Origin: Prasinococcaceae sp. CCMP 1430
Taxonomy: Eukaryota; Prasinodermophyta; Palmophyllophyceae; Prasinococcales; Prasinococcaceae
Direction: 5' to 3'
Assembly: GCA_013416795.1 (NCBI GenBank)
Contig: RQSC01000026.1
Coordinates: 222,377 to 269,334, forward strand
DNA length: 46,958 nucleotides
The translations under genes and the position numbers were made by a program. A model generated the notes under the pieces. It was not told where the DNA came from. It did no database searches and saw only the letters and a list, made by a program, of their open reading frames with translations. Shown here one piece after another: positions 1 through 46,958 of this stretch. Positions within the stretch are counted from its first letter, which is position 1, and every line of letters starts with the position of its first letter.

Positions 1-2
1 CG

Positions 3-1483
3 ATGAGCGGCGCGGCGCTCGCCGCGCTCTTCGGCTGCTGCGACTTCGCGCGGCCGCGAGTGGCGCAGGGTGCGGCGGGAGGCGGCAAGGAGAGCGGCGG
101 CGGGGACGGCGGCGGCGGCGGCGGCGCGTGGGCGTCGTTCCCACCGCCCGGCAACGAGGGCAAGGCCGAGCACTCGAGACAGCGAGAGAGCACTCCCGGT
201 GCGCGAGACGCCTCGATGGCCCGCGCGGGGGGATCCTACGTGCGCGTCCCAAGCGACGTCGAGAGCGGCGCTGGGCATGCGGCCACGGAGGCGCCCGCTG
301 CGGCAGCGCTGCCGACTCGCACCAAGGAGACATGGGTGCTCAACAAGAGCCGCGACGAGGCTTCCGGGCGCAAGCGCATAAACCAGTACACGAAGATCAG
401 AGCGCTGGGGCAGGGGAGCTACGGCAAGGTGTGCGCTCGCCGCCCTGCTGCCGGTGGGAGCGCGCGTGCGCGTGCGCTCGGTTCGTGCGCGCGAGGGACC
501 GCACCACGGTGCTCTGACGCTTGCCCTTACCCCGCGCGCAGGTGGTCCTGTACGAGGACGAGCGAGGCGGCGTTGTGGCCGTCAAGGTGCTCGCTCGTGC
601 CAAGCTGCGGAAGGCCGTTGTGAGTGGGCACACGGCGCTCACCGACGCGATGCGCGAGGTGGCCATTATGAAACAGCTCCACTGCGATCAGGTGGTGCGC
701 CTGATCGAGGTGATCGATGATTTGCGTGAAGAGAAGCTCTACCTGGTCATGGAGTTCGCCCAGGGAGGCGTGGCGATGGAGCCCGTGCGCCGCGAGAAAG
801 CCATGAGGGAGAGCGACGCCGCGCGCCAGGTGGTCGCCGACGCGGCATCGGGCACGGCGTATCTGCACGCGCGCGGCGTATGCCACCTTGACATCGTGCG
901 TGCCGTGCTGCCTGCCTCGCCTGGCCGCGCGCGCACCGCCGCTTCGGCGCAGCTGCAAACGCGCGGCATTGGCGCGCCGGCAGACGCCGCTGACGCGCGC
1001 GCGCGCCCGCGTCTCCTGCAGAAACCCGAAAACCTGCTGATGTTTTCGGGCGGCCGCGCCAAGCTCGGCGACATGGGCGTGTCGCAGGCATTTTCGGGCG
1101 AGAACGACTCGCTGCTGCGCTCGCCAGGCACGCCCGCGTTCTTCTCGCCCGAGTGCTGCGTGGGTGGCGAGTACAGCGGCCGCGCGGCGGACTGTTGGGC
1201 GTTGGGTGTCACCATCTACTGCCTCGTCTTCGGCAGCTACCCTTTCATTGGAAACACGGAGGCAGCGACGTACGCCGCAATCCAGCGCTCGGAGCTGGTG
1301 CTACCCAGGGGCACGAGCGCGGAGCTTGAGAGCTTGCTGCGTGGCCTGCTGCACCCCGACCCGGGCAAGCGCATGTGTGCTGCCGACGCAGCGTGCCACC
1401 CCTGGCTCGGTGCGCACGCCAAGCGGGACGCGTATGCCCTCGGCGCCGCGGGCGGCCCCAGCGACGACGGCAGCCGGCCATGA
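3..1483 (+). CDS. GRIK/SnAK-CaMKK-type Ser/Thr protein kinase (3 exons)
   Basis: Predicted upstream activating kinase of the SnRK1/AMPK energy-sensing pathway, cytosolic or nuclear. Read as exons 3-428, 542-895 and 1022-1483, about 413 residues; both introns are phase 0 (gtgtgc...gcgcag and gtgcgt...ctgcag). Splicing restores GQGSYGKVVLY exactly as in plant GRIK/SnAK kinases. Visible motifs: glycine loop GQGSYG, catalytic Lys in VAVKVL, CHLDIKPENLL catalytic loop, DMG instead of DFG, SPGTPAFFSPECC activation segment, and ADCWALGVTIYCLVFGSYPF, a family hallmark. The second intron is 126 bp with no stop, so the unspliced frame also stays open. The N-terminal 110 residues are low-complexity. The first ATG is at base 3 of the window, so the true start could lie upstream. 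Family assignment is strong; GRIK versus CaMKK is less certain. Confidence 0.88.
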
Positions 1484-1772
1484 GGTCTCGTCTCGCCCGC
1501 GCCCGCTCGTGCGCAGCAGGCCCTGTAGACGAGCCGACGGGCGGGCTGCTGGCTCTGCGTGCCACCGCACGTGTGCGGACGCGCTGCTCAGTATCCAGCG
1601 CAGCCAGCGACGCGTGTGCACCCGTGCGTGCGTACCGACTATAACATATTGAAATGTAGTGTGTATCGCGAGTGTCTGCGCGCGCGCGAGCGCGCGAGCG
1701 TGCGAGGCGCGCGGGCCGATGCTAGCGCCAGCGCGCCTCCGCGTCGCCGTCCGGCGAGCCCCTCGCACGCAT
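1484..1772. other. Tail-to-tail intergenic region
   Basis: Junction between the kinase (+) and the next gene (-). It holds a short AT-rich patch (about 1637-1668) and alternating CG/GC tracts. No gene seen and no TGTAA; TGTAG occurs near 1656. Confidence 0.5.
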
Positions 1773-2354
1773 TCAGAGCTTGACGTTGACATTGAGCGAC
1801 TGCAGGTCGAAGGCCCAGCCGCCCTTGCCGGGCAATGGCGACGGCACGCCGGCGCTGGCGCTGATGCCCACTCGCGCGGGCGTGCCGGGTAGCTTGAGCG
1901 ACGCTGCAGCCGGCAGGCTCTTGCCCAGCGTGATGAGCGCGCCTGCGCCCAGTAGCTTGAGCTTGAGATCGGTGGCACTGACGTCGGGCGCGGCCAGCTT
2001 GGCCTTGCCGTCCTTGACCGTCGCGCCGAGCGAGATCTTGGCGAGGTCGCGGATCGCGACGGGGCGCGTGCGCACGCCGACGGTGCCGTCCTCCTTGGCG
2101 AAGATCCTCCCGTGCTTGGTGTTCATCCACGCCATCTTCTTGGGCGCCACCTCCACGCCGACCCGCGCCTTGTCGCCGAGCCCGAGCCCCGCGGGCGCAG
2201 CCACGCTCACACCGAGCGCGGCGACGACGGAGCGCGCGGGCGCGTACGCGTCCATGTCCACGCCGTAGCTCACCTCGCATGGCCCCACGCCGGCCGTCCG
2301 CCGCACCGACACGCGCGAGCTGCGCGGCCGCGGCAGCTCCGAGAGGACGCCCAT
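1773..2354 (-). CDS. Unrecognised 193-aa protein
   Basis: Intronless frame from ATG at 2354 to TGA at 1773. I do not recognise the family. The N-terminus is Ser/Arg-rich (MGVLSELPRPRSSRVSVRR) and could be an organelle-targeting sequence. The rest alternates hydrophobic and polar residues (ARVGVEVAPKKMAWM, VRTRPVAIRDLAKISLGA, LNVNVKL at the end), a pattern compatible with beta-strands, perhaps of a beta-barrel or lipid-binding fold; this is inference. A GRIFAKEDG segment sits mid-protein. It faces the kinase tail-to-tail; its promoter side holds a perfect inverted repeat and a TTTATAAAA box. Confidence 0.6.
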   Translation of the reverse strand: MGVLSELPRPRSSRVSVRRTAGVGPCEVSYGVDMDAYAPARSVVAALGVSVAAPAGLGLGDKARVGVEVAPKKMAWMNTKHGRIFAKEDGTVGVRTRPVAIRDLAKISLGATVKDGKAKLAAPDVSATDLKLKLLGAGALITLGKSLPAAASLKLPGTPARVGISASAGVPSPLPGKGGWAFDLQSLNVNVKL

Positions 2355-2884
2355 AGCCGCCGCCCGCCCGCCCGCGGGGAAAATCGGGGAACGCCCCGGG
2401 GAGGGGAGGGAGCGAGCGCGGGAGCGCGCGGGCGAGGGAGGGAGGGACGTGCACCGGAGCGGGCGGCCTCTGGCGCAGCCAGCTGGGGAGGGGGGACGTG
2501 CACCCGAGCGGGCGCGCTCCGGCGCACCACGCCCAGATCGGCGGATTTGACGGTCCGAGCGCGCATGACGCGCGCTCGGACCGTCAAATCCGAGGATTAT
2601 AATCAAATAGAATTTATAAAACGCGGCAATCAGTGTATTTCGACGGGATGTTCCGCGAAACAACACAGGACGGGGGAAACCGAAGGGGTTTCGGTTAGAA
2701 CCGATGCAGTTTGAGGTTTCAATGATAGGGTCCATACATTTTGGTGGTTTCCCGGTCCGGTGCGTTTCGGACGCTTTTTTTTTTTTTGCGACGTCAAAAG
2801 GGCTTCGAAAGTCAGCTCGCGGCGAGATGAATTTAAAATAAAATAAAAAACGACTTGCGCGTTGATGAGACAGGCGAATCCGCA
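2355..2884. promoter_or_regulatory. AT-rich intergenic island upstream of the 193-aa gene
   Basis: GC-rich up to about 2590, then abruptly AT-rich. Contains TTTATAAAA (2613-2621, usable as TATA box on either strand), a TGCGTTTCGG element (2761-2770) related to motifs in other promoters of this window, a 13-base T run (2775-2787) and an A/T tract at 2831-2850. No gene seen. Confidence 0.45.
2542..2592. repeat. Perfect 23-bp inverted repeat with 5-base loop
   Basis: Left arm 2542-2564 is the exact reverse complement of right arm 2570-2592, loop ATGAC. Arms begin CGGATTTGACGG. It sits about 190 bp upstream of the start codon of the 193-aa gene, at the border between GC-rich and AT-rich sequence. 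Confidence 0.95.
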
Positions 2885-3243
2885 TCAAAAGCGATGTTGG
2901 GGTGCTCGGCGGCGGCTGGGGCGCTCGGGGGGAGCTTGGGTGCCGCAGTACTTGGTGCCTTCCACCGAGAGGTCGTCCCACACGCACGAGCTATGGGACT
3001 CGAGGTTGAAAGCAGTGAAGGTGTAATTGGCGGGACCATCGATGAGGATGGTTCCGTCCTGGTTGTTGCCGTAGTTGCTCGGGTGGCCCAGCGACGTGAC
3101 CACGGCACTGAGGGCGCCTGAGCAGCCGTAGCATTCGTATTCGACGTCGCCGCTAATCTCCACGGCGTGCACAAATGGCGGCGGAGGAGGTGAAGGCGGC
3201 GGTGAGGGTGAAGGCGGCGGCGAGGGCGGCGCCGGGGGCGGCG
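2885..3243 (-). CDS. CUB-like domain fragment with Ser-Pro linker (5' end missing)
   Basis: Open frame on the minus strand ending in TGA at 2885. It starts after the single N at 3244 with a proline-rich stretch (SPSPPPSPPPPPF), typical of algal extracellular linkers, then about 95 residues with HAVEISGDVEYECYGCSG, a glycine-rich middle, and FNLESHSSCVWDDLSVEG followed by TKYCG. The Cys spacing and the WDxL...G.YCG ending resemble a CUB domain, so an extracellular or surface protein is likely. No start codon is visible. The neighbouring cyclophilin exon cannot be part of the same protein, so the N probably hides missing sequence. Confidence 0.5.
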
Positions 3244-3244
3244 N
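3244..3244. other. Single-N assembly join
   Basis: One ambiguous base between the proline-rich start of the CUB-like frame and what should be intron 1 of a cyclophilin. Exons 2 onward of the cyclophilin are absent, so this probably marks a gap of unknown length. Confidence 0.6.
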
Positions 3245-3423
3245 AACTCGTCTGCACGCGCGGAGCGCACGCGGCGCGGCGGCGCGTCAGGAACCCTCCC
3301 GGCAGCGATGTGGCGCGCGCTGCGCGCGAGGGCGACGCGGGGGCGGCGGGGGGCATGGCGGGGCCGGCGCATCCGCCGGCCCCCAGGGCGATCGCGCGCG
3401 CCTCGCGCCGCGCGGACACTCAC

Positions 3424-3616
3424 TGATCACGCGGTGGAACGAGGAGCCCTTGAAGTGCAGCGGCTTGCCGCTCACGCCCATGCCCTTCTCGCCCGTGCAC
3501 AGGCAGCGGAAGTTCTCGGCCGTCTTGGGCACGACGTCCGCGCGGAGCGTCATCTCGATGCGGCCCGCGGGCTTGCCGCCGATGCTCATGTCGAAGAACA
3601 CGACCGGGTTCGCCAT
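3424..3616 (-). CDS. Cyclophilin-type peptidyl-prolyl isomerase, first exon only
   Basis: ATG at 3616. The exon encodes [20 protein letters not shown], then [16 protein letters not shown] and [10 protein letters not shown], the textbook N-terminal third of cyclophilin A (cis-trans isomerisation of prolyl bonds). The catalytic Arg of FHRVI is present. A donor GTGAGTG follows at 3423 in phase 1. The expected next exon (FMxQGGDF..., with the rest of the active site) is not found before the N at 3244. The gene is therefore incomplete here, most simply by an assembly gap. No targeting peptide, so cytosolic. Confidence 0.9.
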
Positions 3617-3932
3617 GGCTGACTAGAAGTGGGGCGAGGTGGGCGCGGGCTGAAAGCTCGGGGTATGGGGCGGGGGGGAGGAGGGCGAGTGCGGTGTGCC
3701 GCCTGCGCGCAGCGCCTCGGCAGCGCGCGCAGGCGGCGCGCGCGCGGGCGATCGATCCCAAAATACATTCCGCTAAACTCACAAGCATCTTGTTACACAC
3801 ATATAATCGACGGATATCAATATCGTATTCCTCATTCCGAAAAAAGCGCCGATCGGCGGCGCCGGGAGAAAGGCGACGGCGCCGCGCGCGGCGCGGATGA
3901 AAGGGTTCGCGATGGAGTTGCGCATTATGGTA

Positions 3933-3942
3933 TTAGGGTTTT
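3933..3942 (-). promoter_or_regulatory. Telobox-like element TTAGGGTTTT
   Basis: Reads AAAACCCTAA on the minus strand, matching the plant telobox (AAACCCTAA). It lies about 155 bp upstream of the phosphate permease ATG. Confidence 0.45.
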
Positions 3943-4020
3943 CAATGTAGGGTCTCGTGCGTGTGGGCATCTTTGGTCCTCCGCGAGCGAATCTTCGATC
4001 TGCACGAGCGTGCACACGTG

Positions 4021-4021
<1 letters not shown>

Positions 4022-4052
<31 letters not shown>
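4022..4052. repeat. (CA)n microsatellite
   Basis: About 15 uninterrupted CA units in the 5' leader of the phosphate permease gene, ending 45 bp before its ATG. Confidence 0.95.
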
Positions 4053-4053
<1 letters not shown>

Positions 4054-4097
4054 ACGGCGCACGGCGCACGCGGCGCACACACACGGCGGCGGCCACG

Positions 4098-6424
4098 ATG
4101 GCCGTCGCGTTGACGGCGGCCTCGGAGGCGCTGTGTCCGTCGGGAGAGTGGGCCTACGTCGACCCGAGCTCGCTGCCGGGCGTGCTGTGGCCCGCGGCGG
4201 CGGTGGCGGCGGCGATGGCGTTCGGCATCGGCGCGAACGACGCCGCCAACTCGTGGGCGACGTCCGTCACACACGCGCACACGCGCACACGCGCACACGC
4301 GCACACGCGCACACGCGCACACGCGCACACGCGCACACGCGCACACGCGCACACGCGCACACGCGCACACACGCACACGCGCAGCGCTCGGCTCGAACGT
4401 CGCGGGCACCATCAAGGGCGCGACGACGCTCTCCGACCCCTCCGCCTGCTGGCGGTGCGGCACGTGCGAGTCGAAGCTGGCGGTGTTCTACACGGGCATG
4501 GCGGCCGCGCTCGCCGCCGCCGCGCTCTTCCTGCTGCTCGCCACCTTCACCAAGATGCCCGTGTCGACCACCCACGCCGTCGTGGGCGGGGTGGTGGGCA
4601 TGACCCTCGCCGGCGTTGGGCCCGGCTGCCTCAACTGGGCATGGCACGGGGGGCTCGGCGGCATCGTCGGCAGCTGGGTGATCTCGCCGGCGTTCTCGGG
4701 CGCCGTCGCATTCGTGCTCGACTGGGGGGTGAGGGAGGTGTGTGTGCGACCATGCGTGCAAGCGTGCGTGCGTGTGCCTGTGCGACGAGCGCGCCTGCGC
4801 GCGTGCCTGTGCGCGCGCGCTCATTCGACTACATCGCCATCCTCGCGTGCGCATCCTTCGTTCGCCCCCAGCTGGTCCTCAGCGCCAAGCGCCCCGACGA
4901 GCGGAGCCTACTCGCGCTGCCGTTCGCGCTCGGCGCGGAGGCCTTCATCGTGGTGCTGCTCGTGCGTGGCGCAAGAGCGCGCGACTGCAGTCAGTGCGTG
5001 TTTGCGTGTGTGTGCATGTGTGCATGTGTACATGCATGTGTGTGCATACGTGCGCGCGCTCGCGCGCGTGTCGGTGTATGTGCCGCGGCACGGATTGATT
5101 CGTGCGCACCAAATGCCGCGTCTGACGCGCACACGCGCGCGCGCGTGCGTGCGCTCCCACCCACTGCCGCGCGCGCCGACGGACGCGCCGCGGCCGCCCT
5201 CACACTTGAAGATCCTCGTCAAGGGGCAGAAGACGAAGGGATGGCGCTTCGGCGCCCAGCTCGGCGTGGCAGCCGGCGCCAGCGCGGCCACGACGGCGCT
5301 CGGCTACCTCTTCACGCGCTTTTACGTGCGGCGCCGCGTGGCGGAGGTGACCATACCCGGTTCTTTGCGAATGTGCAGCTCTCGATCCGATCACGCTGCG
5401 TGCACAACGGGGTCAAAGCGGGTGTCGCTCGACTCGGAGGCTGCGAACGGCGATGATGAGAAGTCGGACGATTTGGTGAGGCTGACGACGGCGCGCCCCG
5501 ACTCGCACGTGGCAGGCGCCGCAGACGCCGCAGACATCGAGGGTGCGAGGTCGGCGGGGGAGGTATGGTGCGCCAGTGACGACGCCGAGGGGGACGGCGC
5601 GCTCGTGCTGGAGGCGGCGGACGGCGCGTCGTCGGCGGCGACGCGCGCGGTGAGGCTGGCGCGGGCGCGGCGGGTGTTTGCCTTCGCGTTGGTCTTTGTC
5701 GCGACGCTCGAGAGCTTTGCGCACGGCGCCAACGACACGGCGAACGCCACCGCGCCGCTCTCTGCCGTGTGGGGCATCTACCACGGCGGGCGCGGCACGT
5801 GCGGCAACGCCGCGGTGCCGCTGTGGATCCTCGCGGCCGCGGGCTTCTTCGTCTTCCTCGGCGTGGTCACCTTCGGCAGGCGCGTCATCGACACCGTGGG
5901 GAGGGGCATGACGCGAGTGGACACCGCAATGGGCTTCAGGTACGGCCTCTCACCTTTCACCTGACTGAGTCTCTTGTGACTAGCATGCCACACGGCGAGG
6001 AGTAATGCTGCGGCACTGACAGTCTTGCGCGCATGCACACGCGCACACACATCATGCCCGCGCACGCATCAGCATCGAGTGCGCATCCTCGCTCACAGTG
6101 CTCCTCGCGTCCTTTCTGGGTTGGCCGGTGAGCACGACGCACTGCCAGGTAGGCGCGGTTGTTGCCGTCGGGCTGGCGCACACGCCGGAGAGCCTGCCCG
6201 TTGCCGCGGCGGGCGATGACAACATGGCCGACTCGGACCTGAATGAGGCAGCGCCCGCGGCAGGCGACGCCGACGCCTCTGGCAGGGGCGTCGCGGGCGT
6301 GCTGGGCCGCGTGCGTTGGGGTCTCGTGGGCAAGATCGGGCTGAGCTGGCTGCTCACGCTGCCCATCGCGGGCGGCGTCGCCGCGGCAATCACCGCCGCC
6401 GTCGAGCCCCTCCTGCGCTCGTGA
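4098..6424 (+). CDS. PiT-family (SLC20/PHO89-type) phosphate permease, 5 visible exons
   Basis: Membrane symporter for inorganic phosphate with Na+ or H+. Exons read: 4098-about 4265, 4385-4728, 4872-4961, 5212-5939, 6073-6424. Both PiT signatures are present: FGIGANDAANSWATS in exon 1 and AHGANDTANATAPLSA in exon 4, each followed by the matching PVSTTH motif (exon 2 KMPVSTTHAVVGG; exon 5 WPVSTTHCQVGAVV). The junction of exons 4 and 5 gives GFSIECASSLTVLLASFLG, as expected for the family. A hydrophilic acidic loop (DDEKSDDL...) separates the halves, as usual. Odd: about 25 residues normally found between the first signature and LGSNVAGTIKG are absent, exactly where an 8-bp tandem array fills the first intron, and exon phases do not match there. 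An exon has probably been lost to repeat collapse. Confidence 0.9.
4268..4384. repeat. 8-bp tandem array (ACACGCGC)n in intron 1
   Basis: About 14 copies of ACACGCGC directly after the first permease exon, ending in the acceptor GCGCAG at 4384. The array is alternating purine-pyrimidine and therefore prone to Z-DNA. It coincides with a missing stretch of the protein, suggesting assembly collapse. Confidence 0.9.
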
Positions 6425-6579
6425 AGGCCAACGTAAACACACACAGAGGTTGCACTGTACGAAATTGTCAGATTGATCAATTCACGAAATCGCACCGCGT
6501 CGAATCGCCTCAAAACGCTTTCGGGGCCATCAAAGTGAACGCGTTGCCAAAAAGCGCGTGAAACGGTCGATGTGAGGGT
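6425..6579. promoter_or_regulatory. Intergenic AT-rich promoter between permease and RimO
   Basis: A short tandem-gene spacer. Contains the TCAAAACGCT element at 6510-6519 and CCATCAAAG at about 6527-6535. No gene seen. Confidence 0.4.
6510..6519 (+). promoter_or_regulatory. Recurrent element TCAAAACGC(T)
   Basis: Variant of the TCAAAACGCATGCG element that recurs in the promoters of this window, here upstream of RimO. Confidence 0.4.
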
Positions 6580-8151
6580 TTGTGGCGTGGCACGTCAGCG
6601 TGCGCGCAGGAGGTCGTGCGGCAGGGAGGACGCCATCTCGACGATGAGCCGCGAGCGCCGCGGCGCGCGGCCGCGGCCCCGCCGGCCGGCGAGGGCGTGG
6701 CCGAGCGCGACGAAGCGGAGCGGCCCAAGGTGTCGATGGTGGCGCTCGGCTGTCCCAAGAACGTCGTGGACGCCGAGGTCATGCTGGGCGACCTCAATAG
6801 AGCGGGGTTCGACGTCGTGGAGGAGCACGAGTCCGCTGACGCCGTGGTCATCAACTCGTGCGCGTTCGTCGAGGAGGCTAAGGACGAATCGATTCAGGCC
6901 ATCCTCGAGGCGGCCCGCCTGCGCTCCGGTGGCAACCCCGACGCCAAGATCGTGGTCACCGGGTGCATGGCGCAGCGTTACGGCGAGGAGCTCGCCGCTG
7001 GCCTGCCCGAGGCGGATCTTGTCGTTGGGTTCGAGAACTACGGCCAGCTCCCCACCGCTCTCGCCGGCGCCATCGGCGGCGAGGAGATGGCGGCCGCGGC
7101 GGCGGCGGCGCCGGTCGAGCGCGTGCAGGTCGGCTCGGCCACGGTGCCCTTTCGCGAGGAGTGGGGGCGGCACCGCTTGACGCCGCGGCACACCGCCTAC
7201 CTGCGCGTGGCGGAGGGCTGCGACCACGCGTGCACCTTCTGCGCCATCCCCGGCTTCCGCGGCAAGTTCCGCTCCAAGCCGTACGCGCGCGTGGTGGACG
7301 AAGCGCAGCGGCTCGCGGCCGAGGGCGTGCGCGAGCTCAACCTGATCGCAGAGGACACCAACCAGTACGGCATGGACCTGCCGGGCGGGCACAGGCTGGC
7401 GGAGCTCCTCGCAGAGCTCGCGGAAATACCAGGTATAGAGTGGATCCGACTCCTCTACTGCTATCCAAGCTACTTCAGCGACGAGCTCATCGAGGCCATC
7501 GCGACCATCCCCCAGGTGTGCAAGTACGTGGACATACCGCTGCAGCACGCGGACAACCTCGTTCTGCTCAGCATGGCTCGCCCGCCGCAGCAGCACACTG
7601 AGAAGCTCCTCGAGAAACTTCGCGAGCGCGTGCCGGGCCTCGTGCTGCGCACCACCTTCATATCGGGCTTCCCAGGCGAGAGCGAGCAGGCGCACCGCAA
7701 CGTGGTTGAGTTCGCCGAGCGCATAGGCTTCGAGCGCATGGGCGCGTTCGCCTACAGCGAGGAGGAGGGCACGCCGGCGGCGGAGATGCCCGAGCAAATA
7801 GACGGCGAGATTCGCCAGCAGCGACGCGATGAGCTCTCGGCGCTCGCGCAGCAGATGGCGGAGGCGTACGCTGACAGCCGCGTGGGCACCGAGATCGACG
7901 TCCTCATTGACAGCGTGGGCGCGATGCCACTCATGGACGGAGAAACGGAGGAGGATGCGCTGGCGGACGGCGTGGGCGACGGCGTCGTGGCAGTGGCGCG
8001 CTCCATGAGCGAGGCGCCCGACATTGATCCAGTGATTTTCGTCGAGTCAAGTGCTGACCCGTCCGTGCCGCCTCTCGAGGCCGGCCAGCTGCGCCGCGTG
8101 CGCATCACCGGCAGGGTGGTGACAGAGCTCGAGGCCGAGCTTGTGGCATAA
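6580..8151 (+). CDS. rimO: RimO-type ribosomal protein uS12 methylthiotransferase
   Basis: Radical-SAM enzyme that adds a methylthio group to the conserved Asp of ribosomal protein S12, so it should act on plastid or mitochondrial ribosomes. Order: UPF0004 domain with three cluster Cys (ALGCPKN, NSCAFVEEAKDE, TGCMAQRYGEEL), radical-SAM core CDHACTFCAIPGFRGKFRS, RTTFISGFPGES, and a C-terminal TRAM region with VARSMSEAPDIDPVIFVE, which is closer to RimO than to MiaB. Intronless. Homology starts near 6727. No ATG is in frame before 6736 except non-ATG codons; the nearest upstream ATG (6644, MSRERRGARPRPRRPA, Arg-rich like a transit peptide) is in another frame. A small frameshift error or a missed 5' exon is likely, so the start given is only the open-frame limit. 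Confidence 0.9.
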   Translation: MWRGTSACAQEVVRQGGRHLDDEPRAPRRAAAAPPAGEGVAERDEAERPKVSMVALGCPKNVVDAEVMLGDLNRAGFDVVEEHESADAVVINSCAFVEEAKDESIQAILEAARLRSGGNPDAKIVVTGCMAQRYGEELAAGLPEADLVVGFENYGQLPTALAGAIGGEEMAAAAAAAPVERVQVGSATVPFREEWGRHRLTPRHTAYLRVAEGCDHACTFCAIPGFRGKFRSKPYARVVDEAQRLAAEGVRELNLIAEDTNQYGMDLPGGHRLAELLAELAEIPGIEWIRLLYCYPSYFSDELIEAIATIPQVCKYVDIPLQHADNLVLLSMARPPQQHTEKLLEKLRERVPGLVLRTTFISGFPGESEQAHRNVVEFAERIGFERMGAFAYSEEEGTPAAEMPEQIDGEIRQQRRDELSALAQQMAEAYADSRVGTEIDVLIDSVGAMPLMDGETEEDALADGVGDGVVAVARSMSEAPDIDPVIFVESSADPSVPPLEAGQLRRVRITGRVVTELEAELVA

Positions 8152-8283
8152 TTTCAGTAGCTGTACATTGAAGGAGGCGCGCAAGATGTGATAGTAAAGC
8201 CTGCGTGGACCACACTGACCAAGGGCCAGAGGAGCTCGGAGAATCCTGCGCTGCCGATGAAAGGGTAGGGCGCGCCTTTGAAG

Positions 8284-10212
8284 TCACGCCTCGATGTATT
8301 CGTACACGCAGACGTACGCCTGCGAACGCGCAAAGCGTGCCTGCCGCTGCGCGGGCGTTATCGGGTCCACCTCGCTGTCGTTGCAGCGGACCCACCTCGC
8401 GTCCTGGGCGCTCGCGCCTTGGCCCACGTTGACGTCGGCAACAAAATGCCCCGCTGCGGCGCTGTCGCCCAGGTGCGAAATGACTCCGCGCAAGCTATAG
8501 AAGCACCCCCTGGGGGACCCAGCACTACCACGCGCCCCGCTGCCCGCGCCATCGTCCACGAGCTCAAGTGCAGGCAGGGGCCGTGTGCAGACGACAGCGG
8601 GCGTGCGAGGATGCAGCGCGGCAGTCGGGTCTCCCGTGCCCTGTGCAGAGGCTGATGGCGTCGTGCCAGCGTCCTGCAAGCTCGCGGCGATGGCGTCGGC
8701 GAGATTCCGGTCTTCGTCGCCGGCGGCAGCCGTGCCACGGAGTGACTCCGCGAGCGCCCGCTGCAGCTGCTGGCGTTCGAGCGCGGCCGTGCCCGAGCCG
8801 GCGCTCGTCCGAGCGCGCGCGGAACCGCCTCGCCGCCCCGCAAGCGCCGCAGGAGGCGGTGGTGCGGTGCTTGAGGTGGAGAAGTCGGCCAAGTTGACCA
8901 CCTCCGGTAGCCTCACCGGGTCGCGGCGCTTGGTCACGCGCCCCGTCGCATCCGAGGAGAATCGCTTGAAATGGAGGATGAGCAGGCGCGGCAGGCGCCT
9001 GATGCACGAGCGCACCGTGCTAGGGCACATCTGGCCACACTCCTCGCACGTGCGCTCGAGCGTTTGCTGGCCCTCGAAGTAATTCTTGAGCAGAGCTGTC
9101 ACGTTCGTGGCGGCGCCCAGCGTGCGCGGCAGGTCGAGGCTGAGGTTGCTGAAGAGCTCCGTGCGCGTTGCCACGTGGCCACACGACTGGCACGTCATCG
9201 AGTGCTCGACGAACGTGCTCATAGTGCGGCTGACCGGGCACAGCGTGTCCGTTAGTCGCACGAGGTTCGCGTGTCGCTTGTTGTCCGCACCTCCCTCGGC
9301 CCCTCCTCGCGCGCCTGCGGCAAGCTTCGGTCGCTCGATGCCTTCAAAGACCTCCTCCTGCACGCGCTCAAGCACGCTCAAGAGAAACTCGTGCGCGTCC
9401 TGTTGGTCCGTGCCGCAAAAGCGCGCGGCGCCAACCTCGACGGCGCGCTTGAGCGCCGCAGGGCGCACGGTCACCGGGCGACTCGCGCTGTCGCAACTCA
9501 CGCGGCGCTCGTGCAGCACGTCGACGAGCGCCGCCACGACGCTGCCATCAGGTCCGCCGGACCCGCCGTCCTCCGCCAACCGCTCGGCCGCGGCCACGAG
9601 CCCCTCCGTGAAGGCAGGCAACGCCAGGAGCATCTGCAGCGTCGCATTCACGTAGCATGTGTTGCCCAGGTTGGCCATGCCTGCCGTTGCGCGCAGCACG
9701 TGCGCCGACAGCGGGTGCCTGCGATGGCCGTGCGCGTGAGCGCCCGCTTGCACGTGGGCCGGCGCCACTCCAGCGAACGACGGGCTGAGCGATCGCGGCC
9801 GCTGCATGAGCTGCCTGGCGTGCGGGGCGCGCTGCGGCTGTGCGGATCCCACAGACCTCGGCATCGGCGTCGAACCCGACCCGGACGCTGACGCCGACGC
9901 CACGCGCCTCGCCTTGGTGGCATCTGCGCGCGAGCGCGCGATGCTCCTCGCCAGCGCCTTGAAGTCGCTGCCACTGGCGGTGGGTGGTCTGCCGTTGGCG
10001 GCAGCGCCACTTGCTCGGTTCATCACGCCCGGCGTGATTTGTTGCAGCGGCGCTCGCTCCTTCTCCTGTACGGACGCGATGGGTGTCAAGTGCAGCGGCG
10101 ACACCCTCGCGGCCTTTGCCGCCGGCTGCTGCTGCTGCCGCTGCTGCTGCGCCGTGCCGGGCGCTCGCGGCGACGGCGACGCGCCCGCGCCGGTGCTCAG
10201 CGCTTGCATCAT
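8284..10212 (-). CDS. USP-family deubiquitinase with internal ubiquitin-interacting motifs (USP37-like)
   Basis: Cysteine protease that removes ubiquitin from proteins. Two adjacent ATGs at 10212 and 10209 open a 642-residue frame. Residues 1-170 are low-complexity (Gln/Ala/Pro/Ser). The catalytic domain follows: Cys box GMANLGNTCYVNATLQML, QQDAHEFLLSVLE, a zinc site made of CQSCG and CEECGQMC, LILHFKRFS, and the His box YSLRGVISHLGDSAAAGHFV with YEYIEA at the end. Between the zinc site and the His box lie two UIM-like helices (LQRALAESLRG and LADAIAASLQDAG); UIMs inserted in the catalytic domain are known from USP37/USP26-type enzymes. An acceptor-like TTGCAG immediately precedes the ATG, so a 5'-UTR intron is possible. 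It is tail-to-tail with RimO, 132 bp apart. Confidence 0.9.
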   Translation of the reverse strand: MMQALSTGAGASPSPRAPGTAQQQRQQQQPAAKAARVSPLHLTPIASVQEKERAPLQQITPGVMNRASGAAANGRPPTASGSDFKALARSIARSRADATKARRVASASASGSGSTPMPRSVGSAQPQRAPHARQLMQRPRSLSPSFAGVAPAHVQAGAHAHGHRRHPLSAHVLRATAGMANLGNTCYVNATLQMLLALPAFTEGLVAAAERLAEDGGSGGPDGSVVAALVDVLHERRVSCDSASRPVTVRPAALKRAVEVGAARFCGTDQQDAHEFLLSVLERVQEEVFEGIERPKLAAGARGGAEGGADNKRHANLVRLTDTLCPVSRTMSTFVEHSMTCQSCGHVATRTELFSNLSLDLPRTLGAATNVTALLKNYFEGQQTLERTCEECGQMCPSTVRSCIRRLPRLLILHFKRFSSDATGRVTKRRDPVRLPEVVNLADFSTSSTAPPPPAALAGRRGGSARARTSAGSGTAALERQQLQRALAESLRGTAAAGDEDRNLADAIAASLQDAGTTPSASAQGTGDPTAALHPRTPAVVCTRPLPALELVDDGAGSGARGSAGSPRGCFYSLRGVISHLGDSAAAGHFVADVNVGQGASAQDARWVRCNDSEVDPITPAQRQARFARSQAYVCVYEYIEA

Positions 10213-11108
10213 CTGCAAGCAACCAGGAACAACAGCGAACAGCGTGTCAGCGTCCCGCGAGCGCGCACGTAGCGGCGTCGGGGCTGGCGACACTGAGAAT
10301 GCGCGGAGCGGGGAAAGGGAGGGGAGGACGCGCGAGCGGCCACCGCGCGGCCGTCGCGCGGCGTCGCCGGCGCTCCCAGCTGCGGCTCGGCCATGGCGCG
10401 CTTGGAGCCGTGCATCGCGCCCCGCTGTACCCTCCCCTCCCCCACTCCCGCCCCCGCCTGCGTCACCCCCCCGCTCCCAGCCTGGCGCGTTCCGCCGCCA
10501 GCCGGCGCCGGACGGAAAGGGCGGGCTCGCGAGCGGCGCGCGAGCGGAGAGCGGTCCCTTCGAGGGCCAGCAGGCGTCCCCCCCAAAGCACCGGAGGCTC
10601 CCCGCAGGGGCGGCGGGAGGGCGCGGCCGCGGGCCCGGGGCGGGGCGGTGTGTGGCACCGTGTGGCACCGCCCCCCTCCCCCCTCCCTTTTTTTTTTTGA
10701 GCGCCCCCTGCGGCGGGAAACCGCTGTTGCGCTGCGGAAGCCCGATGAATACGAAAAATTTTATCACCGTTTGTTATTTCATGTATGAGTCTTATAATAT
10801 TACATTAGACGGAAATGACTTTATTCGTCGTCTCATAGCGCGATTTGGGCCTCCTCCACGCCCCGCGCGCGTACCGATGCCGCCTGCCGCAGCTCAGGCG
10901 CGGAACGGGAACCCTTGCGCCGTTCCGATCTCAACGCCGATAAAATGTAACACATTTCGTAATATTCATATTAGGATATATACGATATTTCTCGGATTGC
11001 TCATGAAATTACGTCTCCGATAATCTGCGGAGACCCTAACTGCGGTTGGGGGTCTGCTGTGCGGCAGCAGGAGGGTGTGACGCCCCCTCCATTCGATCTG
11101 TTCGTTCG

Positions 11109-11122
11109 TCAAAACGCATGCG
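11109..11122 (+). promoter_or_regulatory. Recurrent element TCAAAACGCATGCG
   Basis: Exact form of the element repeated across promoters of this window. Confidence 0.45.
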
Positions 11123-11307
11123 GACGCGGCGCTCCCGAAAGCACGGAATTTCCCCCCTGTTTTCCGCTCCGTTTCTTTTTCGCCTCCGTTTCTTTCGACG
11201 GCGTTCGGATGTTTCCCTTCTTTCACATTCCCGCTCCGAATCCGAATCGCGCGCATTTCCGAAGCGCGCGGAAAAAACGTTCGCGCCGTGCGCGCGCGAA
11301 AAATGCC

Positions 11308-11339
11308 ATCAAAACGAATGTACTTCACATCAAAATGCA
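11308..11339 (+). promoter_or_regulatory. Two clustered ATCAAAA(C/T)G elements
   Basis: ATCAAAACGAATG (11308-11320) and ATCAAAATGCA (11329-11339), spaced 21 bp apart. A reverse variant TGCGTTTCGA lies at 11471-11480. Confidence 0.4.
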
Positions 11340-11839
11340 CCGCGTTTAGATTTTTCCCGTTTCCCTTCGCTGCGTGCACAATGACGAGCGTGCGTGTGAA
11401 AAAGTTCGGGCCCGTTTTCGAACGCGCCGCGCGTTTCCCGTTTCGGGCGCGGTCGTCCCGCGCGGCCGCCTGCGTTTCGATGGCATTTTCGCGCGGCGCG
11501 CCCGTTTTTCGGCGCGCGCGTTTTTTTTTGTGCGGCGCCGATCGGCTCTGGCTCTGGCTCTGGCGGAGGGCGCCACAGCGCGCGCGCGCGACGTGCCCCC
11601 GCGGCAGCCTCGAGCTCGCGTGCGGCGTGTGGCAGGGGGAGGCGAGGCGAGGCGCTCGCTCGTGCGCGTTTGCAGTGTGTGTGTGTGCGTGTGTGCGTGT
11701 GCGTGTGCGTGTGGGGAGGGGTTGGTTGAGGGCGGGGCGACCGCGTGCGCATGTGTGTGAGCTCATGCGCGTGTGTGTACCCTTGCGCAAGCCCGTACAC
11801 GCGCGCACATTCGCGCTTGTCTGACGCGACTCCTCGCCC

Positions 11840-11840
11840 N
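11840..11840. other. Single-N assembly join
   Basis: Ambiguous base in a C/G-rich part of what is probably an intron upstream of the exon at 11912. Sequence may be missing here. Confidence 0.4.
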
Positions 11841-11911
11841 CCCCGGGGCCCGCGCCCCATGCGCCCCCTGCGCCCCCTGCGCCCCCTGCGCCGCGCCGCG
11901 CCGCGCCGCAG

Positions 11912-12329
11912 GGCGACATCGTCAGCGTTGTCAGGGAGTACGTGGAGATCACCGGCGAGAACGACGTGGAGGTGCAGATCGAGGAGGACGACGAGCTTGG
12001 CACCGTGTACTCGGTCACGGTGCCGGTGCAGCGCGTGGCGCCCGTGTTCACCTCCGGGGAGGGCGAAGGAGAGCGCGAGGTGCGCGGCGCGCGGGGGGTG
12101 CGAGCCCGCGAGAGCTCGCGGGCGCGAGCGCTCGGTGTGGGCCGGCGACGCGCGAGCGCCTCGGTGGCATCCTCGCGGCTGACGCGCGTGCGCGCTGCGG
12201 CTTGCGCCCCAATTCCCCGCGTGCGCGTCGCGCCCGGCATGTGCACGCACGCCCCCCGCGCGCGCGCGCGCGCAGCTGTACGACTCGCTCGGGATCAAGC
12301 TGTCGTGGGACGCCCCGGACGAGGACTGA
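11912..12329 (+). CDS. 3' end of an unrecognised gene (two exons)
   Basis: Two exons are supported by splice sites and phase: 11912-12079 after GCGCCGCAG, and 12276-12329 after a GCGCGCAG acceptor, donor GTGCGC at 12080, phase 0. The visible 73 residues include VVREYVEITGENDVEVQIEE, DDELGTVYSVTVPVQRVAP and the C-terminus LYDSLGIKLSWDAPDED. The dense acidic residues and short strands suggest a small beta-rich protein; I do not recognise the family. Upstream exons are not found. The N at 11840 may hide them. Confidence 0.55.
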
Positions 12330-12429
12330 GGGGCGGCGCGCGAACCCACGCGCTCGCGCTCGCGTAAGACGTCCGCTGCGCGCACGTGACATCGAGTTTG
12401 CTCGCGGCGCGCGTCTTGGCGCCCATTTG

Positions 12430-12434
12430 TTACA
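12430..12434 (-). terminator. TGTAA 3'-end signal downstream of the LarA-like gene
   Basis: TTACA on the plus strand, 120 bp beyond the stop at 12554. TGTAA is the Chlamydomonas-type polyadenylation signal. Confidence 0.4.
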
Positions 12435-12553
12435 TAGTGTGTGAGTTGCGCGCGCGCGTGCGCGCACATGTGTGCGCCCGTACCCGTGCGGTGGCGTGTG
12501 CATGCCTGCGTGCGCGAGCGCGAGCGCGCGCACGCGCGCAACGCGAGCAGCGC

Positions 12554-14237
12554 TTACACCGTCGGCGCGGGCGTGGCGGCCTCGTCGTGGACGTGGCAAT
12601 AGGTGACGGGCGGCACCTGCAAGTACGTGACGCTCGCTTTCTCGTCGCCGAGGAAGTCCCGTGCGGCGGCCACGGCGTCGACCACCGAGTCCTTGCACTC
12701 CCACTTGAGCACGTCCGCGCCGCGCCTGTCCTTGGCGCCCACGCAGAAGACCTTGCTTACGCTGTCCATGCCGTGCGCCGCCCAGGTGTACATGTAGAAG
12801 CCGTGCACGCCGGCGGGGCCCTTTCCAGCGCGGTAGATGTCGTTAAGGCGCTCATTCGTGGCGAAGCCGTCCTGAAAGCGCTCGAACTCGTCGAGGTCGC
12901 CGTGTTCGGCGATGACGCCCTCGAAGAGCTCCCGGTACGTCGTGTGCGCCGGCTCGCTCCACTCGTAGTGCATCTCGTTCACCACGATGGCCACGCCGCC
13001 CTCCTTGAGGAGCGGCAGGCCGCCCACGTACATGTTGTAGTAGTACCCCAGCGCGTACGTGTTGACCAGCAGAGGGTTGCAGTACATGTCCTTGGTGTAC
13101 GGCCCCAGCGCGGTGGGCGCGATGATGAGGATGCCCGCCTGGCCCTCGACGTCGAGCACCTTGTCCTTGTAGCACGCATCGAGCGTGCGCTCGTGCACGG
13201 CCTCCGTCTCGCCCGCGTTGACCTCCAGCAGGCCGAAGGGCGCGCGGATGGCCCAGAAGACGCGCATTCGCAGCCACAGCGGGATGAACCTGAGCGCGAA
13301 GACCGTCACGCGCGCGACGAGCTTCTGCACGAAGTTCATGCGGCGCATGAGCACGCTCAGCCAGCTCATGTACCACGGGAAGAGGTTCTCGTCCACCACG
13401 GTCTCCACGTGGAAGATGTCGATGGACTTGGCCATCTCCCGCCCCACGCGGCCGAAGGACTTGTGCAGCTGCGAGCGCTTGGGGTCGTACAGGCTCTTGG
13501 TCTTCTTGAGCGTGTCGCAGTCGTGGTTGTGCCTCAGCGAATTGTACGACACCATGCCCGTGGCGTAGCTCTTGTAGCCGCCGTCCATCGGCACATAGTT
13601 CACGTTGGCGTAGATCGCCAGGTCGCTCTCGGCGAACTCTTTGCACACCTCCACGTCCTCGCCGTGGCGCGTCTTTCCCAGGTGCTTCGAGTGCTCCGCG
13701 TCGATGGCGTTGTAGTTGAACATGCGCCCCTGCGGGTAATACTTGTTGAAGAGCTTCTTCCCGCACACGTGCTTGAACTCGTCGGGCCTGAGGAAGCGGT
13801 GCAGAGCAATGCTGGAGATGAACTTGATGTCGGTGACGCCCTCCTCGACGCACACCTGCTCGCAGTACTCCATGATGAGCTGCCGCAGGTCGGGCGATTG
13901 CATGGGGGGCAAGGGGACGCTGACGTCGTCGAAGGCAAACACGACGCTCGGGTTGTCCTTGTCGCGCTTGAGCGCCCGCAGCTTGTCTCGCAGCGGCGGC
14001 TGGTCGCCGACGGGGTTGTCGACCGCGCGCGCGATCATCTCGCGCTGCCGCCGCGCGTCGCGCACGCCGTGCGCGCGCACGCCGCCGTACACGACGCGCG
14101 TGCCCGCGGGGAGCGCCTCGATGCGCAGCGTCTCGCCCGCCTGGAAGAGGAACTCCTCGCCGGGCGCCGACTCGAACACCTCCGCCGCGTGCACGGGCGG
14201 CGAGTCCAGGCTCGGCGCGGACACGCGCGCAACGGAG
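12554..14237 (-). CDS. LarA-like nickel-dependent racemase/epimerase family protein (DUF2088), 5' end in gap
   Basis: 561 residues visible, TAA at 12554; the N-terminus runs into the N block at 14238. The family racemises or epimerises 2-hydroxy acids such as lactate using a nickel-pincer nucleotide. Family marks: DNPVGDQPPLRDKLRALK, VFAFDDVSVPLPPM (like VSDITRPVP), SSIALHRFLRP (position of the catalytic GTHR His), HLGKTRHGEDVEVCKEFAES, DGGYKSYATGMVS (Lys aligned with the cofactor-bearing Lys184 of Lactiplantibacillus LarA) and RHNHD (aligned with Ni-ligand His200). The residue aligned with catalytic His174 seems to be Asn/Val in ANVNYVPMDGGYK, so activity may differ. The C-terminal 250 residues (WLRMRVFWAIRAPFG..., then VTYLQVPPVTYCHVHDE) extend beyond the bacterial enzyme as I remember it. 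The substrate is unknown. Confidence 0.75.
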
Positions 14238-14796
14238 NNNNNNNNNNNNNNNNNNNNNNNNNNNNNNNNNNNNNNNNNNNNNNNNNNNNNNNNNNNNNNN
14301 NNNNNNNNNNNNNNNNNNNNNNNNNNNNNNNNNNNNNNNNNNNNNNNNNNNNNNNNNNNNNNNNNNNNNNNNNNNNNNNNNNNNNNNNNNNNNNNNNNNN
14401 NNNNNNNNNNNNNNNNNNNNNNNNNNNNNNNNNNNNNNNNNNNNNNNNNNNNNNNNNNNNNNNNNNNNNNNNNNNNNNNNNNNNNNNNNNNNNNNNNNNN
14501 NNNNNNNNNNNNNNNNNNNNNNNNNNNNNNNNNNNNNNNNNNNNNNNNNNNNNNNNNNNNNNNNNNNNNNNNNNNNNNNNNNNNNNNNNNNNNNNNNNNN
14601 NNNNNNNNNNNNNNNNNNNNNNNNNNNNNNNNNNNNNNNNNNNNNNNNNNNNNNNNNNNNNNNNNNNNNNNNNNNNNNNNNNNNNNNNNNNNNNNNNNNN
14701 NNNNNNNNNNNNNNNNNNNNNNNNNNNNNNNNNNNNNNNNNNNNNNNNNNNNNNNNNNNNNNNNNNNNNNNNNNNNNNNNNNNNNNNNNNNNNNNN
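14238..14796. other. Assembly gap (559 Ns)
   Basis: Run of N. It hides the 5' end of the LarA-like gene and probably part of the divergent promoter shared with the ankyrin/RING gene. Confidence 1.
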
Positions 14797-14975
14797 CGGC
14801 GCGCGCCCGCGCGCGCAGGCGGGCGCGCGCGTGCCCACACCCGTGCCCGTTCGGCGCTGGAATGCGCCGGCGGGGCTGTTGAGAGCGGGTGCGCGCAGAG
14901 AGAGAGCGCTGTGTCGGCCACGCGAGCGAGCGCGCTGCCGACGAGGTGGCGGTGGTAACGCAAGCGCCAGCGACG

Positions 14976-17900
14976 ATGGGACGCAGGGTGGACGACGCCG
15001 AGCTGCAGGCGGAAATCAGCGACGCCGTGTTCCAGTGCAGAAGCGACGTTTCCCGGGCGAAGCGGACCTTCCAAGACATCGTCAACCGCGCGGGGCGTGA
15101 GGAGGCGCTGCACGCCGCCTTGCAGATTGCTGCCAAGCTCGACTTCGTGGAGGTGGTGAAGTACCTAGTCGAGAATGGCGCAGACCCGGCCTTCGTGCCG
15201 GCCAGCGATGACGACCTCTTCAAGTACAAGATGTTCACGCCGATGGGCAGCGCGGCGCAGACGATCGCACTCGACTCCGCCCGGGAGATGTCCGATCAGA
15301 AGCTGTTCCTCCGTGGGGGCACTGCCGCGCATGCCGCGAACGGATGCCTGCACACAGTGACGCACATAGGCCTGTCGCCCTTGATGATCGCCGCCAAGAG
15401 CAACAAGGGCACTGCGCCGCAGATGGTCAAGCTGCTGCTCGACCGGGGAGCAAATCCATGCCAAGTGACCAACAGGCACGACAACATCCCGAACACGCCG
15501 CTGATCGTCGCAACGTACTACAACAAGCCGGAGGCAGTCAAGCTGATCTGCGCAGCCATCAGGCGGGGCAGGCCCTTCTACGCTGACGACAGCGGCGCTG
15601 CGCCCACCGGCCAGAAGAAGAAGAAGAAGGCGAAAAAGGGGAAGACGCCCCAACCTTCACCGGGGTGCTGGGAAGAGTGGACCGAGGCCAACATGGTAGA
15701 CGACCAGCCTGGCAACAACACCGCGCTCCACCAGGCTGCAGCAAAAGGATTCGTGGCGTGCATCGAGGCCCTCCTCGATGCCTCTGCCGACCCCAACCGC
15801 GCGACCAAGAGGAGCAACAACACGCCGCTCATGCTCGCTGCCCGGGAGGGGCATTTCGAGGCTGTCAAAGTGCTTGCAGCGCGCGGAGCGAACTCGCGGA
15901 GGGAGAATGCCGAGGGAATGAATGCCTTTGGGCTTGCCGCCGAAGCCGGGCACTTCGATATCATGTGTGAGCTTGCGTCGACCCCGGCCGAGAAGTTGGA
16001 GGTGCAGCTCGCAATCGATGCGTTAGGGTTGTCAGACGACGTACCCGCGCTCGTGGCGGAGAGCAGCGATGACGAGGACGGCAGCTATGCATCCCAAAGC
16101 GACTCTTCTGGAGCGGACGATTCGGAGAACGAGGGCGACGAAGGTGGCGAGGCGCAGCGGGCTGCGTCTCGTTCCCCTTCTGTGCCGCCGAACGACCGGC
16201 GTGAGGCGTCCAGGCGCCCGGAGACGGTCCCGAGCAAGCCATCTGCGGCCGCGGCGAGTGTGTCCGATGCGAACGAGCCACCGCCCCTTAGGTCAGATGA
16301 GTCCGAGGGGGGCACAGATACGGCGAGCGAAGCCGACAGCGACGAGAGTGTGCCGGAGCTGGAGTCTGACAGCTCCGACGACGATGCGTCGCACGAGAAG
16401 TCCGTGTCAAAGAAAGCGCCAGCACCCGGACCAACAGAACCCATCACCGCTGGCGCCGTCACGGAGCTGGTGGAGTGCAAAGTAGGCGCAAACAGGCCAC
16501 GGATGCCGGCGCTGGTACTCAATGTGGTGGCAGTCTGGTCTGGATCCAATGCGCGCACGATGGAACCTTTGCAATCGAATACTGAGGTCGCTGCCACAAC
16601 GGGAACATGTTTCCCTCCGATCGACCTGCCGAGGGCCAAGGACACGCGGCCCGACTGCGTCTGCCTCTCGCTGTCCGACGGCGAGTGGCTTTTCCAGGCT
16701 TTCTTGTCGCAGGTGTGCGCGCCGAGTGCGGCCATCAAGCCTGGCCTGAGGGTGAGATTGGAGGACTACGATACCTTTGGCGGCGACTTTGCGGCTGTGG
16801 TGATCCACAGACTGTCAACGCTGGAGAGGGCGCGCGAAGACCTTCCGGCGGGCCGTCAGGTGACGCCCGCCCGGTGGGCGAAGGACTACGAGAAAGCCCC
16901 GTTGGGCCCGAGCACCAGATTCCACTTCACGATGGGCGCGGTGAACGCGTTTAATATGATGAGGAAGAAAGGCATCGGGCGCGCGACAATTGGCAAGTAC
17001 AAGGTGTCACCAGGCGTGCATACCATGGAGATCGTCGTGCAATTTGCTGGTGCGATGCGAGTGGACTATGCAGATGCATGCTTGGCGATGATCGCAGACG
17101 GCACGGCCCGCGCCAACGTCCTGCTCAACGGCCAGGCTGAGAGGGAGGTCATTGACGGGCACGTCCCTGCCAACGCCATCATTCGCATCCAAGAGTGGGA
17201 GGTGCATCCGGACAACACCGGAATTGCGCGTATCAACAGGCTCAAGGTGCTCCGCAAGTACTACCGCCCTCAGTACAAGGCACGGAGCCCGTGGCCGGGC
17301 ACCGAATGGGAGCCGCATCCATTGGTAGTGCCTGCCGATGAGTTGCAAGTGGTGCGAGACGCGGTCAAGTGCGAGAAGGAGGAGAAGAAGGCAAGGTCGA
17401 AACAAGCCAAGAGAGAAGCCGCTGCAAGTGGCAAGTCGCGATATGCCGAGCCCGAGGTGGTGCAGAGTGAAGACGCTTCGGCGTACGCTCGCATGCGAGC
17501 CCAGGAGATGGGCGCTGGCAAGGGCAAAGAGGCTGCGGGGGAGCCGAAGAATGAGGAGGACGGGCACGAGCACGTCGCGGAGGCGCCTCGCGCGCACGAC
17601 TCGGGCCGGTCGAGACGCGAAGAGGAACAGGAGCGTCAGAAGGCCCTGGTGGAAGAGCGCCGTCTGGAGAAGGCAGCCAAGAAAGCGGCCAAGAAGAAGA
17701 AGAAGTCTGCAAAGGTTGCCGTGGATGGGGATGCCACCGCGGACGCCAAGGCGACAGAGGAGGACATAGAGCCCCCTGATGCTACGGAGGCAGCGCTCAC
17801 GCGTGGGGCTGACCCCTCCACATCTGCACGCCCGTCTGTCCCCTCCAAAAGCGCCGGGCCATCCACCACGGCCGCGCCGACCGTGAAGATTGCAGTGCGC

Positions 17901-19728
17901 GCGGGCGCCAACTTCAAGCCGAAGATTGGCAAGTCCATCGCCGACGAACTCAGGGAAGAACTTGGTGTGGAGCAAAACGAGGAGCAGGTCTTTGAGACTG
18001 GGCGCCCGGTGCAGACGAACGTGTGGGAGGCCCGCGGACGCCAGGCGCACTGTCGCGGTGTTTGGGAATCGCGGGAGCGTCATGATGACTACGACGACTA
18101 CGACGCGTGCGGATACGAATACGAATACGAATACGAGGGCGGCTCTTTTCCTCCCCCTCAGCCGCCGGGGACGGGGTACAATGGGGCATACCAAGATCCA
18201 TTGCCCGTCCCCCAGTCAGCGCCGGCGCAGATGGCCCACATGCCGCCAGCGATGCCGCCGCTGGGAGCTGTGCACTTGGGTCGGCAGACCGCGATGCGGT
18301 CAGTCGCTGGTGACCCGAGGCCGAGCGCCGCGGCTGCGGCTGCAGCCGCTGCGGCAATAGAGGCGGTTTCGAGGCCGAGCCCCGCGGCTGCGGCTGCTGC
18401 CACTGCGGCATTAGAGGCGATTTCGCTTCGCGAGCGTAACGCGCCGCCCTCGCCAAGGCCGGTGCCGTCAGCGCAGCAGCCCAGAGAGTCGGACAAGAGT
18501 TCAGGGGACGCCAAGAAGAAGAAGAAGCGCAACAAAATCCGCAAGATCTACATGGACGATGATGACGAGTGCGTGTTCTGCCTCGATGAACTGCGAGGGA
18601 AGGAGTGGGTGGCTGTGGTCGGCGGGTGTGGGCACGTGGCCTGCTGGGAGTGCGCCCAGGACTACATGGAGAGGGTAGGGCGTGGCAACACTGGCCCGTC
18701 GATTTTGCCCACGACGTTCACGTGCTTCAAATGCAGAGATGTCTTTGAGGAGAAGGACATTTCGAAATGGCGGGTTGAGGCCGCAATTGACATGGCAAGG
18801 CGTTTCGAGGAGTACAACAGCAGGGAGGGCGACGAGTCAGGCGCTGAGCTCGTGGCCACGGGTTCGGCACGAGGCGACGCCGCTGTTGTGGTCGCGGACC
18901 CGGGCGCCGACGCCGTGGGCCCGTTGTCGGAGGGCGAGGATCCCCCGGCCCGGGATGCCGCTGGCACAAGCACAGACGGTGCTGGAGTTGATTGGAGCGG
19001 TCTTTCCGCCGCGAGTGCAAGCGCAGCGTCGCCGACATTTCAGGCGGCTCATATATCCGAGCCGATTGTCGCGTCAACCGCAGTCTCGGCCATAGGGACC
19101 GACCTGTACGGCGGCAGCAGCTCGATGTCGCCGGCGTCGATGCTCGCACAGCTGGGGCAGGAGGCACGGCCGAGCCCAATGCCGCCGACCGCCGTTGGAA
19201 TGGGCGCGTCCGCGACCTCTGCGATGTCATCGGCGGTAGCCAACGCGGGGGGTACGGTGCAAGGCTCCTTGGGCTGGACGTCGACAGGCGCCTCTGCGCC
19301 CCACTCTCCCCCCCACGCGCCTGCGCATACGTCGACGACGCCGAGAGTGCTCTTGCGCCGCCCTCCACCGGGTTTCTCTGCGACGCCGCAGAACACGCCA
19401 CTCGCGCGCGCGATGGTGCGTACCACCCATACGAGCGCGCAGCCTCGCATGCCCCCAGGCGTGCCCGCACGCGCACCTGCAAGCGCCCTTCGAGCCCCTC
19501 TTACAGCCCTCCTGGTAGCTGACGCACGCGTGCTGGCGCTCGCGCGCGCAGGGCGACATTCGACCGGGCGCGCCACCGTACGCGCCCGTGCAGCCGTTCG
19601 CGCCCAAGGCGCCCCTAGCGGCGCCCGCACCCGCGCCCATTCCCCTTCCCGCGGCCAAGGGCAGCAGCGACGAGGGCGGAAGCGACGACGAGGACATGAT
19701 GGGTTTGCTCTTCATGGCGGAGGCATAG
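14976..19728 (+). CDS. Ankyrin - double RPA70N-like OB - RING protein, 1538 aa
   Basis: Two exons, 14976-19415 and 19552-19728, joined in phase 0 (donor GTGCGT, acceptor CGCGCAG). Order by residue: ankyrin repeats about 30-340 (NTPLIVATYYNKPEAVKLIC, NTALHQAAAKGFVACIEALL, NTPLMLAAREGHFEAVKVLA); acidic Ser/Asp/Glu linker 360-490; OB-like domain 497-618 (CVCLSLSDGEWLFQAFLSQV, VRLEDYDTFGGDF) resembling the N-terminal domain of replication protein A1; a second copy 645-766 (MIADGTARANVLLNG, IIRIQEWEVHPDNTG); a Lys/Glu coiled coil 880-911 (ERRLEKAAKKAAKKKKKS); Tyr-Glu/Asp and Ala-rich segments; RING about 1195-1255 (CVFC, CGHVACWEC, CFKC); a Pro/Ala tail ending SDDEDMMGLLFMAEA. The RING implies an E3 ubiquitin ligase; the OB pair suggests binding to nucleic acid or a genome-maintenance partner (inference). 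I know of no described protein with this order. The upstream open frame from 14889 lacks support. Confidence 0.8.
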
Positions 19729-19891
19729 TACAGCGCGCGCATTGGCAGCGCATCGGCGCAAGCTGGCGCGCGTGCCGTCAGATATGGGACTGTGAGACTG
19801 TTCACAACGCAGCACACGCTGCTCGCCACACCACGCGCGCCTCGTGCAGCGCGCCGCGCGCGGCGTGCAGCGGCGCGCAGTGCGCCAACCC

Positions 19892-20919
19892 ATGCGCTCG
19901 CGCGCGCTGGCGGTGGCGATGGCGCTGCTCGTGGCGGGTGCGACCCGGCGTGGAGGACTTCTGCGAGCCCGCGTGCGCGCCTGGCGGCGGCGGCGCCGGC
20001 GCACTGCCGGCGCACCTGCGGCTGACGGGCTGGGACTGCGCGGCCGAGTGCGACTATCGCTGCATGCAGGCGAGGGCAGCCGCGCGCGCGGCTGCGGGCA
20101 AGCGCGCACACAAGTACCACGGCAAGTGGGCCTTCGTGCGGCTGGCGGGGCTGCAGGAGCCGCTGTCGTCCGCGGCGAGCGTGGCGAACCTCCTCGCGCA
20201 CGCTCTTGCGCGACGGCGATGGCGGCCGGCGGAGCGCGGCGGGCCGTACGGCGCGCTGTGGATGGTGTACACCGCGGTGCACGTCAACGCGTGGGTGTGG
20301 TCGACAGTCTTTCACGCGCGCGACACGCGCGCTACCGAGGCAGCCGACTACCTGTCTGCGGCGGGCTCGCTTTTCGTGTCGGCAGCATGCGTGGCTGCGC
20401 GCACCTTGGCCGCTCGCACAGCAGCAGCACAGGTACGCAGCAGCCTTCCGCGCTTGCCAGCGGAGCGTGGGAGGGCGGGTGGGGGTCAGGCATGCGCACG
20501 CGCGGGCGCATGCGCGCGCCCTTGCGCACGTGCTGACCGCGCTCGCCCCGCGGGGGGGGCGAGAGCAGGCGGCGCTGGTCGCCTGCGCGCTGGTCGCCCT
20601 CGCCGCCCACGCGCGGTACATGCTCTTCGTCAAGTTCGACTACGGCTGGAACATGAGCGTGTGCCTCGCCGTAGGCGTGGGACAGATGGCGGCGGTCGTG
20701 GCGTGGGCGTACGTGGCGCGTCATCCGGCGCGGCGCTACCTGGCCGTGGGCATCGGCCTCATGTGCGCGTGCACGCTGCTCGAGGTGTTCGACTTTGCCC
20801 CGCTCGCGGGAGTTGCCGACGCGCACGCGCTCTTCCACGTGGCCAGCCCGCCGGTCATCCTCATGTGGTACGAATTTCTGCGGAGGGACGCCAACCATCT
20901 CGCCGAGAAGGAGCTCTAG
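19892..20919 (+). CDS. PGAP3/Per1-family GPI-anchor remodelling protein (apparent frameshift at the signal peptide)
   Basis: Membrane hydrolase of the CREST superfamily that removes an unsaturated acyl chain from GPI anchors in the Golgi/ER. Exons about 19892-20432 and 20569-20919, phase 0 (GTACGC...GAGCAG). Marks: WDCAAECDYRCM, HKYHGKWAFVRLAGLQEP, SVANLLAHAL, HVNAWVWSTVFHARDT followed by EAADYLSA, FDYGWNMSVC, and a C-terminal HALFHVASPPVILMWYEFLRR. Seven-helix topology is plausible. Odd: a good signal peptide (MRSRALAVAMALLVAGA at 19892) is one frame off the mature part, which starts near VEDFCEPAC at about 19947. There is no room for an intron, so a one-base error or a real lesion is present around 19935-19950. 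Confidence 0.85.
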
Positions 20920-20934
20920 CGCCTGCCCCGAGGG

Positions 20935-20936
20935 CT

Positions 20937-20971
<35 letters not shown>

Positions 20972-20972
20972 C
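20935..20972. repeat. (CT)n-(CG)n microsatellite
   Basis: 12 CT units followed by about 6 CG units, starting 15 bp after the PGAP3 stop, in its 3' UTR. Confidence 0.95.
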
Positions 20973-21011
20973 CGCACGCCGTGCTGCTGAGGGACACTAC
21001 TGTGTACTAAT

Positions 21012-21016
21012 TTACA
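21012..21016 (-). terminator. TGTAA 3'-end signal for RRP7
   Basis: TTACA on the plus strand, 67 bp beyond the RRP7 stop at 21083. Confidence 0.45.
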
Positions 21017-21082
21017 ATCGCATACTCATCAGCACCCCACGCCCGCTCCCTGCCGAAGGCGAGAAGGAGGGGGGGGGGGAGG

Positions 21083-21715
21083 CTAGAGCGGTGCGCCGCC
21101 CGCGCCGAGCCCCTTGCGCTGCATCTTCATGCGCGCCATCTTGCGCTTGTCCTCGGCGAACTTCTCGCGGAGCGTGAGCAACTCCGAGCGGCGCTTCTCG
21201 CGCGCCTGGAAAGTGTAGAAGTTTGACAGCCCCTTGGTCGCCTTGGATGCCTTGGGCGCGAGTGCGGCAGCCGCTGCTGCGGACACACCAGACACCTGTG
21301 CGGTGTGCGCGGCGCCAAGGACGTCAGCGCGCGCAAGGGCTGCGGCGAGCGTGGCGACGCGCTGAGCTGCGAGGCCACCGCGAACGGCGAGGTGCGCTCT
21401 GAGAGCCGGTATGCGCGCGCCAAAGCGCATGCACCCGCGCGTGCGCACCTTGGCCCCGCCGACCGCGCCCTCCCCTCCCGACTTTTTTCGGCCCTTCCTG
21501 TTCACCACCAGCGTCCAGCCGTCGGCGTCCGCCGTCCGCGCCGCCGCGAGCTTCTCCTCCTCCTCGGTTGCCGCACGGCGGTCCGCCGCGAGCGCCGCCG
21601 CGTCGTACCGCCGCTTGAGCGCGGCGAACCCCGGCCGCGCGGCCGCGTGCGCGGCGAGCCACGCGCGCATGCCCCTCGCCACCTCCAAGCCCTCCTCCGC
21701 AGCCACCTCCGACAT
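21083..21715 (-). CDS. RRP7-like ribosome biogenesis protein
   Basis: Nucleolar factor of small-subunit pre-rRNA processing. ATG at 21715, stop at 21083. Diagnostic C-terminal half: DADGWTLVVNRKGRKKSGG, then LSNFYTFQAREKRRSELLTL and REKFAEDKRKMARMKMQRK, the standard RRP7 ending. The usual N-terminal RRM-like domain is missing or much reduced (upstream part is only about 65 residues, helical). The 153-bp segment 21296-21448 is Arg/Ala-rich, lacks homology, starts GTGCGC and ends CACAG on the minus strand, and is a multiple of three: probably an intron that happens to stay open. Without it the protein is about 159 residues. Confidence 0.8.
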   Translation of the reverse strand: MSEVAAEEGLEVARGMRAWLAAHAAARPGFAALKRRYDAAALAADRRAATEEEEKLAAARTADADGWTLVVNRKGRKKSGGEGAVGGAKVRTRGCMRFGARIPALRAHLAVRGGLAAQRVATLAAALARADVLGAAHTAQVSGVSAAAAAALAPKASKATKGLSNFYTFQAREKRRSELLTLREKFAEDKRKMARMKMQRKGLGAGGAPL

Positions 21716-21864
21716 GACTCCCACCCACCCTCCCGCCCACAACGCCCCCTCGCCCCCGGGGGAGGGGTGGGGCCCGGCGCCGCGCCCGGCGCGCGCGCTG
21801 TGGCGGCCGCCAGCCCAGCCGCCGATGCCGACTCGACGCTCGCGCATGCCTTTTGACCTATACG

Positions 21865-21879
21865 ATCAAAACGCACGCG
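21865..21879 (+). promoter_or_regulatory. Recurrent element ATCAAAACGCACGCG
   Basis: One mismatch from TCAAAACGCATGCG seen elsewhere; 150 bp upstream of the RRP7 ATG. Confidence 0.45.
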
Positions 21880-22186
21880 ATGGCGCCGAACGACGGAGTC
21901 GGAGGAACCACTATTTCATCCCCGTGGATTGAATCCAAGCGGACCAACCATCTCAACTTTATATGTAATTGAAAGCGCATGTTCGGGACGGTTGCCCCAA
22001 AAAGCCGGCAATAGCGCATTTCGCAACTGACATTTGCCATGTGCAGTTGCGCCGCACATGCGCGTACCACAGCACGTTAAAACGCGCGTATACAGACCCT
22101 GTAAGTTTAAACCTTAAAACACAACCCAAATCCGAATCGAGATCCCACATCGCATCATCGAACACTCAGTATTGGGGTTATATTGT

Positions 22187-22194
22187 AACCCTAA
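22187..22194 (+). promoter_or_regulatory. Telobox AACCCTAA
   Basis: Exact AACCCTAA(C) in the AT-rich core of the divergent promoter. Confidence 0.45.
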
Positions 22195-22359
22195 CTACAA
22201 CGCTCCTAACATTATATATAGTGTGAGGTTCACCAGATCATTTTTAGACCCTTTTGGGAGTTCATTTCGAAATCGAATTCGGCGCTTCCGCGGCGGAGGC
22301 GCCGCGCGCCACAGCGCGCCCCGGCGCCGCCCCCGCCGCGCCCGAGCCAGGGAGGATGA

Positions 22360-23407
22360 GCCTCCAGCCGGCGTACCATCGGCGCGAACCTCGGCGGACT
22401 AGCTAGAGAGTGGCCCGCGGCGGCCGCGCAGTACGCGCGCGCCGCCGAGCTGCTCGAGCGCGCCGCCGCGGACGGATCGGCGGGCGACGAGGTGCGATCG
22501 CTCTGCCCCAGCCTCTCTCTCTCTCCCTCCCTCTCTCTGGCGCGCGCGTGCGCGGGCCTTATCGCGAGGAGCTGACGCGTGCACGCCCTTATCCTCCCTC
22601 TCACCCCCCTCCCCTCAAACCAATCCACCCCTCCCTCTTTTGCCCATCGCATCCCACCCCGCCCAATCCGACCTCTGCGTGCCCGCACATGTGTGCACAC
22701 TCTCCCCCTCTCGAGTGCAGGCGCCGCTCGTCCTGGCGAAGGCTAAGGAGTACCGCGCGCGCGCGGCGGAGCTCGCGCCCGCTGCCAAGGCGGCCAACGC
22801 GCAGGCACAGGCGCAGTCCATGGCCGCAGGCGTGTCTCTCATGCAGAGCGGCGTCGCGGCGGGGCAGAGCATGCAGGAGGCGACCGCCAAGGCCGGCGGG
22901 CAGTCGACCATGGCGGGCGCCGCTGCGCTAGGTGCCATCGGCGGGCTCATGTTTCCGGTTGTCGGCGGCATGATGGCGGCCGTGGGCGCGGCGGGCGCGG
23001 CGGCGTACGCCACCACGCGCAGCGACTCTATTGGTGACGTCGCGCGCAAGGCGGGCGCAGGCGCCGCGCAGACCGCCACGGCGGCCAAGGCCTACAACAA
23101 GGAGCACGACCTCACAGGCAAGGCGTCGCGCGCAGCCAGCGCGGTGTATGCGAAGGGCAAGGAGCTGGACAAGAAGTACTCGCTCGTGGACAAGGCCAAG
23201 CAGGCCGCGAGCACCGCCGCGAGCGCCGGCAAGGCCGCGCTAACCAAGGCCGAGCAGATCGACGCGAAGCACAATGTGAGCGGGCGCGTCGGCTCGGCGC
23301 TCTCGGGCGCTCTCGACAAGGTGTCGTCCGCGCTCGCCCCCGAGGAGCAGTACAAGGTCGGCAAAGACACGCCCAGCGCGGCGACGCTGCCGCAGGCGCC
23401 TCGCTGA
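22360..23407 (+). CDS. MIT-domain protein with BPA1/senescence-like repeat tail
   Basis: Two exons supported: up to 22491 and 22721-23407 (donor GTGCGA, acceptor GAGTGCAG, phase 0). Joined, they give WPAAAAQYARAAELLERAAA ... LAKAKEYRARAAEL, the helix pattern of a MIT domain (ESCRT-III/endosome binding). Next comes a Gly/Ala-rich hydrophobic segment (GAIGGLMFPVVGGMMAAVGA), then three related amphipathic units: KAYNKEHDLTGKASRAA, KELDKKYSLVDKAKQAA, EQIDAKHNVSGRVGSAL. These resemble the C-terminal repeats of plant BPA1-like proteins and recall the MIT plus senescence-domain layout of spartin. Membrane-associated trafficking role is inferred. Start unresolved: the ATG at 22356 (MSLQPAYHRR) is out of frame and meets a stop; the frame is only open from 22360. 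Confidence 0.6.
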
Positions 23408-23443
23408 TTGCAGGAGCGCCGCCCGCGCCGCAGAGCTTTCACC

Positions 23444-23448
23444 CTGTA
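23444..23448 (+). terminator. TGTAA 3'-end signal for the MIT gene
   Basis: 37 bp after the stop at 23407. Confidence 0.45.
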
Positions 23449-23660
23449 AAGGCGGCCGGGGGCGAAGGCGGCCCCAGGGGAGAGCATCGCGAGCGAGCGA
23501 GTGCCGCCACACTGCCTTCGAATGCGCAGCACCATCGCACGCGACTACGTGTCACAGTAAGGCAATTTGAATTTCTCGGTAGGGCCTCGCTGGCGGCGCG
23601 CTCGAACGTCGCGAGGCCGCGCAATCTGCGCGTCCGCGCTGCTGGTGCCGTCAATATTTT

Positions 23661-23665
23661 TTACA
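23661..23665 (-). terminator. TGTAA 3'-end signal for ATG5
   Basis: TTACA on the plus strand, 86 bp beyond the ATG5 stop, in an AT-rich patch. Confidence 0.45.
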
Positions 23666-23750
23666 ACAATGTGGGAGCCGCCCGTGGCGCCCGTCGCGCG
23701 TGGGCTCTCGCCATCCCCTGGTGGCGGATAGACGGACGAGGCCGCGTCAA

Positions 23751-24725
23751 TCACGCGCTCAGGGCCACATGCAGCATTCCATCTGGCCCAGCGAGCTCCT
23801 CGAGTAGCCAGCTCACCGGCGCATCGAGCGGCGGCTCGACGCCCTGCACGCGCACGCGCACGCCGCCGAGGGGGTCGGGGCGCGCACCATCACCGCCTGC
23901 GCCTGCCTCCATCTTGCTGCTGAGATCGCTGCCGTACAGGCCCGCGGCCAGGATTCGCCGCAGCGCGTCTCCGAAAGACACAGCAGCATCGGCAGAGCGT
24001 GTGTAGGCCTCGACACCGTCCCCCCCGCGCGTGTACACGCGCAGCGGCGCCGCGCGTACGCTGGCGCCGTCCTCCGCAGCGCGCAATTTTGTCTCTGGCC
24101 GTTGCCACGCAGCTACGTCCGCCGCATCGGCTGCCTCCCACAGCGACCTCAATTCGGCAGCGGAAAGCGCAAGCACGCTCTTCGCACTGCCGAAGCGCAC
24201 GAAGGCCGCCTCCTTGATGGTGCTGCAGAAGGCCGCAAACGGGGTGTCGGCGCCTGCCGCACCGGGTGCCCCAAGCGCTGCGGCTGGCCACCGCGAGAAG
24301 TGCGCCGTGAGCCTCCAAGGCAGGGCGCCGCCACCCAGAAGGTCGAAGAGCGCCCCCACAGGCATCCATGCCTTCAGCGGGAGGCCGTCCTCTGTGCTGA
24401 ACCACACGCATGGCGCCGTCTCGCGCGAGTCCGCCCCGTCGTCCTCCTCGTCGCTCTTGGACGCACGCGCCACGAGCATCTCGGCGGTGCGCGCGGGTGC
24501 GAAGTACGCGGCGGCGGCAGCGGCGAGGAAACTGCCTGCACCCGCGTACGACGCGCGCGGAACCATGGCCGCGTACGGCTTTGGAGCCTCTGACGGATCC
24601 ACAGCGAGGTCGTCGCGCGCGAGGTCGACAAGGACGGGCAGGGCGCCACCGACCGCACGCCCACGCGCGCCCGCGCCTGCGCCATCGCCTGCATTGGCGA
24701 GCGCGGCCGCACGCGAGGCGGCCGC
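23751..24725 (-). CDS. ATG5: Autophagy protein ATG5
   Basis: Partner of ATG12 and ATG16 in the E3-like complex that lipidates ATG8 during autophagosome formation. Conserved blocks in order: GGALPVLVDLARDDL (family AVWEGRIPV...L), PYAAMVPRASYAG, VWFSTEDGLPLKAWMPVGAL followed by FDLL, LPWRLTAHFSRWP, FCSTIKEAAFVRFGSAKSV (the Lys of KEA aligns with the ATG12-conjugated Lys130 of human ATG5), LRSLWEAADAADVAAWQ, and VRVQGVEPPLDAPVSWLLEE before the end. About 320 residues, near usual length. No in-frame ATG precedes the conserved start, so a short 5' exon or a different start remains to be found; 24725 is the approximate limit of homology. Head-to-head with ArgRS. Confidence 0.88.
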   Translation of the reverse strand, partial: AAASRAAALANAGDGAGAGARGRAVGGALPVLVDLARDDLAVDPSEAPKPYAAMVPRASYAGAGSFLAAAAAAYFAPARTAEMLVARASKSDEEDDGADSRETAPCVWFSTEDGLPLKAWMPVGALFDLLGGGALPWRLTAHFSRWPAAALGAPGAAGADTPFAAFCSTIKEAAFVRFGSAKSVLALSAAELRSLWEAADAADVAAWQRPETKLRAAEDGASVRAAPLRVYTRGGDGVEAYTRSADAAVSFGDALRRILAAGLYGSDLSSKMEAGAGGDGARPDPLGGVRVRVQGVEPPLDAPVSWLLEELAGPDGMLHVALSA

Positions 24726-24986
24726 GCCCAGAGCACAGCGGTGGCGTCGGCGTCCCTCGCCCCGCGCAGGCGCAGGCGCGCCGCAGGCGCGCCGCAGGCC
24801 GTAGGCCGCGCGCGCACGTAGGGGGAGAAGGGTGAGAGGGGACGGCGCCGGGGCGACCCACCCGCCGGCGCCAAGGCCCGCGCGAGGGAAAGGGCTCGCG
24901 GCCAGGGAAGAGGGCGGAGGGAGGGGGGGAGGGGGGGCAGAGGCGAGGCGCGCAGTCTGCCGCGCGCGCGGGCTCACGCGCGCAGA

Positions 24987-25026
24987 TGCATTTTGACCTC
25001 GTTTTGGTACCATCAAAACACATGCG
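24987..25026. promoter_or_regulatory. Inverted pair of recurrent TCAAAA(C/T)(G/A)CA elements
   Basis: A minus-strand copy (TCAAAATGCA read at 24996-24987) and a plus-strand copy (25012-25026) face away from each other in the middle of the divergent promoter. Confidence 0.45.
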
Positions 25027-25067
25027 AGTGGAAGGTGTGTGTGCACTGTGTGGAGTGTGTGTCTTGA

Positions 25068-25093
<26 letters not shown>
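25068..25093. repeat. 26-base G homopolymer
   Basis: Uninterrupted G run preceded by GT-rich sequence, about 40 bp from the paired elements. It could form G-quadruplexes; the exact length is doubtful in any assembly. Confidence 0.85.
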
Positions 25094-25098
<5 letters not shown>

Positions 25099-25492
25099 CC
25101 TGCCGCACGTGCGCGCGTGCCCCTGTCGTTGGAGGGGAGCGCGCGCGCGCTGGGCTCGCCACAGCGCGTGCGGGGGTGCTGGCGTGCTTCGGGGAGAAGT
25201 GCCTCTTGACGTAGACCGCGTGTGCCCGCGCGTGCGCGCGCGCATGGCGCCGAGTCGCGGGAGGGTTTCGGGAGCGGCGCTCGCGCACGCGCACGCGTGA
25301 GCACGCGACACGCCCACGCCCCCACCGCGCACTGCGGGGCGCGTCCCGACTCTCCCCTCTCCCCACACCCACCCACTTCCCGCCCATTTCCCCCCTCCCG
25401 TGCGCCAACACACGTGCTGCGACTTGTCGGGCTCCGACTGACGCGCGCATGACGCGCTTCCGCCGCTCGCCCGCGGTGGTCCTGCGCGATGG

Positions 25493-27352
25493 ATGCGCTT
25501 GTGCGTGCGCACCGGGCAGGGCGCCACTGCGGAGCGGAGCCCGAGCGCGCTGGAGGAGGTGGAGGCCGCCTTCGCCGCCGCGCTCGCGACTGCTTTTCCT
25601 TCGGTCACGCCCGCGCCAGCGCCCGCCGTCGCGCCATGCGCCAACCCGCAGTTCGGCGATTTCCAGTGCAACAACGCGATGGGGCTCTTCAAGCGCCTGC
25701 AGGCGGCAGCCAAGGGGGACGACGAGGCCGCCGCAGCCGTGCCGAAGTCACCGCGCGACGTCGCGCAGGCCATCCTCGATGCCCTGCCCGCCGAAGGAGT
25801 CGCCGCTGACCTGATCGCAGAGACGTCGGTCGCTGGCCCCGGTTTCATCAACGTGCGGCTCGGCGGCGCGTATCTCGAGGGGCGCCTGGCGAGCGTGGTG
25901 GCAGACGGCGCTCGCGCGCTCGCGCCGGCGGCGCCCGCGGGTGTGCGCCGTGCGGTGGTCGACTTCAGCTCGCCCAACATCGCGAAGGAGATGCACGTGG
26001 GCCACCTAAGGTCCACAATCATCGGCGACTCCCTCGCTCGGCTGCTTGAGTATGCCGGCGTCGAGGTGGTGCGCCTCAACCACGTGGGCGACTGGGGCAC
26101 GCAGTTCGGCATGCTCATCGAGCACCTGCGCGAGACGACGCCGGACTTCGACAGCGCGGAGGGCTGCATGCCAGTGGCGGACCTCATGGCACTCTACAAG
26201 GCCGCCAAGGCGCGCTTCGACGCTGACGCGGACTTCAAGGCGCGCGCGCAGCAGGCAGTGGTTGCGCTGCAGTCTGGCGACGAGGCGAGCGTGGCAGCAT
26301 GGAAGCGCATCTGCGAAGCCAGCCGCGCGGAGTTCGAGGCCATCTATGAGCAGCTCGGTGTGGAGGGCCTAGTCGAGCGCGGGGAGTCGTTCTACAACCC
26401 CATGCTCGCGGAGACCGTCGAGGAGCTGACCGAGGCGGGGCTGGTCGTGGAGAGCGACGGCGCGCAGTGCGTATTCTCGGAGGATAAGCCCGACGGCCCG
26501 CCGCTCATCGTGCGCAAGTCCGATGGCGGTTTCAACTATGCGTCTACCGACCTCGCCGCGGTGCGCCACAGGGTCAACGAAGAGAAGGCCGATTGGGTGA
26601 TCTACGTGACCGACTCGGGGCAGTCGCTGCACTTCAAGGGCGTCTTTGACGCGGCGCGGCGCGCGGGGTTCGTGTCGCGCGCGGGCGAGGGCGAGGCCGA
26701 CGTGCGTCTGGACCACTGCGGCTTTGGGCTGGTGCTCGGCGAAGACGGGAAGCGCTTCCGCACGCGCTCCACGGAGGTGGTGCGCCTTGCGGACCTGCTC
26801 GACGAGGCCAAGGCGCGCTGCCTCGAGCAGTTCAAAGAGCGCGCGGTGGAGGGCATCGACGTGGACGCGGCCGCCGAGGCCATGGGCTACGGCGCGGTGA
26901 AGTACGCGGACCTCAAGAACAAGAAGGAGTCCAACTACGCGTTCTCGTACGACCGCATGCTGGACCTCAAGGGAAACACAGCGGTGTACCTGCTCTACGC
27001 CCACGCGCGCGTGTGCTCCATCGTGCGCAAGAGCGGCCGCAGCCTCGAGGAGGTTCGCGCTCTGCCGGCGGAGTCCCTGCACCTGGGCGAGCCCACGGAG
27101 CGCGCGCTGGCCCTGCAGCTGCTCAAGTTCCAGGACACGGCCGCCGAGGCCATCGATGAGCTGGCCATGAACAGGGTGACCGACTACCTGTACGAGCTGG
27201 CGGGTGCCTTCACCGACTTCTATGGGGAGTGCAAGGTGGTCGGCGATGACAAGGCGACGGAGGACTCGCGGCTGATGTTGTGCGCGGCGACGCTGGTGGT
27301 GATGCGGCAGTGCTTCAGCCTCCTGGGCATCGAGGCGCTCGAGAGGCTGTGA
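25493..27352 (+). CDS. Arginyl-tRNA synthetase
   Basis: Class I synthetase charging tRNA-Arg. Intronless from ATG 25493, 619 residues, close to the plant cytosolic/organellar enzyme. Blocks: FGDFQCNNAMGLFK, AGPGFINVRL, VDFSSPNIAKEMHVGHLRST (HVGH is the HIGH motif), NHVGDWGTQFGMLIEHL, DGGFNYASTDLAAVRHR, GKRFRTRSTEVVRL (in place of KMSKS, normal for ArgRS), and the anticodon-binding DALR region with NYAFSYDRMLDLKGNTAVYL and LLGIEALERL at the end. An earlier ATG at 25489 is out of frame. An upstream exon adding N-terminal residues cannot be excluded (an acceptor-like GGGCAG lies just inside the frame). No clear targeting peptide. Confidence 0.95.
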   Translation: MRLCVRTGQGATAERSPSALEEVEAAFAAALATAFPSVTPAPAPAVAPCANPQFGDFQCNNAMGLFKRLQAAAKGDDEAAAAVPKSPRDVAQAILDALPAEGVAADLIAETSVAGPGFINVRLGGAYLEGRLASVVADGARALAPAAPAGVRRAVVDFSSPNIAKEMHVGHLRSTIIGDSLARLLEYAGVEVVRLNHVGDWGTQFGMLIEHLRETTPDFDSAEGCMPVADLMALYKAAKARFDADADFKARAQQAVVALQSGDEASVAAWKRICEASRAEFEAIYEQLGVEGLVERGESFYNPMLAETVEELTEAGLVVESDGAQCVFSEDKPDGPPLIVRKSDGGFNYASTDLAAVRHRVNEEKADWVIYVTDSGQSLHFKGVFDAARRAGFVSRAGEGEADVRLDHCGFGLVLGEDGKRFRTRSTEVVRLADLLDEAKARCLEQFKERAVEGIDVDAAAEAMGYGAVKYADLKNKKESNYAFSYDRMLDLKGNTAVYLLYAHARVCSIVRKSGRSLEEVRALPAESLHLGEPTERALALQLLKFQDTAAEAIDELAMNRVTDYLYELAGAFTDFYGECKVVGDDKATEDSRLMLCAATLVVMRQCFSLLGIEALERL

Positions 27353-27372
27353 AGTCGCCCGACCGGGGAGTT

Positions 27373-27377
27373 TGTAA
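27373..27377 (+). terminator. TGTAA 3'-end signal for ArgRS
   Basis: 21 bp after the stop, within a 75-bp tail-to-tail junction. Confidence 0.5.
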
Positions 27378-27427
27378 ATTAATTTGTTGCGGGAAGTGCC
27401 CCGTCGATGGCGTGGCGCGCGTGGCCG

Positions 27428-28132
27428 TCAGCTGGCCTCGGCACCGCCGCCGCTTGCGCTCTCCTGCTCGATCTCGTGCTGCACCAACACCAACAGCACG
27501 AGGCGCATGGACGCCTGCATGGTGCCCATGGCGGAGCCGGGCGGCACGCTGCCCGCGAACTGCTGCTCGAGCAGCTGCCGCCTCGCGTCGTACCCTTGCG
27601 CGCGCGACATCTGCACAACCCCGTGCACGAACCGCGTGAGGTCGGGGCTGCCCACCTCGAGCGCCGCCTCCACCGGGTCGGGCGGCGCTTCGCCGTCGGC
27701 CCCGGCATCGCCGTCCTCCTGCGCGCGCTTCGCCTCCGCCATGGCCTCCACGAGCCGCATGGTGATGTACACCGTCTCGATCCACTTGAAGAGCAACTCG
27801 AGCTCCATGTCGCGCTTCTTCGCGACCTCGACGGGCAGGCTCGCGCGCGACGCCATGGCCTGCTCGATGGTGGCGAGCTCAAGCTGGAGTTCGGCGAGCG
27901 AGATGTCGAGCCTGTACGCCTCGGCGCACGCGTTCACGATGGACTCGACGGCGTCGCGCTGCCCCGTCCCCGCGAGCCCCTCAACCCTCGCGACCATGAA
28001 AGCCCTCTGAATCTCCGCCGACAGCCTCGCCGCGTCTGACGGCGGCGGCGCGCTCGCCGCCGCCGCGCGCTCCGCCGCGCGGCGCTCAGCGCTGCGCACC
28101 GCCTCCCTCGCGCGTGCCTCCTCGGCGGCCGC
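27428..28132 (-). CDS. Unrecognised helical protein (5' end cut by single N)
   Basis: About 235 residues visible to the stop at 27428. Starts with an Ala/Arg/Glu-rich helix (EEARAREAVRSAERRAAER), then RLSAEIQRAFMVARVEGLAG, AYRLDISLAELQLELATIEQ, VAKKRDMELELLFKWIETV, an acidic loop, LTRFVHGVVQMSRAQGYDAR and MQASMRLVLLVLVQHEIEQE near the end. Predicted mainly alpha-helical. I do not recognise it; a plastid or organellar protein is possible but unsupported. The frame continues past the N at 28133 into sequence that does not look coding, so the true start is lost. Confidence 0.6.
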   Translation of the reverse strand, partial: AAAEEARAREAVRSAERRAAERAAAASAPPPSDAARLSAEIQRAFMVARVEGLAGTGQRDAVESIVNACAEAYRLDISLAELQLELATIEQAMASRASLPVEVAKKRDMELELLFKWIETVYITMRLVEAMAEAKRAQEDGDAGADGEAPPDPVEAALEVGSPDLTRFVHGVVQMSRAQGYDARRQLLEQQFAGSVPPGSAMGTMQASMRLVLLVLVQHEIEQESASGGGAEAS

Positions 28133-28133
28133 N
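28133..28133. other. Single-N assembly join
   Basis: Ambiguous base inside the 5' part of the minus-strand gene. Confidence 0.4.
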
Positions 28134-28218
28134 CGCGGGGCGTAGGGTGGGGTGCGGGGCGCGAGCGCCGCGCGCCGTGTGGCGCACGACCGCGAGCGCT
28201 CGCGCCCCCGAACGCAGG

Positions 28219-28232
28219 CCAAAACGCATGCG
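28219..28232 (+). promoter_or_regulatory. Recurrent element CCAAAACGCATGCG
   Basis: One base from the exact form at 11109. Confidence 0.45.
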
Positions 28233-28377
28233 CGCGCGCACGCGCCAACGAACTCTCCCGTGGTTCATTTAAACCTCACAATGTTTGTTCATCTACTGTA
28301 CCACCCGCGCACCCGGGGTGTTCGCGCTCCCCTCCGGGAGAGCGAATGTTTAGGGTACAACCGTAACATTTTTGACA

Positions 28378-28386
28378 TTAGGGTTT
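28378..28386 (-). promoter_or_regulatory. Telobox TTAGGGTTT
   Basis: Exact AAACCCTAA on the minus strand, in the AT-rich core; TTTAGGG also occurs at 28349. Confidence 0.5.
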
Positions 28387-28489
28387 ACATCACAGCACCA
28401 GTTACTGTACGTTCGAATCGCCGGTGCAACAAATCCTGTCGAGGAGGGGACGCGCTTCGCGCCCCCCCCCGCTCGGGGAACGCCGCGCC

Positions 28490-28504
28490 ATCAAAACGCA
28501 TTGG
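28490..28504 (+). promoter_or_regulatory. Recurrent element ATCAAAACGCATTGG
   Basis: Shares ATCAAAACGCAT with the other copies; directly precedes a CG run (28508-28534). Confidence 0.45.
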
Positions 28505-28507
28505 ATT

Positions 28508-28534
28508 CGCGCGCGCGCGCGCGCGCGCGCGCGC
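28508..28534. repeat. (CG)n run
   Basis: About 13 CG units, Z-DNA-prone. Confidence 0.9.
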
Positions 28535-29031
28535 CGCGGCCGGGCCGCGCCTCCGTCCAGCCGGCTGGCTGCCCCCCAGGGGCGGCCGGCGGGGGTTGGG
28601 CCCGGGGGTGGGAGGCCGGGGGGACACCACGCCCGCCGCGGCCTCGCGGCAGGTAAGCGAGGCGCGCGCACTGGCTGCAACGGCTCGCCGCGCGCGCGCA
28701 GCGTCGGTTGTGTGCGGTTGGTTGGGGATACCGGGCGCTCGTCGGTGGCGCGCCCGCCGGCGGCGCGCACTGTTCCACGACAGGCGGGTGGGTGCCCGCC
28801 AGCAGTGCGCCCGCGCGCGTGGGGTGGGGTGTGCATGTGGGGAAGGGGAGTTGGGGTTTAGCCGCGGCGACGCATCTGCGATCCTTCCCACCCTCGACCC
28901 TTACCTGCCTGCCTCACCCCAACCACCCGTACCCTGCTGGCTAACCCCGGAGCGGCGCCGCGCTGCCCGCTCGCGCAGGCCCACCCAGGCGCAGCGCACC
29001 CCTTGCCGCCGCGGGCGCGGCCTCCGCGGCG

Positions 29032-32000
29032 ATGGCGTTCGGGGACGGCGGCGAGCACTTCGTCGCCGTCGCGGGCAGCAGCGGCAGTGGGCCGCTCGGC
29101 GCGCGCGGCCCAGTTCGCGCGGCCGTGTACACCGCCAACCCGTCTGATGCCGAGTACACCTTCGCGCTTGTCGCATGCCCCGCGGTTGAGGGCGCGCTCC
29201 AGAACATCTACAACACGTTCACGCGTCTCGATCTCAACGTGCTCAACTCGTGGTTCGACGTCCACGCCGAGGATCCTGGACGCGGGCGCGCGGGCGCCGG
29301 CGGTCGGGTGGACGACGTGTGCGTGTGCGCCTTCCAGGCGGTGAACGGCGCGCTCGGTCAGCAGCACCCCAGCGAGAAGCTCGGGCGACTCGGACGGGCC
29401 ATAGCTGAGAGCGTCGCGTCGGGCGAGGGCGCGGAAGCAATGCCGGGCAACGCGTGCGACCCATTCGCGCGTCAAGCTGACGGGAAGCCGGAGTCCGATC
29501 TGAGTGCCGATAGGCTCAGGGAGGTGCTTGATGCGCGAATGACGCTGCGAGCGCGCCTCGCGGCACCACTGGTGCGCCTGTGCCAGGCCGAAGCTCTGGG
29601 CGGCGGAAGCACGGTGGAGAGCATGGTGAGAGTGGCGAGGAAGCGCGCGTCCCAGGCGTCAGCGCTCGACGATCCGCACTGCGGAGCCGACGTGGCACCG
29701 CCGCGATCGCAGCGTGGGACGGCATCAGCCGAGGCAGTAGTGTCTGTCGCTGGCAACGTGAACGTGTGGAATGGACCATCGCAGATCTCCAGTGTTGCGC
29801 CATTTTCGCGCTCCCCCGTCAGGTCGTGCGAGGCAGAGCGTGGCGCCGTTGGAGGCGGGAAGGCGAGAGAGGAGTGCGCCTCAGAAGCCGGAGGTGGTGC
29901 CTCATCGCAGCAACCTGCCCTGACCATCGTGCACTTCAAGACGATCAACCGTGCCAGCCTCATGCTCGATGTGTGCAAGGCGCTTTCGTCGCAGTGTGTC
30001 GAAGTGCTGCGCGCGCTCGCAACCACGCGAGAGAACATGGCGCTTGACACTTTCGAAGTGTGCGACGGCCGCACGCGCGAGCCTCTGAGCTTCGAAGCTC
30101 GAGAAGCTCTGGCGGACACGCTGGACAGTGCGCTGTGCGGGCGCAGCGTCCCAAGTGGTGGCGACCTCGGAAATGCTGCCGCTGCCGGGCACAGTACAGA
30201 TACGGGCTTGGCACGCAGCCGCTCACACCAGAGAGTGCAGCTGCTCGGAAGGATGCTTTCATCGCCATTGGACCATGCCATCTCGAACGCACTCGAAGCG
30301 GCGTACCTCGCTGAGGGGGCGGGGGAGCTCTCGCATGCAGATGAGCGTGCCCGGCGCGGGACTAGCGTCACATCTTCGCATTCCAACAGGTCGCACGCAC
30401 TCAGCACGAGCATGCGAAAGGATGGAAGCACCACAGACTCGCCCGCTCTCAGCAGATCGAGCTCGCGAAAGGGCCGGATCTCTGCTGATTCCATCTCGGA
30501 CGCTGGCATCGAGCAATTGCTCAGGTGCGCACGTGTGCGCGCGCACGTGTGCGCGCGCCTCCTGCAGGCGGCTCTGCCGAGTCCGTGTGTGCGCGCGCGC
30601 CTGCGCATGTCGCTGACTTCATTGATGCATGCTTGCGAATTCCCAACCAGTCAAAATGGCACCTCGGCCGTTACAGCCCCGCGTGCGCGCTACCGCCGAT
30701 CTAGCTTTGATCGCGTGCCATCATCCCAGTCTCCCGCAAGCGATTCCGGAACCGGTACTCCACGAGACGCCGACAGCGTTTCCGTGGAGGGCGCAGGCAC
30801 TGGCGTGGCGCGCGTGTCAATGATGCCTCGCCAGGGTGTGAAGCGTCGCCCGAGCCTAGCCCCCACCAATGCGCAAAGGAGAGAGGCAGGTGTGCGGACC
30901 CAGAAGCACGTCGCCGCAGATGCTGGCACGGGCCAGGTCCCGCCTGAGGCCGAAACCTCGCCCCCTCCAGCGCACGTGCAACGTCTGCTCGCTGAGAGTG
31001 CGACACTCTTGCTGTCAACGCTCGGGGTGGTGCCGGCGTCTGACAAGAGCAGTTCAGCGGACGCGCTCAAACTCTCGCTCGCGCGGCGCATGAGCATGCG
31101 CTGTTACGAGGCGGACGAGCCTATCCTGCAACGCGGAGATGCTGTGTCTGAGTGGACGGTGGTGGTGAAGGGCGAGGTGAGCATGCTACTTGGGTCATCT
31201 ACGCTCACACCCGTCGTCCTCGGCCCGGGCGATTCCTTCGGCGAGCTCGCCCTTCTTCACGACCACGTATCCAACTCGCCCATCCTCTCGTTGGGCTCAA
31301 ACCCAAAGCCAATGTCGCGCGGGGTGAGCAGGAATGATGCATCCAATGGTGCAGCCCCCGGCGGGCAAGACTCGCCGCAAGGAGACGCGGTGGGCGACGG
31401 TAGTCCTGCTAATGTCACCGATGGTCCAGCTGCTATGGCTGCACCCTCGGCGCTGGGCTCGGGTGCTGCTGAGGTTGTTTTGGCGGCGGGCAAGGAGCAG
31501 GGACCTGGCCCTGTGATTGCGTACGCTCTAGCACAAAGCGACTACCAGGAAGCACTGGCGGCATACTACGTTGCGCTTGATGGCGAAATGCGGGATGCGC
31601 TGTTGCGCGTGGCCGGTCAGGCGTCCTCCCTACAGACTCGCTCGAGCAAGCTCCAACGTAGCGCTTTGACCGACAAGGGCAAAGGTGCGCTCAACGCCTT
31701 GGCAGCAGCGTTGCTCGGCGAGCGCATGGTCACAGTTGAGGGCGGTGAGATCGCTTCTCAGTGTCGTCCAGAGCTGGTGTACGTTGTCGTGCGCGGGGCG
31801 TTGCTCTCTTACAGGCTGTCGGCTGCAGGCCTCAGCGGCAGCAAAGATGCCCCGAGGATTCTGATGAGGAGATGCTCGGTAGGGTCAATGGTCTGCACTT
31901 CACCGCTCGGCGTGAAGAGACTCCTCAGCATGGGCGAGCTCGGCGATGGTGCGGCCACCGACACGCACGACCTTGAATTTGAGGCTGTCCCCGAGGGATG

Positions 32001-33555
32001 TCGTCTCGTTCCTCTGCGCGCCTGTATCGTCAGCGAAGCGTTGGGTGATGGAGCGCCATTTGGTGCGTGGCGCAAGGCCCTCGAGGCGCATTTGAAGGAG
32101 TTGCAAGGAGTCACCACGGCAATGCCTGGTCTTGCCGCCGCATCAAGCGGCGACACGCCTCGCGGCGTCGGTAATGGAAGCCACACAGCAAGTGCTGGCC
32201 ACAGTCCCTCCGATCTGGAGTCTTTGAAGGGGAGTGTTGATTTCCCGGAGTCGCCATTTGGCTCGTCGAGTGACAGCACCCCGCGCTCATCGTGGATCGC
32301 AAAGCTCCTGCCGGCGTGCTGTGGCCCTCCAACGCCTCCTGGTGACGACGGCGGGGCTGGCCCTGCTCGGGTTGGCGGCGGGAGTCGATCGGCACTGTAT
32401 AGTGTGAGAGGGCCGGGTGATGGCGCTGGTTCAACAGTGTCTGCTCTCCTTAGGAATAATTGGAGCCGCCCTGTGTCGTGGCTGCGCGGAAAGTACGCCC
32501 GCCCGCTCGCTCTGGACGCCTTTAACATCGGGGGATGCATCGGCAAGGGGATGACTGGGCGCGTGTACCTGGCCACCCACCGCCCGACAGGCAAACAGTG
32601 TGCGCTGAAGGTGGTCGTGAAGGCGCGCATGCTGCAGATGGACGAGGTGGACCACATATTGGCGGAGGGCGACCTGCTCGCGCGCCTACGCTCGCGCTTC
32701 GTGGTCCCGCTGCTGGGTGCCTTCCAGGATGAGCACGCGCTCTACATGGCGTTTGAGTATGCCCCGGGTGGCGACATGTGGCACCATGTCTACCGCCGGA
32801 TGAAAGCTGGGCGTGGCCCGCTCTCCAAAGACGAGGCGCGGTACTACCTCGCACAGACAGTGCTCGCACTCGAGTCTGTGCACGAAGCTGGGGCGGTGTA
32901 CCGCGATGTCAAGCCTGAGAACTTGCTACTTACCGCGGACGGCAACTTGCTTCTGGCAGACATGGGCTTTGCTAAGGTCCTTGGACCCGGCGAGCGCACG
33001 ACCACGATCTGCGGCACGCCCGATTACCTGCCCCCAGAGATCATCAGTAGCCGTGGCTGCACGCGCGCGTGCGACCTCTGGAGTCTGGGTGTGCTGGTTT
33101 ACGAGATGCTCTGTGGTAGGGCCCCCTTCAAGAGCCCCACCACGCTGCAGACGTACACGAAGATTGCCGAGGTCGGAAAGGCGGGCTTCTTCCAGCCCGC
33201 TCGCTGGCCTTCTGCTATTGGCGCGACTGCACGCGACCTTATCACCAGACTGTTGCGCGCCAACGAAAACACTCGACTGGGGATGGGCGCAAGGGGGTTC
33301 GCGGACGTGAAGGCACACCCATTCTTTGCGGCCATAAAGTGGCGCGAGCTCGAAGCAGGCGATCTCGTGGCGCCGCTGAGGCCCGACGACGCGCACCGCG
33401 CCGCGACCAGCGGTGCGAAGAAGCCTCCTGGCGGCCATGGCGGCGCGTATGCGTGGCAGACGGAGGTCAACAGGCTGAGGCCTGGTAGCCCCGAGGACCT
33501 CATGTTCGCCGGCTTCCCGTCGGTCAACCGCTTCCACGAGGTTGCGCGCTCGTGA
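29032..33555 (+). CDS. ACT-ACT-cNMP-binding-AGC kinase fusion, 1507 aa
   Basis: Cyclic-nucleotide-dependent-type Ser/Thr kinase with small-molecule-sensing domains in front. Residues 28-122: ACT-like domain (EYTFALVACPAVEGALQNIY, LDLNVLNSWFDVHAED). 296-370: second ACT domain (TIVHFKTINRASLMLDVCKA, TRENMALDTFEVCDG). 390-660: Ser-rich disorder. 681-746: cNMP-binding fold (GDSFGELALLHDH) interrupted by an 80-residue insert before VIAYALAQSDYQEALAAYY, and lacking the usual Arg of the phosphate-binding cassette. About 880-960: a second, degenerate cNMP domain. 1161-1436: AGC kinase (IGKGMTGRVYLA, CALKVVVK, VYRDVKPENLLL, ADMGFAKVLG with DMG for DFG, TTICGTPDYLPPE), AGC tail to 1507. The 126-bp stretch 30525-30650 starts CAG|GTGCGC, ends CCAACCAG and is a multiple of three, so may be an intron. 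Otherwise intronless. Confidence 0.88.
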   Translation: MAFGDGGEHFVAVAGSSGSGPLGARGPVRAAVYTANPSDAEYTFALVACPAVEGALQNIYNTFTRLDLNVLNSWFDVHAEDPGRGRAGAGGRVDDVCVCAFQAVNGALGQQHPSEKLGRLGRAIAESVASGEGAEAMPGNACDPFARQADGKPESDLSADRLREVLDARMTLRARLAAPLVRLCQAEALGGGSTVESMVRVARKRASQASALDDPHCGADVAPPRSQRGTASAEAVVSVAGNVNVWNGPSQISSVAPFSRSPVRSCEAERGAVGGGKAREECASEAGGGASSQQPALTIVHFKTINRASLMLDVCKALSSQCVEVLRALATTRENMALDTFEVCDGRTREPLSFEAREALADTLDSALCGRSVPSGGDLGNAAAAGHSTDTGLARSRSHQRVQLLGRMLSSPLDHAISNALEAAYLAEGAGELSHADERARRGTSVTSSHSNRSHALSTSMRKDGSTTDSPALSRSSSRKGRISADSISDAGIEQLLRCARVRAHVCARLLQAALPSPCVRARLRMSLTSLMHACEFPTSQNGTSAVTAPRARYRRSSFDRVPSSQSPASDSGTGTPRDADSVSVEGAGTGVARVSMMPRQGVKRRPSLAPTNAQRREAGVRTQKHVAADAGTGQVPPEAETSPPPAHVQRLLAESATLLLSTLGVVPASDKSSSADALKLSLARRMSMRCYEADEPILQRGDAVSEWTVVVKGEVSMLLGSSTLTPVVLGPGDSFGELALLHDHVSNSPILSLGSNPKPMSRGVSRNDASNGAAPGGQDSPQGDAVGDGSPANVTDGPAAMAAPSALGSGAAEVVLAAGKEQGPGPVIAYALAQSDYQEALAAYYVALDGEMRDALLRVAGQASSLQTRSSKLQRSALTDKGKGALNALAAALLGERMVTVEGGEIASQCRPELVYVVVRGALLSYRLSAAGLSGSKDAPRILMRRCSVGSMVCTSPLGVKRLLSMGELGDGAATDTHDLEFEAVPEGCRLVPLRACIVSEALGDGAPFGAWRKALEAHLKELQGVTTAMPGLAAASSGDTPRGVGNGSHTASAGHSPSDLESLKGSVDFPESPFGSSSDSTPRSSWIAKLLPACCGPPTPPGDDGGAGPARVGGGSRSALYSVRGPGDGAGSTVSALLRNNWSRPVSWLRGKYARPLALDAFNIGGCIGKGMTGRVYLATHRPTGKQCALKVVVKARMLQMDEVDHILAEGDLLARLRSRFVVPLLGAFQDEHALYMAFEYAPGGDMWHHVYRRMKAGRGPLSKDEARYYLAQTVLALESVHEAGAVYRDVKPENLLLTADGNLLLADMGFAKVLGPGERTTTICGTPDYLPPEIISSRGCTRACDLWSLGVLVYEMLCGRAPFKSPTTLQTYTKIAEVGKAGFFQPARWPSAIGATARDLITRLLRANENTRLGMGARGFADVKAHPFFAAIKWRELEAGDLVAPLRPDDAHRAATSGAKKPPGGHGGAYAWQTEVNRLRPGSPEDLMFAGFPSVNRFHEVARS

Positions 33556-33596
33556 CCAGCTCTCACGGGGTGGAGCGCAGGCTGCGCGTCTCGTGA

Positions 33597-33601
33597 TGTA
33601 A
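33597..33601 (+). terminator. TGTAA 3'-end signal for the ACT/cNMP kinase
   Basis: 42 bp after the stop codon. Confidence 0.45.
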
Positions 33602-33882
33602 ACGTGTCCCAACACATTCAGTCACATTGTCAGTGTGCACAGCGAGTGCGAGTACTACGGCCCAGCCCTGAACACGCGCGCGCAGACACAGTGCCTGCGC
33701 CCCTGTAGCATCCGAGCGCCCGAGCCCACGCCCCGCGTGCCGCCGCGCAGCGCAGTGCCACGAGCTCGCGGCGCGCCACGAACGCATGCGCCGCGCGCGG
33801 CACTCCGCGCCCGCACCGCGGCCACCGCCGCATGCGCGGCGGGCCGGCCGAGCCGGGGGCGTGAGGGCAGGAGAAGGGAGAT
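33602..33882. promoter_or_regulatory. Spacer between the kinase and the secreted-protein gene
   Basis: GC-rich, no recognisable element; serves as promoter of the next gene. Confidence 0.3.
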
Positions 33883-34681
33883 ATGCCACGCGCGGGGAGC
33901 GCTCTCATCGCTGCGCTGGTGGCGGGCGCCGGCGCGTCCACCTTCGATGCCCCCGCTCCGCCCGTGCTCGACAGGGTGTTCACGGTGCGTGCGGGGCACG
34001 AGCGCGTGCGCCTCTCCGACGCTTCCGCCCACACACGCTAACGCGCGGTGCGCGCAGGCGCCCTTCACCGAGTCCTTCGCGGCCAACGGCAGCGCTTACG
34101 CCGTGACGAACAAGGGAGCGTGGGTTGTGAAGGGCGACGTCGGCACGTACGTCCACGGCGCGGGGCAGAGCAACAACTTCTGCGCGTGCGCCAGCGCCGC
34201 CGGTGCCACCACAGACGACGGCCCGAGCAGCCGAAGTGGTGGGGTGGAGTCGCCCGAATGTCGTCTGGTGTTCGCGTCCGACGGCTGGATGCGTGTGTTC
34301 TTCCCGGGCGCGGCGCCGCCGGGGGCGCAGCAGTGCTGTCAGCTGTGCTCGGCCGAAGAGGGCTGTGGGCTCCTCCTGCCCGACTGGCTGGCACGCGCGA
34401 ATGCAACCTACGCCGGCCCTGAGGCCGTCGAAGGCCGGGAGTGCGATGCCTGGCGAGCGGAAGGCGCCGTCGCCACGGACGAGTGGCTCGTGGAGCGGCA
34501 AGATGCACGGCGCCCGTGCGCATACAGGGAGCACTTCTCGTTCCCGTCGGGCACCTACGACCACCAGCTGGCTTTTGATGCAGAGGGCTATCGGCCAGGA
34601 GTCGTCGACGAGAAGCTGCTCGACTACCCAGCGAATTGCAACAAGCGCTGCCCCAAGGTCTTTGGGCAAACGTGCGGCTGA
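33883..34681 (+). CDS. Small secreted Cys-rich protein, unrecognised family
   Basis: Exons 33883-33984 and 34058-34681, phase 0 (GTGCGT...GCGCGCAG, 73 bp, with a branch-point-like GCTAAC 20 bp before the acceptor), 241 residues. A signal peptide is visible (MPRAGSALIAALVAGAGAS). The mature part has GSAYAVTNKGAWVVKGDVGT, NNFCACAS, GWMRVFFPGAAPPGAQQCCQ with LCSAEEGCGLLLPD, one NAT glycosylation site, YREHFSFPSGTYDHQLAFDA, and a Cys-rich end (NCNKRCPKVFGQTCG). About 12 cysteines suggest disulfides and an extracellular or vacuolar location. I do not recognise the family; no catalytic motif is apparent. Confidence 0.75.
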
Positions 34682-34812
34682 TGAGTATTGGACCTCATTC
34701 GTGCTGCGTGTCTGTATTTTACTCGAAGTAGGGACGTGAGTGTGTGACACGAGGCGCGCACGCGCTGAGGGGCCCTGCAGCGGCGATAGGGGTACCACCT
34801 CAGACGCAGGGT

Positions 34813-37800
34813 TCACATGCGCGCAAGCTCCGCGCGCCAGTTGCTTTCGTCGGGCAGCTGCTCCTCCCCTGAAGTTTCTTGCTCGTCGTCGCTCGTCGCG
34901 TCCAACTCCAACTCCATCTCCGACTCCGCTGGCACTCCCCTGCCGGAATTCCCCTGGGGCGTGTCTGTGCGCATGGGCACCACGCGCCTCTTCTTTTGTG
35001 CTTGACCACCCGCGCCACTCGTCGAGGCAACGCCAACATGCGGAGAGCGCTTGTCAGCCCCTGTGCCGCCTGTGTTGAGGTCATGCGCGGCCATGGACGG
35101 TCCCGCTTGGTCCTCCCACTCGCGCCTCGCCTTCGCACCAGCCTTGGTCCACCCAGCGGCGTACTTCTGGACCACCTTCTTGTAGTCCCGCCCGGGTTTG
35201 CACACAATGAAATCCTACGAGACGAGCGCGCCAGCATGTGCGCGGAAATGTCAGTGCTCGCGTTCTGAGATGGCGGGGGGTAACGGGCGGCTCGGCACGC
35301 ATCGAGGAGCGCGCTCGATCGTACCTTCAGGTCGGAGTAGTCGTCGTGGCGGTCGCCCTTCTCCTTCGGGTCAGAAGCGAGCGCAGCTTCGACGAAAGCG
35401 TTGAAGGTGCCGGATCCCTGCTCTTCTTTTCCCTTCCCCTTCAATTTTCTCTGCGGACCGCTTGAATGGCGCGAGAGCCCCGCCATTGCCTCCGCTGCCT
35501 CGTAGTCGTCGTCACCGTCGGTACCGACCTTTTCGGTTGCCTCACCGTCAGCGTCGACCGCGGCTTGTGCCTTGCTCTTGGGGCTCAATGTCTTCTTGTA
35601 CCTGTCCTTGGGAGTGGCGACTCCCCCTAGGCTTGCGGCGTACTGCTGCATCAGTGCGTCCCGAGCCGCGAAGAAATCGTTCAGCTCCTTCGCAACAGCC
35701 GCGATGTCGTCAACTGTCGCGGTAAGCGCCTCGCAATCCGAAAGAACGGAGGCTGCGCTGGCAGATGGTGGCGCTCCGGCGGCAGCTGCGACGAACGACA
35801 CACGAGCGAAGACGGTGCACGCGCCCAAGCACGCGGCCAGAGCCTCGGTCAGGTTCCTCGGCAACCGTCGACGCGTGCTCGAGCTTGCGAATCGACGGGA
35901 CAGGCGCCAGCGCATCCCACACACGATTCCGCTCAACAGCGGCGCCTCGTCATCCAGCGCAATGCAGAAGTCGCTGACGCGCTTCGGCGTCATGCTGCCG
36001 TACGCCGAGGCCTGGAGCATCTGTTCAAACGCGTTCGCACACAACACGTCAGGCAGGAACGAGGCCAGCTCGTCCTCGACCGCTGCCTCGACCTCGGCAT
36101 TTGCAGCAAGAAATAGCGGGTGAAAGGGCTCCTCGGTCGCGCCCACTTTCCGACGCCGCTTATAACCCGCCGTCGCCGAGAGGGTTCGCGTTGCGGCTTT
36201 GATGGCGTCTGCAACCCTGCCTCGACGACGCCCATTGCCGCACGGCACGAGGCCGTCGATGGCGATGACTAGTGCCCGGCTGCGGTTGGCGCCAGCCAGG
36301 ATCGCGCGTAGCATCTGTCGGACCGACGGCGCGTGTGGAAGCTCGTATTCGCGTAGGACGCCCTCGACGATCGCAGAACAGCCCCCTAGCGGCGCACCTG
36401 CGGCGATCGCCTGCCACATACAGCGCTCCAAGAGTGCGCAGTGCGCCAGCAGCAAGGCGGGCGGAATGCTCTCGTCGAGGTCTTTAGCGAGCTGCTTGGC
36501 GACCACCACGGCTGCCGCCGATGCGCTGTCGCAAGCGGCGGGTGCGCCAGCGCTCGTTGACAACGCCTCTCGTAGAATCTCGCGGGCGTCCGCTGACTCC
36601 AGCGTACTGTCGGGGTAGCCTGTACCAAGCATCGACATCAAGAGGCGCGCGCTCATGAGTCGCTGATGCTGCCAAGGCGCGAATTCGCTGCCGTCCTCAT
36701 CACTCGTGGCATCGTCGCTTTCGTCACTCTCATCTCCCTCGTCGCTAGAGGCGTCTTCATCCGTAGCCTCGGCACTTGCAATCCACCAAGGCTTGGCAGC
36801 CTTGCGCTCCCGTCTGGATCGAACAGCATTGCCGGAGGACTGCAATTCCCTCGTCGATGGCGGAGGATCCACGGATTTCGGGGCTTTCACAGGAGTTGGC
36901 TCGCCACCACTCCGCAAAGTTTGGTAGGCCTCGGCGAGGGCTTGCGCAAGAGAGGCACTCGCTGGATGTCCATCGCTGTCAGGCACATCCTTGTCCGTTG
37001 CAGCAGACGCTGAGCGATACACAGCCCCAGCCGCACGTGCGAAGCCTGCGAGCTGGTTGGCGACGTGGGTGCCACTCCTGTCACCGGAGCCACCGTCTTT
37101 GGATTGAAGCCGCCCCGTGAGCGTGGCAGCCCGCATCGACGCACTTCCCAGCGCCACACCTGCTGATCGCAGCGCCTCGTGACGGACACGCACGCTCAGG
37201 CCACTCGCGGGAGCGGCCTCCATGAGCGCCAACGCCAAATGAGGTGCGAAAAGTACACGCTCATTTGCCTGGCAGGCCTCCTCGTGCGGCGCTCGCGCAG
37301 CGAGACGCCCGGTTGAGGCGGCAACAGCGGCACAATTGGCGAGCAGGACAGCATCTGCGGGAAGTCCGCCTTCGTGATGAGTGGCTGCATATCCCTCCGC
37401 GGCGGCGCCCATGCTCATAGCGAGAGCCGAGGCGCGCTGCGCGAAGAGATGCCTCCTGCTATTGCTTCCTGCGCTGGCATGTGACGCCCCCCCAAGCTCG
37501 TCCTCGGCGAAGAGTATCGCCCCGATGCTCTCGCTCTTGTCGACAAAGACTAACTTGGCGCGTTCATCACCGATGGTGGCTGCCATACGGACTACTGGCC
37601 CCTCAGGAACCGCGCAATGAACACTCCACTGTGCGAGGCGCTTTTCGAACATCTTCCGGCCCGCTGTCTCAAGGCGCCGCTTGCTTGAGTTGCTGAGCGC
37701 TACGCCGTCTCTCAGCAGCTCGACGAGAGCGTCCGCAGCCGCCAAGGCGGACGCCTCGCACTTGCCCTCGAGCGCCGCCTCAAGGTTGTCCAGTGCGCCT

Positions 37801-38650
37801 TCCATCAAACCTTCGTCATCGGTCAGTGCGCGGACAAGTTCCCCTGCAACTCGCGCGCGCACCCCAGGCGGGCACGAGCTCTCCTGCGCCACGCTGTGCA
37901 GCGCTCGTGGCAGTGCGAGATCGGCTCGCAGCGCCGGCCGCAGCGCGCAGAGCAAGTCGCTGACGTTGCCCCCTTCCAGCGCCTCGCGCAGCACAGTCTC
38001 CGCGCACGCCGCGCATTCCGACCTCGCCGCGGCCGTCCCCTCCAGCAGCCGCGTGAGGAGCAGCGCATGCGCGGCTCTCCCGGTGAGCGTCGCCACATCC
38101 GTTGCTGGCATAGCAGTGCCCTGCAGGGCGAGGCGCAAGGTCTGCCTGGCCAAGCCAGGGTCGACCTGTGCGAGAGTTTCGAGTGCGTTCAGCGCGACTT
38201 GCGCTCGCTGAGGGGCCTCGTCGGCGCTGTGAAGCCACTCCGCGCACACCGACAGAGCGCACTCGCCAGCAGACGTCGGCGCGCATGCGCCGGCCCTAGC
38301 GAGCGACGCTGCCATGTTGCAGCTCCGCGGCTCGTCCGCGCCGTCATCAGAGCAGCCTCGGACGATGGCCGACAACGTCGCCTCCGCCGAATCCCGAGCG
38401 CGCTCCGAGCGCGCGAGCGTGAGCAGCAGCAGGCAGACCGCATCAAAGTAGTGCCGACAGCGCCGCTGGCGCTGCATCGGGGCGTGCGCGGCCGCCGCCG
38501 CGGCCGCGACGCGCGGCAGCCATGCGCGCAGCGTCCTGGACCGCGCGGCGTCAACCGCCGCGAGGGCTGCTGCTGCGCCGCTTTCCTCCCACTCGCCTGC
38601 CACGGCTTCGACGAACGCCGCGACGGCCTCCACCTCCTGCTCTGTCGCTG
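34813..38650 (-). CDS. Large helical protein (about 1240 aa), unrecognised
   Basis: Minus-strand exons about 38650-35325 and 35214-34813, intron 110 bp (GTACGA...CTCGTAG, phase 0). Mostly Ala/Leu-rich helix pairs suggestive of HEAT/armadillo-type repeats (VALNALETLAQVDPGLARQT, GELVRALTDDEGLMEGALDN, LLLAHCALLERCMWQAIAAG), interrupted by an acidic block (SSDEGDESDESDDATSDEDG) and a KRRRKVG patch. Splicing produces DDYSDLKDFIVCKPGRDYKK. The tail has basic KKRRVVPMR and acidic LDATSDDEQETSGEEQ. Size and composition suggest a nuclear scaffold (condensin-, FANCI- or ribosome-assembly-like), but no family can be claimed. The 5' end is open: no ATG precedes the homologous-looking start near 38647 in this frame, where CTGCTGCAG could be an acceptor. 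Confidence 0.7.
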
Positions 38651-39195
38651 CAGCAGCGCCGGCTTCGCCCCGCCCTCGCTCGCCCGGCCGGCGCCACCTT
38701 GGATGCCGGGCCCAACCAGCCAGCCAGTGGCGGCGGCGCCGGCCCCGCCGGGGGCGCCGGCGCCCCCCGTTCTGGGTCCGTTCCTGGGTCCCGCGCGCCG
38801 CGCACCCGCTGCGACCGGGCGGGCAAATCAAACCCCGGTCGGATCGAGAGCATGGCAACTCCCAAAATCCGCGCGAAATGCATGTCCGGCCGCGAGGCGC
38901 GCCGCTTGCGAGCGAGCGCGGCGGCGGCCAAGGTTGGTGCCGGCCATACCGCGCGCGCTCAGCGCGGCGAGGAGGCGCGCGCGGGTCCGATCCGAACACA
39001 CACACACACACACTTGGCGTGCGCCCTCGCGCCTCCTGCCGAGCTCGGGACCCGATCGGCCGGCGCGCCGAGCCGCGTACGGGGCGCTGCGAGGGGCGCA
39101 CGTCTCGGCGGGCTCGCGGGCTGCCCTAAACTGCGCGGGGCGAGAGGCCGGGCGCAAGGCCAGAGCGCGCGCACCGCAGCGCAGCGTTGGCGGCC
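38651..39195. promoter_or_regulatory. Divergent promoter, large helical protein / CPSF6-like
   Basis: GC-rich; contains a short (AC)n run at about 38997-39013 and possibly a first exon of the minus-strand gene. GGCAAATCAAACCCC near 38822 is only a weak match to the recurrent element. Confidence 0.35.
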
Positions 39196-40356
39196 ATGGA
39201 CGACTTCGGCGGCGGTGGCAACAACGAGGAGGAGGAGCTCGACCTCTACGGTGGCTTTGGTGGCGGCGATGACAAGGCGGGCGACACAGGCGCCGCGGGC
39301 GACGATGACCTCTACGGGGACATCGGTGGCGCGAGCACGGTTGCGCCTGCCGAGGACGCCGCACCGCCTGCGGGTGCTGGCGCCGTGAATGCCGCAGCGC
39401 CGCCACCCCCAGCTGCCGCGCCTGCTGCTGCTGCCGCTCCAGCGATGCCTCCGCCCGCAGCTCCTGCGCACGTCGTGGACAGCGCACTCACGGGCATCTT
39501 CGTGGGCGGGCTGCCGTGGTGGACGACCGACTCGGCGCTGCGCACACTCTGCCGTGAGGCGGCGGGTGCGCATGGAGCAGTTAGGGAGGTGCGCATCTAC
39601 GAGGACCGTGTATGCGGCCGCTCCCTGGGGTACGCCTTTGTGGACTTCACCACCGGGGCCGCGGCCGCCGCTGCCAAGCCAGCGCTCAACGGCAAGGTGG
39701 TCGATGGCTCGAGCGTGGTCGTCGTGATCGCGACACAGGCGCCGCAGCTCGGGCAGTTTGGTGCCGGCCCGCCGCTGGCGATCACGACCGCAGTCAACGC
39801 CGCCAAGGGCATTCCCAATGGCCCAGCCGCCGCGGCTGCCGCCGCTGCTGCCGCTTATATGCCTCCTGGCTACGGCGCCGCGCCGCTGCCGCCTGGTCCG
39901 CGCGGGCCGCACAGTGTTGGCGGATGGGCAGGCCAACACGCTGCGCACACGGGCATGATGGGAGGAAGGCCCATGGGCATGCATCCAGGCATGATGGGCC
40001 GTGGGGCGCCGATGCCGCCTGGGGGCATGGCGGGGGCGTGGGGCGGCCCCATGGGTGCGCCCATGGCCCCGCCGGCTGCGACCCAGACCCAGCCGGCTGT
40101 ACCGGTTGCGGGGCAACAGCCAGTGCCGCCCGGACAGCCAGACGGTGACAAGGAGGAGCGTGACCGCGATCGCAGCGATCGGGACCGCGATCGCAGCGAT
40201 CGGGACCGCGATCGCAGCAGGCGCGACGACAGGGAACGCGATGACCGCGACCGCGACCGCGATCGGCGCTACGACCGCCGCGACGACTACCGCCGGGACG
40301 ACCGGCGGTACGATGACAGGCGGCGGTACGACGATAGGCGCTACAGTAGGCGCTGA
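39196..40356 (+). CDS. CPSF6/CFIm68-like RNA-binding protein
   Basis: Probable subunit of cleavage factor I in mRNA 3'-end processing, nuclear. Intronless, 386 residues. Order: acidic Gly/Asp-rich N-terminus (EEEELDLYGGFGGGDD), Ala/Pro linker, one RRM at about residues 98-185 (TGIFVGGLPWWTTDSALRTL, DRVCGRSLGYAFVDFTTG) with the WWTTD motif typical of CPSF6/7, a Pro/Gly/Met-rich middle (GMMGGRPMGMHPGMMGRGAP), and a C-terminal Arg/Asp/Ser domain (DRDRSDRDRDRSDRDRDRS) ending RYSRR. This layout equals animal and plant CPSF6. ATG at 39196 follows GGCGGCC. Alternative: a generic RRM-RS splicing factor. Confidence 0.82.
   Translation: MDDFGGGGNNEEEELDLYGGFGGGDDKAGDTGAAGDDDLYGDIGGASTVAPAEDAAPPAGAGAVNAAAPPPPAAAPAAAAAPAMPPPAAPAHVVDSALTGIFVGGLPWWTTDSALRTLCREAAGAHGAVREVRIYEDRVCGRSLGYAFVDFTTGAAAAAAKPALNGKVVDGSSVVVVIATQAPQLGQFGAGPPLAITTAVNAAKGIPNGPAAAAAAAAAAYMPPGYGAAPLPPGPRGPHSVGGWAGQHAAHTGMMGGRPMGMHPGMMGRGAPMPPGGMAGAWGGPMGAPMAPPAATQTQPAVPVAGQQPVPPGQPDGDKEERDRDRSDRDRDRSDRDRDRSRRDDRERDDRDRDRDRRYDRRDDYRRDDRRYDDRRRYDDRRYSRR
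40160..40215. repeat. In-frame 21-bp tandem repeat encoding DRDRDRS units
   Basis: About 2.5 copies of CGCGATCGCAGCGATCGGGAC, rich in GATC, coding the Arg/Asp/Ser tail of the CPSF6-like protein. Confidence 0.8.
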
Positions 40357-40654
40357 CCCTGCGGTGGCCTGCGAGGGCGCAGCGCGTGTCTGCGCATGGC
40401 ACTTGGCCACTGCTTAATGCGAAACATCAGCACTCGCCTTGGCGCCAGCCAAACGGCTGTAGCCGCAGCACAGCGCAGCGCCATGATTCTGCGTTAGACG
40501 TCTTGGCCTGTGCGCATGTCTATCTGTATGCATGCATGCCTATGCGTACTTGTCAATATGGTTACATGCAATGTCGTGGCGCACACACACCGCACCCGAG
40601 GCCGCTCCCTGTGAGGTCTGGGTGGTGCATCGGAGGGCGTGGCGGCAGCGCGCC
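40357..40654. other. Tail-to-tail intergenic region
   Basis: 3' sequences of the CPSF6-like gene (+) and the coiled-coil gene (-); TGTATGCATGCATGCC near 40526 and a minus-strand TGTAA. No gene seen. Confidence 0.5.
40562..40566 (-). terminator. TGTAA 3'-end signal for the coiled-coil gene
   Basis: TTACA on the plus strand, 89 bp beyond the stop at 40655. Confidence 0.4.
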
Positions 40655-42223
40655 TCAGGCGTCGCCGGCGACCGACTCCGCCTCAACCTGCTCGACCACG
40701 CGCTGCAGCGAGGCATTGGAGTGCACGAGCTTGAGGTTCTTGTTGAGGGACATGAGGTGTGACGCAACCGACGCCGCGTCGTCCGCGGGCGCTGGGGCTA
40801 TGCCTGCCTCGATTGCTTGCGCCTTGGCCTCGCTCTGCTCCTTCGACACCAGCGCATTCATGAGCCCCGCGAACTCCCTGCGCCACTGCGCCTGCTTGGC
40901 CTCGCGAATCGCGTTGCGCGCCTCGTCGTCGGCGCTCTCCGCAGATGTCGCGTAGACGCCCGTCCTGTCAGCGTTTGCGGCCTCGTCTTCCTCTCGTCGC
41001 GCCTTCTCCTCCTCCTCCTTCGCGCGCGCATCCATGTCAGCGATCGCCGCGCGCAACCGGTCTTCGCCCATGGACTCGTAGCTGTTGAAGTCCAATCCAT
41101 CAACGAAGCCCAGCAGGTCGTCCATCTCCTCCTCTTCGATCTCTTCAGCCTCCTCAGCCGTCCGTGCCCACGCAGGCAGCGCCTTTGCAGACTTTTTCCT
41201 GGTGGTACGCGTCACAGTGGGGACTTCCGACGGCGCAATCGGAGCGCACTCTCCGTCCTCCGGCGCGCCACTGGCACGGCGCTCGGCCTTGGCAGACGCC
41301 TCCACCTCGCTGGCGAGCACCGCAACAGCCTCAGTGCCCGCACCGGCCACCACTGCTGCTTGCGCCTCCTTACCCGAGGTGATTGCGGCGTCGACGAACG
41401 CTTCCATGTCTGCCACGACATCCACCGGCGGTGGCGCCTGCACCTCCACCTTGCGTTGATGCTGCGAATGCTGCTCCTGCTCTTTCTGTCGCCCCTGCTG
41501 CCCCGCCTCCTCCTGCTGCTGCTGCTCCCGTCCATGCGCGGGAGAGTCGGCCTTGCCGATATCCGGTGAGCCTGGTACGACGGTGCTGTTCTCTGCGCTG
41601 GCGGCACCCTCCGCGACACGCTCCTTGGCGAGTGTGCTGCTGGCGCTCGCGGGGTGATAGCCGTCGCCCGAAAGGATGTGTTGGCGCATCTCCTTCGACG
41701 CCTCGGCGAGCCGTCTACGCCGGCGCTCGTCACCCACACGCCTGCACAGCACGAGCAATCATCACGCGTGGAAACGAGCAAGCGCAGTCAGCTTCGTGTC
41801 GACGTGCACTGGCATGCGCCTTTGTCCGTCCGCGTAGCGCTGGGGTGCCTTTCCTCCAGCGCTTATGCGCACCCACGGGCACCCGCGCGCGCGTTTCTTG
41901 CCAGCATCAACCGGAGCGTTGCAGGAGCGCGTGGGTGCGCGCACGCACTTTCGCTCCTCTGCGTCGCGCTTGGCCTTAATCTCGGCCACTGCCGTGCGCA
42001 GCCAGCGTCGGTGGCGGTGTGTCACGGTGTCCCGCTGCACGCGCACGAACGGCAGGCGCTCGCACGGCGGCAGACCCAGCTGCTCGTTCAGGGGGATGTT
42101 TGACGCCGACACGAATGGCACCACGCCGTTGCTGCTGCTGCCACCGATGCCGCTACCGCCACCGCCGCCGCCCACTGGGCGGTCACACAGCATGACCCCC
42201 TTTGCGGGAGCAGCGGCTGCCAT
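40655..42223 (-). CDS. Coiled-coil protein, unrecognised (possible ciliary)
   Basis: Minus exons 42223-41949 and 41741-40655, phase 2 (GTGCGTG...GTGCAG, 207 bp), 453 residues. Splicing joins AEIKAKRDAEERK to RVGDERRRRRLAEASKEMR, a continuous charged helix, which supports the junction. The N-terminus is Gly/Ala-rich with SASNIPLNEQLGLPPCERLP. The middle is Gln/Glu-rich (REQQQQEEAGQQGRQKEQEQ), then an acidic helix EEAEEIEEEEMDDLLGFVDG followed by LDFNSYESMG, and a Glu/Arg coiled coil (KEEEEKARREEDEAANADRT). The DDLLGFVDGLDF motif reminds me of axonemal coiled-coil proteins, but this is not secure. Head-to-head with MCRS1. Confidence 0.7.
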
Positions 42224-42568
42224 GGCTACGCCCACGCGTACTGCGTCCCCAGTTTGTCCGGTGCCGGTGCCGCACGCGGTGACGATGCGCACCGCTGATG
42301 CGCGCGGCGCGGTCCGCCTCCGACGCGGTCTCTTGGAAACGCGCCGGCAAGGGCGGGAGCAGCCCGAAGCACAGACGAGCCTTGGGGGCGATGGCGACCC
42401 CCGAGCGTCGTCTCTGCCTTCACACCCGCTCGCCGCCTCTGCGTCCGCGACGGCGACTGTTGCCCCTCGCGTACAACGTCACCCCCCGCCCCGCGAGCGC
42501 GAGCGCGCGCGAGAGTGCAAGCTTCTAGACTGCCTTCCCCCCCCTTCTCGCCCACCTCGCCTGCAATC

Positions 42569-42578
42569 TGCGTTTCGA
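42569..42578 (-). promoter_or_regulatory. Recurrent-element variant TGCGTTTCGA
   Basis: Reads TCGAAACGCA on the minus strand; the same variant is at 11471. Confidence 0.35.
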
Positions 42579-43116
42579 CCCCCCGAGCCGCGCGAGCCCT
42601 TTGACACCGATCTCACCCCCCGCGTGCCCCTCGCAGCGCGTGGGCGCCGAGGGAAGCGCCCGCGAGGGTGTGGCATGCCGCGCGCGCGCGCGCGCGCGCG
42701 TCACGACGCGCAGGCCCATTCGCATTCGGATGCCCGCGTCGCCGTGCACGGCAGCGCAACCAACGGCAACGGGCACGCGGGGGCGAGTTCGCGAAAAATG
42801 GTATCGTATCGTTTTCATCCTTTTCGTGGGGCTGATGGTGTGCGGGAGTGTTGCGCGCCGCCCTCGCGCGTGTGGCTGCCGCGCGGCGCGAAACGCGCGG
42901 GCGAAAAAAGACACCAACCAACAGAAGGTGCGTTGGGGGCGAGGGGGGGACGGACAGGGGGACAGCGGAAAAGTGCGCGTGGCCAAAAGCGCGCGCGCGC
43001 CACTGCGCGCGCGCGCCGCGCGACGCAGCTGCAGGGCCCGCCGCAGCCGCGCAACCCCCCAGGGCTGGGGGGGGGCGCCCGGCCAGAAACACATAGGGCT
43101 CGCGCGCGGGCGCGCG

Positions 43117-43124
43117 TTAGGGTT
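43117..43124 (-). promoter_or_regulatory. Telobox TTAGGGTT
   Basis: AACCCTAA on the minus strand, 57 bp upstream of the MCRS1 ATG. Confidence 0.45.
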
Positions 43125-43180
43125 GCTGCCCCTTGGGCGCGGGCGTGGGGGGCGCGCGTGAGCAGCACGCGGCGGACACC

Positions 43181-44512
43181 ATGGCTGGCGATTGGGAGCA
43201 CAAGGCGGTGGTGGTTGGGGGAGGAGAGGCCGAGGGAGGGACAGGCGGAGGCGAGGACCAGCAGGGCGCTCCCCAGCATGGCGGCGGTGCGGCCGACGCG
43301 GGGCTCGACGCCATGCGCCTCGCGCCGCTGTTCGAGCCGCTCGAGCGCGCCCGCGCGGGGGGCGCGGTGCCCGCAGGAGCTGCGGGCGGAGCGAACGGGG
43401 CCATAACGGACCTCGAGCTGGTGAAGCGCCGCAAGGAGCGTGCCGAGGCGTTGTGCAACGTGTACGAGGCCGAGTACTGGTCGCTCATGGAGCTGCTGCG
43501 GGCGGAGCACTCCAGATTTGTGGCCGAGAGCGGCAAGACGGGACTCGCGAGCGCCGCTGATGGTGACGAGGCCGCCATGGCCGCGGTCGTCGCAGCAGCG
43601 GAGGCCGCTGCCGAGGCGGGCGGTGGGGGGGCGGTGAGCGTCCAGGACGAGTTCAGGGAGTACTCGCGCAGACGCAGGCAGCTAATCGCTGAACGACGAG
43701 ATGCGCAGGAGCCAGGCACCAGCGGCGCAGCAGCGGAGAACGGCGTGCAGGATGCCACCAAGGAGGGCGCTACGGTATCTGAGGCGGAGACGGAGAAGCC
43801 AGAGGGCGCGCCGCAGTCCGGCGGGGGCCAGGAGGCCGATGGCGATGAGCGTGAAGACGATGATGATTGTGGATGCATCGTCTCGTTCGCTGAGGTCGAG
43901 AAGATGATCCTGCTGGGCGCTCACGCGCGGCAACAGGTACCGGAAGACGCGCCGGCGGCTAACGGCGGGAGCCCCGCGCCCCTCGGGGAACGAGCTCGCG
44001 CGTCGCCGAGCGTGCTGTCGCTCGGCTGGTGTGATAGCGAGGCCACGCGGCGGCGGCTGCGCGAGGCGCTCCTGCGGGCAGAGATGGCCACCGAGAGCGC
44101 CAGTGTGCGAGCTGCCAAGGGTGCGCTGGCCGTGATTTTGGGTGCCAACCGCACGTTCCCCATTCACGACAAGGAGGTCACCATCGGCCGCGGCACGCGA
44201 GACTCGCGGTGCGACGTCGACCTGGCGCTGGAGGATTCCGAGCTGGCCGCGAAGCTCAGCCGCCACGCGGCTGTGCTCACCTACGACTCGAAGGTCGACC
44301 AACACTTCCTCGCGAACACAGGACGGCGGCCGATCTTCGTCAATGGGGAGGAGCTGGCCATCGGGGCACGGCGGGCGCTACCACGAGGGTGCCTCCTCGA
44401 GCTCGCGCGAATACCATGCCTGTTCGTCGCGCATCCGCAGGCGGCGCGCGTAGTCCAGGGGCGCGAGGCGCGGGAGGCGGCCAAGCGCGCGGTGAGCGGG
44501 CGCGGGTACTAG
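43181..44512 (+). CDS. MCRS1-like FHA-domain protein (microspherule protein 1)
   Basis: Nuclear subunit of chromatin complexes (NSL/INO80 in animals). Intronless, 443 residues, ATG at 43181. The N-terminal half has a Gly-rich start, a helix ITDLELVKRRKERAEALCNV with YEAEYWSLMELLRAEHSRF, and an acidic stretch (EADGDEREDDDDCG). The FHA domain spans about residues 315-425: ALAVILGANRTFPIHDKEVT, IGRGTRDSRCDVDLALEDSE, KLSRHAAVL, NTGRRPIFVNGEEL, LLELARIPCLFVAHP. The DVDLxLE ... GRRPI pairing and the domain's C-terminal position are diagnostic of MCRS1. FHA core residues (Gly-Arg, Ser-Arg-His, Asn-Gly) are intact, so phosphopeptide binding is plausible. Confidence 0.88.
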   Translation: MAGDWEHKAVVVGGGEAEGGTGGGEDQQGAPQHGGGAADAGLDAMRLAPLFEPLERARAGGAVPAGAAGGANGAITDLELVKRRKERAEALCNVYEAEYWSLMELLRAEHSRFVAESGKTGLASAADGDEAAMAAVVAAAEAAAEAGGGGAVSVQDEFREYSRRRRQLIAERRDAQEPGTSGAAAENGVQDATKEGATVSEAETEKPEGAPQSGGGQEADGDEREDDDDCGCIVSFAEVEKMILLGAHARQQVPEDAPAANGGSPAPLGERARASPSVLSLGWCDSEATRRRLREALLRAEMATESASVRAAKGALAVILGANRTFPIHDKEVTIGRGTRDSRCDVDLALEDSELAAKLSRHAAVLTYDSKVDQHFLANTGRRPIFVNGEELAIGARRALPRGCLLELARIPCLFVAHPQAARVVQGREAREAAKRAVSGRGY

Positions 44513-44602
44513 TCGAAATAATTCGGTCGAACCACCACCCCGTGCGAGTGCGCTCGCGGGCGGGCGGGCGGGCGCTTGTGGTCAGAGTAGTACTACACAT
44601 TA

Positions 44603-44607
44603 TTACA
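44603..44607 (-). terminator. TGTAA 3'-end signal for TMTC
   Basis: TTACA on the plus strand, 41 bp beyond the TMTC stop at 44648. Confidence 0.45.
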
Positions 44608-44647
44608 TGCCGCGAGAGAGTGAGTGGGAATGGAGTGTGCCCGAGTG

Positions 44648-46958
44648 TCACGTCGCGAACTCCAAGACGCAGTCCAGAAGCACCGGCTCGCCTCGGCGCC
44701 TCTGCTCAATGAGCTTCGCGAGCGTCGGTGCGTATTTGTCGCCCTCCACCTCGAGCTGGCCCGCCAGCTCGGCCGCTGGCTCGAGCTCCCCAAGCAGCGC
44801 GTGCAGGCGCGCGAGATTGTACCTGTACAGAGACGTACGCTTCCCGATGGTGTCCCCGCCACGGATTGCGCGCTTGTAGAGCGCCTGCGCTGTGTCCAAC
44901 GTCTTCCGATTTCCCTCGTCATCGACGACCGTCCCATTGAGCCTGACCAGCGAGTGCGAGCACGCTGCGTTGTTGAGATGCGTGACGCGCAGGCTATCGC
45001 TGTCGTGCATGACAGCGTCGAGAGCCTTCCACATATGCTCAGCCCCCTCCTCGCGCCTGCCCGTCTGCCACTTGACCAGCCCAAGGTCAGCGTGCCCCCA
45101 GAAGTCCATGTCGATGATGACCGAATTTCGCAGCCAGCGTTCCGCATCGGGCAAGTCGCTGAGCATGTACGCGGCGCGCCCCTTCATCCAATGCGCCTTC
45201 TTGTCGTTCACGTCTATGTCTATGGCGAGGGCAAAGTCCTGGGCGGCCCTCTCGTAGTCACCCATACCAAAGAACAGATAGCCACGTCCGTACGCGGCGA
45301 GCCCGCAGCGCGGGTACACCTCGAGCGCGGCGTTGTAAAGGTCCATTTCGGACTCCCAGGCGGAGCAGCGCAGCGACGAGCGTGCACCGCCGAACGTGAG
45401 CAGCGCGAAGAGCGCGAGCGATGCCACGCGTGGCGAGCGCAGTGCGTCGCGCGCAAACACGCAAGCCAGGGTCACGCACGCGGCTGCGCAGGGCAGGTAC
45501 AGAGCGCGCTCGGCGATCACGAAGCCGACCTGGAAAAATAGGTTCGACGCCGGCAGGTACGTCAGACCCCCAAGCAGGAACGCCTTCGCCGCGAGTTTGG
45601 CGTGTGCGCGCGTCGCGCCGAGCGCGACCAGCGTTAGGAGAAGAGTGGCCACGCCTGAGAGCGCCACAACGGGCGCGAGCGCCCCCAATGTCGACGGGTC
45701 TTCAGGCAGCTCCATGCCCGAGTGGTCGAAGCTTAGTCGGGCGGGCCAAAGCAGCAGCATGATGGCCTGCGACCACACGTACGGCAGCGTCGCGAGCCGC
45801 GCACGTGGTTCGAGCGCAATCAGAGGATTGAATTGCTTGGGAAATGAGATGCTTGTACCACCTGTAAGGAGGTGGCGTGCGCCGAGCAGCGCCGCGCCGG
45901 CGAGGGCGGTCACACACATGCGTGCGGCCACCAGACGCGTCGGCAGTGGCGACGGCGCAGACCCGTCGTCGCGCGTGCCGCCGCCGCCACGGCTGCCGTC
46001 GGACACCTCGCTGACGTCGGCAGGCGCGCGCACGTTGCCGCCGCGCATACGGCTGACGGGTGTCGCTTCTGCCAAGGCATTCACAGAATTGGCGGGCGAG
46101 GTCTGCGACACTGCCGCTCCGTCGCGGCCCTCCCAAAGGCACCACGCGAGTTCCACGAGGTCAAAGAAAGCGAGCGCAGGTAGCACCATCCCCCCGACCT
46201 CCTTGCTGAGCAGGCTCGCCGCGGCAAGGAGCACCGCGAGCGCTACGTAGCGCCAGCGCACAGCCTTCGCGGGCAGCGCACGCGCGTGGGCGTTCGCTGC
46301 ACACAGGCCGAGCAGCGCGGCGAGCGACTCGGCGCGGCTTGCGATGTTCGCGGCGACCTCGGCGTTCACCGGGTGGACGGCGAAGACTGCCGCAGCAGCG
46401 AACGCGAGGAGTGTGGCGTCGCGCCGCGCGTGGGAGGCCGCGGGTGCGCCCACGCTGGCCTCGTGGCGCGTCCAGTAGAAGAGCGCCACCGATGCGGCCG
46501 CATGCAGCGCGACGTTTCCGGCACGGTACGCGGCCGGCAGGCGGCCGACGGCTGCGTGCGTGAGCTTCAGGCTGATCACCGTCAGCGGGCGGTAGCTCTT
46601 GTGCGTCCATGGCCCCGCGAGGTCGTGGCCCCAGTAGTCGTGCCGCCACAGCGTCAGCCAGCCGTTGGTTCCGACCTGCCCGCTGCTCGTGCCCACGCCG
46701 CCGCTGACGACGTCTGGGTTGACGAGCACCACGACCTTGTCGTCGAACGTCCAGCCGGCGCTCAGCGACGGCGCGAACGTAATCAATGCGAGCAGGGCGA
46801 CCATCAACGCGCATGCCAGCCCAACCGCGTCGCCGTCGCTGCCGCCAGCAGCCTGCGCAGCGCCGAGGCTTGTGTCCGCCGGCTCGCTGCCACTGCCACG
46901 CGCGGCGCGCGGCACGCCGCGCGACGACTCCTCGGCGGCACCCGCACCGCCCGCGCCC
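44648..46958 (-). CDS. TMTC-type protein O-mannosyltransferase (5' end beyond window)
   Basis: ER multi-span glycosyltransferase (GT-C fold) of the transmembrane-TPR (TMTC) family, which O-mannosylates cadherin-like domains in animals. About 770 residues visible, intronless, stop at 44648; no ATG before the window edge, so the start is missing. Motifs: FAPSLSAGWTFDDKVVV (catalytic-loop acidic pair), THKSYRPLTVISLKLTHAAV, GNVALHAAASVALFYW, VFAVHPVNAEVAANIASRAE, AASLLSKEVGGMVLPAL, LPASNLFFQVGFVIAERALY. The C-terminal third holds TPRs (GLAAYGRGYLFFGMGDYERA, KAHWMKGRAAYMLSDLPDAE, ADLGLVKWQTGRREEGAEHM). A Ser/Gly-rich loop of about 70 residues (SQTSPANSVNALAEATPVSR...) interrupts the membrane region. 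The substrate in this organism is unknown. Confidence 0.9.
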   Translation of the reverse strand, partial: GAGGAGAAEESSRGVPRAARGSGSEPADTSLGAAQAAGGSDGDAVGLACALMVALLALITFAPSLSAGWTFDDKVVVLVNPDVVSGGVGTSSGQVGTNGWLTLWRHDYWGHDLAGPWTHKSYRPLTVISLKLTHAAVGRLPAAYRAGNVALHAAASVALFYWTRHEASVGAPAASHARRDATLLAFAAAAVFAVHPVNAEVAANIASRAESLAALLGLCAANAHARALPAKAVRWRYVALAVLLAAASLLSKEVGGMVLPALAFFDLVELAWCLWEGRDGAAVSQTSPANSVNALAEATPVSRMRGGNVRAPADVSEVSDGSRGGGGTRDDGSAPSPLPTRLVAARMCVTALAGAALLGARHLLTGGTSISFPKQFNPLIALEPRARLATLPYVWSQAIMLLLWPARLSFDHSGMELPEDPSTLGALAPVVALSGVATLLLTLVALGATRAHAKLAAKAFLLGGLTYLPASNLFFQVGFVIAERALYLPCAAACVTLACVFARDALRSPRVASLALFALLTFGGARSSLRCSAWESEMDLYNAALEVYPRCGLAAYGRGYLFFGMGDYERAAQDFALAIDIDVNDKKAHWMKGRAAYMLSDLPDAERWLRNSVIIDMDFWGHADLGLVKWQTGRREEGAEHMWKALDAVMHDSDSLRVTHLNNAACSHSLVRLNGTVVDDEGNRKTLDTAQALYKRAIRGGDTIGKRTSLYRYNLARLHALLGELEPAAELAGQLEVEGDKYAPTLAKLIEQRRRGEPVLLDCVLEFAT

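Follow-up and report, generated by a model that had tools for sequence, protein, structure and literature searches.

Reading frame and domain layout

The window analysed here is a stretch of 46,958 nucleotides (C72:222377-269334) from an assembly of the green alga Prasinococcaceae sp. CCMP 1430 (24.5 Mb in 145 contigs, about 67% G+C). At positions 29032-33555 of its forward strand, on which all features of the gene described below also lie, it holds a complete frame that runs from ATG to stop over 1507 codons with no internal stop. An ACT domain, part of a cNMP-binding domain and an AGC protein kinase domain are joined in this frame. The probability of 1507 open codons by chance at the base composition of the window is ∼10^-14. 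The G+C content is low at the second and high at the third codon position from the ATG through the stop, whereas upstream of 29032 this bias is absent, the change being abrupt. A sequence-only reading of the window had proposed a single frame of 1507 residues, and the exact ATG-to-stop length, the unbroken coding bias and the low chance probability all bear this out.

An in-frame stop just upstream of 29032 falls within a candidate 5′ UTR intron of 326 nt (28653-28978; GTAAGCG ... GCTAAC ... CGCAG); were this intron spliced, 29032 would be the first in-frame ATG. A second candidate intron, of 126 nt (30525-30650), would be in frame and would take up linker residues 498-539; this segment has GC-repeat character and overlaps no domain. 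The domain reading is the same with either candidate intron.

The proposed fusion of ACT, cNMP and AGC kinase domains in one frame is confirmed and recurs in a paralogue of 1608 residues on contig C78 (L017:1343-6166, minus strand), the frame of which has a uniform coding bias. We considered that the ACT part and the kinase could be two genes sharing an open frame by chance. The 67% G+C content makes stops rare and the linker may contain the short in-frame intron noted above, but the chance probability and the unbroken bias speak against this reading, as does the single frame of the paralogue with the same domain mix. Because the combination occurs in two proteins, an accidental joining or annotation accident is discounted, and we regard it as very improbable.

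Elsewhere in the window, a 2033-residue frame at 14889-20990 (+) contains ankyrin repeats, a RING finger and a Per1-like domain and is either a fusion or two adjoining genes. A LarA-type lactate racemase N-terminal domain lies at 12557-15238 (−), here in a eukaryotic genome. There is a run of N at 14238-14796, which accounts for the apparent dip to 34% G+C at 14001-15000. The Lhcb-type light-harvesting proteins of the genome have LHCI and LHCII of green algae and plants as their best PDB matches, which assigns the genome to the green lineage.

Kinase domain

The kinase domain occupies residues 1161-1451 (32512-33384). Pfam Pkinase matches residues 1166-1432 with an E value of 1.6e-58, and the best matches in the PDB according to phmmer are the PKA catalytic subunit (1e-58) followed by PKG1 (4e-56), in agreement with the AGC kinase of PKA/PKG type that had been proposed. 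The domain scores 198.6 bits against Pkinase and 91.7 bits against PK_Tyr_Ser-Thr; the distinction that had been drawn from the plant STY kinases, with their tyrosine-kinase-like catalytic domain, therefore holds. The glycine loop (GKGMTGRV), the catalytic Lys, the helix C Glu and the catalytic loop YRDVKPEN are intact, the activation-loop Thr is present in TTTICGTPDY and the GTPxYxxPE motif is kept. As read from the sequence, DMG stands in place of the usual DFG at residues 1310-1312 (32959-32967), and PPE stands where APE is usual. FAGF at residues 1492-1495 (33505-33516) is a candidate for the hydrophobic motif of an AGC C-terminal tail. A nine-row kinase tree placed neither of the two ACT kinases with support and gave no position for them within the PKA/PKG subgroup.

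ACT domains

The ACT domain at residues 292-370 (29905-30141) has good support from a profile built from 11 ACT domains in other genes of the same genome, with a score of 31-38 bits against a maximum of 7.7 bits in 2000 shuffles. The hhalign probability is 96%, compared with 0.3% for a control stretch, and in a one-to-one blastp comparison the domain is similar to the second ACT domain of the paralogue (31% over 101 residues, E = 6e-6). Pfam gives only a match below the cut-off (PF22754, E = 0.0034), and weak GlnD ACT matches also cover these residues. The best library match is the plant bHLH ACT-like family, and by its sequence the domain is of the plant ACR/bHLH type. Two ACT domains had been proposed. 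The second of these is the domain at 292-370; the first, at residues ∼28-122, stands on weaker ground. This stretch scores 10.2 bits with the ACT profile (maximum of 2.6 bits in 2000 shuffles) with an hhalign ACT probability of 28-39%, and a Pfam search of it gave no match. We list residues 30-125 or thereabouts (29119-29406) as a possible ACT-like domain.

The loop of the ACT domain at 292-370 reads NRASL, with Ser in the Gly position of the DRxGL found in most other ACT domains of the genome. For this reason a purely dimerising or scaffold role is possible, and the domain may act in this way instead of binding a metabolite. Taken further, both the ACT and cNMP domains would be structural, the ACT domain forming homodimers or heterodimers and the kinase being constitutive or controlled by phosphorylation, with no small-molecule input. 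The replaced Gly and the kinship to the plant bHLH family, some ACT-like domains of which dimerise (PMC8202348), favour such an arrangement. However, the closest ACT matches in the genome sit in enzymes and signalling proteins that are usually read as allosterically controlled, and the retention of two degenerate regulatory modules in two proteins suggests regulation. We consider a wholly structural role to be unlikely.

cNMP module

Residues 683-745 (31078-31266) match the first part of a cNMP-binding domain as far as FGELALLHD. The Pfam cNMP_binding match covers residues 690-746 only (8e-8, above the cut-off) and ends shortly past FGELALL; the structures nearest to residues 683-745 are those of Plasmodium PKG and PKA-RI. 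FGELAL is intact and retains both the Glu that contacts the ribose and the Ala typical of cyclic-nucleotide sites. FGELALL is followed by HDHVSNSP and then by a low-complexity insert of ∼65 residues (746-810; 31267-31461), at the place where PRAAT would be expected in the phosphate-binding cassette. The split cNMP-binding domain of the sequence-only reading is thus recovered. There is no in-register Arg in the cassette, and the PKG-type sequence FGE(x)AL...PRxA is not kept. Beyond the insert, residues 811-845 (31462-31566; GAAEVV ... VIAYALAQSDYQEAL) were picked out by eye as a possible remainder of the domain, and GAAEVV at 811 may be a remnant of PRAATV; these residues gave no profile matches.

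We also considered that the insert could be an intron left unspliced that masks an otherwise complete cassette: of 37 in-frame GT-AG pairs, none restores the motif. There is a splice donor with a branch-like site at 31324, for which the best acceptor (106 nt) would break the frame.

The degenerate second cNMP domain that had been proposed was not substantiated. The stretch concerned, residues 880-1020 or thereabouts (31669-32091), has a profile score of −3.1, which was equalled or exceeded in 395 of 1000 shuffles, and an hhalign probability of 0.7%; a second domain would be plausible only from visual inspection and from comparison with the two-domain paralogue. Of a PKG-like tandem pair, one half-domain is clear and the second scores at chance level. 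AlphaFold models calculated without relatives for residues 21-382 and 643-1029 have a mean pLDDT of about 36.

Linker phosphorylation motifs

The linker ahead of the cNMP module is rich in basic phosphorylation motifs. A motif scan gave RRSSF, of PKA/PKG type, at residues 555-559 (30694-30708). KRRPSL at residues 604-609 (30841-30858), upstream of the cNMP domain, is substrate-like and on its sequence is a candidate autoinhibitory or autophosphorylation site, and RRMSM lies at residues 685-689, at the start of the cNMP part. The protein has four RRxS-hydrophobic motifs where 0.62 would be expected (P = 0.0035), and three of the four lie within residues 555-689. A classic PKG pseudosubstrate (RRxA/G) was looked for and does not occur in the sequence; the motifs present are of the substrate-like RRxS kind. 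The sequence of the paralogue contains no RRxS motifs.

The paralogue and related proteins of the genome

The domain order in the single frame of the paralogue is ACT-cNMP-cNMP-ACT-AGC kinase. Its ACT domains lie at residues 391-470 (PF24931, 1.4e-4) and 1042-1085 (PF22754, 29.5 bits, above the cut-off of 27.6), and its cNMP module matches PF00027 with 41.3 bits (cut-off 27.5). Both of its cNMP domains are degenerate, with 14-15 bits each by profile, a score reached by 0 of 1000 shuffles. The two proteins differ in their domain order: the ACT domain that they have in common by direct similarity stands ahead of the cNMP module in the window protein and directly ahead of the kinase in the paralogue. 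The Arg that binds the cyclic phosphate is absent or displaced in both proteins alike.

This Arg is kept in the motif by nine of ten other cNMP domains examined in the genome (PRAAT, PRAAS, KRSAT etc.), and the decay of the cNMP site is therefore specific to the two ACT kinases. Canonical members are encoded as well: L002 is a catalytic subunit of PKA type (381 bits to PKA), L034 and L037 are cNMP proteins in which the motif reads PRAAS or PRAAT, and two kinases (L004 and L006/L020) have cNMP domains that are better preserved. The PKG-like kinase of L020:2216-4888 (−), on contig C43, has an N-terminal Parkin co-regulated (axonemal) domain and two cNMP domains. There are nine nucleotide cyclase matches.

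ACT domains of the same ACR/bHLH-like type are attached to several other proteins. One is fused to a bHLH protein (contig C52). A glycogen/starch phosphorylase (L019:1302-4184, minus strand, contig C84) has an N-terminal ACT domain and matches the PHOB/PHO3 type, and a trehalose-phosphate synthase/phosphatase (L049:2190-6431, minus strand, contig C28) has a C-terminal ACT-like domain at residues 1043-1087 (Pfam E = 0.0064). In L018:3739-7605 (minus strand; C15:281454-282323) a class III nucleotide cyclase domain is preceded directly by two tandem ACT domains, the second of which is above the Pfam cut-off; the gene includes a run of N. An ACR9/10-like sequence with several ACT domains (L012; C75:846036-846947, minus strand) lies within an open frame of 9736 codons that contains a run of N and is probably not one protein.

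Proposed mechanism

PKA and PKG are the textbook cyclic-nucleotide receptors, and the sequence-only reading had suggested a kinase that integrates metabolite and cyclic-nucleotide signals. The ACT domain at 292-370 and the retained FGELAL agree with this; the lack of an in-register Arg, the insert and an undetectable second cNMP domain do not. In a true dual-input kinase the cNMP domain would still bind cAMP or cGMP and the ACT domain would add a metabolite input. The above-threshold Pfam match with its intact Glu and Ala would suit such a protein, as would the presence of cyclases and of canonical PKA/PKG-type proteins in the genome, and the insert together with an alternative strand could supply the Arg in three dimensions. 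On the other side stand the missing Arg, the length of the insert, the failure of any splice form to mend the motif and the degeneracy of both cNMP domains in the paralogue, and we consider dual sensing to be rather unlikely. As the Arg is missing or displaced in both ACT kinases and kept in the canonical PKA/PKG-type proteins, control by the ACT domain is the likelier of the two.

The reading that we favour, with middling confidence, is a green-algal PKA/PKG-like kinase that contains its regulator within one polypeptide and receives its input mainly through ACT and not from cAMP or cGMP. The layout would comprise at least one ACT domain on the N-terminal side, a substrate-rich linker, a remodelled cNMP module and the kinase. 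While the kinase is at rest, KRRPSL and its neighbours in the linker would occupy the active site, as in PKA-RII and PKG. The main signal would be a change in the ACT domain, through binding of a metabolite (probably an amino acid), dimerisation or both, rather than cAMP or cGMP; this change would shift the cNMP-like scaffold, so that the kinase is freed or locked, and autophosphorylation of the RRxS motifs could lock in the active state. The autoinhibition step is not common to both proteins, judging from the motif-free sequence of the paralogue. Physiologically, such a kinase might couple amino-acid or nitrogen status to the use of carbon, which is the most natural guess because the genome adds ACT domains to a cyclase and to two storage-carbon enzymes.

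Comparison with known systems

In PKG of animals, apicomplexa and chlorophytes, too, a cNMP module precedes an AGC kinase within a single chain; the window protein differs from PKG in the added ACT domain, the degenerate cNMP sites, DMG for DFG and the long low-complexity linkers. The plant kinases STY8, STY17 and STY46 similarly have an ACT domain on the N-terminal side of the kinase domain. They belong to the tyrosine-kinase-like group and have no cNMP domain, and their ACT domain reportedly binds metabolites and regulates the kinase (Eisa et al. 2019, as cited in PMC7020404). The plant ACR and bHLH ACT-like domains, the closest sequence families to the ACT domains found here, occur in proteins that lack both a kinase and a cNMP domain. 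PHOB/PHO3, the known ACT-containing starch phosphorylase that occurs in green algae and in some plants (PMC5005325), has this kind of ACT domain at its N-terminus; it acts on storage carbon and not on amino acids, and it is not a kinase. In the open-licence literature we found no paper that joins ACT with a cyclic nucleotide-binding domain, an AGC kinase or a cyclase catalytic domain. A search of viral contigs and of other genome contigs, collections that do not cover eukaryotic algae as such, yielded no relatives.

In trypanosomatid PKA the phosphate-binding Arg and control by cyclic nucleotides have both been lost and the enzyme is activated by nucleosides (PMC10959531); it offers a precedent for a loss of cyclic-nucleotide control in the ACT kinases. 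The kinetoplastid PKA regulatory subunit likewise has cNMP domains lacking the phosphate-binding Arg (PMC10959531), but it is a separate subunit and carries no ACT domain. Its loss of Arg is paired with a compensating, ribose-contacting Glu (PMC10959531), whereas FGELALL of the window protein keeps Ala there. Plants reportedly lack the typical PKA and PKC subfamilies (PMC3499706); chlorophytes have retained several cNMP-AGC kinases (PMC4143559).

More broadly, and tentatively, PKA/PKG-like kinases could have been rewired at least twice in this alga, which probably represents an early green lineage, from cyclic nucleotides to metabolites sensed by ACT domains. They would belong to a set of ACT fusions, on kinases, a cyclase, glycogen phosphorylase and a trehalose-phosphate synthase/phosphatase, that links amino-acid status to storage carbon and cyclic-nucleotide signalling. 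Some relatives of PKA and PKG may thus have changed what they sense. If this is true, the decay of a cNMP site together with the gain of an ACT domain would be one route by which a kinase can switch its input, and would provide a second case alongside the nucleoside-activated PKA of trypanosomatids.
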